A program made the position numbers and the translations under genes. 64,000 nt of DNA from an uncultured Acidobacteriia bacterium (GTDB lineage Bacteria; Acidobacteriota; Terriglobia; Bryobacterales; Bryobacteraceae): contig CAIVPR010000076.1 of assembly GCA_903907865.1 (NCBI GenBank), positions 1 through 64,000 on the forward strand, in the 5' to 3' direction. Of this stretch, positions 1 through 64,000 are shown piece by piece (position 1 is the stretch's first letter; each line of letters starts with the position of its first letter). The notes beneath the pieces are model-generated. The model saw nothing but the letters and a program-made list of their open reading frames with translations. It did not search any database and was not told the origin of the DNA.

Positions 1-71
1 CTCCCCTTGATCGCCTCAATCGCCACCTTCGCCTTCAAGCTCGGTGCGTAGTTCTTTCGGATTCGTGGCAT
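1..71 (-). CDS. IS3-family transposase OrfA, N-terminal fragment
   Basis: Twenty-three codons are visible from the ATG at 69-71 to the window edge. They begin MPRIRKNYAP and continue into a Lys/Ala-rich stretch ending AIEAIKG. This matches the N terminus of IS3-family OrfA proteins, which open with a basic stretch and then the first helix of a helix-turn-helix (pattern 'FKAKVALEAI'). OrfA binds the element ends and is joined to the OrfB integrase by a -1 frameshift in the complete element. Only the N terminus can be seen, so activity cannot be assessed. Confidence 0.65.
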   Translation of the reverse strand, partial: MPRIRKNYAPSLKAKVAIEAIKG

Positions 72-134
72 CGTCTCTCCTTCATCTTCGATGCCGCCTT
101 CCTCATAGGAGACCTGTCCAGAAAACGGGGTCCA
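1..134 (-). mobile_element. IS3-family insertion sequence, left end only (partial)
   Basis: On the minus strand the outer end at 134 begins TGGACCCC and continues to TTTTCTGGACAGG (down to 113), which has the form of an IS3-group terminal inverted repeat. An orfA-like start follows at 71. The element runs off the window, so its other end, its transposase core and its completeness cannot be judged. Its tip lies directly against the stop codon of the TIR-domain gene (135-137). Confidence 0.72.
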
Positions 135-1340
135 TTACACAAAGTCAACGCGCACCCAGTCCTCGAAGGCTCCAGAGTCCAGTTCTATCGTGGTGTTGTT
201 CAGAAATTCCCGAGTCCGAGCGCTGTCTCCGCTTGCGACGATGACGCCACCGCACAACTCGCGCAGTGTCCTCCTGAACGGTTGCTCATCGGCTGTTAAA
301 TTTATCTCTGCGTGATCGATTTTGAATGGGTACGCACCACGATTGCTCATCGTGACACTGACGCTACGGTTCTGGCGATCTACGCGTACCTCTACGAAAA
401 TATTTGGGTGAGCCAGCAGGCGGAGGTCTTGCGCCGCAACTTCGTCGATTGCCGCAGCGACGTTCGACGATTGGTCCTGAGAATTGATAGTCAAGGACGG
501 ACTCGGTGGCGTTTCGGCGGCCGCCTTGATTTTCTGGCAAATCTCCACTAAAGCCCTATTGCGGCGCGCAACACTCAGCGATTCCAGAGGGCGGGATGGT
601 TCACCTAGTGCTTGATACTTGGCGATTTCTGTATCTTCATACATGGAGGCTCGGACGGGTACCCAAAGGACAGTCAACCCTTCATCATTCTCGGCTTTGA
701 GGATCGGTGCAAGCTCATTTTTCCGAATAAAGTCGGATGCAAGAAAGTGCGGGCTGACCAAAAGGACTGCGACCCGCGCCGATCTAAGCGATTTCCGGAT
801 TTCCTCCTTCCACTTCTGGCCAGGGCCAATCTTAGTGTCGTCCCATAGCATCTCGGGTTGCATAGCAGGTTTCAGCATGGTCTGAAAGTGATCCAGCCAT
901 TTTTGGTCTTTGTGGCTATAGCTGAAGAATACCTGGCGCCGCACGGGGCGGTGCGCTGATTTCTGCTGACTTTCGCGAACCACTTTGTCAACAATGCGTT
1001 GATCCCGCTCAGGCGTTGAGCGATTAACAACAGTTCCGGGCTGCCCCGGATCGAGAGCCCGAATCGCAAAGTCGAGGGTGGCCAGAAGTCGTGCCTCCTC
1101 TACCACGAGGCTGTAGCGGTCCTGACCGCCGGGCGATGGCTGCTTCCACCCGCGTGTGGGAGTCAAGAACCCTGACAGGGAAGCGCGGCCCAAGTCCGTG
1201 GGTTCCACCCTAATGCGAAAAGACCCATGATCGAGCGCCCTGTACCCCAACCGGCCAAGCCCTGTTAGAACCACCACTTCGTAATCGCCAGTACCTTCGG
1301 TGCCCGCCATGTACCAACAGTCAGGCCACTTTTCTCGCAT
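135..1340 (-). CDS. TIR-domain protein
   Basis: A 401-residue protein with a TIR domain at about residues 136-275. The domain starts VFFSYSHKD, has a BB-loop-like WDDTKIGPGQ segment, the strand AVLLVSPHFL, and the RKNEL segment whose Glu209 fits the NADase glutamate of bacterial TIRs. The first 130 residues and the C-terminal 110 residues (beta-rich) match nothing I recognise; one of them may be the sensor. The ATG at 1338-1340 has GGAGGAG just upstream. Known bacterial TIR proteins often cleave NAD in antiphage defence; that role here is inferred. The stop codon touches the tip of an IS3 element, so the original C terminus may have been longer. Confidence 0.82.
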   Translation of the reverse strand: MREKWPDCWYMAGTEGTGDYEVVVLTGLGRLGYRALDHGSFRIRVEPTDLGRASLSGFLTPTRGWKQPSPGGQDRYSLVVEEARLLATLDFAIRALDPGQPGTVVNRSTPERDQRIVDKVVRESQQKSAHRPVRRQVFFSYSHKDQKWLDHFQTMLKPAMQPEMLWDDTKIGPGQKWKEEIRKSLRSARVAVLLVSPHFLASDFIRKNELAPILKAENDEGLTVLWVPVRASMYEDTEIAKYQALGEPSRPLESLSVARRNRALVEICQKIKAAAETPPSPSLTINSQDQSSNVAAAIDEVAAQDLRLLAHPNIFVEVRVDRQNRSVSVTMSNRGAYPFKIDHAEINLTADEQPFRRTLRELCGGVIVASGDSARTREFLNNTTIELDSGAFEDWVRVDFV

Positions 1341-1667
1341 GGGACTCCTCCAAATCCTTCCGTGAATCTACGTCGCCGTCGACGCGGAGACGCGCCGCCT
1401 GTTTCTATATCATCTTAACGAACCGAGCCAGCTATCCAAGACCGTGTGCAAACTGCCTGTCGGTTCGGCCGTATTCTGACTGAATGGCGACTCTGAGAAT
1501 GGGCACAGATGTGCCACTCTCCCCCGAAGTCTCAATCGCGGAAGCGTGCGCCGCACCCAGGATCTCACCGCCGTCCGGTGCTTGGCCGATGTCTCCTGAG
1601 TTCCGGCCATTCTGGAAGCGTCGAGCGGAGCAGTGTCGGCAGGGTCCTCGCGGACTCTGGAGACTCA
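1341..1667. other. Intergenic stretch, no gene recognised
   Basis: Between the TIR gene and the HEPN-like gene, both on the minus strand. Short open frames exist on both strands, but none has a family-like sequence or a convincing ribosome binding site. The part next to 1340 should hold the TIR promoter; a TAGATT box lies on the minus strand shortly before the GGAGGAG site. Confidence 0.4.
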
Positions 1668-2801
1668 CTAGTCCGGTTGTTTCCTGACCTTCAGCAGAGC
1701 TCTCTCGATAGTGCTCTGATACTGCCGGGAGTACCACGACGGGTCGCTCTTGTCGATTTTCAGGCCGAGAAAACCCGTGAGTGCCATTCGGTATAGACCG
1801 GGTGCGCACCAGAAGAGGCTGGTGTCGAGACCTCGCGTAAGCCGCCTAGCGCTCACTTGGTTTCCATGCAAGAAGTCGTTCCGTGCTTTGTACAACTCAC
1901 CGTAGAGCCAACATGACAATGGGCGCCGAGGCCATGGTTTCTTCTTCATCGAGGGGAAATGCGCGATGTATGACTTACGCTCCATTCGACGATCCAAATA
2001 CGCAACACTCTCCATTAAGCCGTAAACATTCTTGAGGTCCGATTTAGCTGTCCGAGGATGGGCCAGGATCTCGAAAGCCGAAACCCATAATGAGGCGCTA
2101 CGGCCCAAATCGTACAGCGTCGTGTCCATACCGCCGGGCATTTGCGCGGCATTAGCCGCCATATTCAACGACCGAAACAGAGCGCTATCTTTCCATACGC
2201 GCCGTTTCCCAAGATAATACCGCCTCCAGACCGGGAAGAGCGCCTCAAACAACGGCTTGTCCACATCGTGCAAATCCTTCTCAGTCAGGTCTGGAGAAGA
2301 TTGACCATGAAATTGATCGACCACGTGGCAGCCTTGCATCGCCGGTGTTATCGAGTAAAGGTACTGCTGGTCCTTACCCAGCATCCACGGGTAAAGCCAG
2401 AATGAATTCGCGTAGGAGAGCCGATGTCCGCCGTTAGGATAAAGTGAAGCCATCGCACGCCCATAAGGAACAGCGCACATCGAAGCCAAGTCCCTGAAGC
2501 TGGCTATAGCTGAAATGTCATTAATGTTCTGAATAATATCGTTTCTGACAATCAGTACAAGCGGCTTCAGGGGTACCCCGAAGGCGTCCGTGAACCGGGA
2601 CAAAAACTCTGCCAGATTCGAGTGAGCTTTCCCGAAAGCAACTACCCGCTCGTCCTCGGATGGCACGATACCGATGACATCGCCCTCGACCCCTTCATTA
2701 CCGTACAAATTCGGCAGAACTGCTGCAGGGGTCCAGTCGTAGATCACTCCATCAGTATCGCACTCCCGCGAAACGGCTTTGTGGAGGCGTCGTCGGTACA
2801 C
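1668..2801 (-). CDS. Hypothetical protein with a HEPN-like C-terminal region
   Basis: 377 residues from a GTG start (2799-2801); a stop codon lies in frame five codons upstream, so the frame cannot extend. The N-terminal 200 residues are not recognisable. From about residue 225 the sequence becomes helical, with DLGRSASLWVSAFEIL followed by ARNDFLHGN, in which Arg307-x4-His312 fits the Rx4-6H signature of HEPN ribonuclease/scaffold domains, most like the Apea-like HEPN group. HEPN domains often act as RNA-cutting effectors in defence systems. The neighbouring TIR gene on the same strand makes a defence role plausible but unproven. Function is inferred from one motif plus fold-like pattern only. 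Confidence 0.55.
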   Translation of the reverse strand: MYRRRLHKAVSRECDTDGVIYDWTPAAVLPNLYGNEGVEGDVIGIVPSEDERVVAFGKAHSNLAEFLSRFTDAFGVPLKPLVLIVRNDIIQNINDISAIASFRDLASMCAVPYGRAMASLYPNGGHRLSYANSFWLYPWMLGKDQQYLYSITPAMQGCHVVDQFHGQSSPDLTEKDLHDVDKPLFEALFPVWRRYYLGKRRVWKDSALFRSLNMAANAAQMPGGMDTTLYDLGRSASLWVSAFEILAHPRTAKSDLKNVYGLMESVAYLDRRMERKSYIAHFPSMKKKPWPRRPLSCWLYGELYKARNDFLHGNQVSARRLTRGLDTSLFWCAPGLYRMALTGFLGLKIDKSDPSWYSRQYQSTIERALLKVRKQPD

Positions 2802-3102
2802 CGGGTGAGGCCGTCAGCAATCCGGAGAATGGGAACGGAGAACGGCGATAGCCCCAACTGGCGTGGTTTGCGTTCGCCACTTTACGGTAACGGGACTCTA
2901 CGGGCGGACTAGTCCCGAGCAGCGCGGAATCCGTCCACGATTCAATCAACCACGCGACTATTCCCGGTGGTCTCCCTGAACGCCATTTCGTGTCAACTTT
3001 CGCAGCAGGGACGATCATTCGTTCGCGATGTTGCTGACCCGACCCAAAATTCGAGCCGCCGCCACTCGGCCGCGGTTCCGTGCAGCCCCCTGACTTCACA
3101 CC
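2802..3102. other. Intergenic stretch, no gene recognised
   Basis: About 300 bases between two minus-strand genes. A 115-codon minus-strand frame overlaps it, but its sequence is low-complexity and unlike a protein family. No terminator hairpin with a T-run is visible. Confidence 0.35.
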
Positions 3103-4434
3103 CTATCCCTCGAAACCTCGTATGTAGGGTGTATTCGGCGGCCGCGGCCCCGTTTCAAACATCGGCCCGTGGATCGAGTGATATTTCATGTTCATGAACG
3201 GGGTCTCGATGCGGCGTCCGACGGCAGAGTAACGACCGTTCTCCCAGTTTGATTCCATGTAGTGGTTTACAATCCCTGTCGACAGCAGCAGTCGCTCCGC
3301 ATTGTACGGCTCCTTACCGGTCAGCATCATCTCCGTGATCCAGTGCTCCTGCCCGTTCGCAGCGTGGTATTGCGAGATGGGGCCGGGCCAGCCAAGCATC
3401 GAGACGATCGTCGGGTCTTTCTGGCCTTCGATTTCGCCGGCCCAGGTCCAGCCCACATCCGTGCCCGAAATGACCGCCGCATGGGTCCCATCGTTGTAGT
3501 CCACGATACAGACGTTCGGCCTCCGGCCTTCCTGAAAGTGGCTTTCCTGAAAGTGTCGGGGCTTCAGGTCGAAATTCTTCCGCACTGCTTCCAGCAGATT
3601 GCCGGCCCAGGGAGTGCGTTCGACCCATTTCCACGCCTCGGGCCCGCGAATGGACTGCACCGAGCGGACACCTGTTTCGCCGCCCTTGCGTCGATCCACA
3701 AATGCCTGCAGCACGTCAACACAATGGAAGATGGCTCCCTCGTCCCCGGCGCCGCCGACCACAATCGAGTTCCTGATCGGCGTCTCTGCAGCGAGTTCGA
3801 TTTCGGGTTTGCGGAAGTAGAACGGTATGGAAGATCCCCCGCTGAGGGGAAACTTCAGCTCGCGGGATTTGTCGAACATCCACTTCGCGTCGTCCCAGTT
3901 GTAGGAGAAGTGCTTGTCGTTGAACACGGGCACCGAGCGTTTGCTCTGCTCGAAGACCTGCACCACTTGGCTGTAAATCCACCAGCGCGGCAGGAGCCAG
4001 TGCCCTTTGAGATCTGTCGGATAATTCCCATGTTCCGCGACGATCACAACGCCATCGACCGCAAGTTCCTTGCCGCCAAGAGTGACCGCTTCACCGGCTG
4101 TCTTGAAGATGGGAATGTTTTTCGCCTTGCACACTTTCTGGGCAAGCAGACTGGTATCCAACTGATGGACGTAGACGGAAACAACATCCACTCGCGAAGG
4201 AGTGTGTGCGCCCTTCCACCAATAACCGTCGATCAGCTTGTTTACGATCCAGTCCGCATGTGAGGTCGGCAGACCCCAGTAGCTGACCAGACAGGCGATA
4301 CGAGGCCGTTTCCGCGCAGTCTGCGCAACAGCATCGGGCACTGCCGCCAAACCGGCCATACCGGTTATCCCCAGCATTTCACGCCGGGTGAAGGGAGCGT
4401 TCCGCTCTGCAACTTCGACTTCTTCTCTTTTCAT
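3103..4434 (-). CDS. Tat-exported protein of unknown function
   Basis: 443 residues with a twin-arginine signal: FTRREMLGITGMAGLAA (about residues 15-31), then a cleavage-like AVAQTA. The rest is a soluble domain rich in Trp and Tyr, with a Rossmann-like start RIACLVSYWG, a conserved-looking VAEHGNYPTD and an HHxx-poor C terminus ending in a Pro/Gly-rich tail. It resembles conserved exported proteins that are common in Solibacter-like bacteria and planctomycetes and often lie near sugar catabolism genes, but I cannot name a reaction. It stands alone here, downstream of a 700-base stretch of gene remnants. The ATG at 4432-4434 gives a signal peptide of normal length. Confidence 0.7.
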   Translation of the reverse strand: MKREEVEVAERNAPFTRREMLGITGMAGLAAVPDAVAQTARKRPRIACLVSYWGLPTSHADWIVNKLIDGYWWKGAHTPSRVDVVSVYVHQLDTSLLAQKVCKAKNIPIFKTAGEAVTLGGKELAVDGVVIVAEHGNYPTDLKGHWLLPRWWIYSQVVQVFEQSKRSVPVFNDKHFSYNWDDAKWMFDKSRELKFPLSGGSSIPFYFRKPEIELAAETPIRNSIVVGGAGDEGAIFHCVDVLQAFVDRRKGGETGVRSVQSIRGPEAWKWVERTPWAGNLLEAVRKNFDLKPRHFQESHFQEGRRPNVCIVDYNDGTHAAVISGTDVGWTWAGEIEGQKDPTIVSMLGWPGPISQYHAANGQEHWITEMMLTGKEPYNAERLLLSTGIVNHYMESNWENGRYSAVGRRIETPFMNMKYHSIHGPMFETGPRPPNTPYIRGFEG

Positions 4435-4731
4435 GTGGCCATTGACCCTGCGGCAACTCGCTTCTCTGAGACCGGATCGGTGTTGTCGATGGTGCTTCGA
4501 TCACTCCGCCTGCGCGCGGCGAGACCCCTGCACGATGATTCCCAGCCAAGTTGGTCTCAAGACAACGTCGTGTTCGGCTCCGATCACCAGCGTTCGCGCC
4601 TCTGAGCGTAACGATATCACGACCAACAATTGGGGCACCCGGTCATTTCTGATTTGTCTACCACATGCGCCACTTGCAGAACTCCAGCGGGCGAACAGGC
4701 ATGGAACGAGAATGTTGCAGGGAGGTTTTAG

Positions 4732-4881
4732 AAAGGGGGCTGCGGCTCGATCCGGACGGGCCGGTACTTCGCGGATGCGCAGGGAAACCAGGGCGATTTG
4801 CCCACCACGCTGCTCTCCTGCGCCGGTGTTCCGATTGACCGGACCGTCGGGATCGCGACGAGACGGATCGGAGGACTCAAG
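4732..4881 (+). pseudogene. Possible DUF1552-type C-terminal remnant
   Basis: One plus-strand frame reads [12 protein letters not shown], then [14 protein letters not shown], and ends in a Gly-Gly-Leu. This order (a Gly-rich 'IRTGRY', a 'LL..LL...GVP' helix, a final Gly-Leu) is how the C-terminal tail of secreted DUF1552/DUF1501-type proteins usually reads. There is no start and nothing of the family upstream, so it would be a decayed fragment. The match is from memory of the pattern and is weak. Confidence 0.3.
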
Positions 4882-5029
4882 GCTCAGGCGTACAAACACA
4901 GTCGCCCGCGGCTACGACGTTCGGGACCAGTGGTGTCGCCGTCCGGCTTCGGCCCGGTCAGACGGTTGATTGCCGTGCCTGCAGCAGCCGGTTCACGTGG
5001 CAGACCCGCTTCAAGCATCAGGCGCAGAC

Positions 5030-5146
5030 CTCTCGAACTTCCGGTGCATCGAGTCGCAGTACATCGCGGCGCTGGGAGACCCCGGGGCCACCTCCGGTAA
5101 AGGCGCGCAATCATGGGGCCTCTGGAGCCAGGACCCGGGGAGGGGA
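5030..5146 (+). pseudogene. Possible protein-gene remnant
   Basis: The plus-strand frame contains [19 protein letters not shown] followed by LWSQDPG, which has the composition of a real, conserved protein segment and is unlike its surroundings. No start, no domain and no continuation are visible; the frame runs into the antisense of the DUF5615 toxin gene. I do not know the family. Confidence 0.28.
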
Positions 5147-5476
5147 TTATTCCTCGAAGGGGATGTCAACCTCAGCGAAGCTGCCGGGTGTTGCCGCATT
5201 CACGGCTTCCGCGAGTTTTCCGAGATGCAGTTTCACCATCGGCCATTGCTGGTTGCCGAGGATGACGAGTGCTATCTTCCGACTTCTAAGGTTCTGCTGG
5301 TACCGGATATTCTTGTCGGTGCTGAGAAGCACCTCGTAGCCAGCATCTTCCGCCTGTTGAATCAGGTCGCCGTTTCCCAACTCGTGCCAGCCAATCTGCC
5401 GCGCAAAGGTAACTTCGTGGCTGGCTAGACTACGCGCAATCGGCTTCGGCGTGCCGTTGTCGAATAGGATTCTCAT
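5147..5476 (-). CDS. DUF5615 PIN-like toxin
   Basis: 109 residues. The start MRILFDNGTPKPIARSL carries the early acidic residue of PIN-like nucleases (D6), followed by WHELGNGDLIQQAEDAGYEVLLSTDKNI, the pattern 'GxxDxxLLxxAxxxGxxLLTxDxxF' of DUF5615 proteins, which are VapC-like ribonuclease toxins. Its ATG (5474-5476) shares one base with the TAA of the upstream DUF433 gene (TAATG), so the two are translationally coupled as in a normal antitoxin-toxin pair. The length is usual for the family and no key residue looks lost, so the toxin may be active. Confidence 0.8.
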   Translation of the reverse strand: MRILFDNGTPKPIARSLASHEVTFARQIGWHELGNGDLIQQAEDAGYEVLLSTDKNIRYQQNLRSRKIALVILGNQQWPMVKLHLGKLAEAVNAATPGSFAEVDIPFEE

Positions 5477-5715
5477 TAGCCGAACGCAGGTGCTTTCGCG
5501 AGACTCTGGCTAGCGAAGTGCAAGACGGCTTTTACTTCTTCCGGCGTCACGTCGAAAACTTCGGTGATCTCGCCCACCGACATTCCGGCCTCAAGATTTT
5601 CGAACACCGTCTGCACCGGCATCCGCGTTCCCCGGAAAATCCACGCACCGCTCACCTTGCCGGGGATACTCTCCACTGCGGGGCATTGTGACCAATCCAG
5701 ATTTGCTGTTGCCAT
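5476..5715 (-). CDS. DUF433 antitoxin
   Basis: 79 residues: DWSQCPAVESIPGKVSGAW, then FRGTRMPVQTVFENLEAG, then a helix-turn-helix-like VGEITEVFDVTPEEVKAVL. This is the standard DUF433 layout, a small DNA-binding antitoxin partner of DUF5615 toxins. It is the first gene of the pair and ends in TAATG, sharing a base with the toxin start. An AAGGAGCG site lies just upstream of the ATG at 5713-5715. By family analogy it neutralises the toxin and represses its own operon. Confidence 0.82.
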   Translation of the reverse strand: MATANLDWSQCPAVESIPGKVSGAWIFRGTRMPVQTVFENLEAGMSVGEITEVFDVTPEEVKAVLHFASQSLAKAPAFG

Positions 5716-5732
5716 GATTTGCGCTCCTTCTT

Positions 5733-5870
5733 TTAAGGTACGAAAGGCTCCCGCTGGACTTCGCGAATCAACCGACTGATGCGCAACGCCACCGCATGGT
5801 CACGTTCAGCCCACCATTCGAGATCGTCGAATTCGGCTGAATCAAAGTCCAAGCTTTTCGATGGCGGCAT
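5733..5870 (-). pseudogene. Txe/YoeB-family toxin, truncated after about 45 residues
   Basis: The ATG at 5868-5870 lies inside the 3' end of the Phd-like antitoxin gene. The frame reads FDSAEFDDLEWWAERDHAVALR, ISRLIREVQREPF (shown in pieces), matching the N-terminal half of Txe/YoeB mRNA interferases. It then stops (TAA at 5733) directly after the 'PF' that normally precedes 'GxGKPExLK'. The whole catalytic C-terminal half, with its Glu, Arg and His, is missing, so the toxin cannot be functional. The deletion end lies 18 bases from the next antitoxin gene. Confidence 0.7.
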
Positions 5871-6132
5871 CGAACACGATCCCTTCGGTTCGTCCCCGAG
5901 CCTCCAACAAGCGCCTCGCCATAGTCGGCGATTTGAGGAGGTAGGCGGTTTCCCGCTCGGATTCGATTTCGCGCCAAAGCGGGCGAGCCGCGCGGGCACG
6001 GCTCAAAACGGTTAGCCAACCGTGCCGGTCGCGGCTAGGTCGCCCGCTGTTGCTTAGAAGCTCTATTGGAACCAGCACCGCGGTCGCACGCCCGCTCTCG
6101 TTGGAGACATATTGGACTTCTTCCAACACCAT
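5842..6132 (-). CDS. Phd/YefM-type antitoxin (orphan)
   Basis: 96 residues with the sequence order of Phd/YefM-like antitoxins: an N-terminal DNA-binding part with VQYVSNESGRATAVLVPIE and a helical C terminus ETAYLLKSPTMARRLLEAR. The C-terminal helices normally wrap the Txe/YoeB toxin. The insert between them (about residues 30-58) is longer than usual. The partner gene just downstream is cut short, so this antitoxin has no working toxin here; it could still repress its own promoter or counter related toxins elsewhere. Confidence 0.7.
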   Translation of the reverse strand: MVLEEVQYVSNESGRATAVLVPIELLSNSGRPSRDRHGWLTVLSRARAARPLWREIESERETAYLLKSPTMARRLLEARGRTEGIVFDAAIEKLGL

Positions 6133-6509
6133 GATTCCAATTCTACTCCCCGGAGGGCTTAAGGCGGGGTCCCCAGTGTCTGCTACCGCCTGCTACCGGC
6201 CTCTCGCCGGGACGCTTCCACGCCACCACCAAGCCCACCCGCCAGCAAGGCCCACGTCCCCGGTTCCGGGGTGTCCGCCGGCAGCCCGCCCCGAAAGCCG
6301 CCCGAGCCATGTCCCAGGTGCGGCATGGGCCTCGTGGTCCGGTTGAGCGGAAAACCCGCATGCGACCTTTATCAGTCACGGCTCGGCAAGATAAATTTTC
6401 GTTCACCGCAACTCCAACAAAACAAGACCACAACTGCCAGACCCCACAGCCGCCGCACGCCCCCCGATAGTTCGTTTTAGCCCCCCTCGCGCACTACAAT
6501 CGACGCGCG
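6133..6509. other. Intergenic stretch, no gene recognised
   Basis: About 380 bases between a minus-strand antitoxin gene and a plus-strand gene, so it should carry two divergent promoters. Several Pro/Arg-rich open frames cross it, but none looks like a protein family. A short frame with CPRCGMGLVV near 6310-6350 hints at a zinc-binding remnant without further support. Confidence 0.35.
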
Positions 6510-7391
6510 ATGACAAACTTGACCCAAAACACATCCGACCCCCGTCCGGACACCCACAGAAGCGCCGCTCAAATTGCCGCCTCCCGCGCCAACGGAGCAA
6601 AATCCCGTGGTCCCGTCACCGAGGAAGGCAAAGCCGCCTCTTCCCGCAACTCCCTCCGCCACGGGCTCCTGGCCAAAATGGTCCTGATCGAAGGTGAATC
6701 GGAAGCCGCTTTCCGCCAGCTCTCCGAAGCCCTCCACAACGCCTTCGCCCCGGCCAGCGCACGAGCCGCGCGCGAAGAATCTGGAACAAAGGGTGAACAC
6801 CTCGGCGCGGCTGGACGTGCGCTGCCTGAAGATGCCGGCTCCGACTTCGACGAATACGAAAACAACCTCCTCGACACCATGGTCCTCTCCGCCTGGCGAC
6901 GGATGCGCGCCGTCGGCATGGAAACCGCCGCCGTCACCCTCCAGATCAAATCCAACCGCGACTTCGCCGCCCAAAGCGCCACGTCCGCGGACGCCGGCAC
7001 CACCACCTACCAGGCCTTCACGGCCCTCCTGTCCAATAGTCCCGCCTTCGAACTCGTCCTGCGATACGAGGCCCGCCACGCCCGGGCCTACGAACGAGCC
7101 GCCAAAGCCCTCCGCGACTACCGCAAAGGCACCGGCCGCGACATCAAGGAACCGGTCCAAACGAACCCGACACCCGCTCCCGAACCCCCGTCCAACCGCA
7201 CCCCAACCGAGCCGCGCGCGTCAGCAAGCGGTCCCCAAATCCCAACCGACGCAGCCTCGTCGCTCGCCACCGCCCCCGTCCAACGTCAAGAACTGCCAAA
7301 CAAACCCGACAATCCCGTTCCGGCCGCCCCCAAGGGCCGCTCAGCCCGCTGGCTCAAGCGCCAAGCCCGCCTCGCCAGACGCAAAAAATAG
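6510..7391 (+). CDS. Conserved protein of unknown function (SRGPVTxEGKA type)
   Basis: 293 residues. The N terminus holds SAAQIAASRANGAKSRGPVTEEGKA and then SRNSLRHGLLAK, a signature I know from an unnamed protein family common in Acidobacteriota, often followed by a helical region that starts near a Trp-Arg pair (here LSAWRRMRAVGMETAAV). The stretch at about residues 90-120 (EESGTKGEHLGAAGRALPED) does not fit the family rhythm and may be an insertion or an old double frameshift. The last 90 residues are Pro/Ala-rich and disordered, ending in basic residues. There is no known function. It directly precedes mrdA, with four bases between its stop and the first possible mrdA start. Confidence 0.6.
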   Translation: MTNLTQNTSDPRPDTHRSAAQIAASRANGAKSRGPVTEEGKAASSRNSLRHGLLAKMVLIEGESEAAFRQLSEALHNAFAPASARAAREESGTKGEHLGAAGRALPEDAGSDFDEYENNLLDTMVLSAWRRMRAVGMETAAVTLQIKSNRDFAAQSATSADAGTTTYQAFTALLSNSPAFELVLRYEARHARAYERAAKALRDYRKGTGRDIKEPVQTNPTPAPEPPSNRTPTEPRASASGPQIPTDAASSLATAPVQRQELPNKPDNPVPAAPKGRSARWLKRQARLARRKK

Positions 7392-7395
7392 CCCC

Positions 7396-9399
7396 ATGCG
7401 CCCCGAAACGCCTCCATCCCGGCCCCACGACCCGCCCGCACAGGACACGTGTATCCAAACCACACCTATCCAACCTTCTGGTACCCTAAAAATAGCCTCG
7501 CGCGACGCCGTGTCTTTCCCCACGCCCGATCCCACTTCCGTAGTCCACGCCCTCCCGCCCAAGATCCGTCGGCGGGACGACCCGAAATTCGCCGCGGCCA
7601 AGATGGCCGCCTTCCAGTACGTCGCCGTCGCCATCTTCCTTTTCCTGGTCTCCGGTTTCTGGGAACTCCAAATCAAGAGCCCCGAAATCTACAACGAACG
7701 GGCCGAGCGCAACCGCATCAAGGCCTTCCCCATCGTCGGCCCGCGCGGGAAAATCCTCGACCGCGACGGGCGTGTCATCGTCGACAACCACTCCACCTGG
7801 CGACTCATCCTTTCGCGCGAAAACCTGCGCGACGAGCACCTCCACGAAATCGCCGAGGGACTCCATCTCGATTACGAGGAACTCGCCAAGAAGGTCGCCC
7901 GCTACCGCAAGCGCCCCAAGTACGAGCCCATCACCATTAAGGAGGACCTCACCCCCTCCGACCTCGCCTTCGTCGACTCGCACCGGGACCCCGAGACCTT
8001 CCCCGAGATGGAGCTCATCCAGTCCCAGCGGCGCCTCTATCCCGAAAACGGCATCCTCGCCCACCTTATTGGATACACAGGTGAAATCAGCGAGTCCGAA
8101 CTCGACAATCCCGACTACGCCAAGTTCAACCAAGGCCAGATCATCGGCAAGACCGGCATCGAGAAGGAGTACAACGACTCCCTGATGGGCACCGACGGTG
8201 AGCGCCAATCCGTCGTCGACAACCTCGGCCGCGAGCACGAGGTCCTCGGCATCAAGGAGGCGATTGCAGGCAAGAATCTCAAGCTCACCATCGACCTCGA
8301 TTTGCAGGTCGTAGCTGAACTCGCCCTCGGCGACAAGCGCGGTGCCCTGGTCGCTCTCAATCCCAACAACGGTGAGGTTCTGGCCATGGCCTCCCGGCCC
8401 AGTTTCGACCCCAACAAGTTCGCCGTTCGTATCCGCACCAAGGACTGGAAGGAGATCACCTCCGATCCCGCCAATCCGCTTCTGAACCGCGCCATCCAGG
8501 CCCAATTGGCACCCGGCTCGACCTTCAAGCCCTTCGTCGCCCTCGCTGGCCTCGAGACCGGCAATGTCGACGAGAACACCGCCTTCAACTGCAGTGGTGG
8601 CGCGGAGTTCTACGGCCATCGACACGGCTGCTGGTCCGTCCACGGCTCGACCTCGCTGCACAAGGGACTCGCCCAGTCCTGCGACGTCTATTTCTACAAC
8701 GTGGGCAACCGTACGGGCATCGACAGCCTCGCCTTCTACGCCAGCCAAGCCGGTTTCGGGGAAAAGTCCGGCATCGACCTTCCCAACGAGGCGGTCGGCA
8801 TCGTCCCGTCCCCCGAGTGGAAGCTCCGCAACTACCGCCAGAAATGGTACGCCGGGGAAACGATCTCCGTCGCCATCGGCCAAGGCGCGCTGACGGTTAC
8901 GCCTCTGCAGTTGGCGCGGGCAATCGGCGGCCTGGCGATGGGTGGCATTTGGCACCGTCCCCACCTCGTCGAGGCCGACACGGGCAAGACCAAGCCGAAG
9001 GAATGGGCCCTGACGGCGTCGAATGTGAAGAAGGTGGTCGACGGCATGTTTGCGGTGGTGAATGAAGGCGGCACCGGGTCCCGCGCCCGCCTGCCCGGAA
9101 TCGACGTCTGCGGCAAGACCGGTTCGGCACAGCGCGCCTCCGAGGAATACGAAAAGACCCACAAGGACTTCAAGGACAACGCGTGGTTCGTGGCCTACGC
9201 CCCCTGCTACAAGCCGGAGATCGTGGTGGCGGCCCTCTGGGAAAACGCGGGACTCCACGGCCAATACGCAGCGCCCATCGCCCGCGACGTCATCAAGTCC
9301 TATTTCGACAAAAAGGCCCGCCAAGCCGACGCCGACCTCCAGCGCCGAAACCCGGCCAACGCGTTGACGAAGGGGGTATCGATTGCTTCCCCCTTGTAG
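7396..9399 (+). CDS. mrdA: Penicillin-binding protein 2 (peptidoglycan transpeptidase)
   Basis: Class B penicillin-binding protein that cross-links peptidoglycan during cell elongation together with RodA. After an N-terminal membrane segment (FQYVAVAIFLFLVSGFW) comes the dimerisation domain with RGKILDRDGRVI, then the transpeptidase domain. The catalytic motifs, numbered from the ATG at 7396, are S375-T-F-K378, S428-C-D430 and K574-T-G576. The start is uncertain: ATG 7396, GTG 7510 and ATG 7603 are all in frame and none has a clear ribosome binding site. Residues 1-38 look non-conserved, so the GTG may be the real start. It is followed by mrdB after a duplicated spacer. The open frame extends back to 6694 only because it shadows the preceding gene. 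Confidence 0.93.
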   Translation: MRPETPPSRPHDPPAQDTCIQTTPIQPSGTLKIASRDAVSFPTPDPTSVVHALPPKIRRRDDPKFAAAKMAAFQYVAVAIFLFLVSGFWELQIKSPEIYNERAERNRIKAFPIVGPRGKILDRDGRVIVDNHSTWRLILSRENLRDEHLHEIAEGLHLDYEELAKKVARYRKRPKYEPITIKEDLTPSDLAFVDSHRDPETFPEMELIQSQRRLYPENGILAHLIGYTGEISESELDNPDYAKFNQGQIIGKTGIEKEYNDSLMGTDGERQSVVDNLGREHEVLGIKEAIAGKNLKLTIDLDLQVVAELALGDKRGALVALNPNNGEVLAMASRPSFDPNKFAVRIRTKDWKEITSDPANPLLNRAIQAQLAPGSTFKPFVALAGLETGNVDENTAFNCSGGAEFYGHRHGCWSVHGSTSLHKGLAQSCDVYFYNVGNRTGIDSLAFYASQAGFGEKSGIDLPNEAVGIVPSPEWKLRNYRQKWYAGETISVAIGQGALTVTPLQLARAIGGLAMGGIWHRPHLVEADTGKTKPKEWALTASNVKKVVDGMFAVVNEGGTGSRARLPGIDVCGKTGSAQRASEEYEKTHKDFKDNAWFVAYAPCYKPEIVVAALWENAGLHGQYAAPIARDVIKSYFDKKARQADADLQRRNPANALTKGVSIASPL

Positions 9400-9561
9400 G
9401 GCAGCCATTCTTGGCTGCTGCGACACTCTACAGAGCGCCAGCCAAGCCACTCCCCCCCGTGGGGCGGGCAATATTGCCCGCGGCAGGGCTTCAGCCCGCC
9501 GTAACCGGATTACCACCCCCCCCAGGAGGCACCCCTAAGTGTTCCCCTCCACCAACACCAC
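9394..9561 (+). repeat. Tandem duplication, copy 1 (mrdA end to pseudo-start of mrdB)
   Basis: First unit of a direct tandem duplication. It begins TTGTAGGGCAGCCATTC at the mrdA stop codon, contains the hairpin GCAGCCATTCTTGGCTGC, the perfect palindrome GGGCAATATTGCCC (9466-9479) and the pair GGGCTTCAGCCC, then AGGAGG (9524-9529) and GTGTTCCCCTCCACCAACAC. The last element repeats the mrdB start (9539) but leads into a 62-codon frame that ends just before the true start. Compared with copy 2 it lacks 21 bases after GGCTGCTGCGAC. Confidence 0.9.
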
Positions 9562-9750
9562 TTGTAGGGCAGCCATTCTTGGCTGCTGCGACCTTTCAGG
9601 TCGCCATAACCGAACTCTACAGAGCGCCAGCCTGGCCACCTCCCCCCGTGGGGCGGGCAATATTGCCCGCGGCGGGGCTTCAGCCCGCCGTAACCGGATT
9701 GCTCCCCCCCCCAGGAGGCACCCCTAAGTGTTCCCCTCCACCAACACCAA
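9562..9750 (+). repeat. Tandem duplication, copy 2 (includes the real mrdB start)
   Basis: Second unit, with the same order of elements as 9394-9561, plus 21 extra bases (CTTTCAGGTCGCCATAACCGA-like segment) near 9594-9614. Its palindrome lies at 9655-9668, its AGGAGG at 9713-9718, and its GTG at 9728 is the functional mrdB start. Start-to-start distance between the copies is 189 bases. Confidence 0.9.
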
Positions 9751-10825
9751 TACCAAAGACTTCGATTGGGCCATGCTCGCCCTGGTCCTGGTCATCTGCG
9801 GCCTGGGTGTCCTCCAAATCTTCTCCGCCACCCGGGACACAATCTGGGCCGCCACCTGGTGGCGCCAGATCCTCTACATCCTCATCGGCATTGTCCTGAT
9901 GTGGATCATGACCAAGGCCGACTACCATGCCTTGGTCCAGCGGGTATACCCGCTCTACTTCGGCTCGATCGCTCTGCTTCTTTTTGTCCTGATCTTCGGC
10001 AAGAAGGCCATGGGCGGCACCCGCTGGATCCAATTCCCCGGCGGCTTCCGCTTCCAGGTCTCCGAATTCGCCAAGATTGTCGTCATCCTCCTCGTCGCGC
10101 GCATCCTCACCGAGCTCGGCAAGGAAGTTCTCGACATCAAGGAGCTCCTCAAGATCTCCGCCCTCGTCCTGCTTCCCATGGGCCTCATCGCCAAGGAGCC
10201 GGATTTGGGCACGTCCCTCACCTACTTGCCCATCCTCGCCGTCGGAGTCTTTATCGCGGGACTCCCGTGGCGATACTGGGCAACCATAGGCGTCGTCGCC
10301 CTCGTGGTAGTCCCCGTCGCGTACAACCATTTGGAGGATTACCAAAAGAGCCGAATCGTCACTTTTCTCGATCCCGAACGCGATCCCCAGGGCAAGGGCT
10401 ACCACCTCATCCAATCCAAGATCGCCGTCGGGGCCGGCGGAACCTGGGGCAAAGGGGTCACCCGCGGCAGCCAAACGCAGCTAAAGTTCCTCCCCGTCCC
10501 GCACACCGATTTTATTTTTTCCACCTTCGCGGAGGAGCACGGCTTCGTCGGCGTGGCCTTCGTTCTCGTTTTGTACTTTGTTTTGTTGATGCAAATCGTC
10601 CAAGACGCCCAGACCTCGCCCGACCGGGCCGGGGTCTACATCTGCATGGGGGTTGCGGCGCTGCTGTTGTTTCATATACTGGTAAATGTAGGAATGGTTG
10701 TTGGGCGCATGCCAGTCACCGGGATTCCACTTCCGCTGATGAGCTACGGCGGATCGAGCATTTGGTCCACGTTTTTGATGCTTGGTTTGGTGAACAGCGT
10801 CCGTGTCAGAAGGTTTGTCAACTAG
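9728..10825 (+). CDS. mrdB: Rod-shape peptidoglycan glycosyltransferase RodA
   Basis: 365 residues of the SEDS family, the inner-membrane glycosyltransferase that polymerises lipid II for the elongasome and pairs with PBP2 (mrdA upstream). About ten hydrophobic segments are visible, beginning AMLALVLVICGLGVLQIFS. Family landmarks include WIQFPGGFRFQVSEFAK, AKEPDLGTSL (with the Asp-Leu-Gly-Thr motif), and near the C terminus VGRMPVTGIPLPLMSYGGSS. The start is GTG with AGGAGG nine bases upstream; that start region is tandemly duplicated. The order mrdA-mrdB is the usual one. Confidence 0.95.
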   Translation: MFPSTNTNTKDFDWAMLALVLVICGLGVLQIFSATRDTIWAATWWRQILYILIGIVLMWIMTKADYHALVQRVYPLYFGSIALLLFVLIFGKKAMGGTRWIQFPGGFRFQVSEFAKIVVILLVARILTELGKEVLDIKELLKISALVLLPMGLIAKEPDLGTSLTYLPILAVGVFIAGLPWRYWATIGVVALVVVPVAYNHLEDYQKSRIVTFLDPERDPQGKGYHLIQSKIAVGAGGTWGKGVTRGSQTQLKFLPVPHTDFIFSTFAEEHGFVGVAFVLVLYFVLLMQIVQDAQTSPDRAGVYICMGVAALLLFHILVNVGMVVGRMPVTGIPLPLMSYGGSSIWSTFLMLGLVNSVRVRRFVN

Positions 10826-11254
10826 CGGTTTTGATTGGGTCGGATGGGAGGGGGTCGCCTTTAGGGATCCTTGGAGTCCGCCCCAGGGCAATAACAAGAA
10901 GTCTTGATTTGGAAGTTGGGAGCCGCCAGAGACTCCAGGAGCCGAGCCCGCACAGGTGAATCGGCGTCCGGAAGATGTGAAGGCAGCGGGTTCCCCATTG
11001 GCCGAGATGCAGCATACGAGCCGCGACGCACGCGGCTCGGAAGTACAGACACGCCCCACGGCGCGGCTGGCCGTATGCTGTTTCTGAAATAGGGTGTTGA
11101 CGTAAAGCGCGCCGAGCGCGCGGGATGTAGTGTGTCCCTCCACCCACCGGCCAAGGCGTGAATTACAAATTACGCGGGGCGCACTAAAGTCGGTCCGGGC
11201 CTGGGATTCTCTCGCTTCGGAGCTCTGTTCGCGGAGCCCAACGGGAGGAATTTG
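10826..11254 (+). other. Structured intergenic region upstream of the RNase E/G gene
   Basis: About 430 bases with no gene. It contains nested inverted repeats: an outer pair CAGCATACG (11010-11018) / CGTATGCTG (11072-11080) around an inner hairpin CGAGCCGCG (11017-11025) / CGCGGCTCG (11031-11039), followed by TTTCTGAAAT. This could end mrdB transcription or form a 5' leader structure for the RNase gene. GGGAGGA just before 11255 is the ribosome binding site of that gene. Confidence 0.5.
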
Positions 11255-14203
<2,949 letters not shown>

Positions 14204-14228
14204 CTCGGGCATCCGCCTCACGGCAAAC

Positions 14229-14266
14229 GGCCAACCAGTCTGACAAGGCTGGTTGGCCCTTTGCTT
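14229..14266 (+). terminator. Rho-independent terminator of the RNase E/G gene
   Basis: Perfect ten-base stem GGCCAACCAG (14229-14238) / CTGGTTGGCC (14249-14258) with a ten-base loop, followed by CTTTGCTTTT. It sits 25 bases after the rng stop. The promoter of the next gene begins only about seven bases further on. Confidence 0.85.
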
Positions 14267-14272
14267 TTGGTG

Positions 14273-14278
14273 TACAGT
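14273..14278 (+). promoter_or_regulatory. -10 box of the VOC gene (leaderless arrangement)
   Basis: TACAGT lies seven bases before the ATG at 14286 and just after the rng terminator. A transcript from this box would begin at or within a base or two of the start codon, with no room for a ribosome binding site. No good -35 box is seen. Confidence 0.5.
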
Positions 14279-14285
14279 TTTCTGT

Positions 14286-14705
14286 ATGGGCTCGTCCGCC
14301 AACGCCACGCAGCTGGTTCCTTTGCTCAACGTCACCGACATGGAACGGTCGGTCCGGTTCTACACCGAAGGCCTCGGGTTCCGCATGCGGAACCAGTGGC
14401 TCCCGGAAGGCAAGCTCCGCTGGTGCTGGCTCGACCTCGACGACATCTCTATCATGCTCCAAGAGTACCGGCCAGGCCGAATCCCTGTCGGCACCCTCGG
14501 CCTCGGTGCCGACTTCTGCGTGATGTGCGAAGATGCCGTCGGCTACTACCAGGAACTGAAGGGCAGGGGACTCGACCCCTTGGAACCCTTCGTCGGCAAC
14601 GGCCTATGGGTCACCCAAATTGATGACCCTGACGGCTACAAACTCTTCTTCGAAAGCCCAACCGACGAGGCCGAGGAGACCAAACTCTCCGAACTCGCCG
14701 CCTGA
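14286..14705 (+). CDS. VOC-superfamily (glyoxalase/bleomycin resistance-like) protein
   Basis: 139 residues in two beta-alpha-beta-beta-beta halves, as in glyoxalase-fold proteins. The first half is VPLLNVTDMERSVRFYTEGLGF, then RWCWLDLDDISIML; the second ends WVTQIDDPDGYKLFFESP, the typical 'DPDGxxxxF' close with a metal-ligand-like Glu. The first-half ligand position is not clearly His, so metal binding is uncertain. The substrate is unknown. The ATG at 14286 is preferred over an earlier in-frame GTG/ATG because a -10 box lies directly upstream. It is convergent with the M14 peptidase gene, with only two bases between the stops. Confidence 0.85.
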   Translation: MGSSANATQLVPLLNVTDMERSVRFYTEGLGFRMRNQWLPEGKLRWCWLDLDDISIMLQEYRPGRIPVGTLGLGADFCVMCEDAVGYYQELKGRGLDPLEPFVGNGLWVTQIDDPDGYKLFFESPTDEAEETKLSELAA

Positions 14706-14707
14706 TC

Positions 14708-17572
14708 CTACTTCAGTTCAACAGCTTTCGCGCTGCCTTCGTACAACCCGTTGAACAGGAGCTTGAACGTTCCGTGCGGCTGCGCCCGGAACGCGACCTC
14801 GGGGCCGAACAGCACCACCTTGCCTTCGCCCACCGACGCCTCCACCACCGCCGACCCGCCGGTCAGATACTGCCGACCCCAAGCCCAACCGCTCGACAGC
14901 ACATCCTGGCCGTCGAACCACGCCACAGCTGAGGTCTTCTTCTTCGCCGCATCCGGGGCCAGTTTGAACACCGGGCTGTTGTCGAAGAACACGTCCACCT
15001 TTTCGGGCATCCCGAATGCGAGGGGTTGCGTGTTGTCGATATTGGTCTTCAGCAGCGATCCCGGGATGTAGAACTTCTCGCCCGGCAGCGCGTGCTCCTT
15101 GCCGTCCGCGCCCATTTCGGTCAGTGCGCTCGACACCGGCACGCCCAGCAATTCCGCCATGCTGGTTGAACTGCCGATGGTCACGATCTGCCCGCCGGAT
15201 TCGACGAACTTCTTCAGCTGCGGCATCGTCTTGTCCGCGGTGATCGCCCCCGTCGTCGCGGCATACTCCGCAGAGAGGTTCGCCGGAGTACCGCCGCCCC
15301 GTCCACCGCCACCACCGCCACGTCCGCCCCCGGCTGCGCCCAAGCGGGCAGCGCCGTCGGTAAACACGATCACGTCGAACTTGCTCTTCAGGTCGCCCGC
15401 GTCGAGCGTCTTCGGATACACCACCTCGAACGGGAACTCGAACTGCTCGAAGATCCAGCGCGTCCAGCCCGACGGCATCAGCCCGCCGTATTGGTCGTAG
15501 AGCCCGATCCGGATCGGCTTGAGCTTCATCGCGTCGCCGGACGGAGCCGCAGCGACACCATGCGCAGCCACGCCCAGGCGCTTCGCGCCGTCCTCGACAA
15601 TTGGCTTGGCGGCAGCGGAGAACGGCACCCAGACGGCGCCGGTCCCGAGATCTTTGCCGTCGGCCGTCATGTCGCGCCGCATCCAGTACACGTCGCACTT
15701 GGCCTTCAAGAGCCGGTTCACCACCATGAAGGAATCGTTCTCGCGGTGGCTGATCAGCCAGCCCGCCGGATTCGTCGGACCCGAGACGGGACCGGCCGAC
15801 GGCGAGATCAGCTCGAAATTAGGCCCGGTTGCCGGGACGAACGGCCCGTCGAAACCCTCCAGAATCCGGTCGTACGCCACGCCCATCTGCATAGCCAGCG
15901 TCCAACCGGTGATGTCGTAGGGCCGGTTTGGCGGACCACCCGGATACGCGAAGTCGTTCGGATGGTCCTGCGGCTCGAACATGTCGAGCACGTGGGGCCG
16001 GAACGCCTGCGCCGTCTTCACCACCAAAGACCCCGCCGGGTACGACTTCCCGTTCACCGTGAACGCCGCCGACGCCTTCAACACCACGATGCCGTTCTTG
16101 ACGAGCGTGTTGGCGAACTTGACAGCGGTCGGGAAATCGGCCTGGTCCGAAGGGATGATGTACCCGCGCGGATCCCGGTGCGCCGGATCATGCAGCACCG
16201 AGGCATACAACGCCGTCGGAACTCCCCCGCCGCGCCCACCACCGGCAGCAGCCCCGCCACCCCGACCGCCCCGTCCGCCAGCAGGTGGAGCCGTGACTGC
16301 CCCGGCCTCCTTCAAAGCTTCGATCCGCTTCGGCGTTACGGTCCACGAATCCTTCGAACCCTTCTCGACCGAATTCATCCCCATCCGCCAAGCGTTGAAA
16401 AGGAACGTCTCCTTGTACCGCGAGGCCAAATCGAGGATCGCGTAGTTGTTCGTGATCTCGTAGTCGATCGACTGCCTGTAATGCCATGGACCCGGTTGCA
16501 CCGGCAATGGCCAGTCGCCTGACGGCAACTGCTTTTCCGGCACCAAGGCCACATCGATGGGCGTCGGGCCCCCGATGATCTCCGTCAGAATCCCCACCAT
16601 GTTGTGGAAATAGGTGATCGTCCGCAGCCCGCCGTTCCACCAAGTGGAATACGTCGACCCGCTGCGCATCGCCGAACCGCCTTTGCCCTCCGCTACCAAC
16701 CGGCTGTGCATCGCCGTTCCAACCATCTCGATTCCCAGAGGCACCAGCGGGTCGAAGTTGTAGTTGAACGGGTCGCGGAACGGCGGAATGAAGATCACCG
16801 CGCCCGCCGGACCCGTCTGGTGGTGGTTGTAGACGATCTGCGGATACCATTCCATGAACAGTTGGCGGTTCATGTTGGTGGTTTCCGGCATGGCCGACAT
16901 GTAGAAATCGCGGTTGTCGTCGTGCCCGATGTACTTGTGATAGAGGCGCGGCAGGCTGTCCATCGACCGCTTCAGCGGGTCGGATTCCCGCATGTACCAG
17001 TTGGCGACCAGTTCCTGGCCGTCGGGATTGGCCTGAACGCAGAGGATGATGTCGTCGTTGAGGATGCGCAGCGTCTCGGGGTCGGTGCGGCTGACCAGTT
17101 GGTAGACCGTTTCCATCAATTGCTGCGAGCCGACCGTCTCGCTTGCGTGCAGTCCGCCGTCGATCCAGACGATCGCCTTCCCGTCCTGCGAGAGCTTGCG
17201 GGCTTCGCCCTCGGTCACGCCCTCGGCACGGGCGAGTCGCCGCACGATCCCTTGGTACTTGGGCAGGTTCTTCATGTTCTCGGGCGAGGAGATGACGGCC
17301 ATGTAGTGCGGCCGGCCCTCGGCGGTTTTGCCGATTTCGACCAGCTTCATGCGGTCGGATTCCTGCGCGAGCTTCTTCCAGTAGGACTCCAGTTGGGTGT
17401 ACGTGGCCATCTGGTAGTCGTCGCCGATGTTGAAGCCGAGGGCGGCTTTCGGCGCGGTGATTTGTTTGGCGGACGGGGCCGGGGTGGGATTCTTCGGCGC
17501 TTTCTGCGCATTCAGCAGAGCGGCGGTGAGTATGGCAAGGGGGACGATGTTTCGAAGTCGCGAGCCGGTCAT
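14708..17572 (-). CDS. Secreted M14-family zinc metallopeptidase
   Basis: 954 residues from the ATG at 17570-17572. A signal peptide (LRNIVPLAILTAALLNAQ) is followed by an M14 carboxypeptidase-like domain at about residues 55-330, with zinc ligands in GGLHASETVG (His142, Glu145), the NPDG motif (182-185) and a later NHHQTG (His250/251). The remaining 600 residues hold two very Gly/Arg-rich linkers (for example near 440-460) and a C-terminal domain like a class I glutamine amidotransferase fold (FDVIVFTDGA). This architecture, near 950 residues with Gly-rich linkers, is common among Acidobacteriota secreted peptidases. It probably degrades peptides outside the cytoplasm. It is not coupled to a neighbour. 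Confidence 0.9.
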   Translation of the reverse strand: MTGSRLRNIVPLAILTAALLNAQKAPKNPTPAPSAKQITAPKAALGFNIGDDYQMATYTQLESYWKKLAQESDRMKLVEIGKTAEGRPHYMAVISSPENMKNLPKYQGIVRRLARAEGVTEGEARKLSQDGKAIVWIDGGLHASETVGSQQLMETVYQLVSRTDPETLRILNDDIILCVQANPDGQELVANWYMRESDPLKRSMDSLPRLYHKYIGHDDNRDFYMSAMPETTNMNRQLFMEWYPQIVYNHHQTGPAGAVIFIPPFRDPFNYNFDPLVPLGIEMVGTAMHSRLVAEGKGGSAMRSGSTYSTWWNGGLRTITYFHNMVGILTEIIGGPTPIDVALVPEKQLPSGDWPLPVQPGPWHYRQSIDYEITNNYAILDLASRYKETFLFNAWRMGMNSVEKGSKDSWTVTPKRIEALKEAGAVTAPPAGGRGGRGGGAAAGGGRGGGVPTALYASVLHDPAHRDPRGYIIPSDQADFPTAVKFANTLVKNGIVVLKASAAFTVNGKSYPAGSLVVKTAQAFRPHVLDMFEPQDHPNDFAYPGGPPNRPYDITGWTLAMQMGVAYDRILEGFDGPFVPATGPNFELISPSAGPVSGPTNPAGWLISHRENDSFMVVNRLLKAKCDVYWMRRDMTADGKDLGTGAVWVPFSAAAKPIVEDGAKRLGVAAHGVAAAPSGDAMKLKPIRIGLYDQYGGLMPSGWTRWIFEQFEFPFEVVYPKTLDAGDLKSKFDVIVFTDGAARLGAAGGGRGGGGGGRGGGTPANLSAEYAATTGAITADKTMPQLKKFVESGGQIVTIGSSTSMAELLGVPVSSALTEMGADGKEHALPGEKFYIPGSLLKTNIDNTQPLAFGMPEKVDVFFDNSPVFKLAPDAAKKKTSAVAWFDGQDVLSSGWAWGRQYLTGGSAVVEASVGEGKVVLFGPEVAFRAQPHGTFKLLFNGLYEGSAKAVELK

Positions 17573-17625
17573 TATATGGGTGAGTTTAGCGCAGGGCTCC
17601 TCACCGAATCGAATTGGCCGCCTAC

Positions 17626-19575
17626 TCATGTGCTCTGGGAGAATCGCACGGTCCAAGACCCTTTGGCTGCCAGGTTGTCTGCCTGAAGCAGGATTCGAAA
17701 CAGCTTGGTGCCCCAAGCCGAGCGCAGCCGGGCATCGTCGATCTTGATTTCCTCGATCACCGGCTGGAACAGCGCGGGATCAAACTCGATCCGCACCGTA
17801 TTCCCCTCCGATACCGCGAGGGCAATGGTCCCTTGTCCTTCCTTCGTCGGAGTGCAGGACGTCATGAGGGTCTGCGTCGCCACCTTGGCCCGATTCCGGA
17901 GTCGCCACTCGTCCTTCAACTCGATTTGGTTGGCCCCTCGGTCTAGCCGGAGCACCCGTCGCCAAGACTCAATGCCGCTCTCCTTGGGATAGGCGGATTC
18001 CAAGTTCAGCGCGAATTCCGCTGCCGAGTCGTCCGTGCGAGCAGTGACGGCCCGCGCGGCGAATTGCCGACCGGCGGACTGCATCACACCGTCAACGGTG
18101 GGACAGTTGTGGAATGCCGACTGCATCGTCCAGATGTCGTACCGCTTCGCACTGAAGGTTTTGGCTGTGTAGGTTTCCACACCCACGTCGATGATGGCCG
18201 GCTTGCCGTCGGCGTAGACCATGAAGTTGCCGACATCGTTGTGGTTGTGGCTTTCGGCGTTGTGGCCACCCTGCGCCGCCAGATATAGGCCTTTCGCTGA
18301 TCCTTCCGTGGTCCGTGCGGCAAAGACTTGGATACCCGGCATCCAGACGTCCCTTGACAGCGCCTGCGCCCGCGGGGCCTTCCGGAGTTCCTCCAAATCG
18401 AATAGGGCAGGCAATTGACGACCGATGCTGTCGCCGGGGACCGCATCGGGACCGGTCATGAACGCCGAGAATGCCCCGTGCTCCATCATTTGGCGGTCCT
18501 GAACGCGCTTGCCGTAGCGATAGACCAAGTCGCCATCTGGTTGGACTTTCGCGGGTGCGTCGGCGAAATTGGTGTACCACTCGTTGCAGATGTGCGCCCG
18601 ACAGATGTAGCGCCCGATCTCGCGGACGAGGGGTAGCGAAAACGCCGTATCCGCACCTTTGTTGGTAGCGTCAGCCATCAGCTGCAAACAGTCGAAAAGC
18701 GACGCACCGGCGCGGCTCCAGTATCCGGGGCCCTCATCGCAGCCGCCATCGTCGGCGTATTCATCCAGCCAGTTGTCGAGGCAGCGTAGGATTTTGGTGA
18801 CAGCGGCCCTGCGGCGCTCCTCGACAGGCTCCTGTAGCAGGACTGCGGTGAGCCAATTCGAGCAGATCCAGGGTGTCCAGTTGTTCAGCGAGCCGCCATG
18901 GAAGCCCATCCAGCCGAAGTTGTCGCGGGTGATGCAGGGCGTGAGGATGCGGCGGTCCATCTCAAGCTGGATGCGTTCTGGAATGCGCTTGGAGACGCCG
19001 GCCAACTGCGGGCCGAGCAAATAGGCTGTCCACGACAAGAGACTGGCTGTTTCCCCCGCGAACAGTTCGACGATTGGTTCCGCAACGTCCGGCAGTCCGA
19101 CGCCCGCCCGTTGCGCACCGAGGTGTGCTGGAACTCCCCAGAAGCTCTCCTCGCAGGTCAGCCAGACGCCGTTGGAGATCTCGTCCATGAAGCGGCCCTT
19201 GCCCTCAATGCACTCGGCGACGACCAAGTCCTGGAGCCTGCGACGCCGCCGGTCCCGCAGCGTCTCGAACCGGGACCGGTTCCCGTCTCTTGCATAGTCC
19301 AGAAACACCGTCGCAGGGAGGGTCTCCCAAGGCGATTTCGACTGCTTCTCGCCAGTTTGGAGCAACTTGGCACGCGCGTCCGTCGGCAGCGCATCCCACG
19401 CAGGTCGCTCCGCAGCCCTTGGAATGGGATGGAATCGGTCACGGGGAACGAGCGAACTCGACTCGAAGGCCGCAGAAAGGAGATTTCGATGTGTTTGGCC
19501 TGCCGCGAGTAGCGGTGCGAGCGTGGATGTGGCGGTTGAGGCGGCGATGAACGTGCGGCGGGTCAGAGACTCCAT
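17626..19575 (-). CDS. Heparinase II/III-like exported polysaccharide lyase
   Basis: 649 residues from the ATG at 19573-19575, with a Tat signal LTRRTFIAAST. The N-terminal half is an alpha-toroid (for example WLTCEESFWGVPAH, DNFGWMGFHGGSLNNWTPW). The C-terminal half has the heparinase II/III beta domain with GGHNAESHNHNDVGNFMVY, whose His-Asn-Asp cluster contains likely metal and catalytic residues. Members cleave acidic polysaccharides such as alginate or glycosaminoglycans by beta-elimination; the substrate here is unknown. It lies 103 bases downstream of hisA on the same strand but is probably expressed independently. Confidence 0.87.
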   Translation of the reverse strand: MESLTRRTFIAASTATSTLAPLLAAGQTHRNLLSAAFESSSLVPRDRFHPIPRAAERPAWDALPTDARAKLLQTGEKQSKSPWETLPATVFLDYARDGNRSRFETLRDRRRRRLQDLVVAECIEGKGRFMDEISNGVWLTCEESFWGVPAHLGAQRAGVGLPDVAEPIVELFAGETASLLSWTAYLLGPQLAGVSKRIPERIQLEMDRRILTPCITRDNFGWMGFHGGSLNNWTPWICSNWLTAVLLQEPVEERRRAAVTKILRCLDNWLDEYADDGGCDEGPGYWSRAGASLFDCLQLMADATNKGADTAFSLPLVREIGRYICRAHICNEWYTNFADAPAKVQPDGDLVYRYGKRVQDRQMMEHGAFSAFMTGPDAVPGDSIGRQLPALFDLEELRKAPRAQALSRDVWMPGIQVFAARTTEGSAKGLYLAAQGGHNAESHNHNDVGNFMVYADGKPAIIDVGVETYTAKTFSAKRYDIWTMQSAFHNCPTVDGVMQSAGRQFAARAVTARTDDSAAEFALNLESAYPKESGIESWRRVLRLDRGANQIELKDEWRLRNRAKVATQTLMTSCTPTKEGQGTIALAVSEGNTVRIEFDPALFQPVIEEIKIDDARLRSAWGTKLFRILLQADNLAAKGSWTVRFSQST

Positions 19576-19678
19576 GGGACACCAACCTTGCAATTTGATT
19601 GCCGCGATGCCGTTCTGATTTGGGCCCCCGCCTGCGCGGAATCACGCTAGATGGGCGCTTTTGGGAGCGTGGGCGAGG

Positions 19679-20377
19679 CTACGACTGCATCCCGGCCAAC
19701 TCCGCCAGATCGAGCCGCCCGGTATAGATCGCCATCCCCACCGCGCAGTGGATCCCCATCGCTTCCAGCGCCTGGATGTCCTCTACGGTCGTAATGCCGC
19801 CTGCCGCGGTGATTTCCAGATCCGTCGCGGCGCGCAGGCTCCGGAACCACTCCAGATCCGTGCCCTGCATCATCCCTTCCTTGTCCACATACGTGCACAG
19901 GAAGCCCGAGCAGTACTGCTCCAGATGCTTCACCACTTCGACCGCCGTGAAGTCGGTCGATTCCCGCCAACCCTTCACCACAATCTTGCCATCCTTGGAA
20001 TCCAGCGCCAGAATCACGCGGTCGCGTCCCACGGCGTCGATGAGGTTCTTCAGGAAACCCTGGTTGGGCCCATTCGGTCCGAACGCCGCCGTTCCCACGA
20101 TCACCTTGAACGCGCCTTGGTCGAGCAGCGCCTCGGCACGTTCGACCGTCCGGACGCCGCCGCCCACGCGGATGGTCGCCTTGGCCGCCAGCATCTCCAC
20201 CAGACCGTCGTTGCTGCCCTTGCCGATCGCTGCGTCGAGGTCGATCACTTGGATCTGCGGAAATGCGGCGAACTTGGCCAGCATCTCGTCCGGACTGTCG
20301 CCCTCAAGCGCCTTTTCGCGTCCTTGGACGAGCTGGACGACCTTGCCGTCCATCAAATCAATACAGGGAAGAATCAA
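19679..20377 (-). CDS. hisA: ProFAR isomerase (histidine biosynthesis)
   Basis: 232 residues; isomerises ProFAR to PRFAR in histidine synthesis. It is a TIM barrel with the two phosphate-binding halves VGGGVRTV and AAGGITTV, and catalytic Asp at the start (PCIDLMDGKVVQL) and in ALDSKDG. The start is TTG (20375-20377), because the frame reads TTG-ATT-CTT-CCC with no ATG nearby. It is the last gene of the his operon, 19 bases after hisF. Confidence 0.95.
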   Translation of the reverse strand: MILPCIDLMDGKVVQLVQGREKALEGDSPDEMLAKFAAFPQIQVIDLDAAIGKGSNDGLVEMLAAKATIRVGGGVRTVERAEALLDQGAFKVIVGTAAFGPNGPNQGFLKNLIDAVGRDRVILALDSKDGKIVVKGWRESTDFTAVEVVKHLEQYCSGFLCTYVDKEGMMQGTDLEWFRSLRAATDLEITAAGGITTVEDIQALEAMGIHCAVGMAIYTGRLDLAELAGMQS

Positions 20378-20396
20378 GTGGTTGTCCTAGGGTGAA

Positions 20397-21164
20397 TCAA
20401 TTACTGCTGGCTCGAACAGGGATGCCCGCGCGGTCGAGGTGTTCCTTCAAGTCCGCCACCGTATAGGTCCCGTAATGGAATACTGATGCTGCGAGGGCGG
20501 CGTCGGCTTCACCTTCTGTCAGCACTTCCAGAAAATGGTCCAAAGTGCCCGCCCCGCCCGAGGCGATCACAGGGATCCGGGTGGCGCGCGAAACGGTGCG
20601 GGTGAGCTCGCAGTCGAAGCCCGTTTTTACGCCGTCGGCGTCCATGGAGGTAAGCAGGATTTCGCCCGCGCCCAGTTCCTCGCCCTTGGCGGCCCATTCG
20701 ATGACGTCAATCCCCTCGTCCACGCGGCCGCCCTTGGTGAAGACGTGCCAGCCTCCGCCCGAATGGCGACGGGCGTCGATGGCGAGGATTACGGCCTGCG
20801 CGCCGAACTCCTGGCTCAGCTCCGAGATCAACTCGGGACGGCGCACGGCGGATGTGTTGACGGAAACCTTGTCGGCACCCGACATCAGGATTCGGCGCGC
20901 GTCGGCGATGGATGTAATGCCCCCGCCAACAGACAGCGGGATGAAGACCTTGCGCGCAGTGCGCAAAACGACGTCGGCCATGGTGGCTCGGTTGTCGCTG
21001 GAGGCGGTGATGTCGAGAAAGACGATCTCGTCGGCTCCCTGCTGGTTGTAGCGGTCGGCCAGTTCGACGGGGTCGCCCGCGTCGCGGAGGTCCACAAAGT
21101 TGACGCCCTTGACCACGCGGCCAGCGGTGACGTCGAGGCAGGGGATGATTCGTTTTGCCAGCAT
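20397..21164 (-). CDS. hisF: Imidazole glycerol phosphate synthase, cyclase subunit
   Basis: 255 residues; with HisH it turns PRFAR and ammonia into imidazole glycerol phosphate and AICAR. It has the HisF landmarks [20 protein letters not shown] (catalytic Asp11), SVGGGI, the second catalytic Asp in LLTSMDADG, and ASGGAGT for phosphate. The ATG is four bases after the hisH stop. The length is typical for the family. Confidence 0.96.
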
Positions 21165-21168
21165 GACG

Positions 21169-21777
21169 TTATAGCTCCACGAAGTTCTTCACGATCGCGA
21201 GGCCGAGAGGGCCCGACTTTTCGGGGTGGCACTGCACGCCGAAGACGTTTCCGGATTCCAGGACCGCCGTGTAAGGGATTGAATATGTGCAAGTTGCAGC
21301 GGTTTGTTCAACCACCGGTACATAGTAGCTGTGGGCGAAGTAGACGTGCGGCTTCAAGGGCAATCCGGCAAGAAGACGGGACGGGCGGACCAAATCCAGT
21401 TCGTTCCAGCCCATGTGCGGGATGCGTGCTCCAGGATCCATGACTGCGGGGTCGAAGCGCTTCACCACGCCCGGGAAGATGGCGAGTCCACGTTGCTCCG
21501 GTGCCTCCTCGCTGGATTCGAACAGGCCTTGCAACCCCAAACAGATGCCGAGAAACGGCACTCCGGCGGCGATCCGGCCCAGCAGTGCGTTGCGGACGTC
21601 CATTTCGTCCAGCGCGCCCAGCATTTGGCCGAAGTGGCCCACGCCGGGGAGGATGATTTTCGTTGAGCGTTCCAGCTCGGCGGCGTCGCGGACCAGTTCG
21701 TAGGTTGCACCGATTTCGTCGAGCGTGTTCTGGACGGAGCGGAGGTTCCCGGCCCCGTAGTCAAATATCCCGATCAC
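21169..21777 (-). CDS. hisH: Imidazole glycerol phosphate synthase, glutaminase subunit
   Basis: 202 residues from the GTG at 21775-21777, which overlaps the hisB stop as GTGA. It is a class I glutamine amidotransferase that feeds ammonia to HisF. The oxyanion region PGVGHFGQM, the nucleophile in LGICLGLQ (Cys79) and QCHPEKSG with the catalytic His and Glu are all present. Upstream in-frame codons would add 27 residues of shadow of hisB; the GTG gives the usual [11 protein letters not shown] start. Confidence 0.96.
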
Positions 21778-22370
21778 AACAGACCTTTCGTGGAGGGCAG
21801 TTGGTCCTTCAGGCGCTCGTCGGTGGAGCAGGCGTAGCGCATGGCGCGGGCCCAGCATTTAAAGATCGCTTCCAGCTTGTGGTGGTTGGAGCGCCCGTAC
21901 ATGATTTTGGCGTGGAAGTTGGCTCCGGCGTGGACGACAAAGCCGTCGAAGAAGTCGGGGACGAGCTCGGATTGCAGATCGCCGACCAGCCGAACACGCA
22001 CCAAGTCCTTGTAGACCAGCGCCGGGCGGCCGCCGAGATCGACGGCGACGACGCACAGCGTCTCATCCATCGGCAGCACGAAGTAGCCTGCGCGGTTGAT
22101 CCCGACGCGGTTGCCGAGAGCCTTGGCGAAGAGCTGGCCCATGACGATGCCGGCGTCTTCGACAGTGTGGTGCTGGTCGACGTCGAGGTCGCCCGTGGCC
22201 TTGAGGGTGAGGTCGAAGCCGCCGTGCTTGGTGAAAAGCTCCAGCATGTGGTCGAGGAACCGGATGCCGGTAGAGATGTCGTACTTGCCGGTACCCTCGA
22301 TGGTGAGGTGGCCGTAGATCTGGGTTTCTTTTGTGTCGCGCTGGATCTCAGCGGTTCGCGGATTAGACAA
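21774..22370 (-). CDS. hisB: Imidazoleglycerol-phosphate dehydratase
   Basis: 198 residues; dehydrates imidazole glycerol phosphate to imidazole acetol phosphate. It is monofunctional, without the N-terminal histidinol-phosphatase domain found in enteric HisB. The manganese-binding histidine motifs are there: [24 protein letters not shown] and the later [10 protein letters not shown]. The start is TTG (22368-22370), overlapping the preceding stop as TTGTCTAA. The missing phosphatase domain fits with the HAD gene just upstream. Confidence 0.96.
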
Positions 22371-23034
22371 GGGCGGCCTCCAAAGTATTGATATCGGGCA
22401 GGATCGCCACAGCGCCCTGCTCGTTCAGCAGCCGGACCACCTCGTCATAGCGGGAATTGTGGGGTTCTACGATGCCGATAAACGGTACTCCGGCTGCGCG
22501 ACCAGCCTTGGCATCGTCGACGGTGTCGCCGATGTACCAGCAGCGGCCGTGGGGCACGGTCTCGCGGATCTTGATCAGGCCTTCGGGGTGCGGCTTGGGG
22601 TTGGCGACCTTGTCGACGCCGATGATGGGGTCGAACGGGACGGTGGTGAAGCGGTCGAGCGTCAACTGCGCCTCCCAATTGAGGCGACCGGTGAAAACGC
22701 CGAGGGTGTGTTTGGCGGCGAGGGATTCCAAGGTGCCGGGATTGGCGATCCAACGCTCCTTGAGGATTAGCCCATTCGAGCCGTCGCCGTGGAAGATCTC
22801 TTGGAACTTGGTCACGACGTCGCCGAATCGGACGTCGCCGCCGAGCCCGGTGATGAACTCGTAGGACAGCTTCCAATCGTCGTTGTAGCCGCCCTTGTTC
22901 TTCCAGTCCTGAATTTCGGGGCGGGTGGGAAGGTAGCCGGTGAAGTGGTGGATTGTGGCCTGGATGGTGGCGCGGTAGGATTCGGCCACGTCCACCAGGA
23001 CGCCGTCCATGTCGAATACGATCAGGTCTTTCAA
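22363..23034 (-). CDS. HAD phosphatase, candidate histidinol-phosphatase
   Basis: 223 residues of HAD subfamily IA. Motif I is [10 protein letters not shown] (Asp8/Asp10), motif II is GVFTGR, motif III lies near ANPKPHP, and motif IV is [12 protein letters not shown]. It resembles the TIGR01548 type, which is often found inside his operons. Since hisB here lacks a phosphatase domain and no other phosphatase is in the operon, removal of phosphate from histidinol phosphate is the likely job; this is inferred from context. It starts with TTG overlapping the hisC stop as TTGA, and its TAA overlaps the hisB start by eight bases. Confidence 0.85.
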
Positions 23035-24110
23035 GATTGCGGACTCCAGATTGCGATGAGTTCCTCGACGACGCGGGCGGCCTGCTCGGGGGTCCCGGCG
23101 GTGATGCGGACGCCGCCAGCGATTTCGTAGCTACGGTCGCGGACGAGGATGGCCTTGTCCCGTAGACGGTCGCGGACTTCGATAGCGCGGTTGCCGAAAT
23201 AGCCGAGGATGAAGTTGGCGCCCGACGGGGCGTATTGGATGCCGAGGTTTTCCAAGCCCTCCCGGATCATGGCGCGTGCTCGGAGCGCCCCGGCGACGTA
23301 GTTGGCGACGTAGTCGGTGTCGGCGACAGCGGCTTCCGCAGCGAGCGCGGCCATCGAGTTCACGCTGTAGGGCGATTGCGCCTTGTGGAGGAACTGGACG
23401 TTGGCGGCTTGCGAAAACATGCAGCCCATGCGCATGGCGGCCATGCCGTAGACCTTGGAGAATGTGCGGCTCACGAAGAGGTTGGGGTAATGGCCGATCA
23501 GCCGCAGTGCGGTGACGCCGTGGAATTCAAAGTATGCCTCGTCGATCAGCACGGCGGACTGCGGTGCCGCCTGCAGGAGTTGCTCAATTTCCGCAATGCC
23601 GACTGCGGTGCCGGTCGGATTGTTGGGGTTGGCGACGAGGATGGCGCGGGTCTTCGGGGTGATGGCCCCGATGAGTTCGGCGAGGGGGAAATCGAGGTTC
23701 GGCGGGGGCCCGAAGCCGACTTCGACGACCTTCGCCCCGGCAACCTCGGCGTAGAACCGGTACATGGCGTAGGACGGGCGGAGGGTCAGGACCTCGTCGC
23801 CGTCGTCGACATAAGTGTTGACCAGGACTTGGATGGCCTCGTCGGTGCCGTTCGAGAGCAGCATTTCGTCCGGCGAAACGTGGAAGAAGTCGGAGAGGGT
23901 GCGCTTGACGGAGGTGTAGTCGGGGTAGACGGACAAGCCTTCGGAAGTGAGTTTCTCCCGCAGGAACGCGAGGACGCCTGGCGAGCAGCCGACGGTGTTC
24001 TCGTTGAAATCGAGGCGCATCTTCTCGATGCGGTTGCCCGTGGGCGGGTGGTAGGGGGCCATCGCCTGGACTGCGGGACGGGGCGTGGGGTTAGGCAAAG
24101 CGTTACCCAA
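23031..24110 (-). CDS. hisC: Histidinol-phosphate aminotransferase
   Basis: 359 residues; a fold-type I PLP aminotransferase that makes histidinol phosphate. Family marks are MRLDFNENTVGCSP, LLSNGTDEAIQVL, VANPNNPTGT, the Asp-x-Ala-Tyr segment IDEAYFEFHG and the PLP lysine in SRTFSKVYGMAAMRMG. The frame opens with a TTG (24108-24110) overlapping the hisD stop as TTGGGTAA. An ATG 17 codons on (MAPYHPP) is a possible alternative start but would lose coupling. Confidence 0.95.
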   Translation of the reverse strand: MGNALPNPTPRPAVQAMAPYHPPTGNRIEKMRLDFNENTVGCSPGVLAFLREKLTSEGLSVYPDYTSVKRTLSDFFHVSPDEMLLSNGTDEAIQVLVNTYVDDGDEVLTLRPSYAMYRFYAEVAGAKVVEVGFGPPPNLDFPLAELIGAITPKTRAILVANPNNPTGTAVGIAEIEQLLQAAPQSAVLIDEAYFEFHGVTALRLIGHYPNLFVSRTFSKVYGMAAMRMGCMFSQAANVQFLHKAQSPYSVNSMAALAAEAAVADTDYVANYVAGALRARAMIREGLENLGIQYAPSGANFILGYFGNRAIEVRDRLRDKAILVRDRSYEIAGGVRITAGTPEQAARVVEELIAIWSPQS

Positions 24111-25344
24111 GCCTCACCTCCACCGACCGCGCATGCGCCTCCAACCCTTCGGCGCGGGCCAGTGTCGTCACCGACGGAGCCAGTCCCTCGAGCGCCGTCC
24201 GGTCCAACTGCTGCACCGAAATCACCTTCACATAGTCCGCAGCCGACAACCCGCCCCGCAGCCGCGCGACGCCGCTGGTCGGCAGCACATGGTTTGGCCC
24301 CGACGCGTAGTCCCCCGCCGCCTCCGGGCTGAACGCCCCCACAAACACCCCGCCGGCATGCCGGATCTTCGGCAGCAACTCCTCGTGGTGGATCGAAAGG
24401 TGCTCCGGCGCGAACCGGTTCGAAAGCTCGACGGCCTCGTCGAGCGAATCGACCACTAGGATCGCCCCGTTGCGGTCAATCGACTCCCGCGCGACATCGG
24501 CAGTCGTCAGCGTCTCCAACTGCCGCTCGATCTCCAGCGCGACTCTTTCCGCCAACACCCGCGAAGTCGTTAGCAGGATCGCCGAAGCGTCCGTGTCATG
24601 TTCCGCCTGGGCCAGCATGTCGGCGGCGAGGAACTTCGGATCGGCATCGGCGGCGATGATCAGGATCTCCGTCGGTCCGGCCACAAAATCAATCCCAACC
24701 TCGCCCGCCAGCAGCTTCTTGGCCGCCGCGACGTAGATATTGCCCGGCCCGACAATGCGGTCCGCGCGCGGTACGGTCTCGGTTCCGTAGGCGAACGCGG
24801 CCACCGCCTGCGCCCCGCCCATCTGGAAAACATGGTGCGCACCAAGGATGTGCGCAGTCCCCCAAACCTCGTCCACCGGTTTCGGGCAGGCCACGCAAAC
24901 GTTCGGCACGCCCGCCACCAACGCCGGAACCACGGTCATGATCACTGTAGAGGGCAGGGGATACCGACCGGCAGGCACATACGCGGCAACCGTGTCGAGA
25001 GGCCGCACCAACTGGCCCAGCCGATGTCCGGGCCCGAGCTCAATGGAACTCTCGCGCGGCAATTGAGTCTGCGCGAAGCGCCGTACATTGTTCGATGCCA
25101 CTTCCACGGCGCTGCGGAACTGTGCGGTCAACCGGTCCGCCGCGGCTGCGATCTCGCCACGCTCCACCGCGACCGCCTTGCGATCCAGCTTGTCGAACTT
25201 TCGCGCGTATTCCATCAGACCGGCGTCGCCACGGGTGCGGACGGCTTCGAGGATCGGATGGACGACCGCCTCGGCGTCCGTCATCTGCGCGGCGCGGCGG
25301 GCCAGCACCTGGCCCATGTCTTTGGATTCGAGGATGCGGATCAT
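24103..25344 (-). CDS. hisD: Histidinol dehydrogenase
   Basis: 413 residues; the zinc- and NAD-dependent last enzyme of histidine synthesis. Landmarks are VAAYVPAGRYPLPSTV, NIYVAAAKKLL, DFVAGPTEIL, the catalytic Glu-His pair in RFAPEHLSIHHEE and GPNHVLPTSGVAR. It is the first structural gene of the operon. Its ATG (25342-25344) lies 13 bases past the terminator hairpin that follows the histidine-rich leader peptide, so its transcription depends on read-through. Confidence 0.96.
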   Translation of the reverse strand: MIRILESKDMGQVLARRAAQMTDAEAVVHPILEAVRTRGDAGLMEYARKFDKLDRKAVAVERGEIAAAADRLTAQFRSAVEVASNNVRRFAQTQLPRESSIELGPGHRLGQLVRPLDTVAAYVPAGRYPLPSTVIMTVVPALVAGVPNVCVACPKPVDEVWGTAHILGAHHVFQMGGAQAVAAFAYGTETVPRADRIVGPGNIYVAAAKKLLAGEVGIDFVAGPTEILIIAADADPKFLAADMLAQAEHDTDASAILLTTSRVLAERVALEIERQLETLTTADVARESIDRNGAILVVDSLDEAVELSNRFAPEHLSIHHEELLPKIRHAGGVFVGAFSPEAAGDYASGPNHVLPTSGVARLRGGLSAADYVKVISVQQLDRTALEGLAPSVTTLARAEGLEAHARSVEVRLG

Positions 25345-25357
25345 ATGGGTTTACGGC

Positions 25358-25391
25358 AATAAAAATGCCCGCCGTCCGAGCGGCGGGCATT
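25358..25391 (-). terminator. Attenuator terminator of the his operon
   Basis: On the minus strand a perfect ten-base stem AATGCCCGCC (25391-25382) / GGCGGGCATT (25373-25364) with an eight-base loop is followed directly by TTTTTATT. It lies between the histidine-rich leader frame and hisD, 26 bases after the leader stop. Its 5' arm can instead pair with CGACGGGTAT (25435-25426) near the end of the leader frame (nine of ten positions, one G-U), which would break the terminator. Confidence 0.88.
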
Positions 25392-25417
25392 CGTTCCTGT
25401 TCCACTGCAAAACCGAA

Positions 25418-25501
25418 TCAGGCCGATACCCGTCGAGACCCCGTCGCGAGGTGGTGCACATGCACCCGATGCCCGTGATGGAGGACTGAGGTTACCGCCA
25501 T
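25418..25501 (-). CDS. hisL: his operon leader peptide
   Basis: A 27-residue frame from the ATG at 25499-25501 to the TGA at 25418-25420. Residues 8, 9, 11, 14, 16 and 17 are histidine, six within ten codons, using both CAT and CAC. GGAGG stands three bases before the ATG; that spacing is tight but usable. It is followed by a strong terminator and then hisD. This is the arrangement of transcription attenuation known from enteric his operons: starved ribosomes stall on the His codons and free an antiterminator segment. The peptide itself has no other expected role. It is too short for ordinary gene calling. Confidence 0.85.
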   Translation of the reverse strand: MAVTSVLHHGHRVHVHHLATGSRRVSA

Positions 25502-25552
25502 GAACCTCCAGTGTACCAAGAGGGTTTCGGACTATGCGACAATCATGCCCAG

Positions 25553-27688
25553 ATGTCCCAGATGTACAAGAACACCCGGCTAGCCCCCATCGTCCAGGCA
25601 ATCGGCACCGCGATCCTCTGTTCCATGCTCCCCGCCCAAACCCGCCTCCAATACCCCACAGCCCCCACGACCAACCAGGTGGATACCCTCCATGGCGTTC
25701 CAGTGGCCGATCCCTATCGCACTCTGGAGGACGCCGACGCCGAGGGTACACGCAAGTTCGTGGAGGAACAGAGCGCCCTCGCACTCGGTTTCCTGGCCAA
25801 AGTGCCGGGCCGCGAGGCCGTGAAGGCCGAACTGACGAAACTGTGGGACTACGAGCGGTTTTCCGGCCTGTCCAAAGCCGGGGGGCACTACTTCCAGAGG
25901 TACAACTCCGGCCTGCAGAACCAGGCCGTCCTGCAAGTGCTTGACAGCGTCGACGGCACGCCCCGCGTCCTGCTCGACCCCAATACCTACCGCAAAGACG
26001 GTACCGCCGCGCTCAACGGCGTCAACATCAATTGGAACGGCAAGCTGATGGCATACGCCGTCGCACAGGCCGGTTCCGACTGGGAGGAATGGCGCGTCCG
26101 CGACATTGAAACAGGCACGGACCGCGACGACCTCATCCAGTGGAGTAAAGTCGGCAGCGTCGCGTGGGCCCCGGACGACTCCGGTTTCTACTACTCCCGC
26201 TTCCCGGAACCACCCAAGGGGCAACTGCTCACGGTTTCCGCGACCGACCAGAGGATCTATTTCCACAAGTTGGGCGACCCGCAGTCCGCAGACAAGCTTG
26301 TGTACGGGCGGCCCGGAAAGTCGCAGTGGACATTTGGCACCCAAGTGCTGCAAGGCGCTAGTTATGCCATTTTCTACGGCCTTCCAGGCGAGCCGGGCAA
26401 GAACACTCTGGCGTTCCAAGACCTACGGGACCCGGGGGCGAAGATCCTCGACCTGATCGCGACGCCTGAAGCGGGCTACGACGTGATTGAAGCCGCCGAC
26501 GGGAGAATCTACGTCGCAACCACGGACCACGCGCCGAAGGGCCGCATTGTTGCCATCGATCCCGCCCATCCGGCGCGCGCGAATTGGAAGGAGGTCGTGC
26601 CGGAGGGCAAGGATACTCTGGAAGGCGCGCAAATGGTGGGTCGTCGCTTGGTGCTGGAGTACATGCAGGACGCCCACGCCGCAGCCCGAATCGTGGATTT
26701 GAACGGCAAACTGGTGGCCGACGTCGTGTTGCCTGGAATGGGAACCGCGGCTTGGTCACGCACCCGACTGGGCGACGCGGAAGTTTTCTATAGTTTTACG
26801 GGCTTCACCATCCCGCCCAGTTACTACAAACTGGATGTCGCGACGGGCAAGAGCACCTTGGTGCGGCGTCCCAAGGTGGCTTTCGACCCCTCGGCCTACG
26901 AAACGACACAGGTTTTCTACCCGAGCAAGGACGGGACCAAGATTCCGATGTTCCTCAGCCACAAGAAGGGGCTGAAGCTGGACGGCAAGAACCCGACGAT
27001 TCTCTATGCCTACGGCGGATTCAACATCTCGGTCACGCCGTCGTTTTCGCCCGCCTTGGTGGAATGGATGGCGATTGGAGGGGTGTACGCGTCGGCGAAC
27101 CTGCGCGGCGGGTCGGAGTACGGCGAGGCGTGGCACGAGGCAGGCATGAAGTCGCGCAAGCAGAATGTGTTCGACGATTTCATCGCGGCGGCCGAGTGGC
27201 TGATCAAGAACAAGTACACCTCGACGCCGAAGCTCTGCATCTACGGGGGAAGCAATGGCGGCTTGCTGGTGGGCGCGGTGTTGAACCAGCGACCTGAGCT
27301 GTTCGGCGCGGCGATGCCCGCGGTCGGAGTGATGGACATGCTGCGGTTCCACAAGTTCGGCTTCGGCATGCAGTGGGCGCAGGAGTACGGGTCACCGGAC
27401 AACGCGGAGGACTTCAAATACCTGAACGCCTACTCGCCGCTCCACACGATTCGGAAGGGTGCACAATACCCGCCCGTCCTGATCACGACGGCCGACCACG
27501 ATGACCGCGTGATGCCCGGCCATAGCCTGAAATACGCCGCCGCGCTGCAGAAGGCGCAGGAGGGTCCGGCACCGATTCTGTTGAGGGTGGATGTGAGAGC
27601 TGGACATGGGGCTGGCAAGCCGACTGCGAAGGTGATCGACGAATGGGTCGACCGGTTCGCGTTCTTGAAGACGGCGTTGGGGATGTAG
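25553..27688 (+). CDS. Secreted prolyl oligopeptidase (S9A)
   Basis: 711 residues from the ATG at 25553. A signal peptide (IVQAIGTAILCSMLPAQ) is followed by the S9A layout: YPTAPTTNQVDTLHGVPVADPYRTLED, a seven-bladed propeller, and the alpha/beta hydrolase domain. The catalytic Ser567 is in GGSNGG, the acid lies in TADHDDRVMPGHS and His685 is in AGHGAGKP. It cleaves short peptides after proline and here is exported. It diverges from the his operon; its own -10-like GACAAT lies nine bases before the ATG. An earlier in-frame GTG at 25511 would spoil the signal peptide. Confidence 0.94.
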   Translation: MSQMYKNTRLAPIVQAIGTAILCSMLPAQTRLQYPTAPTTNQVDTLHGVPVADPYRTLEDADAEGTRKFVEEQSALALGFLAKVPGREAVKAELTKLWDYERFSGLSKAGGHYFQRYNSGLQNQAVLQVLDSVDGTPRVLLDPNTYRKDGTAALNGVNINWNGKLMAYAVAQAGSDWEEWRVRDIETGTDRDDLIQWSKVGSVAWAPDDSGFYYSRFPEPPKGQLLTVSATDQRIYFHKLGDPQSADKLVYGRPGKSQWTFGTQVLQGASYAIFYGLPGEPGKNTLAFQDLRDPGAKILDLIATPEAGYDVIEAADGRIYVATTDHAPKGRIVAIDPAHPARANWKEVVPEGKDTLEGAQMVGRRLVLEYMQDAHAAARIVDLNGKLVADVVLPGMGTAAWSRTRLGDAEVFYSFTGFTIPPSYYKLDVATGKSTLVRRPKVAFDPSAYETTQVFYPSKDGTKIPMFLSHKKGLKLDGKNPTILYAYGGFNISVTPSFSPALVEWMAIGGVYASANLRGGSEYGEAWHEAGMKSRKQNVFDDFIAAAEWLIKNKYTSTPKLCIYGGSNGGLLVGAVLNQRPELFGAAMPAVGVMDMLRFHKFGFGMQWAQEYGSPDNAEDFKYLNAYSPLHTIRKGAQYPPVLITTADHDDRVMPGHSLKYAAALQKAQEGPAPILLRVDVRAGHGAGKPTAKVIDEWVDRFAFLKTALGM

Positions 27689-27797
27689 GGGGGCACCGTC
27701 TCAGGACATCTCGCCCGGAATCCCAATATTGCGGCAACGCCTACAGCGATGCCCGAAGGTCTTTCGTCAACATCATCAGTTGCATGGGATCAAGCGG

Positions 27798-28227
27798 TCA
27801 GACCTCGAAGCCGTGATGAAGGTAGAACGTCTTGGCTGCCTCGTCGATTGCGTGGACCAGCGCTCCTCTGACTCCGACCGAGTCGGCCCCCGAGGCGATT
27901 CTCCCGAGGGCGTCCCTCAAGAGCGCTTTCCCTAGTTCTCGTCCACGCTCATTTTTTGGCCACGGCCAGCCGCGCTAGCAAGATGACACCAACCGGGTGA
28001 TTCGCGATACCTTGAGCCATTCGAGGCGGCACTTCATCCTTGCGGACGGACCCCGCGACCAAGGTGTGGTACCCGACGACCCGACCGCCCCCGCCTTTCT
28101 GGTTCGTCAAGGCGAACCGTGCGAGCCAAGTGTTCAGTGTGGTGTTTCCGCAATCGAACTCGGCGAGTTCGTGGTGCCGCGCCAATCTCTCAATGATCAG
28201 CGGCACCTCTGTTGGTTTCGGCGGCAC
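27798..28227 (-). pseudogene. GNAT acetyltransferase toxin (TacT-like), frameshifted
   Basis: Starts with GTG at 28225-28227, sharing one base with the antitoxin stop (TAGTG). The first frame reads PLIIERLARHHELAEFDCGN, then NTWLARFALTNQ and LLARLAVAKK, then stops at 27949. After a run of six A (27952-27957 on the complement), the other frame continues ERGRELGKALLRDALGRI and ends YLHHGFEV at 27798, completing a normal TacT-type GNAT toxin with its acetyl-CoA loop. One extra A breaks it. It could be a true mutation, ribosomal slippage on the A-run, or a sequencing error. Confidence 0.8.
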
Positions 28228-28517
28228 TATCGGCTCTCGGCGATGGGGGGCTCCGAAAAAAGTCTCTGGATCTGCGGGATCGCACGGGGTGGTGCGTCCA
28301 AGGCGGCCATGAATGCATCCCACTGCGATGGGCTGACGACAAAATGAGCCGTGTCGGCAATGGCAGCCTCCGCTTTCTCGCAGGCGCTCTCGATGATGAA
28401 GCGGGCCACACTGACGCCCCGACGTTCGGCCGCCACGCGAATGAGTGATTCCTCACTCGGGGTTGCGCTCAGGTGAAAGCGCTTTGTTCGAACGACGTTG
28501 TCGGATGCGATGCCCAT
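28227..28517 (-). CDS. DUF1778 antitoxin (TacA-like)
   Basis: 96 residues. It has the DUF1778 ribbon-helix-helix start RTKRFHLSATPSEESLIRVAAERRG (in pieces: RFHLSATPSEE, LIRVAAERRG), then SVARFIIESACEKAE, and the toxin-binding tail DTAHFVVSPSQWDAFMAALD. It pairs with the GNAT toxin gene downstream (one-base overlap). The ATG (28515-28517) is the last base triplet of a 23-base unit that is tandemly repeated, so a second ATG with the same context lies 23 bases upstream, out of frame. A TACAAT box on the minus strand (28563-28558) is a likely promoter. Confidence 0.82.
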   Translation of the reverse strand: MGIASDNVVRTKRFHLSATPSEESLIRVAAERRGVSVARFIIESACEKAEAAIADTAHFVVSPSQWDAFMAALDAPPRAIPQIQRLFSEPPIAESR

Positions 28518-28540
28518 ACGTTGTCGGATGCGATGCCCAT
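28495..28540. repeat. Perfect 23-base tandem repeat over the antitoxin start
   Basis: Two identical units (28495-28517 and 28518-28540), each starting ACGTTGTCGG and ending CGATGCCCAT. On the minus strand each ends up providing ATG-GGC-ATC-GCA, so the DUF1778 start and its first seven codons are doubled. Since 23 is not a multiple of three, only the inner copy is in frame. Confidence 0.92.
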
Positions 28541-28628
28541 ATTGGATCCTTGACCCCATTGTACGCAAAGCGCAGGGGCTTCGAAGAACGGAGTCCTCAC
28601 GATGGCGCTCTCGACCCGAGTTGGACTG

Positions 28629-28634
28629 TACAAT
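28629..28634 (+). promoter_or_regulatory. -10 box of mazE (leaderless arrangement)
   Basis: TACAAT with only six bases (ACGGCT) between it and the mazE ATG at 28641, so the transcript would start at or next to the start codon. A divergent TACAAT for the DUF1778 gene lies 66 bases away on the other strand. Confidence 0.55.
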
Positions 28635-28640
28635 ACGGCT

Positions 28641-28892
28641 ATGGTCGTTGCACTTGAGAACGTGGGGAGTTCGCGTGGTATCCGGATACCGGAGTCCCTC
28701 ATCGAACAATGCGGTCTGGGCGAAAGTGTCGACCTCAAGGTCGTCAATGGCGACTTAGTGATTACCACTTGTCGCAACCCCCGCGAAGGCTGGGATGCAG
28801 CATTCGAACGTGCAGGTTCATCAGCCACCGACCAATTGCTTCTTGAAGGTCTGTCGCCCAACAGGTTCGATCACGAGGAATGGGAGTGGTAG
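28641..28892 (+). CDS. mazE: MazE-like AbrB-fold antitoxin
   Basis: 83 residues. The swapped-hairpin AbrB/MazE domain is clear: ENVGSSRGIRIPESLIEQCGL, then GESVDLKVVNGDLVIT. The acidic tail (NRFDHEEWEW) is the part that normally occupies MazF. It binds its own promoter and neutralises the toxin. The ATG at 28641 is preferred over an earlier in-frame ATG at 28602 because it begins the conserved domain and has a -10 box six bases upstream. It overlaps mazF by 13 bases. Confidence 0.87.
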   Translation: MVVALENVGSSRGIRIPESLIEQCGLGESVDLKVVNGDLVITTCRNPREGWDAAFERAGSSATDQLLLEGLSPNRFDHEEWEW

Positions 28893-29218
28893 TGACTTGG
28901 CCCCGCCTCGACGAGGTGTGGCTTGTCGAATTGGACCCTGTGGTCGGTTCCGAAATCAAGAAAACCCAGCCTTGTTTGGTTGTGTCTCCAGATCAGGCCA
29001 ACCGGCATCTCCAGACCGTGATCGTGGCTCCTCTGACGTCGACGGTACGACCCTATCCGTCCCGGGTCGATGTAGCGTTTGGAGGCCGACAAGGCCAAGT
29101 TGCCTTGGACCAACTTCGCACGGTCGACCGGCAGCGGCTAGCTCATAGGCTTGGCATGATCGACCCGCTGACCGCGAAAAGAGTTTCCTTGGTACTGGTT
29201 GAAATGTTCAAGCGGTAG
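28880..29218 (+). CDS. mazF: MazF endoribonuclease toxin
   Basis: 112 residues. MazF landmarks are RLDEVWLVELDPVVGSEI, KTQPCLVVSPDQAN, TVIVAPLTST and VALDQLRTVDRQRL, the last holding the usual Asp-Gln-x-Arg-x-x-Asp motif. It cuts mRNA at short sequence motifs when released from MazE. The start inside the end of mazE (13-base overlap) shows coupling. Both genes look intact, unlike the neighbouring acetyltransferase module. Confidence 0.88.
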   Translation: MGVVVTWPRLDEVWLVELDPVVGSEIKKTQPCLVVSPDQANRHLQTVIVAPLTSTVRPYPSRVDVAFGGRQGQVALDQLRTVDRQRLAHRLGMIDPLTAKRVSLVLVEMFKR

Positions 29219-29256
29219 CCAAACCATCGAAGGCCGCGCTCATGGTCTGCCCCGAG

Positions 29257-29490
29257 CTACTTGAAAAAGTGATTGGCCAACCAAATGAACGCTCCAATCC
29301 CGGCGACGAACAGTGCTGTCGCCAACGCCGCATCCAGTATGGGAGCTGTCACCATCCCGCCAATTGCCCCAGCGATGGCCACGCCCATCAGCCCAGCGAA
29401 GCCCCCCTCATGAAATCCAAAGTGTGCACCGGCCAACGCGCGGATCACAGCCCCAATGGCATACACCACGCCGCCGTTGTCAACGTCCAC
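29257..29490 (-). CDS. Small membrane protein of unknown function
   Basis: 77 residues from a GTG (29488-29490) with GGAAG nearby upstream. Two or three hydrophobic, Gly/Ala-rich segments (AIGAVIRALAGAHFG, LMGVAIAGAIGGMV, LFVAGIGAFIWLANHFF) suggest a small integral membrane protein with glycine-zipper character. I know no family for it. It is convergent with mazF and separate from the ccm run by a 87-base gap. Confidence 0.5.
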   Translation of the reverse strand: MDVDNGGVVYAIGAVIRALAGAHFGFHEGGFAGLMGVAIAGAIGGMVTAPILDAALATALFVAGIGAFIWLANHFFK

Positions 29491-29577
29491 GGTCGACTTC
29501 CACTATCCAGATGCCGGTGGCATTTTAATGCGAGAGGGGGAAGTCAAGGACTTCCCCACATTTCCCGGAACACCACT

Positions 29578-30942
29578 CTACTGCTTAATAATCTGCCCGT
29601 CCCGACGCCGCACTTCACCCCAACCGCCATTCAACGGTCCTCTTGGCCCCCGCCCATCCGCGCTGAACGGGAACTTCGCCGCAGCCTTCTCGTCCACCTC
29701 AATCCCCCAACCAGGCTTGGTGCTCGGCCAGATATACCCGTCCTCCAGCACCGGCACCCCGTGGAACACCTCGCGGGAATTCGCGTTGAACGCCGAGTAT
29801 TCCTGCACGCCGAAGTTGTAGCTCACCACGTCCAGCGTCACGTTGGCCATGTGCCCGATCGGCGACACGTCGCCCGGCCCGTGCCACGCCGTCTTCACCC
29901 CGAACGTCTCGCCCAGGATCGCAATTTTCCGGCAAGGCGTGAACCCGCCCGCCTGGGAAACGTGCACCCGGATGTAGTCGATCAGCCGCTCCGACATCAG
30001 CGGAACCCATTCGTGCGGGCTGTTGAACAACTCGCCCATCGCGATCGGAGTCGCGCACTGCTGCCGGATCTGCCGGAAGTATGCGATGTCCTCGGGAGAT
30101 AGCGGGTCCTCCATGAAGAACAACTTGAACTTCTCGGCGTCCTTGGCGAACTGCACGGCTTGGTTGGGCGTCACGCGCTCGTGGACGTCGTGCAGCAGGT
30201 TGACCTCCTCGCCCAGCTGCTTCCGGCACTCCTCGAACAGCTTCAGCGCGCGCCGTATGTACGGCTGCGACTCGAATACCGACCCCTCATGCAACCCCTT
30301 CACCGGAGGCACCGCATTCGCCCCGCCACGACCGCCGCCCGCGCCATAACCTTCGTACCCCGGCGTTCCAACCTGCACGCGAACATTCCGGAAGCCGGCT
30401 TCCATGAAGCCCTTCGCTTGGTCGATGCACTGCTGGTAGTCGTTGCCCGAGGCGTGCGTGTAGGCGTCCGCCGCTTCCCGGCACTTGCCGCCGACCAGAT
30501 CGTACACCGGCATGTTCGCCATGCGGCCCTTGATGTCCCAAAGCGCTTGGTCGACGCCGCTGATGGCGTTGTTCAGGACCGGCCCGTTTTTCCAGTAGGA
30601 ACTGTCGTAGCAGAGCTGCCACGTGTCCTCGATCTTGTCGACAGGATGATTCAGAAGCAGCGGTTTCAAGTACCGCTCGACGGCCGGCTTCACAAGGTCC
30701 GCCCGTTGCGTGAAGGTGGCGCAGCCATAGCCGTACAGGCCGTCCTGGTCGGTGACGATTTTGACCACGGTCAGGCGGACGCCCGCCGGCGCGGTCTCGA
30801 TGACCTGGATGTCCTTGATCTTGGGGCGCGACAGGCCCCGGACGGCTTTCTCCACCGCCGTCTGGGCTTTCTGTTCCCGTGGCGTGACTAGGCCGGCGAG
30901 TCCGGCGGCTGCGATCGACTTCAACACGTTGCGGCGCTGCAT
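29578..30942 (-). CDS. Exported mannonate dehydratase-like enolase-superfamily enzyme
   Basis: 454 residues from the ATG at 30940-30942, with GGGAGAGG six bases upstream. An N-terminal twin-arginine-like signal (MQRRNVLKSIAAAGLAGL) precedes a mandelate racemase/enolase barrel of the ManD/RspA type. Metal ligands are in LLHDVHERV (Asp), FMEDPLS (Glu) and AMGELFNS (Glu), followed by YIRVHVSQAGG and the HGPGD loop. ManD enzymes dehydrate D-mannonate or related sugar acids. Export is unusual for this family but common in this phylum. It begins two bases after ccmD, so it shares the ccm transcript. Confidence 0.85.
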   Translation of the reverse strand: MQRRNVLKSIAAAGLAGLVTPREQKAQTAVEKAVRGLSRPKIKDIQVIETAPAGVRLTVVKIVTDQDGLYGYGCATFTQRADLVKPAVERYLKPLLLNHPVDKIEDTWQLCYDSSYWKNGPVLNNAISGVDQALWDIKGRMANMPVYDLVGGKCREAADAYTHASGNDYQQCIDQAKGFMEAGFRNVRVQVGTPGYEGYGAGGGRGGANAVPPVKGLHEGSVFESQPYIRRALKLFEECRKQLGEEVNLLHDVHERVTPNQAVQFAKDAEKFKLFFMEDPLSPEDIAYFRQIRQQCATPIAMGELFNSPHEWVPLMSERLIDYIRVHVSQAGGFTPCRKIAILGETFGVKTAWHGPGDVSPIGHMANVTLDVVSYNFGVQEYSAFNANSREVFHGVPVLEDGYIWPSTKPGWGIEVDEKAAAKFPFSADGRGPRGPLNGGWGEVRRRDGQIIKQ

Positions 30943-30944
30943 TG

Positions 30945-31097
30945 TTACCTCTCCCTGTCCTCGACAAGCGATTTCAATCTCGCCAGTTCTCCGTCGATCT
31001 TCCGACCGCGCGCTACCAGCATGAGCACGAACAGCGTGATGATGATCCATCCCGCCGAGTACCCGTAGAACAAGAACGTCAGATTCGTAATGTCCAT
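30945..31097 (-). CDS. ccmD: CcmD-like small membrane protein
   Basis: 50 residues from the ATG at 31095-31097. An N-terminal YGYSAGWIIITLFVLMLV membrane segment is followed by a charged cytoplasmic tail (ARGRKIDGELARLK). This is the size and layout of CcmD, which ties the haem chaperone CcmE to the CcmABC complex. It sits directly after ccmC, as expected, and ends two bases before the next start. It is too short for routine gene calling and would easily be missed. Confidence 0.85.
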   Translation of the reverse strand: MDITNLTFLFYGYSAGWIIITLFVLMLVARGRKIDGELARLKSLVEDRER

Positions 31098-31140
31098 TTC
31101 GCTTGAGACCCCCTGATTCTATAACACTTCAAACTATGAT

Positions 31141-31821
31141 TTACCGGGCGTGCAGTTCGCGCCGCAACGAGTCGATCTCACGCTGGGCCGACTCCTGGTG
31201 GAGCCGTACCAGCACCAGTGCCGACGAGATGAGGAACATCGCCAAGATGCCGATCGCGAACGGTCCCCGGAATTCTGGTGCCAGAGTGCCGGTTTCGAGC
31301 ACCGGCCCCGGGTGCTGCGTCCGCACATTGGGCAGCCGGATCGCCATCAACACCAACGGTATGTCGGCATAGGCGAAGATCGAGATGATCGACGACATGG
31401 TGGCGCGTTGCGTCGGTTCGGCGATGGCCGGCCGCACCAGCAGGTAGCCCATGTAGAGCAGGAAACACATCAACTGGCCGGTCATGCGCAGGTCCCACGC
31501 CCACCAGACGCCCCATTGGTTGCGGCCCCAGATGCTGCCGGTCACCAGGTTCAAGAATGTCAGCATCGCGCCGACCTCGACGCAGGAGACCGTGATCGAG
31601 TCGTACACGAAGTTCTTCGTGGCGAGGAACAGGATGGCCGTCACCAGCGCTATCGTGAAGAAGATGTCGGCGTTGATGGCGGCGGGGACGTGGATGAAGA
31701 TGATGCGGTAGACCGCGCCTTGCATGGCCTCGTCGGGAAGCTGGGTGAAGACGGTGTGGAGATTGCCGATCATCACCACGGCGGCGAGGATCGCCAGCAG
31801 GTAGGTAGCTTTTTCACGCAT
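31141..31821 (-). CDS. ccmC: Cytochrome c maturation protein CcmC (haem delivery)
   Basis: 226 residues with six hydrophobic segments. The periplasmic tryptophan-rich loop is WGRNQWGVWWAWDLRMTG, the haem-handling motif WWAWD, and external histidines flank it (IHVPAA before it and later residues). CcmC places haem on CcmE at the outer face of the inner membrane. It lies between ccmB (11 bases) and ccmD (43 bases). Confidence 0.94.
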   Translation of the reverse strand: MREKATYLLAILAAVVMIGNLHTVFTQLPDEAMQGAVYRIIFIHVPAAINADIFFTIALVTAILFLATKNFVYDSITVSCVEVGAMLTFLNLVTGSIWGRNQWGVWWAWDLRMTGQLMCFLLYMGYLLVRPAIAEPTQRATMSSIISIFAYADIPLVLMAIRLPNVRTQHPGPVLETGTLAPEFRGPFAIGILAMFLISSALVLVRLHQESAQREIDSLRRELHAR

Positions 31822-31832
31822 GGTTTGTTCCC

Positions 31833-32513
31833 CTAAACTATCAAAACGTATTCGATCAGGTACAGCGAGAGCGCCGTGTAGATGGCGTCGAATCCCACCA
31901 GCAGCTTGAGTGGCGCGGCGTTGTCGCCGGTGAGCGCTTCTCCGCCGAACAGGGCGGTCGTGGTCCCCATCGCCCCGATCAGCAGGGGGATGAGCACCGG
32001 ATACAGCAGCACGGGCAGCATCAGCTCCCGCAGTCTAACGTTCACGGTCACGGCGCTGAACGCGGTTCCTACGACGGTGATCCCCCAGGTTGCCAGCAGA
32101 ATCACTAGGACGAGCGGGCCGACGTTCTGCGTCCATCGAATGTTGTAGAAGAGCCCGAACACCGGGAGGGAGATGGCCTCGACAATGACCAACAGACAGA
32201 AGGCCGAGACGGATTTCCCGAGGAACAGGGCCCACGACGGGGCAGGGGAAGCCAGCAGGACGTCGAGGCAATCGTTGGGTACTTCGCGGGCGAAACCGCG
32301 GTTGACGATGAGGGCCCCGGCGAAGGAGTAAACGAGCCACAGGAGCCCACCGGAGATGGCGTAGAGTTCCTCGCGACCGAGGTCGAAGGCGAAGCTGAAC
32401 AGGACGAGGATGACCAGCGCGAACGATGCAGCGGCGTTGATCGATTCCTTGGTGCGCAACTCGGTCCGCAAATCCTTGCGCGCGATGGCCCAGGCGGCCT
32501 GCAAGCCGCTCAT
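31833..32513 (-). CDS. ccmB: Haem exporter membrane subunit CcmB
   Basis: 226 residues from the ATG at 32511-32513, which overlaps the ccmA stop as ATGA. Six hydrophobic segments follow a basic N terminus (AWAIARKDLRTELRTKE); the segment FAREVPNDCLDVLLASP matches the conserved cytoplasmic loop that contacts CcmA. With CcmA it forms the ABC transporter that releases haem-loaded CcmE. In-frame codons upstream of the ATG are shadow of ccmA. Confidence 0.93.
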   Translation of the reverse strand: MSGLQAAWAIARKDLRTELRTKESINAAASFALVILVLFSFAFDLGREELYAISGGLLWLVYSFAGALIVNRGFAREVPNDCLDVLLASPAPSWALFLGKSVSAFCLLVIVEAISLPVFGLFYNIRWTQNVGPLVLVILLATWGITVVGTAFSAVTVNVRLRELMLPVLLYPVLIPLLIGAMGTTTALFGGEALTGDNAAPLKLLVGFDAIYTALSLYLIEYVLIV

Positions 32514-33211
32514 GTCTGCGCCCCATAAGTCCGATACAACCAACCCGGATCGTTCAGCATTTCCTGTGCACGCGGACCCGTGTGCACGATTTGCCCACGC
32601 TCCAGCAGCGCCACATGAGTCGCCAATTCCATGGCCTCGCGGATCTGGTGAGTCGACATCACAATCGTCGCCCCGCCTCGCAGCGCATCCTGCAGGAGGG
32701 ACTGCAATACCGCGATCGCCTTGTCGTCGAGCGAGGTGAATGGCTCATCCAGGAGCAGGATCTCCGGCTTGTGCAGAAACGCCCGCGCCACCGCCAGCCG
32801 TTGCCGCATCCCCCGGGAGAACTCGCGGGCCATGCCGTCCTTCACTCGCGCCAAACCCACGCGTTCCAGCGCCTCCATGGCGGCCTTGGCGGGACTTTGA
32901 ACCCCGGCCAACTCCCCAAACAGGAGCAAGTTCTCGAAAGCTGACAAATCGTCGTAGACCCCGATCCCGTGCCCGAGGTATCCAACCTTGCGCCGTGCCT
33001 CAGCCCCCCGCGAGGCGTCCCCGAAGATCTTCACGTCACCTTTGGTCGGACGCGACAGGTTCGCCAGAATGCGGAGGAATGTTGTCTTCCCGGCACCGTT
33101 GCGGCCCAGCAGCGCCAGGCAGGAACCCGGCTCGACCGCCAAGTCGGCACCGCGCAGCGCCGGATAGTCGCCGAAGTACTTCCAGACGCGATCAGCCTCG
33201 ACCGCGAGCAT
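32510..33211 (-). CDS. ccmA: Haem exporter ATP-binding subunit CcmA
   Basis: 233 residues of an ABC ATPase: Walker A GRNGAGKTT, signature-like FSRGMRQRLAVAR, Walker B LLLDEPFTS and the switch His in STHQIREA. It powers release of holo-CcmE. The gene overlaps the upstream CnaB-like gene by 20 bases and ccmB by four, indicating one transcript. Confidence 0.94.
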   Translation of the reverse strand: MLAVEADRVWKYFGDYPALRGADLAVEPGSCLALLGRNGAGKTTFLRILANLSRPTKGDVKIFGDASRGAEARRKVGYLGHGIGVYDDLSAFENLLLFGELAGVQSPAKAAMEALERVGLARVKDGMAREFSRGMRQRLAVARAFLHKPEILLLDEPFTSLDDKAIAVLQSLLQDALRGGATIVMSTHQIREAMELATHVALLERGQIVHTGPRAQEMLNDPGWLYRTYGAQT

Positions 33212-34256
33212 TGTTTTCCGTATCCGAATTCGGGTTGCCCTTGCGGTAAAGAATCACGAATCCGACCACCAGCATTCCCAGCACGCTCGCCAGAACCCAT
33301 TTCACCGCACCTGCGGTCTCAATGATGTCAGCCGACCCCAAGGTCATCCCGTACAATTTCGGGAGGTTCATCGTCAGCGCAGGCTGGCCCCCGTTACTGT
33401 CGCCAGGCGCGCCCGATTGTCCCGCTCCTTCGTTTAGGGCACCCGTGCCCTCGATCGAAATTTTGACTGTATCGCTGTCCAAGCCCCAAATGGTCGCCTT
33501 GGTGCGGGGTTCCTGTCCCAAGTCCTTCAGCGATTCGCCCTTGAAGGTCACTCCAACCGGTGCAACCAGCCTGGTCAAACCGCCCTTGGTCAGGATCTTG
33601 TTTTCGAACTCGCCGGGAGTCTTGAACGGCATCGACCACGACAGGTCCACCCGCGATTCGCCCGGCTTCACCGGGAAATCCAGCTTGAACGTGTTCGGTT
33701 TCGGGCCTGGATCCGGTGCCTTGCGGACAGCGAGCCCGCCCGGAGCGGTCGTGTTGACCTCCACCTTGCCGTTGGCCGCCGCCGGAAGGGCGAACTGCAC
33801 CGTGCCCGCGTCTGGATCGTTCCACGTCGTTGTCCCGTCGTTCTTCAGGACGTAGCTTTCGCTCACCTGCAGCACGCCGTCTGCACCGGGTTCGATCAGA
33901 ATCATGTGCTGCTCGACCTTCGCGCCGCCCTGCTTCTTCGAGGACTCGTACACAGGGATTGCTACGCCGGTGGTCGGGCGGCCCGGCGGCAGCATTTTGT
34001 TGTACTGCACGCCGCCGTAGACCGCCTGCAGCAGCAGAGGCCCGGGAGGTCCAGAGGGGACTTCCTTGGTGATCGTAAACTTGCCCGCAGCGTCGGTCTT
34101 GACGCTGTCGATGAACTGCGGACCCTGTTGGGTAGGCTGGAACAGCGTGACTGTGGCACCAGCCTGAGGCTTGCCGGAAGTGGCGTTGGTGACGGTGCCG
34201 TCGACTGCGCCAAATGCGAGTCCAGCGGCCAGAATCAGAAGTGCGAAATACTTCAT
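33192..34256 (-). CDS. Carboxypeptidase regulatory-like membrane protein in the ccm operon
   Basis: 354 residues from the ATG at 34254-34256 (ATGA overlap with the zinc-ribbon gene). A signal peptide (YFALLILAAGLAFG) leads into a carboxypeptidase regulatory-like/CnaB beta domain (DGTVTNATSGKPQAGATVTL, residues about 18-95), then about 220 residues of further beta structure, and a C-terminal membrane anchor (VLASVLGMLVVGFVILY) with a short cytoplasmic tail. The bulk would be periplasmic. It is not a known Ccm protein, but its overlaps with both neighbours suggest a role in cytochrome maturation or its quality control. Function unknown. Confidence 0.75.
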   Translation of the reverse strand: MKYFALLILAAGLAFGAVDGTVTNATSGKPQAGATVTLFQPTQQGPQFIDSVKTDAAGKFTITKEVPSGPPGPLLLQAVYGGVQYNKMLPPGRPTTGVAIPVYESSKKQGGAKVEQHMILIEPGADGVLQVSESYVLKNDGTTTWNDPDAGTVQFALPAAANGKVEVNTTAPGGLAVRKAPDPGPKPNTFKLDFPVKPGESRVDLSWSMPFKTPGEFENKILTKGGLTRLVAPVGVTFKGESLKDLGQEPRTKATIWGLDSDTVKISIEGTGALNEGAGQSGAPGDSNGGQPALTMNLPKLYGMTLGSADIIETAGAVKWVLASVLGMLVVGFVILYRKGNPNSDTENNARGRG

Positions 34257-34681
34257 TTCGACACCGCCATCGGCTTGCCGCACTCGCCGCAGAACTTGAG
34301 GGACTTTTCGAAGGTGGCTCCGCAACTGGGGCATGTGTTTTTCTTCGGGGTCGGGGGCGGTGCCGCGGCGGGCTTCGCAACTGGGGCGGGGCTTTTGTCG
34401 CCCCCCAGCTCCGCCTTGATCCGGTCGATCTCGGCCAAGACGCGCGCCAACTCCTTCTGGAGTTCGAGTTTGTTCGCCTTGTAGTCCTCGTCGGACATCT
34501 TGTCGAGACGGTACTCGAACTGCAGGTCTCGCAAGCTTTCGTAAATGGCCGCCTTGCGTTCGTCCAAGTGGCGGAACGGGGAAACTGGCGCTGGAGCGGG
34601 AATGTCTTTGAGCCGGATGAACAGCAGGTAGCCGATCATGCCGACTCCCAACAGTGATCCGATGATCAGGCTATAGTCCAC
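34253..34681 (-). CDS. Membrane-anchored zinc-ribbon protein in the ccm operon
   Basis: 142 residues: one N-terminal membrane helix (LIIGSLLGVGMIGYLLFI), a helical, charged middle (ERKAAIYESLRDLQFEYRLDKMSDEDY, given in part) and a C-terminal zinc ribbon CPSCGATF...CGECGKPM. The middle segment with its 'LRDLxFExxxGKxxxxDY' rhythm is typical of proteins encoded beside CcmH in several phyla and can be compared with the CcmI-type linker. It lies between ccmH (five bases) and the CnaB-like gene (ATGA). Role unknown; a link to apocytochrome handling is inferred from position. Confidence 0.75.
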   Translation of the reverse strand: MDYSLIIGSLLGVGMIGYLLFIRLKDIPAPAPVSPFRHLDERKAAIYESLRDLQFEYRLDKMSDEDYKANKLELQKELARVLAEIDRIKAELGGDKSPAPVAKPAAAPPPTPKKNTCPSCGATFEKSLKFCGECGKPMAVSK

Positions 34682-34686
34682 GGGAA

Positions 34687-35157
34687 TTAGTCGGTGTCCT
34701 TCTCAATTGTGGCCCGGTACTTGGCCAGCAGCGGATCGTTGTCGTCCGCCACAGGGCCCGCCGCCGGAACGAGGCGTTTGCCTCCAAGCATCTTCTTCAG
34801 CACGAACGCCACCAGCACGCCGCCCAGCAAGAGGGACGCATAGGGCACGATCCAAAAGCTCGATGTCGGATCCGGCCGGAAGATCTTTTCGCCGTACTCG
34901 CGGATGAAGGACGCCACAATCTGGTCGTCGCTCATGCCAGCGCGCTGCATCTTGTAGATCTTCGTGCGTGCCGGCTTGCAGAAATGGCATTGGCCCGACG
35001 ACATGTTGCAATCGAGGTTCTCTGTGCACGATCCGCATTGGCAACTCAGGTGCGTGCCGACGCGTTTTACGTCGTCCGACTCGATCTCCGACGCGGTTTG
35101 GGCCAACGCGGTAAAGACGAGGGCAAGAAACAGGAAACTACGCTTCAACCTGTGCAT
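34687..35157 (-). CDS. ccmH: Cytochrome c maturation thiol protein CcmH
   Basis: 156 residues from the ATG at 35155-35157. A signal peptide (FLFLALVFTALAQ) is followed by a cysteine-rich segment LSCQCGSCTENLDCN, then CHFCKP, and the CcmH helices MSDDQIVASFIREYGEKIF, then a membrane anchor (VPYASLLLGGVLVAFVL). CcmH reduces the apocytochrome CxxCH thiols. The canonical LRCxxC is replaced by LSCQCGSC, so the redox pair is shifted or extra cysteines take part. The gene overlaps ccmF by 20 bases. Confidence 0.88.
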   Translation of the reverse strand: MHRLKRSFLFLALVFTALAQTASEIESDDVKRVGTHLSCQCGSCTENLDCNMSSGQCHFCKPARTKIYKMQRAGMSDDQIVASFIREYGEKIFRPDPTSSFWIVPYASLLLGGVLVAFVLKKMLGGKRLVPAAGPVADDNDPLLAKYRATIEKDTD

Positions 35158-37168
35158 TCTGCTTCCTTGTTCCCTGTGCGGCACCGGCTTGCACGCCGAC
35201 AACTTCCGTCTTCGCGTACGCCCGTGTCACCTTGCTCGGCACCAGCGCGACCAACGTGCCTCCGATTAGGACCAGCACGCCGATCCAGATCCAGTCCACC
35301 AGCGGGAAGACGTACGCCTGGAGGGTAGCCTTGTCGCCGGTCCGGTTGGCGTAGTTGATGTAGAGGTCCTCATTGAGGCGGCTGCGCAGGGCAACGATGG
35401 CGGTCGCTTGTTGGGCCGCCTTGTAGAACCGGCGCGTAGGCTCGAGTTGGCCCAGGCTTTCCCCGTTCTTGGAAACCTCAAGGATTGCCGTTTCCCATTG
35501 GTAGTTCGGCGTGTCGCCCTCGGTGAGGTCGAGCACCTTCAGCGAATACGCCCCGACCTTCAAAACAGACCCCTTGTCGACTTCGCCGACGGTCGTCTGG
35601 TTGAACGGGTGGCCGCTGTAGCCGATGAACATCAGCACAATGCCCATGTGGACGAGGTACCCGCCGTAGCGCCGGGTATTCCGATGCGTCAGTTCGATGA
35701 CGGCGGGGACGAACGAAATCTGCTGCTTCTCCCGGATGGCGTTGGCGCCACGGAAGAATTCCAGCAGGATCGTGGCGGCCACGAAGAAGCACAGGCTGAG
35801 AGAAATGATCGAGTACGGATAGCGCATGCCGCCGATGAGAAGGGCGACCGCGACAATCAGCATCCCGATGCCGGGCAGTTGGAAGTTCTTGCGCAAACTG
35901 TCAATCGACGTGCGCCGCCATGCGAATAGCGGGCCCACGCCGGTTAGGAAAAGCAAAAACAAACCGATCGGCACCATGAGCCGGTTAAACCAGATGGCGT
36001 CCAAGCTGATCTTTTCATTCGAGAGCTTTTCGGTGATGACCGGGAACAGCGTGCCCCACAGCACTGCGAAGCAGCTCGCCAGCAGAATGAGGTTGTTGAA
36101 CAGGAAGCTCGATTCGCGCGAAACCACGCTCTCCAACTCCGACTCGCTCTTCAAGTAGTCCAGCCGGTTCAAAATCAGCCAAATCGTGGCCGCAATGCCG
36201 ATCGCGAGGAACGACACGAAATACTTGCCGATGGGCGATTCCGCAAACGCGTGGACGGAACTGACAATGCCCGAGCGCGTCAGGAAGGTGCCGAAGATGC
36301 AAAGGAAGAAGGTGGTCGAGATCAGCACCATGTTCCAGACCTTCATCATGCCCTTCTTTTCCTGCATCATGACCGAATGCAGGAACGCCGTACCGCCGAA
36401 CCAAGGCAGGATCGAGGCGTTTTCCACCGGGTCCCACATCCAGTAACCACCCCAGCCGAGTACGTGGTAGGCCCACGCCGAGCCCAGCGCCACGCCGGTG
36501 CTTTGGAAGAGCCACGTGACCAGCGTCCAGCGGCGGGTTGTGTGAATCCAGCTTTCGCCGGGCGCCTTCTCGATCAGAGACGCCATCGCGAAGGCGAACG
36601 GCACCGAGAATCCGACATAGCCGAGGTACAGAAACGGCGGATGGATCACCATCGCCCAGTATTGGAGCAGGGGATTGAGGCCCATGCCGTCGGCAACCGA
36701 GGTCACCACGCGGTCCACGGCCAGAACTTGGAACGGACTGACGACGAAGGCGTTCAGCGTGAGGAAGAACAATTGGACGGTCGACAGGATCGCCACCACC
36801 CAAGGCAGCAGGTTCCGGTGACCGCGGCGGGTCGTGAGGACCGCGACAGCGCCGTAGGTTGAGAGAAGCCAACTCCAGAAGAGCAGCGACCCCTCCTGGC
36901 CGCCCCACCACGCCGCGAACTTGTAGAACGGCGGCATGTCGCGGTTGGTGTGCGAGGCCACGTAGGCCATCCGGTAGTCGCTGGTCATCAACCCGTAGAT
37001 CAGGATGCCCGCGGCGGTGCTGACGAGCACCCAAACGGCCAGGACGGCGCGTTCACCGCTCAGCGTGAGGAAAGGTTTGTTCTTGAGGCGTCCCACGACG
37101 GACGCGACGATCGCATACAGCGAGACGCAGAAGGCGAGCAGGAGGGCGAGTGCGCCTAGGTTTTCCAT
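35138..37168 (-). CDS. ccmF: Cytochrome c haem lyase CcmF
   Basis: 676 residues with about fifteen hydrophobic segments. Landmarks are WGGQEGSLLFWSW, the haem-binding loop GYWMWDPVENASILPW, histidines such as VIHPPFLY, and a large periplasmic C-terminal domain (from HMGIVLMFIGYSG). CcmF with CcmH attaches haem from CcmE to apocytochromes. The ATG is 21 bases after ccmE. The length is normal for CcmF/NrfE-type proteins. Confidence 0.96.
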   Translation of the reverse strand: MENLGALALLLAFCVSLYAIVASVVGRLKNKPFLTLSGERAVLAVWVLVSTAAGILIYGLMTSDYRMAYVASHTNRDMPPFYKFAAWWGGQEGSLLFWSWLLSTYGAVAVLTTRRGHRNLLPWVVAILSTVQLFFLTLNAFVVSPFQVLAVDRVVTSVADGMGLNPLLQYWAMVIHPPFLYLGYVGFSVPFAFAMASLIEKAPGESWIHTTRRWTLVTWLFQSTGVALGSAWAYHVLGWGGYWMWDPVENASILPWFGGTAFLHSVMMQEKKGMMKVWNMVLISTTFFLCIFGTFLTRSGIVSSVHAFAESPIGKYFVSFLAIGIAATIWLILNRLDYLKSESELESVVSRESSFLFNNLILLASCFAVLWGTLFPVITEKLSNEKISLDAIWFNRLMVPIGLFLLFLTGVGPLFAWRRTSIDSLRKNFQLPGIGMLIVAVALLIGGMRYPYSIISLSLCFFVAATILLEFFRGANAIREKQQISFVPAVIELTHRNTRRYGGYLVHMGIVLMFIGYSGHPFNQTTVGEVDKGSVLKVGAYSLKVLDLTEGDTPNYQWETAILEVSKNGESLGQLEPTRRFYKAAQQATAIVALRSRLNEDLYINYANRTGDKATLQAYVFPLVDWIWIGVLVLIGGTLVALVPSKVTRAYAKTEVVGVQAGAAQGTRKQNAQVEA

Positions 37169-37189
37169 GTGATTTGGGTCGGTCTGTGC

Positions 37190-37651
37190 TTACATTCCTG
37201 AGCGGTAGGACGTGCCTGCCGGTGCGGGTATGATCTTCTTCTGCAGTCCGTCTGGTGCCTGTCCGGGCTTCGGGGCGTACTTGGACGCGCACTTGGCCTG
37301 GATCTCCTGGGCGTGGAATACGCCGGCCGAATCGAGGCGTCCGCCCGCGAGTGCCTGCGCGCCGTCCTTGAAGGTGTCGGGCAGCGGGTCGCGGCCCTCA
37401 TAGACCACGGGAAGGATGTTGGCTTCTTGGACGAGGTTGAATTTGACTTGGCTGCCCTCGTGGATGATCGAGTCCTTCTGGACGTCTCCGCCGACCCGTA
37501 CGCGCTTCGTGGACGCTTCGCGACCGAGCTTGTGCAGCTCCGTGATCGTCACGTAGTAGGTCTTTGACCCTTGGATGGAGGACGTCGCCACCCACAGCAA
37601 GGACCCCACGATGATTGCCATCAGAATCGCGAACTTACCGTATTTTTTCAT
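37190..37651 (-). CDS. ccmE: Haem chaperone CcmE, CxxxY (cysteine) variant
   Basis: 153 residues: an N-terminal membrane anchor (FAILMAIIVGSLLWVA), a beta-barrel OB-like domain, and a haem-attachment site KCASKY with Cys121-x3-Tyr125. In enteric CcmE the position holds a histidine (HxxxY). The Cys form, called CcmE*, is known from archaea, some sulfate reducers and other bacteria. The rest of the fold (VRVGGDVQKDS, VVYEGRDPLPDTF) is standard. It follows the CxxCH membrane protein by 38 bases. Confidence 0.92.
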   Translation of the reverse strand: MKKYGKFAILMAIIVGSLLWVATSSIQGSKTYYVTITELHKLGREASTKRVRVGGDVQKDSIIHEGSQVKFNLVQEANILPVVYEGRDPLPDTFKDGAQALAGGRLDSAGVFHAQEIQAKCASKYAPKPGQAPDGLQKKIIPAPAGTSYRSGM

Positions 37652-37689
37652 GCTTCCCCACCCTCCATATTATATAGCGGCTGCCCGAA

Positions 37690-38196
37690 CTAGAGCCGCC
37701 GCCCGCCGTCCAGCGGATGCCCGTCCACATGGCACGAGGCGCAGTCCGTTGCGTTCCAGACCGCATTCCTCAACACCGATTGCGCCATCGGACGCTGGGC
37801 CGGTTCCGAATTCCACGTCGCAATCCAGTGGCCACCGGCCAGCGCGACCGCCGCGTGGCGTGGCATCTTGTTGTTCCCACTGCACTTGACCCATATTTCC
37901 GGGTTTCCGTTCCCGCCGAAATCGGCAGCCGCCACCAAGGTCCGCCCCCCAACGTTCTGCGCGATTTGACGCACTCTTTGGCGCAATGCGGCGCCACGGC
38001 CCAGTTGGAAGAGCAGGTCGGCGCACGCCACGAGGAACACAAGTGCGATCACAGGCCATAGCATCAGCCCGACCCCGTGGGCCTGCCTACGCGATGATCT
38101 TCGCTCCACGATTCCGGCCCAGAGGTGTCCCGGGGCCGCCGCCGGTGCCAGTTGTCGGGCCAATTCCCGCTCCAAGAAGCTGTTATTCGAACCCAT
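37690..38196 (-). CDS. Membrane protein with anti-sigma-like N terminus and CxxCH motif
   Basis: 168 residues. The N terminus (LERELARQLAPAAAPGHLW) resembles the sigma-binding start of short acidobacterial anti-sigma factors. One membrane helix follows (LMLWPVIALVFLVACADLLF, about 44-64), then a presumably periplasmic part ending NATDCASCHVDGHP with Cys152, Cys155 and His156, a c-type haem attachment motif. The gene overlaps the sigma factor by 14 bases and is followed by ccmE. I infer a membrane anti-sigma factor that senses haem supply or redox state and may itself be a Ccm substrate. Nothing direct shows sigma binding. Confidence 0.65.
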   Translation of the reverse strand: MGSNNSFLERELARQLAPAAAPGHLWAGIVERRSSRRQAHGVGLMLWPVIALVFLVACADLLFQLGRGAALRQRVRQIAQNVGGRTLVAAADFGGNGNPEIWVKCSGNNKMPRHAAVALAGGHWIATWNSEPAQRPMAQSVLRNAVWNATDCASCHVDGHPLDGGRRL

Positions 38197-38800
38197 GTCT
38201 TGCTCCCTTGCTGGTTCCCTTGCCTGCCAGCGCCGTCAAGCGCCGCTCCAGCGACTTGTGAACCCTGTTCAACTTTGAAGCGATGGTGCCTTTCGGACAC
38301 CCGAGAATCTCCCCGATCTCTTCGTACGACAGCCCCTGCGTGTACCGCAACACAACCACCATCCGCTGGTCTGCCGGCAATCCGCCAACCGCCATTCGGA
38401 TGTGCCCGGACATCTCCGCGCGCATCACCTCGTCCAACGCGTCACGACCGGGTGCCCTCAGGGTGCCAAGGAACTCCTCGATCATCGGAAGGATCCGGCG
38501 GTCGCGGCGCCTGCGGTCGAAGCAAGTGTTGACCACCAGACGGTAGAGCCACGATTCGAACTTCGACTCGCCCCGGAACTTGCCGATGGTGTCGAAGAGC
38601 TTCACGAAGGTCTCCTGGGAGATGTCCTCCGCAGTAGCGTGGTCGCCGGAAAACCTCAACGCGACCGAGTAGACCTTGTCCTTGTGGAGTTCGAACAGCG
38701 CGCGGAACGAATCGGAGTCGCCGCGTTGGCAGCCTTCGAGTATGTCCTGCGCCGTGTCGTTTTCCAATGCCGCCAGCACTGCCATCCAGAGGTCTCCCAT
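38183..38800 (-). CDS. ECF-type RNA polymerase sigma factor
   Basis: 205 residues. Region 2 reads FRALFELHKDKVYSVALRFSGD, then AEDISQETFVKLF and FESWLYRLVVNTCFD; region 4 is LPADQRMVVVLRYTQGLSYEEIG with a helix-turn-helix CPKGTIASKLNR. This is a RpoE-like extracytoplasmic-function sigma factor. It heads the run that leads through the CxxCH protein into the ccm genes, so it probably controls them. The insert between regions 2 and 4 (PMIEEFLGTLRAPGRD) is somewhat long. The endonuclease III-like gene ends 30 bases upstream on the same strand. Confidence 0.94.
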   Translation of the reverse strand: MGDLWMAVLAALENDTAQDILEGCQRGDSDSFRALFELHKDKVYSVALRFSGDHATAEDISQETFVKLFDTIGKFRGESKFESWLYRLVVNTCFDRRRRDRRILPMIEEFLGTLRAPGRDALDEVMRAEMSGHIRMAVGGLPADQRMVVVLRYTQGLSYEEIGEILGCPKGTIASKLNRVHKSLERRLTALAGKGTSKGARHGFE

Positions 38801-38830
38801 GTCAGACGTGCCGACATGTCGGTTTCTTCC

Positions 38831-39487
38831 CTAATTATCGCGCTGACTGAAGTACGCGCAATTTGGACGCAGCGGACACTGCGGGCATTTCGGATTTGTG
38901 CGCTTGCACAGGATCTGTCCGTGCTGCTTGAGGAGCAGGTAGGCGCGCTGCCGTGACTCGATCGTTTCGGGCGTTTCCGCGCGCACGATGGCTTGGGCTT
39001 CCCGGTAGGTCGCCCCATAGTTCGTCCCTTCGTCGCCGCTGCGAATTCGCACCAGCACGTGCGGACAGTTGGACGGCACCGCCGGGACGGCCTCCTCGCC
39101 CGCAAACAGTAGGATTCGGTCGGCTCCGGGATCGGCAATATTGGGGAACGTCTTCAGAACTTTGCGGTTGAGGTGCTTCCGCAGATCCCCTTGGAGTTCT
39201 CCCTGCACCCGGGTCGCGATCTCCTGGAGGCGCTGTGCGCGGAGTTCCGGCACCATGCCGCCAACGCGCAAGATGTCCGTTAGCTGGGCCAAAGGCGCGG
39301 CAAGAAGTTGTTGCGGGCTGATCCCCACTTCGGCAGTCAAGCGACGCCATCCCTTTTCGCATGCTGCGTCCGACGCCGGATAGCCGCAGTGCAGCCAGAC
39401 CAAGTACTCGTATGGCTCCGTAGGCCAAGTCGGCTCCTGCGGCCCGTATAGTGCCTCGAAGATGTCCAGAACCGCAGCCAGATTCAT
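38831..39487 (-). CDS. Endonuclease III-like protein lacking both catalytic residues
   Basis: 218 residues from the ATG at 39485-39487. The C-terminal iron-sulfur loop is intact: Cys194-x6-Cys201-x2-Cys204-x5-Cys210, the spacing of endonuclease III/MutY. The helix-hairpin-helix, however, reads FPNIADPGADRIL where LPGVGRKTA is normal, so the catalytic lysine (120 in E. coli numbering, here also 120) is Pro, and AVPSN replaces AVDTH, turning the catalytic aspartate (138) into Pro. It should bind DNA and a 4Fe-4S cluster but cannot work as a standard glycosylase/lyase. Its N-terminal helices are otherwise family-like. The role is unknown. Confidence 0.82.
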   Translation of the reverse strand: MNLAAVLDIFEALYGPQEPTWPTEPYEYLVWLHCGYPASDAACEKGWRRLTAEVGISPQQLLAAPLAQLTDILRVGGMVPELRAQRLQEIATRVQGELQGDLRKHLNRKVLKTFPNIADPGADRILLFAGEEAVPAVPSNCPHVLVRIRSGDEGTNYGATYREAQAIVRAETPETIESRQRAYLLLKQHGQILCKRTNPKCPQCPLRPNCAYFSQRDN

Positions 39488-39573
39488 GCGTTCCGCCGCC
39501 CGGAAAGATGCAGGGCCGGTTGGGGACCGGTGCGCCCGTTCCCGGGCCCAACTCTGGTCCCCCTTGTCCTGCC

Positions 39574-40344
39574 TCAATTTCCCGATACTTGGCTTCTCCG
39601 ACGCAAGTAGGCGCCGCAAAGGCTGATTCCTGCGAACGCCGTAAGGGCCGAAGCTGGCTCCGGGGCCGCCGAACCTTCCACCGAGATCGTAGCACCCGGG
39701 AGGTTGCTGTTGGACGGATTTACCTGGTACTCCCCGTACCTATTGCTCGGACTGTCCAAAAAGTCATGGTAGACCCGGTAGGAATCCAATGACAAGCCCG
39801 ACAGCGAGGTGTTGGTGACGTCCAATGTGCCCAGCGAGCTAAGTACGAGGGTGAGGTAGGTCTTGCTGTAGTAGTAGTAACCGCTCCCGGCCTGCCGGCC
39901 AACCAACGTCAAATCCGCCGTGTCGGCCGTGGAACCCTGCGGTCGGTTGGTGAGGACCATCTGTGCGGAGCGGTAGCCCGCGAAGTCAAACGTCCATGGA
40001 TCGCTGCCGTTGCTCCATGTTTCGGTGGAATCCGTGACACCCGTGTAAGTGTAGGTGGCGGAGTTGGCGGTCTGGGCGCTCAGGGTCCAGTTGGCGCTAT
40101 CGAACGAGATGGTGCCGGTCACGCTCTTGCCCGGGTAGGCGGCCAAGACGCCAACCCCAATGTTCCCGTCCGCTCCCTCGACCCACAGGCAGCAGCTGGG
40201 TTGAACGGATTGCGTGTTAAACCCGCCGCCCTCGATGCCGGAATAGGCGAATGTGGTCGTCCCGGCGACGGCCGGCAGGTTCCCAAGGAAGAGTGCGGCG
40301 GCGTAAGCCGCGATCTGTGAAAGCCGGATTATGGTTTGCTTCAT
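39574..40344 (-). CDS. PEP-CTERM secreted protein
   Basis: 256 residues. A signal peptide (IAAYAAALFLGNLPAVAG) is followed by a beta-rich, Ser/Thr/Gly/Tyr-rich body and a C-terminal sorting signal: APEPASALTAFAGISLCG, then an arginine cluster LRRR. In PEP-CTERM proteins the Pro-Glu-Pro motif, helix and basic tail direct cleavage by exosortase. The body has no known domain; two adjacent Cys (SCCLW) stand out. It follows terC by six bases. The signature is clear, the function unknown. Confidence 0.83.
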   Translation of the reverse strand: MKQTIIRLSQIAAYAAALFLGNLPAVAGTTTFAYSGIEGGGFNTQSVQPSCCLWVEGADGNIGVGVLAAYPGKSVTGTISFDSANWTLSAQTANSATYTYTGVTDSTETWSNGSDPWTFDFAGYRSAQMVLTNRPQGSTADTADLTLVGRQAGSGYYYYSKTYLTLVLSSLGTLDVTNTSLSGLSLDSYRVYHDFLDSPSNRYGEYQVNPSNSNLPGATISVEGSAAPEPASALTAFAGISLCGAYLRRRSQVSGN

Positions 40345-40350
40345 AGCCAG

Positions 40351-41022
40351 TTAGCGTAACACGGCCCCCTTCCGTAGCACCTGTCCGGCCGCTAGCACCA
40401 AGGCGGCTCCTGCGATCTGCCCGGCAACATCCAATGTTGCGGACGCGCCGGTCCATCCCTGCACCCACTTGTCCGCTAGGATCATGTCTCCGCCAACACG
40501 ACCCAGGATGGCGGCACCAATCCAAACTATTACGGGATAACGGTCCATGAGTCGCGACAACGCATCGCTGGCGAAAACGAGAAAAGTAATGCTTAATCCG
40601 AGTCCGAAGATCAGCAAGGGCAGGTTCCCCTTGGAAGCGGCCGCCACGGCGAGGATGTTGTCGAGCGACATCGTCGTGTCGGCCAACAGGATCATCCAGA
40701 TGGCGTGGCCCAGTCCGCGCGCGCGCTTCGCCTTCTGCGTGCTGTCGCCTGAGCCGCCGAGCAATTGGGCTCCGATCCAAAGGATCAGCAGCCCGCCCAC
40801 GAGGCGGATGTACGGCAACTCCAGCAGCCGTGCGGCGAAGAACGTGAGCACTATGCGGAGGAGGGCTGCGGCCCCCGCACCTGTCATGATCCCGATCCGC
40901 CGCTGTTTTTCGGGCAACGATTGGACCGCCATGGCGATGACTATCGCGTTGTCGCCCCCCAGCAGCAGGTCGATGACTATGATGGACAGCGCGGATAAGA
41001 GGAAGGAGGAGAGCGAATGCAT
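40351..41022 (-). CDS. TerC-family membrane protein (YjbE-like)
   Basis: 223 residues with seven hydrophobic segments and the TerC acidic motifs DLLLGGDNAIVIAMA and, in the second half, DTTMSLDNILAVAAAS. Short TerC proteins of the YjbE type are linked to manganese export or metal loading of exported proteins. Such genes often carry a yybP-ykoY riboswitch, but only 36 bases separate it from the upstream gene and no such element is visible. It is probably co-transcribed with the PEP-CTERM gene. Confidence 0.88.
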   Translation of the reverse strand: MHSLSSFLLSALSIIVIDLLLGGDNAIVIAMAVQSLPEKQRRIGIMTGAGAAALLRIVLTFFAARLLELPYIRLVGGLLILWIGAQLLGGSGDSTQKAKRARGLGHAIWMILLADTTMSLDNILAVAAASKGNLPLLIFGLGLSITFLVFASDALSRLMDRYPVIVWIGAAILGRVGGDMILADKWVQGWTGASATLDVAGQIAGAALVLAAGQVLRKGAVLR

Positions 41023-41058
41023 CCCGGCAAGTCCAACATAGCAGCCGTGCGAGAAGGA

Positions 41059-42525
41059 TCATGGCCGCCGCGCTCCTTCGAGGCGGAACATGGGCCGCAA
41101 TTCACGCCTCCAATCAGCTGCCAATCCGACTCGCGCGATCTCGATTTGTGGTGCAATCGCCCCAATCAGAGCCTCGCTTGTCGAGTGGAATTCCAGGGAC
41201 GGGGCCACCAGCACGATCCGGGGATCCTGCCGGAGTAGGGTCACGCCCGGAAAATAACCCAGACGCTCGAAGTCCCCGGCATGGAGGTGTTTGCGCACAC
41301 GCACCCAATAGTCCAGGGCCTGGAACGGCAGCTGAAGGTCCGCGTCCGTCTTCAATTCCAGCACGACCAGCCGCCCGGTGTGCTCGACACCCAGCAGATC
41401 CACCACACCGCGCTCCCTGGATTCGAATATCGGAACCTGGCCATACATCGGTGCCGCCATCAGCATCGGGTCGATCAACCTGGGCGCCTGCCGCACCATC
41501 GACTCCAACCACCCCTCGGGATGCTGGGAATACAGCGGATTGGCTCGGTCCGCGTTGGATTCCGACCGGGTCCGCACCAATTCCACTGCCATCGCGGCCA
41601 CGGTCTCCAGCGAACAAGCTTTCCGCCGCCCGATTCCGCACGTCCACCGGCCTGCAGTCCACCGGGCGAACTCGAGGCCCCTCACCCGTAGACTGAGACT
41701 CCCGTCGGCCTGCTGGACCTGTTCCACTCCGCCGAGGAACGGCACTTCGGGGGACTCCGCGTTGGGCTCCACCGGACGTCGGCAGGGCGGTAGCGTCGAT
41801 TCGGCGTTGCCGATGTCGGCGAAATCTATGCAGGAGCACCGGTCCCGCTCGTCGTAGATGTACAAGTGGCACTGGACGTGTCCCGGATCCACCAGCGCCG
41901 CCCGGTACGACACGTCGTTCCCGCGCGGCATCGGCGCATAGAGCAGTAGACGCGGAATATGCAGCTTCTTTTCGCGCCGCCGAAGGTGGTGCAGCCACAC
42001 CAGGCCGAGCGCCGCCAGCCCGGACGCGTCGTCCTCCGTGGGCGGGACCGCCATCGCGGCCATTCCTTGTGAGCCGCAGCGCAGAAAGGCCCGGGGGAAC
42101 GTCCCGGACAGGCTCTCCTCCAGATTCGGCTCCGCGGAAACCTCGTCCACCCGCCAGCCGGGAAATTCGCGCTCCAGCATCAGCCGGAACCGTTCCCGAA
42201 AAGCTATCCGCGTGGTCTTCCGGCCCAGTTCCATGCCCGACGGAGCCGCCAAATCGGCAATCCGTAGCTCTCCCGGAAGTTTCGGGAAGCGTTCGGTGGA
42301 TAGAAGTAGCCGGTCCCGACGCTCTTCGAGCAGTCCGGAAACCTTGCGGACGATGTTCCGCTGGCCGTCCCAAGCCTCAATCAACAGCCGACCGTTCCAC
42401 TCCCGCACGGACCACTGGTCCGGCAGCAGCCGCAACGGTTCCTCGCCTGGATCGAGAAGGGCCGGCACCGCAGCCCCGGCCACGAAGCGCTCGACGGCAC
42501 CCCGCAGGTTCGATGGAATCGACAC
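41059..42525 (-). CDS. Protein with a C-terminal PD-(D/E)XK nuclease-like domain
   Basis: 488 residues. The C-terminal 130 residues carry GVVDLLGV (Asp376), then LVVLELKTD with Glu390-x-Lys392, and a following QALDYW helix, the order of a PD-(D/E)XK nuclease core close to NucS/RecB-type domains. The first 330 residues are not assigned; they include a cysteine pair in RCSCIDF and a charged helix-rich start. A DNA-cutting or DNA-repair role is possible, inferred from the motif alone. It lies between terC and the small phage-holin-like gene on the same strand. Confidence 0.68.
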   Translation of the reverse strand: MSIPSNLRGAVERFVAGAAVPALLDPGEEPLRLLPDQWSVREWNGRLLIEAWDGQRNIVRKVSGLLEERRDRLLLSTERFPKLPGELRIADLAAPSGMELGRKTTRIAFRERFRLMLEREFPGWRVDEVSAEPNLEESLSGTFPRAFLRCGSQGMAAMAVPPTEDDASGLAALGLVWLHHLRRREKKLHIPRLLLYAPMPRGNDVSYRAALVDPGHVQCHLYIYDERDRCSCIDFADIGNAESTLPPCRRPVEPNAESPEVPFLGGVEQVQQADGSLSLRVRGLEFARWTAGRWTCGIGRRKACSLETVAAMAVELVRTRSESNADRANPLYSQHPEGWLESMVRQAPRLIDPMLMAAPMYGQVPIFESRERGVVDLLGVEHTGRLVVLELKTDADLQLPFQALDYWVRVRKHLHAGDFERLGYFPGVTLLRQDPRIVLVAPSLEFHSTSEALIGAIAPQIEIARVGLAADWRRELRPMFRLEGARRP

Positions 42526-42595
42526 CCGATCAAATTGTGACAGAGCGGGGCAGGGAATTGCTATTCCCCGCGAACGATTTCAGAGGTATGCCCGG

Positions 42596-42937
42596 TCAGA
42601 ATCCGACCACGCGGTTCAAGATGAAATCGACGACGCTGAGCAGAACCGAGCCGATGATCGCGCTCATCAAGCCGTACACCCGGAAGCCTGGCACCAGATC
42701 CGACGCCAGTTTCAGCATCAGCCCGTTGATGATGAAGTACACGAGCCCCAGCGACACCACTATGAGCGGCAGCAGGATCAGCTTGAGGAGGAAACCCACC
42801 ACGACGCTGACGATCCCGATTACCGCCGCCGCGATCATCGCCGAGCCGAAGCCGTCGACCTCGATGCCGGGCAAAACGTGCGCCACCACCAGCAACGAGA
42901 CCGCCTTCAGGATCCAGTGGATGAGCCAATGTCGCAT
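42596..42937 (-). CDS. Phage holin family 4-like (DUF360) membrane protein
   Basis: 113 residues from the ATG at 42935-42937. Four hydrophobic segments and the family landmarks VLPGIEVDGFGSAMIAAAVIG (in part), LLPLIVVSLGLVYFIINGLML and VYGLMSAIIGSVLLS identify the widespread Phage_holin_4_2/DUF360 group, a chromosomal membrane family whose role is not established despite its name. It overlaps the glgB end by 31 bases. Confidence 0.87.
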   Translation of the reverse strand: MRHWLIHWILKAVSLLVVAHVLPGIEVDGFGSAMIAAAVIGIVSVVVGFLLKLILLPLIVVSLGLVYFIINGLMLKLASDLVPGFRVYGLMSAIIGSVLLSVVDFILNRVVGF

Positions 42938-45150
42938 GTTGAGATGATATCCGATTCCGGGGCGTCCTCGACTTCCGGCACCCGCTTGAAGATCACGACC
43001 CCCAGCGGCGGCACCGTGATCGAAACGCACTGGTCATACCCGTGCCGCGCCCAAGGCAGGGTCTCCACACCGCCCAGATTCCCTTGGTTGCTGCCGCCGA
43101 AGCCCACCGCGTCCGAGTTGAACAGTTCCGCGTAGAATCCCGGCAGCGGTACCCCCACATCGTACGCATACCGCACCACCGGGGTGAAGTTGCACACCAC
43201 CACCACCTCGTCCTCCGGCTTCTTGCCGCGCCGCAGGAACGAAATAATCGATTTTTCCGTGTCCGAACAATCAATCCATTGGAACCCGGACTGGTCGAAA
43301 TCCACCTCGTGGAGTGCCGGCTCCGTCCTGTAGAACTCGTTCAGCGCCCGGACATAGTCCGCCAGCGCCGCATTCAACCCGTTGCCCAGCAGGTGCCACG
43401 GCATGGACGAGTTCTCGTCCCACTCGTTCGGATCGCCCATGTCCGACCCCATGAACAGCAGCTTCTTCCCCGGATGCGTGAACATGTAGGCCAAAAACGC
43501 GCGCACGTTGGCGAATCTTTGCCAGTCGTCGCCCGGCATCTTGCCGATCAGCGACCGCTTCAGGTGCACCACCTCGTCGTGCGAAACCGGCAGCACGAAG
43601 TTCTCGGTGAACGCGTACATCAGGCTGAACGTGATCTTCTGGTGGTAGTACTTCCGGTGGATCGGGTCGCACTTGAAGTAGTCGAACATGTCGTGCATCC
43701 AGCCCATGTTCCACTTCATGGTGAACCCGAGGCCGCCCGCCCACACCGGACGGGTCGCGCCGGGGAAGGACGTGGATTCCTCCGCGATCGTCACCGCGCC
43801 TGGCACCTCGTGCACCAATTCGTTGAAACGGCGCAGGAACGCGATGGCATCCAGATTCTCGCGCCCCCCGTACCGGTTCGGCAGCCATTCACCAGGCTTG
43901 CGCGAGAAATCCAGGTACAGCATCGAGGTGACGGCGTCGACCCGCAGCCCGTCGATGTGGTACTCCTTCAGCCAATACAGCGCGCTTGAGATCAGGAATT
44001 GCCGGACCTCGTTGCGCCCGTAGTTGAAGACCAGCGTGCCCCAGTCGGTCTGCTCGCCTTGGCGCGGATCGGCGTGTTCGTAGACGGCGGTGCCGTCGAA
44101 ACGGGCCAGGCCGTGGGCGTCCCTCGGGAAATGCGCCGGGACCCAGTCGAGGATGACGCCGATGCCGGCCTGGTGGCAGGCATCGATGAAATACATGAAG
44201 TCGTGCGGGGTGCCGAAGCGGGATGTCGGGGCGAAATAGCCGGTGACCTGGTATCCCCATGAGCCCGAAAAGGGATACTCCTGGATCGGCAGCAGTTCGA
44301 TGTGGGTATAGTTCCGATCCTTCACGTACCCCACCAGACGCTCGGCCAACTCGCGATAGGTCAGGGACCGTCCCCCCGGAGAGCGCATCCACGATTCCAG
44401 ATGGACCTCGTAGACCGACATCGGCTCGTTGAGCAGATTGCCCTCCGCGCGGCGCTCCATCCAATCGGCGTCCCCCCACTGGTAGCCCTCCAGCCGGGTG
44501 ATTACGGTTGCGGTCTTCGGCGGCACCTCGCTCTGGAATCCGAAGGGGTCGCACTTGAGCTGCTGGTGGCCATCCGCCTTGCCCCGGACCAAGTATTTGT
44601 ACGATTGCCCTTCGCGCGCCGCGGGCAGGAAGATCTCCCAAATGCCGGCCGTCCGGAGCCGCATAGGATGGCGGCGAGCGTCCCAGTCGTTGAAATCGCC
44701 GGTGACCGAGACGAATTCGGCGTTCGGGGCCCAGACTGCGAACAGCACTCCGGCAACGCCGTCCAAAACCATGGGATGCGAGCCGAGCGACTTCCACGCC
44801 TCGGCCAGATTCCCTTCGGAATGCAGGTGGAGGTCGAATTCCGAGATGACGGTCCAGAATCGGTATGGATCGTCAACGACCGCCTGCCCGCCATGGTAGT
44901 TGTCGTATCGGATCTGGTAGGAGTCCGGCTCCGTCGGCAGCGGCGCGGTGAAGAACCCGTTGTGGTGGAGCTTGTCCATCGGCACGGCCACGCCGTTGGC
45001 GAGCAACTCCGCCGACTTGGCTTGCGGCAGGAACGCGCGGACAATCCAGGATGTGCCTCCGTCGGCGCTATCGACCGGGTGCGGCCCCAGCACCCGGAAC
45101 GGGTCGCCGTGGTAACCCCCAACGATGGCATCGAACTCGGCGGCCGTCAT
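42907..45150 (-). CDS. glgB: 1,4-alpha-glucan branching enzyme
   Basis: 747 residues; makes alpha-1,6 branches in glycogen. An N-terminal CBM48-like part (GGYHGDPFRVLGPHPV, then AVWAPNAEFVSVTGDFN) precedes the GH13 barrel with the nucleophile in GLRVDAVTSMLY, the acid/base Glu in TIAEESTSFP and LPVSHDEVVH. All usual regions are present and the length is typical. The ATG overlaps the stop of the GDSL esterase gene as ATGA. No other glycogen gene is adjacent. Confidence 0.96.
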   Translation of the reverse strand: MTAAEFDAIVGGYHGDPFRVLGPHPVDSADGGTSWIVRAFLPQAKSAELLANGVAVPMDKLHHNGFFTAPLPTEPDSYQIRYDNYHGGQAVVDDPYRFWTVISEFDLHLHSEGNLAEAWKSLGSHPMVLDGVAGVLFAVWAPNAEFVSVTGDFNDWDARRHPMRLRTAGIWEIFLPAAREGQSYKYLVRGKADGHQQLKCDPFGFQSEVPPKTATVITRLEGYQWGDADWMERRAEGNLLNEPMSVYEVHLESWMRSPGGRSLTYRELAERLVGYVKDRNYTHIELLPIQEYPFSGSWGYQVTGYFAPTSRFGTPHDFMYFIDACHQAGIGVILDWVPAHFPRDAHGLARFDGTAVYEHADPRQGEQTDWGTLVFNYGRNEVRQFLISSALYWLKEYHIDGLRVDAVTSMLYLDFSRKPGEWLPNRYGGRENLDAIAFLRRFNELVHEVPGAVTIAEESTSFPGATRPVWAGGLGFTMKWNMGWMHDMFDYFKCDPIHRKYYHQKITFSLMYAFTENFVLPVSHDEVVHLKRSLIGKMPGDDWQRFANVRAFLAYMFTHPGKKLLFMGSDMGDPNEWDENSSMPWHLLGNGLNAALADYVRALNEFYRTEPALHEVDFDQSGFQWIDCSDTEKSIISFLRRGKKPEDEVVVVCNFTPVVRYAYDVGVPLPGFYAELFNSDAVGFGGSNQGNLGGVETLPWARHGYDQCVSITVPPLGVVIFKRVPEVEDAPESDIISTCDIGSSTGS

Positions 45151-45824
45151 TTGAGCACGCCCGGAACGACCTTGGCAAATTCCTGCGCGGCGAGGATTCC
45201 CACTTGTTTGCGGCCCTCCGGACCGAGGTGCGTCGTATCCGGCTTGCCGTCCTTGGTGACGGCGTTGAGCTGCGCGCAGCCCTCGGGGCCGAGCTTTTCG
45301 GCCTGTTCGCGGGTGCGTTCGTACATCTCCATGACCGGCACGTTGAGCCCCAGGGCGACGGCGCGGGTGGCGGCGACGTACGGCACCAGGGAATCGGGTT
45401 TGAATTTGCCGTCCTTCGTAAATGTCCGGCGCACAATGGAGGTCACCAGGATCGGCTTGGCCCCCGCGGCCCGCGCCTCGCCGATGTAACGGGCGAGATT
45501 GTCGCGGTACGACGTTGCCGCGTCGGTTTCTCGCTCCGGCCCCTTTCCCGGAACGTCGTTGTGGCCGAACTGGATCAGGATGTAGTCGGGCTTTTCGGCG
45601 AGCGCCGGGGCCCAGTGGTCCTCGTCGCGGAAGCTCTTTGTGCTGCGGCCGTTCAGCGCGAGGTTGACCACCTTGACGTTGGGCCCGAGCGAATCGCGGA
45701 AGCCGGTCCCCCAGCCGCCTTCGTCGTTGACGGTGGAATCGCCCACCAGCACGACCTTGATCTGTTGGGCTGGCACTACCATGGCAGCCGCTCCGAGAAG
45801 CATCAGAACTTGGAAAAGCCTCAC
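45147..45824 (-). CDS. Secreted GDSL/SGNH esterase (rhamnogalacturonan acetylesterase-like)
   Basis: 225 residues from a GTG (45822-45824) that gives a clean signal peptide (FQVLMLLGAAAMVVPAQ). SGNH blocks are VLVGDSTVND (catalytic Ser), NGRSTKS (Gly), IQFGHND (Asn) and the Asp/His pair in DTTHLGPEG. The order and length fit CE12-type acetylesterases that remove acetyl groups from pectic polysaccharides. The -10 box lies six bases before the GTG; it diverges from the biotin carboxylase gene. Confidence 0.88.
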   Translation of the reverse strand: MRLFQVLMLLGAAAMVVPAQQIKVVLVGDSTVNDEGGWGTGFRDSLGPNVKVVNLALNGRSTKSFRDEDHWAPALAEKPDYILIQFGHNDVPGKGPERETDAATSYRDNLARYIGEARAAGAKPILVTSIVRRTFTKDGKFKPDSLVPYVAATRAVALGLNVPVMEMYERTREQAEKLGPEGCAQLNAVTKDGKPDTTHLGPEGRKQVGILAAQEFAKVVPGVLK

Positions 45825-45830
45825 GGGTTC

Positions 45831-45836
45831 ATAGTA
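45831..45836 (-). promoter_or_regulatory. -10 box of the GDSL esterase gene (leaderless arrangement)
   Basis: On the minus strand TACTAT is followed by GAACCC and then the GTG start at 45824. No ribosome binding site fits in the six bases, so the mRNA probably starts at the start codon. Confidence 0.5.
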
Positions 45837-45851
45837 CAAGGTTGCGCTGGT

Positions 45852-45857
45852 TACAAT
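45852..45857 (+). promoter_or_regulatory. -10 box of the biotin carboxylase gene (leaderless arrangement)
   Basis: TACAAT stands nine bases before the GTG at 45867. It is only 15 bases from the opposing TACTAT of the GDSL gene, so the two divergent promoters share a very small region and polymerases may compete. Confidence 0.55.
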
Positions 45858-45866
45858 CGAACTCTG

Positions 45867-47366
45867 GTGTTCCAAAAAGTCCTGGTTGCCAATCGCGGCG
45901 AAATTGCCCTGCGCGTCATCCGCACCCTGCGGGAGATGGGGATCCGTTCGGTCGCCGTTTATTCCGATGCCGACCGCGCGTCGCTGCACGTCCGCAAGGC
46001 CGACGAGGCCGCCCATTTGGGACCGTCGGCGTCGTCGGAGAGCTACCTTTCGATCCCCAAGATACTGGACGCGGCGCGCAGGCATGGTGCCGAGGCGATC
46101 CATCCGGGCTACGGCTTTCTCAGCGAGAACGCGGCCTTTGCGCAAGCTTGCGAAGACGCCGGGATCGTGTTCATCGGGCCGTCTGCGCGGTCGATCCGGC
46201 TGATGGGCTCGAAGACGGGCGCGCGGCAGGTGGCCAAGGACGGCGGCGCGCCGATTGTGCCCGGGACGGAACAGGGGCTGACGTCGCCGGACGAGGCACT
46301 GGAATTTGCCCGCGCTGCCGGGTTTCCGGTGATGCTTAAGGCGGTCGCGGGCGGCGGCGGCAAAGGCATGCGGCGCGTGGACCGCGAGGTAGATCTACGC
46401 TCGTTGTTTGAAAGCGCGTCGAGCGAGGCGGCACGGTCGTTCGGCGACGGTCGCGTGTATGTCGAAAAGCTCATTGAAAACGCTCGTCATATCGAGGTGC
46501 AAGTGTTTGGCGACCACCACGGGAACATGGTGCACCTCGGGGAGCGCGAGTGTTCGGTACAAAGGCGGCACCAGAAGGTGATCGAAGAGTCGCCGTCGCC
46601 GTTGGTGGCCAGGATGCCGGGTCTGCGTGAGCGGATGGGCGAGGCGGCGATCAAGGCGGCCCGCGCGGCTGGTTATTACAACGCGGGGACGGTCGAATTC
46701 CTGGCCGACAATGACGGGAATTTCTATTTCCTTGAGATGAACACGCGGTTGCAGGTGGAGCATCCCGTGACCGAGATGGTGACAGGCCTGGATCTGGTGC
46801 GGATGCAACTGGAGGTGGCGGCGGGCGGCGTATTGCCGATCCGCCAGGAGGACGTGGTTTTGCGCGGGGCGGCGGTCGAGTGCCGGATCTACGCGGAGGA
46901 CCCGGCGAATAATTTCTTCCCGTCGCCGGGGCGGATTGCGAGGTTGGCGGAGCCTTCGGGGCCGGGCGTACGGTTGGATTCCGGTGTGTACCAGGGATGG
47001 ACGGTGCCGGTGGAGTACGACCCGATGCTCGCGAAGCTGATCACGTGGGCCGGGACGAGGGATTACGCGATTGACCGGATGCTACGGGCGCTGGGGGAAT
47101 ACCATGTGGGCGGGATCAGGTCGAATTTGGGGTTGTTCCCGCTGATTCTCAATTCGGCGGGATTTAGGGCGGGGGATTTGGATACCGGGTTCTTGGATCG
47201 ATTTCTGGCAGCCGGCGTGGATTGGGAACCGGCGGCTCCGGCGGAGTTTGCGGGGATCGCGGCGCTGGTGGCGATGGCGGACCGGAAGCCGGAAGCGGCA
47301 CCGGTGGCTGCGGGCCCGTCAACCTCGCGTTGGCTGGCAACCGGCCGGGCGGAGAACCTCCGATGA
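45867..47366 (+). CDS. accC: Biotin carboxylase subunit of an acyl-CoA carboxylase
   Basis: 499 residues from GTG. ATP-grasp biotin carboxylase landmarks are KVLVANRGEIALRVIRT, the glycine-rich VAGGGGKGMR, HLGERECSVQRRHQKVIEE (in pieces: HLGERECSVQ, RHQKVIEE) and EMNTRLQVEHPVTEM. It carboxylates biotin with bicarbonate and ATP. The C-terminal extension of about 50 residues fits acyl-CoA carboxylase alpha subunits (MccA/PccA-like). A separate biotin carrier gene follows 94 bases later, and no carboxyltransferase is adjacent; accD lies 5 kb away. The longer open frame back to 45051 is antisense shadow of glgB. Confidence 0.92.
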   Translation: MFQKVLVANRGEIALRVIRTLREMGIRSVAVYSDADRASLHVRKADEAAHLGPSASSESYLSIPKILDAARRHGAEAIHPGYGFLSENAAFAQACEDAGIVFIGPSARSIRLMGSKTGARQVAKDGGAPIVPGTEQGLTSPDEALEFARAAGFPVMLKAVAGGGGKGMRRVDREVDLRSLFESASSEAARSFGDGRVYVEKLIENARHIEVQVFGDHHGNMVHLGERECSVQRRHQKVIEESPSPLVARMPGLRERMGEAAIKAARAAGYYNAGTVEFLADNDGNFYFLEMNTRLQVEHPVTEMVTGLDLVRMQLEVAAGGVLPIRQEDVVLRGAAVECRIYAEDPANNFFPSPGRIARLAEPSGPGVRLDSGVYQGWTVPVEYDPMLAKLITWAGTRDYAIDRMLRALGEYHVGGIRSNLGLFPLILNSAGFRAGDLDTGFLDRFLAAGVDWEPAAPAEFAGIAALVAMADRKPEAAPVAAGPSTSRWLATGRAENLR

Positions 47367-47459
47367 CGTTCTGTTTCTGTATGGGGCAGCCACTCAGCGC
47401 CGCCGCAGCCAAACGAAGAACAGGCGTCGACAGGATTGCGTGCGCCACGGGGGCAACCA

Positions 47460-47888
47460 ATGATCCGCGTTAACGGTACCCCAACCTCCCCCACCACCGG
47501 AGCCTCCGTCGAACGGGTCGCCGACGGCCTCTATTCCGTCCTTCTCGACGGCACCTCCTACGAGGTCCGCGTCCTCGGCAACACTATCACCGTCAACAAC
47601 CACCCCTTCGACGTCGAAATCGAGGATCCCCGCCGCTGGAAGCGCTCCGGTTCCGCCGCCGGTGCCCACGGACGCGCCACCATCAACTCGCCCATGCCTG
47701 GCAAGGTCGTTCGCCTCCTCGTCCAACTCGGCGACCAAGTCGAAGCCGGGCAGGGAATCGTCGTTGTCGAGGCCATGAAAATGCAGAACGAACTCAAGTC
47801 GCCGAAGGCTGGCCGGGTCGCCGAAATCCGTGTCTCGGAGAACGATGGCGTCGCGGCCGGCACCGTCCTCGTGGTCATAGGCGAATAG
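47460..47888 (+). CDS. Biotin carboxyl carrier protein
   Basis: 142 residues from the ATG at 47460. The C-terminal biotinyl domain has INSPMPGKVVRLLVQLGDQVEAG and the biotin-lysine motif VEAMKMQNEL. The N-terminal 60 residues resemble the connector region between carboxylase and carrier in fused acyl-CoA carboxylases, so this looks like the carrier half of a split alpha subunit that works with the gene upstream. Confidence 0.9.
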   Translation: MIRVNGTPTSPTTGASVERVADGLYSVLLDGTSYEVRVLGNTITVNNHPFDVEIEDPRRWKRSGSAAGAHGRATINSPMPGKVVRLLVQLGDQVEAGQGIVVVEAMKMQNELKSPKAGRVAEIRVSENDGVAAGTVLVVIGE

Positions 47889-47923
47889 CTGATCGGCGTT
47901 GGCCAATAATGGAGTAGAGCGCT

Positions 47924-48712
47924 ATGGACCAATATTGGGAAGGGCCCGCCACCGGTCCGGTCTGCCCGGAATGCAACGGCACCGGCTGGAAGATTGTCGA
48001 GCAGGAAGAGCTTTCCGGCGCCCGCCGTTGCGGCTGCGTCGCCGTGGACCGCGCCAACCGGGTTATCGCCGGTTCCGACATCCCGCTGCTTTACCAGGAA
48101 GCAGCCTTCGACAACTTCCTGCTGCCCCGTGACAACCCCATCGCCTACCGCGAGCTCACAGAGGTCTACATGACTGTCCGGGCCTACGCGCGCGAATTCC
48201 CCAACACCAAAAAGCCCGGCATCCTGCTGATGGGCGACACGGGCACCGGCAAAACCCACCTCGCCGTGGCCGCCTTCCGGGCCATCCTCGCCAAGGGTTT
48301 CGAAGGCATCTTTTTCGACTACCAGAACCTCCTCGACCGCATCCGCCAAGGTTACGACTCCACGTCGAACTCCACCGACAAGGAGACCTATCGCGTCGCA
48401 CTGGACAAGGAAATTCTGCTGTTGGACGACCTCGGGGCGCACCGCGTCACCGACTGGGTCGAGGACACGGTGACCTCGATCATCACCTACCGCTGCAACA
48501 ACCGCAAGCCCCTCATAGCCACCACCAATCTCATCGACCAGGACGCAGGCTACAACACCTTCGAAAAAGGCGCGGCGGGCAAAATGGACCACCGGACCAC
48601 ACTAACTGAACGTATCGGTCCGCGGGCCCGCTCGCGTCTATTCGAAATGTGTCGTGTCGTCAAGATGCCTGTGATCGAGGACTACCGCATCCGCAAGCAG
48701 GGTCCCGCATGA
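47924..48712 (+). CDS. DnaC/DnaI-like AAA+ helicase-loader protein
   Basis: 262 residues. An N-terminal zinc-finger-like pair CPECNGTGW and RRCGCV is followed by an AAA+ domain with Walker A GDTGTGKTH, Walker B ILLLDDLGA and sensor I IATTNL. This is the plan of DnaC/DnaI-type loaders that place the replicative helicase. GGAG precedes the ATG. Its stop overlaps the next start as ATGA, linking it to a secreted protein with no evident relation. Confidence 0.87.
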   Translation: MDQYWEGPATGPVCPECNGTGWKIVEQEELSGARRCGCVAVDRANRVIAGSDIPLLYQEAAFDNFLLPRDNPIAYRELTEVYMTVRAYAREFPNTKKPGILLMGDTGTGKTHLAVAAFRAILAKGFEGIFFDYQNLLDRIRQGYDSTSNSTDKETYRVALDKEILLLDDLGAHRVTDWVEDTVTSIITYRCNNRKPLIATTNLIDQDAGYNTFEKGAAGKMDHRTTLTERIGPRARSRLFEMCRVVKMPVIEDYRIRKQGPA

Positions 48713-50634
48713 TTCGCGCCCTCGCGTTGCTGCTGCTCTCCAGCGCAACGGCGTCCGCGTGGGTGGAGTCCGTGGAGTTTCCCTGGAATGCGCTGCCGCG
48801 TGAAACCTGGGAGCCGCGCCTGGTCTGGCTCAAGGAAATCGGAATCACGCGCGTCGCCCTGCCGGCTGGCGACCTCGCCCGCATGGAGGAACTGGCCCGC
48901 CTGTTGAAGCGCCTTGATCTCGAGGCGGAACTGGAAGGCCCCATGCCCGCGGCGCTCGAGCCCTACCGCCGATCCCACGCGGGGCCTTTCGCGGACCCCA
49001 TGCCGGGCACCAGCCGCCTCTCAGCGACCGCGCAGGACGCCCTGCCGCGTGCGAGGAGACTGCTGTCCACCGGCAAGCCCGGACTGGTCTGGGCCGATGC
49101 CTTCGACACCCTCGGCCCGTCTGGTTACAAGGCCGGAGCTGTGGGATTCTCCGGGCAGGAGCGCGCCGGAGCACTGGCATTGCGGCGCAGCGCCCAGCTA
49201 TCGCGATATTGGGGTGCGGCGATGTCCACACTGTCGCCCGCCCCCGGTGCCGCAGCCAAGATTCCGTCCGAGGTGCTCTCGGTCCAGCAATTCGCTTCCG
49301 CCAAGGGTGTCTCGTTTGTGGCCGCAGCCAACTCCGGTGCGCGGCCGTGGATGGGCGACCTTCGCGCCATCGGCCCCCAGCGCCGCGTCGTGAACCTTCC
49401 CGCCGTCACCATCCCGCCCCACGACGCGCTCTGGCTGCCGGTAAACGTCCCGTTGATGGCTGGTCCGCTCTGCAAGGATTGCACCGCCTTTGCGACTGTC
49501 GACCGCCTTGTCTACGCCACCACGGAGCTGACCGCGATGGAGTACGAAAACGGGGTCCTTGCCATGGAATTCTCCTCCCCGAACGGCGGCGAGGCTCTGC
49601 TGCAGCTTTCCCGCGAGCCCTCCGGCCCCTACGTGGCTGGCGGCCATCCCAACTCCGCAGATTGGGACGAGAAGACGAAGACCGTGCGCCTGTCCATTCC
49701 GCGCGGCACCGGTCGCGCCAACAGGGTTCGCGTTGCCTTGGCGATCGAGGCCCCGGACCAGACCGCGTTCTTCGACGATGTTCATGTGCTTCTGATCGGC
49801 GAAGAGAATCGGCTCCCTGTGAAGTTTTCCTCCGAAGCGATCGCCCAGCGATCCCGCCTTCGGACGGTGCCGACCTTCCAGGCTGCGGAGGATGCGGGAC
49901 CGGACGGGTCCAAGAGCGCCCTGCAGACGGTCTACCGCGTGCAGGTTCCGGCGTCCGCCATCCCAGGGGATTGGGCGGATCTCTCGCTCGAAGCCGACGG
50001 TTCCCGCATGAGCCACTTCCGGCCCGTGCTGCTGCGCCCTGTGGAACTTCGCTTCACCGACGCGATATCGGTGCGGGTGGCGACATCGGCCAACCTGCCC
50101 CTGACGCCCGCGGCGATTCCAGTCAACCAGCGCGGCGGCCGGGACCTTGGCATAGAGGTTCGAAACAACGCCCCCGCGATCCGCACTTTTGTTGTTCGCA
50201 TGGAGGCCGATGGGTTGGAGTTTTCGCCGGACCACATCCAGGTCACGGTCGGGGCCTCCACCCAGCGCGAGGTTTCGTTCCGGGTCTTCACCCGCGGGGC
50301 CGTTTCCGGGGTGCACAACGGGCGGGCGGTCGTTGGCGGGGATGCCTCTACAGAAACCCCCGTGCGCTTCCTCGTGGTGCCGCCGAACGGCGCGGTGGCC
50401 TATTCGGCCAACGGTTTCTCTTTCCTCGAAAGTGCCAAGACCCGAGCCTCGTTTCTGCCGGGCCGATGGCTGGAATGGATCAACAAGGACAATGGCCAGA
50501 ACGCGATCCCCGCCGGGGGCAATGCATTTGCGCCCGGTGCGATCGACATCCGCCCGGACGCCTTGGTCGTCGGCGGCCAGAAGTCAATCCGCCTGCAGGA
50601 CTTGGAATCGCTCGTTCCGGTTCCGAAACGCTGA
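48709..50634 (+). CDS. Secreted protein of unknown function
   Basis: 641 residues from the ATG at 48709. A signal peptide (IRALALLLLSSATASAW) is followed by a region of about 60 residues with WNALPRETWEPRLVWLKEIGI, reminiscent of the barrel start in some glycoside hydrolases, but no catalytic residues can be placed. A later part (NNAPAIRTFVVRMEADGLEFSP) looks like a NEW3-type beta sandwich. It is coupled to the DnaC-like gene by an ATGA overlap. No function can be named. Confidence 0.72.
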   Translation: MIRALALLLLSSATASAWVESVEFPWNALPRETWEPRLVWLKEIGITRVALPAGDLARMEELARLLKRLDLEAELEGPMPAALEPYRRSHAGPFADPMPGTSRLSATAQDALPRARRLLSTGKPGLVWADAFDTLGPSGYKAGAVGFSGQERAGALALRRSAQLSRYWGAAMSTLSPAPGAAAKIPSEVLSVQQFASAKGVSFVAAANSGARPWMGDLRAIGPQRRVVNLPAVTIPPHDALWLPVNVPLMAGPLCKDCTAFATVDRLVYATTELTAMEYENGVLAMEFSSPNGGEALLQLSREPSGPYVAGGHPNSADWDEKTKTVRLSIPRGTGRANRVRVALAIEAPDQTAFFDDVHVLLIGEENRLPVKFSSEAIAQRSRLRTVPTFQAAEDAGPDGSKSALQTVYRVQVPASAIPGDWADLSLEADGSRMSHFRPVLLRPVELRFTDAISVRVATSANLPLTPAAIPVNQRGGRDLGIEVRNNAPAIRTFVVRMEADGLEFSPDHIQVTVGASTQREVSFRVFTRGAVSGVHNGRAVVGGDASTETPVRFLVVPPNGAVAYSANGFSFLESAKTRASFLPGRWLEWINKDNGQNAIPAGGNAFAPGAIDIRPDALVVGGQKSIRLQDLESLVPVPKR

Positions 50635-50681
50635 GCCTCTCGCAATCAGCGCGAGACCCTTGCAAGCCCGCCCAAAATACT

Positions 50682-51581
50682 CTAATCCGCTTGGGCCAAC
50701 CGGGCGCTGCCGGGACCAATGTGGATGTGCGGGCCCGTTGCCTTGCCGGGTACCGCGCTCCGGAATGCAAAATACGGAATCTGGTTCACCTCGAGGAAGT
50801 GGACCAGCCACTGGCCCTCGGTTTGGTCCGGACTTACAGCCACATCGATGCGGCCCCGATGGTCGAAGTGCATGGCCTTGTGCGTGGCCGTCTCGCCGTC
50901 GGCGCTGATCGGCATGGGACGCGCGAAACGGGCCTGGAAAGCTCCCGCGATGCGGTCCCGGTCCACGTTTGTGAAGACGCCGTGTCCATCGAACTTCGTG
51001 TAGACCGTCCCCGCCCATTCGGGATGCGACTCGACCTGCAGTTCAATGCTGGCCAGCGATCTTTCGATCCGAAGCGATTCCGCAATCTGCTGGATCAAAA
51101 GCGCCCGCGTCTGCGCCAAGCGCAGTTCATTCTGCGCGAGTTCAAAATCCGCGTCGGTGGCCTCCGCTTCCGACCGCGACACCACTCCGGAACTGGCCAA
51201 TTGCCGCATGCGCATCATGTCGGCCTGGCGCCGCACCAGCATCCGCTGCGCGATGCGGATCAACTGGTCCGCCTGCTCGGGGAGCAACTCCTTGTTGTAC
51301 AGATACTTGTGGAGGATCGACATGTCCTTGGCGTCCTCGATCCCTTCGAGGGCGCGCTGGTAGCGCACTAAAGGCACCGCGCCGTGCGAGATCAGGGAAC
51401 GGACACGCTCCATGTTCTCCATCGCACGGGTCACGGAGGGGTCCGTCAAATCGGGCTGGAGTTCGGGAACCTGGGGCTGTTCCACTTCCTGGCCTCCGGC
51501 CTGCTGGGGGGACGGAACGGCCTCTTGGGCTGACATTGAGCTGATGAACAGCGCCGCTAGCGCGGCAAATCGGTAGAACAC
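50682..51581 (-). CDS. Secreted coiled-coil protein with a C-terminal GPHIHIG motif
   Basis: 299 residues from a GTG (51579-51581). A signal peptide (FAALAALFISSMSAQ) is followed by a Pro/Gln-rich linker, a long helical segment (about 60-170, heptad-like, for example EATDADFELAQNELRLAQTRAL) and a C-terminal domain with SADGETATHKAMHFDHRGRIDV (in part) and GPHIHIGPGS. The His-x-Asp and His-x-His motifs resemble the zinc site of M15-type peptidases, so a cell-wall enzyme is possible but unproven. The -10 box is nine bases before the start. Confidence 0.72.
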   Translation of the reverse strand: MFYRFAALAALFISSMSAQEAVPSPQQAGGQEVEQPQVPELQPDLTDPSVTRAMENMERVRSLISHGAVPLVRYQRALEGIEDAKDMSILHKYLYNKELLPEQADQLIRIAQRMLVRRQADMMRMRQLASSGVVSRSEAEATDADFELAQNELRLAQTRALLIQQIAESLRIERSLASIELQVESHPEWAGTVYTKFDGHGVFTNVDRDRIAGAFQARFARPMPISADGETATHKAMHFDHRGRIDVAVSPDQTEGQWLVHFLEVNQIPYFAFRSAVPGKATGPHIHIGPGSARLAQAD

Positions 51582-51590
51582 TCTATTTTC

Positions 51591-51596
51591 ATAGTA
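51591..51596 (-). promoter_or_regulatory. -10 box of the coiled-coil gene (leaderless arrangement)
   Basis: On the minus strand TACTAT, then nine A/G-rich bases, then the GTG at 51581. The opposite strand carries TACGAT at 51595-51600, a possible -10 for rsfS. Confidence 0.5.
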
Positions 51597-51657
51597 CGAT
51601 AGGAACTGAGGATAAGTTCTGACCCCGACGGAAACCCAAGAAGCGCAGCAGGAAGAG

Positions 51658-52029
51658 TTGAACGAACAGGGCGAGGTGGTTGTCGACGAGACACCCAACT
51701 GGCTGGTCGCGGTCCGCGCCGCCGAGGATAAAAAGGCCACCAACATCGTGGTGCTCGATCTTCGTGAAATCACCAGTTTCACCGACTTCTTCGTCATCTG
51801 CACCGGCTCCAACCCCAAGCAGATCCAAGCAATCAGCGACGAGGTCCAAACACGCCTGAAGGCCCGGCGCGAGTACGCAAGCGGCATTGAAGGCTACGAG
51901 GCCGGCGAATGGGTGCTCGGCGACTACCTGGACCTCGTGGTCCACGTTTTCAACGAGAAGGCCCGGGAATTCTTCGACCTCGACCGCCTCTGGCGCGACG
52001 CCAGAATCGTCGAAATTCCAGCCGAGTGA
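51658..52029 (+). CDS. rsfS: Ribosomal silencing factor RsfS
   Basis: 123 residues. RsfS landmarks are LDLREITSFTDFFVICTGSNPKQIQAI (in part), EGYEAGEWVLGDYLDLVVHVF and the C-terminal YxLExLW-like REFFDLDRLW. It binds ribosomal protein L14 and keeps subunits apart in starvation. The start is uncertain: the TTG at 51658 is used here, preceded by GGAAGAG; the frame is open further up without a good start. Its stop overlaps rlmH as GTGA, a typical pair. Confidence 0.93.
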   Translation: MNEQGEVVVDETPNWLVAVRAAEDKKATNIVVLDLREITSFTDFFVICTGSNPKQIQAISDEVQTRLKARREYASGIEGYEAGEWVLGDYLDLVVHVFNEKAREFFDLDRLWRDARIVEIPAE

Positions 52030-52445
52030 AGGTTTTCCTGTACTACGTCGGCAAGGCGAAGGACGCCAACGCGAACGCGATGGCGTCGGACTACGTCCGT
52101 CGGGCTGACCGGTACTCGAAAACCACCATGGCGGAGATCCGGCCCGGCCGCGACGACTTCTTTGCCAAGCATCCCAGCGCCAAAAAGATCCTCTTGGACC
52201 CTGCCGGGAAGTCCCTCGACTCCAATGGTTTGGCGGACTTGGTGGGCCGCGCCGAGATGGCCGGGCACGACCTAGTCTTCGTCGTCGGCGGCCATGACGG
52301 CTTGGAGCCGGAGTGGAAACCAAGGGCCGACCTCCTGCTTTCGCTCTCCGCCATGACCCTGCCCCACGAACTGGCGCGCGCGGTCCTTGCCGAACAGATC
52401 TACCGTGCGTTTACAATATTGCGTGGGCACCCATATCCGCGCTGA
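52026..52445 (+). CDS. rlmH: 23S rRNA pseudouridine(1915) N3-methyltransferase
   Basis: 139 residues from the GTG at 52026 (GTGA overlap with rsfS). SPOUT-fold landmarks are VFLYYVGKAKD, FVVGGHDGLEP (the SAM-binding knot) and LSLSAMTLPHELARAVLAEQIYRAF (in part), closing with HPYPR, where the 'HPYH'-type end has Arg for the last His. It methylates pseudouridine 1915 in the decoding centre. The end of the gene holds the accD promoter. Confidence 0.93.
   Translation: MKVFLYYVGKAKDANANAMASDYVRRADRYSKTTMAEIRPGRDDFFAKHPSAKKILLDPAGKSLDSNGLADLVGRAEMAGHDLVFVVGGHDGLEPEWKPRADLLLSLSAMTLPHELARAVLAEQIYRAFTILRGHPYPR
52412..52417 (+). promoter_or_regulatory. -10 box likely for accD-folC
   Basis: TACAAT inside the last codons of rlmH, about 48 bases before the accD ATG. 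Here a normal short leader would be made. A strict -35 box is not seen. Confidence 0.4.
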
Positions 52446-52465
52446 CACCGCTTGACGACACAAGA

Positions 52466-53338
52466 ATGGCTTGGTTCAAACGAGATACCGAATCCGACAG
52501 GAAGCCCGAACCGGAAGCTTCCGAGCGCACCGTCCGTACTGAAGGGCTGTGGCTGAAATGCGACGGCTGCCGGGAAATCATCTGGAAGCGCGATCTGGCC
52601 CAGACGATGAACATGTGCGGCAAGTGCGGCTTCCACTTCCGGGTCGACGCGCGCACGCGGCTAACCTACCTATTCGACGGCGGCGTCTTCGAGGAGCATG
52701 ACGCCCACCTCGAATCTTCCGATCCCCTCAAATTCACCGACCAGAAGGCCTACAAGGACCGCCTGAAGGCTACCCAGGCTTCTGTGGGCATGAAGGATGC
52801 GCTGGTCTCCGGCTCCGGCACCTTGGCCGGTCGGCACGTCAACATCTGCGCCATGGAACCGAAGTTCATCGGCGGCAGCATGGGGTCGGTCGTCGGCGAG
52901 AAGATCACGCGCGCCATCGAGCGCTCGATCAAGGAAAAGGCCCCGGTCATAGTCGTTTCCGCCTCGGGCGGGGCGCGCATGCAGGAAGGCGCGATCAGCC
53001 TGATGCAGATGGCCAAGATTTCGGCGGCCCTGATGCGTCTGGACGAAGCTGGCCTGCCCTACATCAGCGTCTTGACGGATCCAACCACCGGCGGCGTCAC
53101 CGCGAGTTTCGCCATGCTGGGCGACGTCAACATCGCCGAGCCCGGTGCCCTGATCGGTTTCGCCGGACCGCGAGTCATCGAACAGACCATCCGCCAGAAG
53201 CTGCCGGAAGGCTTCCAGCGCAGCGAGTTCCTGCTCAAGCACGGCATGCTGGACGCCGTGGTGCCGCGCAATGAGATGAAAGTCTGGATCGCGACGTCGC
53301 TCGAGTTCTTCCAAGGCTCAGTCGAACAGGCGGCCTGA
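52466..53338 (+). CDS. accD: Acetyl-CoA carboxylase carboxyltransferase beta subunit
   Basis: 290 residues from the ATG at 52466. The N-terminal zinc finger is KCDGCREI...CGKCGFHF, then the crotonase-like core with VSASGGARMQEG, LTDPTTGGVTASFAMLGD and GPRVIEQTIRQKLPEGFQ (in part). It transfers carboxyl from carboxybiotin to acetyl-CoA, the first step in fatty acid synthesis. The alpha subunit (accA) is not in the window. folC follows two bases later, the common accD-folC pair. Confidence 0.95.
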   Translation: MAWFKRDTESDRKPEPEASERTVRTEGLWLKCDGCREIIWKRDLAQTMNMCGKCGFHFRVDARTRLTYLFDGGVFEEHDAHLESSDPLKFTDQKAYKDRLKATQASVGMKDALVSGSGTLAGRHVNICAMEPKFIGGSMGSVVGEKITRAIERSIKEKAPVIVVSASGGARMQEGAISLMQMAKISAALMRLDEAGLPYISVLTDPTTGGVTASFAMLGDVNIAEPGALIGFAGPRVIEQTIRQKLPEGFQRSEFLLKHGMLDAVVPRNEMKVWIATSLEFFQGSVEQAA

Positions 53339-53340
53339 AC

Positions 53341-54654
53341 TTGAGCGACAGGACCTTCGCCGACTCCCTGTCCTTCCTTTACTCGCTCGGGCATGAGTTG
53401 AAGTCCGTGAAGTGGGACTTGGCTCGCATGCGCGTCCTGCTTGCCGAAATCGGGAGCCCCCATCTCGCGGGGCGTTTCATCCACGTGGCCGGGACCAACG
53501 GCAAGGGCTCCACGTGCGCGATGCTGGATTCCTCGTTGCGCGCTGCCGGGTTCCGCACGGGTCTTTACACCTCGCCGCATCTGGCGGACCCCCGCGAACG
53601 CATCCGCATCCACGGCGAGGATATTTCCGAGGCCGGGTGGGTAGCAGCGTTCACCACCGTCCATGCCGCGGCGGAGAGGCTGTTGGCGCGGGAGGCCGTG
53701 GACGCACATCCCAGCTTCTTCGAAACCGTGACGGCCATGGCGTTTCTGGCATTTGCGGACGCCGATCTCGACTATGTCGTGCTGGAGACGGGGCTCGGGG
53801 GACGCCTCGACGCCACCAATGTGGTGGACCCCGAAATCACCGTCATCACCCCAATCGATTTCGACCACGAGGCCTTCCTAGGCTCCAGCTTGACCTTGAT
53901 CGCGGGCGAAAAGGCGGGCATCATCAAGCCGGGTCGGTCCGCCGTGTTTGCCGAACAGCGCGCCGAGGCGTTCGACGTCCTGTCACGGCGTGCGGCCGAG
54001 GTCGGAGCGCGTGTCCTTCGCTCCGACGAATGGTCGGTCGGACATCTGGAAACCGGCAGGTATGGCAGTGGATTCACGTTGTCGGGGCAGGGCACCGAGA
54101 TTCCCTTGCGTTGCCCCTTGGCGGGCGTCCATCAGGTGGAGAATGCCAGAACCGCCGTGGCAGCCCTGCACGCGCTCGGGGTGGCCGTGGAGGCTATCCA
54201 GCGGGGTATCGCCGCCACGACCTGGCCCGGCCGGTTGGAGCGATTCGCCGGCACCCCGGACATCATCCTCGACGGTGCGCACAACCCTGCTGGCGCCCGG
54301 GCATTGGCCGCCTATATCAAGAAGTTTTTCGCCGACGAGCCCGTCCGGATCATCTTCGGCGCGATGCGGGACAAGGCGGTGGAGGAAGTGGCGGAGACGC
54401 TGTTCCCCTTGGCCGCCGAACTGATCCTGACCGCGCCCTTGCAACCCCGGGCGATTGCGCCGGAATCGCTGTCCGGTTTCGCGGAAGGCAAGTATCGGAC
54501 CGCGCCGGACATCGGCACCGCGCTCGCGATGGTAGCGGATCCTCCCATGGCGACTTTTGTCACCGGCTCCCTGTATTTGGTTGGGGAGGCTCGCGCCATC
54601 CTGAGCACGAGATCGACCAATCCCGTGGCCGCTTTCACCCCTCGTTTACAATAG
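53341..54654 (+). CDS. folC: Folylpolyglutamate synthase / dihydrofolate synthase
   Basis: 437 residues from TTG (53341). Mur-ligase fold landmarks are VAGTNGKGSTCAML (ATP loop), SPHLADPRERIRI, ETGLGGRLDATNVV and the C-terminal LDGAHNPAGARAL. It adds glutamate to dihydropteroate and to folates. The start two bases after accD and lack of a nearer ATG support TTG with translational coupling. Confidence 0.94.
   Translation: MSDRTFADSLSFLYSLGHELKSVKWDLARMRVLLAEIGSPHLAGRFIHVAGTNGKGSTCAMLDSSLRAAGFRTGLYTSPHLADPRERIRIHGEDISEAGWVAAFTTVHAAAERLLAREAVDAHPSFFETVTAMAFLAFADADLDYVVLETGLGGRLDATNVVDPEITVITPIDFDHEAFLGSSLTLIAGEKAGIIKPGRSAVFAEQRAEAFDVLSRRAAEVGARVLRSDEWSVGHLETGRYGSGFTLSGQGTEIPLRCPLAGVHQVENARTAVAALHALGVAVEAIQRGIAATTWPGRLERFAGTPDIILDGAHNPAGARALAAYIKKFFADEPVRIIFGAMRDKAVEEVAETLFPLAAELILTAPLQPRAIAPESLSGFAEGKYRTAPDIGTALAMVADPPMATFVTGSLYLVGEARAILSTRSTNPVAAFTPRLQ
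54647..54652 (+). promoter_or_regulatory. -10 box of ilvE (leaderless arrangement)
   Basis: TACAAT overlapping the last codons of folC, followed by AGTGGG and the ATG at 54659. The six-base gap implies that ilvE can be transcribed with its start codon at the 5' end. Confidence 0.55.
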
Positions 54655-54658
54655 TGGG

Positions 54659-55594
54659 ATGTTGAAGGCCACCGAGAAGATCTGGCGCAATGGAGAGTTT
54701 ATCGCGTGGGACGATGCCAAAATTCACGTCCTGTCGCATGTCGTCAGCTATGGCAGCTCGGTTTTCGAAGGCATCCGTTGCTACGAAACCGCTAGCGGCC
54801 CCGCAATCTTCCGGCTTCCCGAGCATGTCCGCCGTCTGGTGGACTCGGCGAAGATTTACCGGATGGATACGTTCCAATTCACTCAAGCCGAGCTTGAGAC
54901 TGCGATCCTGGAGCTTGTCGCCGTCAACAACCTTCGTTCCTGCTACATCCGTCCCATCGCCCTGCGAGGCTACGGCGCCATGGGCGTGAACGGGATGAAG
55001 AACCCGGTCGACGTGTACTTGGCCTGCTGGGAATGGGGCAAGTACCTGGGCGAGGAGGCGATGGCGGAGGGCGTGGACGTTTGCGTCTCCAGCTGGTCGC
55101 GCATCGCGCCGAACACGCTGCCGGCACTCTCGAAGGCGGGCGCGAACTACATGAATTCGCAGCTCATCAACATGGAGGCCGTCGCCAACGGTTATGCCGA
55201 GGGCATCGCGCTCGACAAGTCGGGCTATGTGAGCGAAGGCGCGGGCGAGAACATCTTCGTGGTGCGCGATGGCAAGATCGTGACGCCGCCGCTTGGCACG
55301 TCGGTGCTTCCGGGCATCACGCGCGACGCCGTACTCACGCTGGCCAAGGATTTGGGTATCGAGATCGTCGAGCAGACCATCCCGCGCGAACTTCTGTACA
55401 TCGCCGACGAGGTGTTCTTCTCCGGCACGGCGGCGGAAATCTCGCCGATCCGCTCGATCGACCGCATCACCATCGGCAGGGGCCGCCGGGGACCGATCAC
55501 GGAAGTGCTCCAGAAGGAGTTCTTCGGGATTGTCAACGGGACCATTGCGGACCGGCATGGGTGGTTGTCGATGGTTCCAGTTCACGCTGCGTAG
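54659..55594 (+). CDS. ilvE: Branched-chain amino acid aminotransferase
   Basis: 311 residues of fold-type IV PLP transaminases. Landmarks are IWRNGEFIAWDDAKIHVLSHVV (in part), YGSSVFEGIRCYET, the PLP lysine in SKAGANYMNSQL, EGAGENIFVV and FFSGTAAEISPI. It makes leucine, isoleucine and valine from their keto acids. It has its own -10 box in the end of folC. Length and motif set are complete. Confidence 0.95.
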   Translation: MLKATEKIWRNGEFIAWDDAKIHVLSHVVSYGSSVFEGIRCYETASGPAIFRLPEHVRRLVDSAKIYRMDTFQFTQAELETAILELVAVNNLRSCYIRPIALRGYGAMGVNGMKNPVDVYLACWEWGKYLGEEAMAEGVDVCVSSWSRIAPNTLPALSKAGANYMNSQLINMEAVANGYAEGIALDKSGYVSEGAGENIFVVRDGKIVTPPLGTSVLPGITRDAVLTLAKDLGIEIVEQTIPRELLYIADEVFFSGTAAEISPIRSIDRITIGRGRRGPITEVLQKEFFGIVNGTIADRHGWLSMVPVHAA

Positions 55595-56016
55595 CGCTTC
55601 GAGCGTTACGAATGGTAGTCGATTTCCATCCCGAGTCCGAAGATGTATGGTCGGACTCCTGGACGGAGACTGACAAGGCGGAATTGGCCGCTCGTTTGGT
55701 TTAGAGCTTCCAGCAGTCCGAACGCGGGGGAAGTTCTTGGTGCCGCCGAGGCCATACGGGAACTGGCACTGCAAAAAGCGCTCTGGCGAAATGCCCGCCT
55801 TGGTCGGTCGGTGTGGTCGGGCGATGTCTCGCTATAGTCTGACTACGCCCGCCCACACCGACCTCATCGCGATTTGGTCGTTGGACCGGCCCGAAGTTGA
55901 TCGCTCGCTTCGAGGTGTTTCCGCCAGGCTGATCGCTGAACTTTCTTGGCACGGTTTTTGGGAACCTCATCCGTTACTGCGAGGGATGGGTAGGCTCTCC
56001 TAAGTACGCAAGGTGC
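55595..56016. other. Gene-remnant region between ilvE and the TIGR03435 gene
   Basis: About 420 bases without an intact gene. The right half holds a ParE-like remnant (55824-56003). Just after ilvE a short plus-strand frame reads VWSDSWTETDKAELAARL, which has the look of the acidic C terminus of an antitoxin, so the pair may once have been a toxin-antitoxin module. No terminator with a T-run is seen after ilvE. Confidence 0.4.
55824..56003 (+). pseudogene. ParE/RelE-type toxin remnant
   Basis: The frame from ATG 55824 reads MSRYSLTTPAHTDLIAIWSL, matching the first helix of ParE toxins ('A..DL..IW.YIA'), then DRPEVDRSLRGVSARLIAEL and HGFWEPHPLLRGMGR, which vaguely follow the family but lack residues between helix one and two and the C-terminal beta sheet. 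It stops after 59 residues where about 95 are usual. It is a worn, probably inactive toxin gene. Confidence 0.5.
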
Positions 56017-56907
56017 TTAGTTCGCCGAGGGCCGCTCGATACGGTCGATCACAAGGTTCTCGATCTGCTCCTTGCGAGGCTCCAGTTTCAACCCAAGCTG
56101 TTCCTGCAGAGCCGAAAAGACAGAAGGTCCGGGATCCGTAGGCCCATCCGCAGCCGGCAGGCCCGGTTGTCCCATGTCGAGGTGCATTACGTAGAGGCCG
56201 GTCAGCCCCGTCTTGTCCACGACCGGTCTGCCTGCGGGCCCCGACAGCAGCAGCGCCAATGTGCCCGTAGTTGCCCCGTAGATGTCAATGTGCCCATTCG
56301 TTTGCCCTCGAACGAAGATTCCGCTCCCGCCTGGAATCCCCACCGCCTCCGGATGCGCCGCCCGAATGGACGCCACCTCATCCGGTTGGGGTTCTTTCAG
56401 CTTTGGCCCGTTCTTCGCCACTACCAGTGCATAGACGGGCTTGTCCTTCATCTCGCGATGGACCAGTAGCTTGCATCGCTCCGCCAGCAGCGTCTGCATC
56501 ATCGCGTGCAGCATCTCATTCCGCTGCTTTGGATCCCGCCAGGCCTCCGCATCGGAATCCGGTATCCGCGCGTCGACGTTATAGCGTTCCTGCGTCAGCC
56601 AATTCGGCAGGCCCACAATGCGGTTTTCCACCAGATAGCCCAACGCTTCACCTGTGGTGGGAACATACGCCGCACCCACCGCCACGGTCAGGGGACAGTT
56701 GGTCATATGAAAGCCGTTCGGCGTAGCTTGCACTTGGTCCGGACTGCACGTCCCGGCATTGTTCACATTTTGGCGAATGGACGCCACGGCGAAGGCCATT
56801 GGTTTACTGGCCGTTTGTCCACACACAACCACCGGCGCGAGTGCCATGGCAGCGGCAGCCACCCGTCCCGCGGCGACCGATAGTCCCCTTCTTAGAGAAC
56901 AATGCAT
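56017..56907 (-). CDS. TIGR03435-family exported protein
   Basis: 296 residues from the ATG at 56905-56907. A signal peptide (AAAAMALAPVVVCGQ) is followed by the order typical of TIGR03435 proteins: FAVASIRQN, then GFHMTNCPL, AERCKLLVHREMKDKPVYALVVAKNGPKL (in pieces), LLLSGPAGRPVVDKTGLTGLY and the ending LVIDRIERPSAN. This family is greatly expanded in Solibacter-like Acidobacteriota; its function is unknown. Here it is a main clue to the organism. A second, broken copy of the C-terminal half lies at 60081-60423. Confidence 0.92.
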   Translation of the reverse strand: MHCSLRRGLSVAAGRVAAAAMALAPVVVCGQTASKPMAFAVASIRQNVNNAGTCSPDQVQATPNGFHMTNCPLTVAVGAAYVPTTGEALGYLVENRIVGLPNWLTQERYNVDARIPDSDAEAWRDPKQRNEMLHAMMQTLLAERCKLLVHREMKDKPVYALVVAKNGPKLKEPQPDEVASIRAAHPEAVGIPGGSGIFVRGQTNGHIDIYGATTGTLALLLSGPAGRPVVDKTGLTGLYVMHLDMGQPGLPAADGPTDPGPSVFSALQEQLGLKLEPRKEQIENLVIDRIERPSAN

Positions 56908-57004
56908 GTCCCCTGATACGCGGATTGACTCGCAAAGGTTCAAAAATAGCAGCGCAGGGCGACTGGCGCGAACGTTGACGGCCGAGGCGCGAATGTTCTG
57001 TCTA

Positions 57005-57048
57005 CACGAAAAAGGGCGGGCCGGATCCGAAGATCCAACCCGCCCTTT
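57005..57048 (-). terminator. Rho-independent terminator after gap (also usable from the other side)
   Basis: Stem AAAGGGCGGG (57011-57020) / CCCGCCCTTT (57039-57048) with an inner GGATC/GATCC pair. On the minus strand, the direction of gap, it is followed by TTTTTCG. It lies 22 bases after the gap stop. Confidence 0.88.
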
Positions 57049-57070
57049 CCCTGATACTTCCGAAAACCGC

Positions 57071-58465
<1,395 letters not shown>

Positions 58466-59029
58466 CTATTTCCCGGATCGTGAAGTGGTACCACCGCTCC
58501 CCTTTTCCACCGTCTCCTTGAGCGACGCGAACTGTTCCCGAAGCACTCCGTCGACCGGACCGGCCAGGCCGCCAAAGCCCGACGCCGCGTAGCCCGCGAC
58601 CGCGTACGTCATTGTCAACTTGGTCGCGATCCCCTCGGCCGCCAAATCGATGCTCATGCTGCCGACCGCAGCCATCGATTGCAACGGGCCCAGCGTGCCG
58701 TGCATGACCAACTTCTTGCCGGGTACGAAGTTCACGACTTCCATGTGGCGCACTCCGCCGCCTTTTGGCAACTTTTCGCAGAAACAGCCCCCGGCGCGCT
58801 CTTCGATGCTCAGGTTCTTGGCGTCGCCGGAAAAGGTATGGCTGGAACTCCACCATTCCCCGATTCGGATCAATTGGGCGTAGACGTCCATCGGCGCGGC
58901 ACTGATAGCGACCGTCTGCCGCAGTGTGAAACCGCTCTGGGCGGAGTCGACGACCTCCGCTGCTACGGGTGTCGACAGGGCACCGGCAAGGATCGGGATC
59001 AGCAGGCTGCGGATTTGCATACCCACCAT
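58466..59029 (-). CDS. Secreted SRPBCC (START/Bet v1-like) family protein
   Basis: 187 residues from the ATG at 59027-59029 (another ATG at 59020 is also possible). A signal peptide (LLIPILAGALSTPVAA) is followed by an SRPBCC fold: FTLRQTVAISAAPMDVYAQL, WWSSSHTFSGDAKNLSIE (in pieces) and the C-terminal helix LREQFASLKETVEKG. Such folds bind hydrophobic ligands; the ligand is unknown. It diverges from the ThuA gene with 29 bases between the starts. Confidence 0.82.
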   Translation of the reverse strand: MVGMQIRSLLIPILAGALSTPVAAEVVDSAQSGFTLRQTVAISAAPMDVYAQLIRIGEWWSSSHTFSGDAKNLSIEERAGGCFCEKLPKGGGVRHMEVVNFVPGKKLVMHGTLGPLQSMAAVGSMSIDLAAEGIATKLTMTYAVAGYAASGFGGLAGPVDGVLREQFASLKETVEKGSGGTTSRSGK

Positions 59030-59045
59030 GATAAATTCTGTCCCA

Positions 59046-59051
59046 TAGGAT
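59046..59051 (+). promoter_or_regulatory. -10-like box of the ThuA gene (leaderless arrangement)
   Basis: TAGGAT followed by seven bases and the ATG at 59059. The spacing equals that of several TACAAT-type boxes in this window, although the box itself is weaker. Confidence 0.35.
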
Positions 59052-59058
59052 CTCAACA

Positions 59059-59913
59059 ATGAAACGCCACCATATCCCCGTGCTGGCCCTCGCAGCCGCC
59101 AGCTTGGCCTTGTTTGTCCACCGTCCGTCCAACACGGCCAAGGCCGCGATTCCGGTCAACAAGAAGCGCATCCTGGTCATCGGTCAGACGAAAGGATTCC
59201 AGCATGATTCCGTGCCCGACGCCATGGGTTCCGTCTGGAAGATGGGCCACGACACCGGCCTCTGGGACACCTACCTGCGCACGGACACCGAACTGATCAG
59301 CAAGGGCAAGGTCGGCGCGAATGGCAAGAACCTCGACGAGTTCAACGCCATTGTCTTCGCCAGCACCACGGGCGAACTGGAACTGACCGACCAGCAAAAG
59401 AAGGACCTCATCACCTTCGTCCATGACGAGGGCAAAGGCTTTGTCGGCATCCACGCGGCGCTCGACACCAACTACAAGTGGCCCGAATACGGCGAGATGA
59501 TCGGCGCCTGGTTCGACAACCACCCCTGGGGCACGTTCTGGGCCCCGATGATCAACGAGGACCAGCATTCGCCCATCACCGGCCACCTTCCGGCGGCGTT
59601 CACGAAGCGCGACGAGATCTACCAGCCCTCGAAGGAATTCGCCCGCGACAAGGTGCACGTGCTGCTCCGCCTCGACGAGCGCAAGCTCGACTACTCCAAG
59701 CCCGCCGTCAAACGCCAGGACCACGATTTCGCCGTGGCGTGGACCAAGACCTACGGCAAGGGCCGCGTCTTCTATTCGACCCTCGGCCACACCAACGAGG
59801 CATGGAACGACCCCGACGTCTACAAGATGTATTTCGAGGCGATCAAGTGGACGCTGGGGTTGACCGAATCTTCCACCACGTCGCACCCCCGTACCGCTCC
59901 ACCGTCGGAATAA
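59059..59913 (+). CDS. Secreted ThuA-domain protein
   Basis: 284 residues. A signal peptide (IPVLALAAASLALFVH) precedes a ThuA (glutamine amidotransferase-like) domain: RILVIGQTKGFQHDSVPDA, FVHDEGKGFVGIHAALDT, HPWGTFWAP and FYSTLGHTNEAWND. ThuA-like proteins take part in sugar (trehalose and related) use, often through unknown reactions; many in this phylum are exported. No sugar transport genes are adjacent, so the substrate is open. Confidence 0.88.
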   Translation: MKRHHIPVLALAAASLALFVHRPSNTAKAAIPVNKKRILVIGQTKGFQHDSVPDAMGSVWKMGHDTGLWDTYLRTDTELISKGKVGANGKNLDEFNAIVFASTTGELELTDQQKKDLITFVHDEGKGFVGIHAALDTNYKWPEYGEMIGAWFDNHPWGTFWAPMINEDQHSPITGHLPAAFTKRDEIYQPSKEFARDKVHVLLRLDERKLDYSKPAVKRQDHDFAVAWTKTYGKGRVFYSTLGHTNEAWNDPDVYKMYFEAIKWTLGLTESSTTSHPRTAPPSE

Positions 59914-59972
59914 TCCTTCGGACACACGCACTGCCACCGTTGGGTGAACTACTCCGATCCCTTGAACAATCG

Positions 59973-60032
59973 CTCCCTGGCGGTCGCGGCTCGGTAGAGT
60001 CCACTGGCTACCGAGCCGCGACCGCAAGGGAG
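59973..60032. repeat. Long inverted repeat (24-base-pair arms)
   Basis: The arms CTCCCT (59973-59978) + GCGGTCGCGGCTCGGTAG (59980-59997) pair with CTACCGAGCCGCGACCGC (60008-60025) + AGGGAG (60027-60032), leaving a ten-base loop and a one-base mismatch on each side. There is no T-run, so it is not a standard terminator. Its form resembles dispersed REP-like palindromes in Solibacter-type genomes. It sits between the ThuA gene and a TIGR03435 fragment. Confidence 0.88.
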
Positions 60033-60080
60033 TGTTTGCCGAAATTGGCATTTCGGGGATAATGCTGACCGAGTCGGACC

Positions 60081-60423
60081 ATGATTCGTCGCACAATTTG
60101 CGCACTTGCCCTCGCCGGTTGTCAAATCGGGGTCTCCCAACCGGGACCCCGGCCTGACCATGTCCGACCTTTGCCGCCTGTTGTCGGACCACCTCGAACG
60201 CAAGGCCGTCGACCGTACCGGCATTCCAGGCACATTCGATCTCCACCTGGACCTCTCGGCGGCCGATCTTGGACACCGCAATCCCGGCGAGCCAGAGGAT
60301 CCAGGCCGCGCCGAATCCGCCATCCGCGCGGCATTGGGCAAGTTCGGATTGCGCTTGGTAGCCGCGAAGGGCACAGACGAATCGTTGGTAGTGCTTGTTG
60401 CCGTACGACCGTCTGAAAACTGA
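60081..60423 (+). pseudogene. TIGR03435-family gene remnant
   Basis: An ATG at 60081 opens a signal-peptide-like frame (MIRRTICALALAGCQ). After a frame change near 60125-60150 the sequence reads NRDPGLTMSDLCRLLSDHL, KAVDRTGIPGTFDLHLDL and ends with AVRPSEN. This corresponds to the C-terminal third of TIGR03435 proteins ('TM..L...L....VVD+TGL.G.+D..L' and final 'RPSEN'). About 150 residues in the middle are missing and the frames disagree, so it is a deletion derivative. Confidence 0.72.
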
Positions 60424-60461
60424 CCAAATACTGCCCCGGTCCAGTTTGGCTCCCATCCCGC

Positions 60462-60467
60462 TATACT
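60462..60467 (+). promoter_or_regulatory. -10 box of argS (leaderless arrangement)
   Basis: TATACT with nine bases to the GTG at 60477. No ribosome binding site fits. Confidence 0.5.
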
Positions 60468-60476
60468 CAAATTTCC

Positions 60477-62474
60477 GTGTTCCACTCCCTAGAAACCCGT
60501 ATCCAGTCCGCGTTCCGCGCCTGTCTCGCCGACAAATTCGGCGTCCAGCTCGACATCGCCGGCTTTGACATAGTGATTGAACAGCCCAAGCAGACATCCT
60601 TCGGCGACTTGGCCCTGCCCGTCGCGTTCCAGCTCGCCAAGAGCCTGAAGCAGGCCCCGCGCAAGATCGCCGCCGACTTGGTGGAAGCCGTCGGCACGAT
60701 CCCGGGCGTCGCAGCCATGGAGATCGCGGGCAACGGCTACATCAACGTGCGCCTAGACCGGGGTGCCTTCGGTGCCGCGCTCCTGTCGGGCGGGCCCGAG
60801 GCCGTAGCGGCGGCCGATCCCGGCAAAACCATCGTCGAGCACACCAACATCAACCCCAACAAGGCCGCCCACATCGGCCACCTGCGGAACGCCGTCCTCG
60901 GCGACACCTTCGTCCGCATGCTCCGCACGGCCGGACGCACGGTCGAGGTGCAGAATTACATCGACAACACCGGCGTCCAGGTTGCCGACGTCGTGGTCGG
61001 ATTCCACTTCCTCGAACACAAGACGCCAGCCGACGTCGCGGCCCTGATCGCCGCAGATTCCAAGCACGCCCGTTTCGACTACCTCTGCTGGGACCTCTAC
61101 GCCCGCACCTCGCAGTACTACAAGGACAACCCCGACTCCCTCGCCTGGCGCGCCCAAACCCTGCATGAGGTCGAGGCTGGCCACGGCGAACTGGCCGAGA
61201 TGGCGCACCTCGTGGCCGACGCCATCGTCGACTGCCACCTCGCCACCATGCTCCGCTTGGGCATCCGCTACAACGTGCTGCCGCGCGAAAGCGAAATACT
61301 CCACCTGAAGTTCTGGGCCTCCTGTTTCGAGCTCCTCAAGGAGCGCAAGGCCATCTACTTCGAGGAGGAAGGCAAGAACAAGGGCTGCTGGGTGATGCCG
61401 TCGTCCGCCTTCCGCGGCGCGGACGAGGCCAACGAGGACAGCAAGGTCATCGTGCGCTCCAACGGCATCGTCACCTACGTGGGCAAGGACATCGCCTACC
61501 AGCTCTGGAAATTCGGCCTCCTCGGCAAGGACTTTTTCTACAAGCCGCACACCGCATACCCGGACGGCCAACAGGTCTGGGTATCCACTGCCACGCCCCA
61601 GTCCGAAACCTCCCAGATCGAAAATCAGGCCCCCGCGTTCGGCAAGGCCGACACCGTCTACAACGTTATCGACGTCCGCCAATCCTACCTGCAGGACGTG
61701 GTCGTCGCCGGCCTGCGCGCGCTCGACTTCGAACAACAGGCCGAGCGCTCCATCCACTTCTCCTACGAAATGGTGGCGCTCTCGCCCCGCTGCTGCGCCG
61801 ACCTCGGCATCGAGCTTTCGGAAGAGGACGCCAAGCGCCCCTACGTCGAAGTGTCCGGCCGCAAGGGCCTCGGGGTGAAGGCCGACGACCTGATGGACAA
61901 GCTGATCGAATCCGCTCTCGGCGAAGTGGCCTCGCGCCACGCCGAAGATCCGGTGGAGACCCAGCGCGCCGTCGCCACAGAGATCGCCATGGGTGCCCTC
62001 CGCTACTTCCTGCTCAAGTTCACCCGGACCACCGTCATCGCCTTCGACTTCCAGGAAGCCCTCAGCTTCGTGGGTGAAACCGGTCCCTACGTGCAATACG
62101 CGACCGTCCGCGCCCGCAACATCCTGAAAAAGCTTCAGGAGCGCGGAGAGGCGCTGCCGGACTTCGGCACCGAACTTTCCGCCGAGTCCATGGCCCGCCA
62201 ACTGGCCAACGAGGATGCCTGGCAGATGCTGCTGGTGGCGTCCAAGGTTGGTTCGGCCTTGGATCGCGCCATCGCCACCGGCGAGCCGGCGCACTTGGCC
62301 AAATACGCCTTCCTGCTGGCCCAGACCTTCAGCAACTTTTACCAGGAATTCCCGATCCTGATCGAGCCCGACCGCGAAAAGAAGGTCTTCCTCCTTTGGA
62401 TGACCGGGTTCTTCGCCCGCCAACTGGAACGCACGCTCGCAATTCTGGGCATCACCGTTCCCGTCTACATGTAG
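60477..62474 (+). CDS. argS: Arginyl-tRNA synthetase
   Basis: 665 residues from GTG. Class Ia features are the N-terminal tRNA D-loop-binding domain, NPNKAAHIGHLRNAVLGD (HIGH motif), DVRQSYLQDVVVAGL, and the C-terminal anticodon-binding domain (for example FVGETGPYVQYATVRARNIL, in part). In place of KMSK it has SGRKGLGV, common in ArgRS. The central part is longer than in E. coli ArgRS (577 residues). It charges tRNA-Arg. It stands directly before coaX. Confidence 0.95.
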   Translation: MFHSLETRIQSAFRACLADKFGVQLDIAGFDIVIEQPKQTSFGDLALPVAFQLAKSLKQAPRKIAADLVEAVGTIPGVAAMEIAGNGYINVRLDRGAFGAALLSGGPEAVAAADPGKTIVEHTNINPNKAAHIGHLRNAVLGDTFVRMLRTAGRTVEVQNYIDNTGVQVADVVVGFHFLEHKTPADVAALIAADSKHARFDYLCWDLYARTSQYYKDNPDSLAWRAQTLHEVEAGHGELAEMAHLVADAIVDCHLATMLRLGIRYNVLPRESEILHLKFWASCFELLKERKAIYFEEEGKNKGCWVMPSSAFRGADEANEDSKVIVRSNGIVTYVGKDIAYQLWKFGLLGKDFFYKPHTAYPDGQQVWVSTATPQSETSQIENQAPAFGKADTVYNVIDVRQSYLQDVVVAGLRALDFEQQAERSIHFSYEMVALSPRCCADLGIELSEEDAKRPYVEVSGRKGLGVKADDLMDKLIESALGEVASRHAEDPVETQRAVATEIAMGALRYFLLKFTRTTVIAFDFQEALSFVGETGPYVQYATVRARNILKKLQERGEALPDFGTELSAESMARQLANEDAWQMLLVASKVGSALDRAIATGEPAHLAKYAFLLAQTFSNFYQEFPILIEPDREKKVFLLWMTGFFARQLERTLAILGITVPVYM

Positions 62475-62486
62475 GATTTGACGACC

Positions 62487-63260
62487 ATGCTTCTCGCCCT
62501 TGACGCCGGGAACACCAACATCACCATCGGGATCTTCCGCGAAGGCCAGTTGGCGGACCACCGCCGCCTCCGCACGGTTCGCGAACAGACCGCCGACGAG
62601 TGGGGCATCCTGCTGATGAGCCTGCTCCGCTACGCCGATCTCGATCCGACCGAGGTCCACGGGATCGTCGTCTCGTCCGTGGTGCCACCGATCAACAGCG
62701 CGCTCGCCGAGATGGCCCGCCGCTACTTCGGTATGGACGCCATGTTCGTCACGTCGCAGACCGATACGGGCTTGACGATCCGGTACGACAATCCGTCCGA
62801 GGTCGGTGCCGACCGCATCGTGAACAGTGTCGCAGCGCTGGCTAAATACGGCGGACCATGCGTGATTGTGGACCTCGGCACGGCGATCACGTTCGACGCG
62901 GTCTCGGCCGATTCGGAGTATTTGGGCGGCATCATCGCGGCGGGAATCGGGATCTCGGCGGAGGCACTGTTCAGCCGCACCGCCCGGCTGCCTCTCGTCG
63001 ATTTCCGCAAGCCGAAGTCGGTGATTGGCACCAATACTGTGGCGAGCATGCAATCCGGGCTGTACTACGGCGCGATCGGGGCCATCGACGGCATGATCGA
63101 GCGTCTGTTGGAAGAACTTGGGCCGGACACCCGGACCATCGCGACCGGCGGCCAAGCGGAATTGATCGCCGGCGGTTCGCGCTACATCAAACACGTGGAC
63201 GAAAACCTGACGCTCGACGGCCTCCACATCATTTGGGACCGGTCGCGCGCGCGTTCTTGA
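62487..63260 (+). CDS. coaX: Type III pantothenate kinase
   Basis: 257 residues from the ATG at 62487 (a TTG at 62478 is also in frame). ASKHA-fold landmarks are LLALDAGNTNITIGIF (phosphate loop), GADRIVNSVAALAKYG, VIVDLGTAITFDAVS and YLGGIIAAGIGIS. It phosphorylates pantothenate in coenzyme A synthesis. It lies 12 bases after argS and six bases before the next gene, so the three are likely one transcript. Confidence 0.95.
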   Translation: MLLALDAGNTNITIGIFREGQLADHRRLRTVREQTADEWGILLMSLLRYADLDPTEVHGIVVSSVVPPINSALAEMARRYFGMDAMFVTSQTDTGLTIRYDNPSEVGADRIVNSVAALAKYGGPCVIVDLGTAITFDAVSADSEYLGGIIAAGIGISAEALFSRTARLPLVDFRKPKSVIGTNTVASMQSGLYYGAIGAIDGMIERLLEELGPDTRTIATGGQAELIAGGSRYIKHVDENLTLDGLHIIWDRSRARS

Positions 63261-63272
63261 ACTCCGGTGGCG

Positions 63273-63962
63273 ATGGAAGACTTCAACTATTTCAACTACT
63301 TCACCGAGACCGAGGAGCACTTCCAGCGCGCCCGCGGCACCAGTTTGTTCCTGCTCTCGCCGCTCGACTGGGCCTTGGTGGAGGCGTGGAAAAACTCCGG
63401 GGTCCCGCTGGAGGCCGTCCTACGCGGCATCGACGTCGCGTTCGAGAAGTGGCGGGCCAAGCGCACCCGCACGCAATTGGTGAATTCCCTGGCGTTCTGC
63501 ACACAGCCGGTGATGGCCGAGGCCCAGCGCTTGGCGGATGCCGCCCAGGGACGCGATATCGAGGCTGCTCCCAAGGCGGACGTATCGCCGTTCCCCGACA
63601 ACGAACTCCGGGCTTACTTCGAGCGCAACGAGGCCGAGCTGCGGTCGTTGGATCTCGCCGAATACGCCGCGATTGCCGACGTACTCGCGCAGATCCTCGC
63701 CGATCTTCCCACTCTCCAGGCCGACTTGGAGGCTTTGGAGCAGCGCTTGTCGATGCTGGAGCAGAAACTGATCGCGGTGGCGCGTGCGCGCCAGTCCGAC
63801 GAACTTGCGCTCAAGGCCAAGCGCGACCTCGATTCGTACCTAAAGCCGTATAGGGGACGGATGACGGCACCGCAAATCGCGATGTTGGAGACGCAGTTCC
63901 TGGACCGGGCGACCCTCGAATCGGCAGGACTGCCGCGCCTGAGTCTGTTCTACCTCCGGTAA
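63273..63962 (+). CDS. Conserved hypothetical protein
   Basis: About 229 residues from the ATG at 63273 (GTG 63267 is also possible). The N terminus FNYFNYFTETEEHFQRARG and a helical segment SPLDWALVEAWKNSGVPLEAV (in part) look conserved and remind me of unnamed acidobacterial proteins found beside coaX. The C-terminal half is strongly helical with coiled-coil features (LQADLEALEQRLSMLEQKL). No signal peptide and no catalytic motif are visible. Function unknown. Confidence 0.72.
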   Translation: MEDFNYFNYFTETEEHFQRARGTSLFLLSPLDWALVEAWKNSGVPLEAVLRGIDVAFEKWRAKRTRTQLVNSLAFCTQPVMAEAQRLADAAQGRDIEAAPKADVSPFPDNELRAYFERNEAELRSLDLAEYAAIADVLAQILADLPTLQADLEALEQRLSMLEQKLIAVARARQSDELALKAKRDLDSYLKPYRGRMTAPQIAMLETQFLDRATLESAGLPRLSLFYLR

Positions 63963-64000
63963 CAACTGCGGAATCGCTGTTTGGGTCTTGAATCGTCTTA

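Follow-up and report, generated by a model that had tools for sequence, protein, structure and literature searches.

A probable ribosome-mediated histidine attenuator, with a probably almost leaderless leader mRNA, before hisD in an acidobacterial genome

We identified, in front of hisD in the window (the whole 64,000-nucleotide stretch of DNA that was analysed), an element that we take, with a probability of about nine in ten, to be a ribosome-mediated attenuator of histidine biosynthesis, composed of four compact segments in a trp-like arrangement and with a leader mRNA that would start at the leader ATG or within ~3 nt of it (Table 1). The elements observed in the DNA are a short frame with its histidine codons, a terminator and a promoter-like element, together with their conservation among relatives and the complementarity of the segments over a set of leaders. 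The best HisD relatives came from uncultured Bryobacterales, Bryobacteraceae, Candidatus Solibacter and MAGs labelled Acidobacteriia, and we read the window as belonging to Bryobacterales (Acidobacteriota).

Table 1. Features of the putative attenuator, the histidine operon and its neighbour, in window positions unless a contig is named
Feature	Position	Strand	Evidence or detail
Extended -10 element TGG-TACACT, 8 nt before leader ATG, putative promoter	25510..25518	-	Sequence and conservation; TACACT at 25515-25510
GGAGG, likelier a spacer between -10 and transcription start than a ribosome site	25505..25509	-	3 nt from ATG
Histidine leader peptide frame MAVTSVLHHGHRVHVHHLATGSRRVSA	25418..25501	-	27 codons plus TGA, six His codons; ATG 25501-25499, TGA 25420-25418 (window sequence)
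Putative regulatory His codons	25451..25480	-	Two at 25480-25475; 25471-25469; 25462-25460; two at 25456-25451
Hairpin 1:2 joining the first and the last leader codons and enclosing the His codons, possible protector	25424..25497	-	MFE
Putative antiterminator strand, segment 2, last leader codons, CGACGGGTAT	25426..25435	-	Complementarity to terminator arm
Intrinsic terminator stem-loop, segments 3 and 4	25364..25391	-	Fold -22.7 kcal/mol, z -4.8
T-rich tail of terminator	25358..25365	-	Window sequence
hisD, first operon gene	24103..25344	-	TIGR00069, 492 bits, cutoff 244
hisC-like aminotransferase	23031..24110	-	TIGR01141, 272.4 bits, just under cutoff 276.6
HAD-IA hydrolase between hisC and hisB	22363..23034	-	TIGR01548 116.5 bits (cutoff 140.2); TIGR01549 over cutoff
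hisB	21774..22370	-	NF002111 over cutoff
hisH	21169..21858	-	TIGR01855 over cutoff, from residue 29 of listed frame
hisF	20397..21164	-	TIGR00735 over cutoff
hisA-like	19679..20377	-	TIGR00007 189.9 bits (cutoff 229)
Prolyl oligopeptidase-like gene	25553..27688	+	Divergent; best NCBIfam oligopeptidase B, far below cutoff
Other His leader of the window's genome, ahead of hisI-hisG, MAANLHFHHHGSSCSHTGDVRRVLS	G000:C112:11295-11451	-	L067, L162, L166

A 27-codon frame with six histidines had been proposed by the initial annotation and was borne out by our reading of the minus strand, on which His occupies leader codons 8, 9, 11, 14, 16 and 17. The layout on this strand is TGG-TACACT, 8 nt, ATG, 27 codons, TGA, 26 nt, terminator, T-rich tail, 13 nt and hisD; the observation of a His leader and a terminator before hisD is real. 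A detector that looked for a frame of 12–32 codons with at least four His in 12 codons and, no more than 110 nt further on, a T-tailed hairpin returned one candidate on the two strands of the whole window. Applied to the upstream regions of 66 leader-bearing loci (235,955 bases per strand), it returned 66 candidates on the forward strand, where they were present by selection, and none on the reverse strand; judged by these counts, the arrangement of His leader and terminator is not a chance pattern.

The operon genes were named by NCBIfam family matches and cutoffs, and hisC and hisA are the best names for the corresponding genes although both score below their cutoffs. The HAD-IA hydrolase encoded between hisC and hisB is a candidate histidinol-phosphate phosphatase; relatives often have a gene-sized gap at that place. 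Among the genes scanned, none received the name hisE or hisN. On the other side of the leader, the prolyl oligopeptidase-like gene adjoins the leader promoter and has, by eye, a signal-peptide-like start; it is not beside hisD in the congeneric genomes G015 and G018.

The terminator described by the initial annotation as a perfect 10-bp stem with a U-run is present, with a somewhat longer stem: we counted 11 Watson-Crick pairs plus a closing G-U (25391-25381 with 25374-25364). None of 200 shuffled sequences folded as well. The tail ends at 25358, 13 bases before the hisD ATG (25344), as had been stated, so that an intrinsic terminator lies between the leader and the first structural gene. Its GC-rich stem is of a common type, and in principle it could simply mark the 3′ end of a neighbouring gene and precede hisD by chance. 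We give this almost no credence, since the upstream prolyl oligopeptidase-like gene (start near 25553) is divergent, so that no gene ends at the terminator, and the leader lies between the two.

The conserved promoter-like element suggests how the leader mRNA begins. In the 61 leaders that offer no second in-frame ATG, on which the spacing was counted, a TANNNT motif is separated from the downstream ATG by 8 nt in 37 cases and by 9 nt in 16 (53/61 together), no other spacing occurring more than four times, and TGNTANNNT is found at the -10 position in 47. A -35/-10 consensus scan found no promoter at the leader, and the reading as an extended -10 element is founded on its conservation across leaders. 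At the usual distance between a -10 element and the transcription start, the 5′ UTR would be 0–3 nt long here. Given that the extended -10 box lies 8–9 nt before the ATG in most leaders, the leader mRNA is probably leaderless, or almost so; since the first T of TANNNT lies 14–15 nt before the ATG, a 5′ UTR of up to ~3 nt is just as probable as none. Matches to the Shine-Dalgarno (SD) sequence of at least 4 nt precede 9 of the 80 distinct leaders and 281 of 1,600 random positions, so that, besides the placement of the -10 element, SD-like matches not above random agree with a leaderless mRNA. The GGAGG before the ATG, taken by the initial annotation for a ribosome site, is unlikely to be one, and we rejected that reading: it sits between the -10 element and the ATG, and it is the sole SD-consensus match of at least 5 nt among the 80 leaders, with no such match in the other 79.

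A TANNNT motif ~10–12 bp upstream of the start marks leaderless genes, and such genes were detected in three of three Acidobacteria genomes, according to the part of that study available (PMC3160421); the acidobacterial leaders fit this signature, but with the first T at 14–15 nt before the ATG. Spacers in a broader set from the phylum are similar (27 loci with a terminator: 9 nt in 12, 8 in 7, 10 in 3, 6 in 3, 7 in 1 and 11 in 1) and are weaker evidence, because the starts in the 29 loci of that set were chosen partly by the -10 element. A leaderless start need not apply to all acidobacterial his leaders, since in two loci of family f7 (L205 and L220, in G042 and G072) AAGGAG precedes the ATG of a His leader (ILHHHHGIS) that stands before a hisD-like gene. 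The leader of these two loci is apparently an SD-led version.

The initial annotation had proposed a His-codon leader that chooses between terminator and antiterminator before the his operon, a proposal that the comparison with relatives strongly supports. From the sequence features we infer the transcription start, translation, ribosome stalling, readthrough and response to histidine, as follows. Transcription would begin just past the extended -10 element. With ample charged His-tRNA, the ribosome would reach the stop codon and cover segment 2, in the last codons, leaving segment 3 to pair with segment 4, and transcription would end before hisD. When charged His-tRNA is scarce, the ribosome would stall in the His codons, covering segment 1 and opening hairpin 1:2; segment 2 would then be free to pair with segment 3, and this antitermination would allow RNA polymerase to continue into hisD-hisC-HAD-hisB-hisH-hisF-hisA. 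The least certain step of the scheme is that hairpin 1:2 would promote termination when the leader is not translated.

The proposed pairing of 25435-25426 with 25390-25381 at nine of ten positions holds, with one A-C mismatch and one G-U pair. In the window copy alone, the pairing of leader tail and terminator arm is no better than that of shuffled tails (p 0.48), and the leader folded as far as the arm does not stand out either (z 0.36). Whole-leader fold energies are likewise unremarkable. As judged over the leader set, the predicted 2:3 pairing, which excludes the terminator, is backed by the relatives and not by the window copy alone. Against mononucleotide shuffles of the tail, it reaches p<=0.05 in 56 of 80 leaders, and in 45 of these 56 the pairing ends at most 4 nt from the stop codon; in the broader phylum set the same level is reached in 20 of 27. 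Swapping the arms among the 80 leaders weakened the mean pairing from -19.1 to -17.3 kcal/mol (sd 0.25), and none of 5,000 permutations was as good as the native combination, a result that, like that of the head/tail swaps given below, may be inflated by the relatedness of the leaders. In a slide control, 80.8% of cells were paired natively and 34–48% when slid.

Individual leaders show changes on both sides of the 2:3 pairing: L155 has TAGCGG with CCGCTA, and CAGCGG/CCGCTG in L187 and L197 corresponds to CGGCGG/CCGCCG in L180, L193 and L200. In L113, L124 and L152 the tail fits its own changed arm no better than consensus arms. The window's strand, CGACGGG, is present in 25 of the 80 leaders, and in 22 of them, including the window, it is opposite CCCGCCG with an A-C mismatch; in L154 and L156 a CCCGTCG arm restores the pair with this A. 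We considered the latter as a two-sided change and rejected it as one-sided, since CGACGGG is common opposite CCCGCCG too. Alignment-based covariation within the order gave a negative count, with nothing beyond shuffles (108 of 500 reached the native pairing and 181 of 500 the covariation score), and is uninformative there because the terminator arm is nearly invariant; the arm-swap test was introduced after this result.

Equilibrium folds were computed with a ribosome, assumed to shadow 14 nt, placed on the last His codon. In the window leader, the arm would then be paired upstream (-21.1 kcal/mol) at a stage when the 3′ arm has not yet been made; the terminator hairpin has -20.8 kcal/mol by itself. 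The arm is likewise paired upstream in 61 of the 80 leaders. Full-length MFE folds without a ribosome contain the terminator in 71 leaders and the antiterminator in 9. The absence of covariation beyond shuffles within the order and the unexceptional 2:3 pairing of the window would also be compatible with attenuation at the His codons that dispenses with a 2:3 antiterminator, hisD being controlled by the position of the ribosome alone or by translation coupling. We regard this as quite unlikely, as native tail/arm complementarity beats both swaps and slides over the set, and the intrinsic terminator is strong and carries a T tail.

Hairpin 1:2, which is absent from the initial annotation, may guard against readthrough of an untranslated leader, as the folds suggest. 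The native combinations of head and tail in 78 leaders had -17.7 kcal/mol vs -15.6 kcal/mol when swapped, the native value being matched in none of 5,000 permutations; 23 of the 78 pairs are individually significant (p<=0.05), and the window copy alone does not beat shuffles (p 0.18). When the RNA is folded only as far as the arm and without a ribosome, tail–arm pairing is seen in 38 of 80 leaders and head–tail pairing in 43. The role as a protector is uncertain, given the 23 individually significant pairs and an arm that still pairs with the tail in those 38 nascent folds. The MFE structure of the G010 leader has hairpin 1:2 with the His run as its loop; that of the window leader encloses the His codons within the hairpin, where they are partly paired.

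The arrangement of the his genes was compared among congeneric genomes. The genes hisI-hisG-hisD are contiguous in 13 of these genomes (G001, G002, G004–G011, G013, G016 and G017), all with a His leader before hisI; G014 has hisG-hisD at a contig edge, G012 a hisD fragment only, and G003 no hisD match. The hisI leaders often read ...HHHHH...RRVL*, followed by GAAAGGACGCCCGCCG...CGGCGGGC and a T run. In the window's genome (G000), G015 and G018, hisI-hisG is on another contig than hisD. As we read these contigs, the operon of the window clade is split, with the window's copy serving the hisD half, and a separate leader is, or was, present before each half. The second leader of the window's genome stands before hisI-hisG, downstream of a gene that is presumably lptB. 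The two leaders of this genome are 77% identical, within the range of 74–79% between the hisD leader and the hisI leaders of other congeners, for which reason we consider that the hisD leader is, by sequence, a relative of the hisI leader; the three hisD leaders (window, G015 and G018) are 84–95% identical to each other. As to the different gene order that the initial annotation had noted, most relatives have hisI-hisG-hisD behind the leader, and a leader directly before hisD was found, among the loci checked, in the window clade only, apart from the distant hisD-like L205 and L220.

The hisI regions of G015 (L060, C55) and G018 (L063, C335) retain the -10 element and the terminator and have lost the start codon and the His run. 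This is a natural loss of an attenuator at one half of a split operon. Such copies do decay, and the hisD copy could likewise be a decaying relic, regulation being exerted by the hisI copy: the His run of the window is interrupted (HHGHRVHVHH), where relatives have HHHHH, and its 2:3 and 1:2 pairings are individually no better than chance. We nevertheless hold this to be unlikely. When the hisD contexts of G015 and G018 are aligned with the window, the six His codons at the same positions, the frame, start and stop, the -10 element and the terminator are kept in all three species in spite of other codon changes and of two third-base changes in the His codons of G015, and the window terminator is strong. 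G015 and G018 are the two relatives found with the same split, and in neither are the His run and the terminator before hisD missing, the outcome that would have spoken against the initial annotation.

Leaders of this kind are widespread in Acidobacteriota. In the loci fetched by HisD (the best 80 of 580 relatives), a His frame and a terminator precede his genes in 66, the next his gene being hisI in 65 and hisD in one; the strict detector called no leader in 14, of which six begin in hisG, so that the leader region lies outside the sequence. In L157–L159 and L161, where hisG is missing from hisI-hisD, there is no leader. No leader could be read before the hisI-hisG-hisD genes of L092 and L132, of which L132 retains a -10-like element and L092 shows no leader trace. 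In L101 the -10 element and the terminator are still present around a truncated leader, most of which is gone, and in L146 a leader is seen by eye with an imperfect terminator. Three of 24 further hisI regions (G015, G018 and G019) are without a leader. The 80 loci, 24 hisI regions and three hisD leaders (107) gave 80 distinct leaders after removal of 10 exact duplicates and of the 14 loci and three hisI regions without a candidate. Four loci from records labelled Acidimicrobiaceae, Ferrithrix or Acidimicrobium (L143, L154, L156 and L160) have the same kind of leader before hisI-hisG-hisD, with the CCCGTCG arm. If the record labels are right, this suggests that the operon was transferred together with its attenuator.

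A covariance model (A1, R1) built from 58 of the 80 leaders matched the window's genome strongly at two places, one ahead of hisI-hisG and one ahead of hisD; both copies had been in its training alignment, and the next best match there scored 22 bits. Matches at E<=0.001 were found in 178 of 200 genomes of the order, a count of model matches as such that includes some training members; of the 22 genomes without a match, 20 were listed, seven of which belong to family f3. Other f3 loci are also without a leader. A match is not proof of a leader, as the hisI region of G019 (L054) has a match, a -10-like element and a terminator but has lost the His frame. In the phylum, 113 of 396 genomes had matches at E<=0.001. 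This figure counts bare terminators as well and is no clean number of leaders, because only 28 of 38 hand-picked weaker matches (E 9.8e-8 to 6.3e-4) passed a test for at least four His in 12 codons and a downstream his-gene match, itself weak in some cases (e.g., L238); 19 of the 20 strongest passed, and 9 of the other 18. Some of the weaker matches stand before hisG or hisD, with other terminators, and a model trained on the order will miss diverged leaders. Leaving aside the window's genome, each of the 29 best phylum matches has a His-rich leader with hisI next (two from the same family, one of which, L178, is a training member, 14 from the same class and 13 from elsewhere in the phylum). 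On these comparisons, the window element is related to the one before hisI-hisG-hisD across Acidobacteriota. We see an even chance that leaderless four-segment His attenuators are ancient and phylum-wide and were inherited with hisI-hisG-hisD, that they moved with this operon between Acidobacteriota and actinobacteria resembling Acidimicrobiia, and that the splitting of the operon doubled them, leaving one genome with two separately tunable copies.

The 80 distinct leaders contain 459 His codons (252 CAT and 207 CAC), 25.5% of all residues. This mixture of codons in one frame argues against a T-box, riboswitch or protein-binding leader in which the His frame would be a coincidence, as does the Rfam search, with no match at gathering level in the window, no match to His_leader (RF00514) or the T-box up to E 10, and no T-box or riboswitch among the three matches at E<=10 in the region. 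T-boxes do control his genes in other bacteria, as excerpts of PMC9413887 describe; we nonetheless consider such a leader very improbable here, and retain ribosome-mediated attenuation.

Attenuation of this type was said by the initial annotation to be mostly proteobacterial and new in this setting. Its occurrence outside Proteobacteria is not new in itself, because leader-peptide attenuation of his and hisS is described in Firmicutes in the available parts of two articles (PMC9413887, PMC2965389); the acidobacterial lineage does look new. Among the papers listed by our literature search we recognised none on an acidobacterial his attenuator; an earlier prediction may be contained in a broad survey of attenuation (Lopatovskaya et al., 2010, Mol Biol 44:128), for whose histidine cases the accessible part of PMC4833913 names gamma-proteobacteria and Firmicutes only. 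For Actinobacteria, according to an excerpt of PMC1262725, conserved RNA structures were not seen in front of histidine operons. The combination and the lineage look new, and the parts are known, since, as far as the accessible text of these sources goes, Firmicutes his attenuators (PMC9413887) and leaderless attenuators (PMC7298713, PMC11857589) exist. By sequence evidence, a textbook mechanism would be extended to a large and little-studied phylum. At least 80 distinct and diverged leaders without a matching Rfam model allow start mode, length of the His run and pairing to be compared, and the split operon, with leader copies kept or lost in sister species, offers a natural experiment on regulation after an operon is broken.

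Among known systems, the enteric his leader (RF00514) is similar in having a His-rich leader peptide, a terminator and an alternative pairing before a his operon. The leaders of the window type differ from it in their compact four-segment build, whose first hairpin falls within the frame, in standing before hisI-hisG-hisD or hisD, and in being predicted to be leaderless; the fold of the enteric leader is longer than the compact acidobacterial one. Leaderless ORFs encoding polycysteine, which Canestrari, as cited in PMC13236596, is said to have reported in mycobacteria in 2020, concern another amino acid and another phylum. The his and hisS attenuators of Firmicutes are likewise outside Proteobacteria, in another phylum and with other genes, and the excerpts of their descriptions mention no acidobacterial case or leaderless start (PMC9413887, PMC2965389). 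Similar in their start mode, although for other amino acids and in other phyla, are trpL of Sinorhizobium meliloti, whose leader frame is also at or near the RNA 5′ end according to the part of the article available (PMC7298713), and ilvBNC of Corynebacterium glutamicum, discussed as a leaderless mRNA in an excerpt of PMC11857589.
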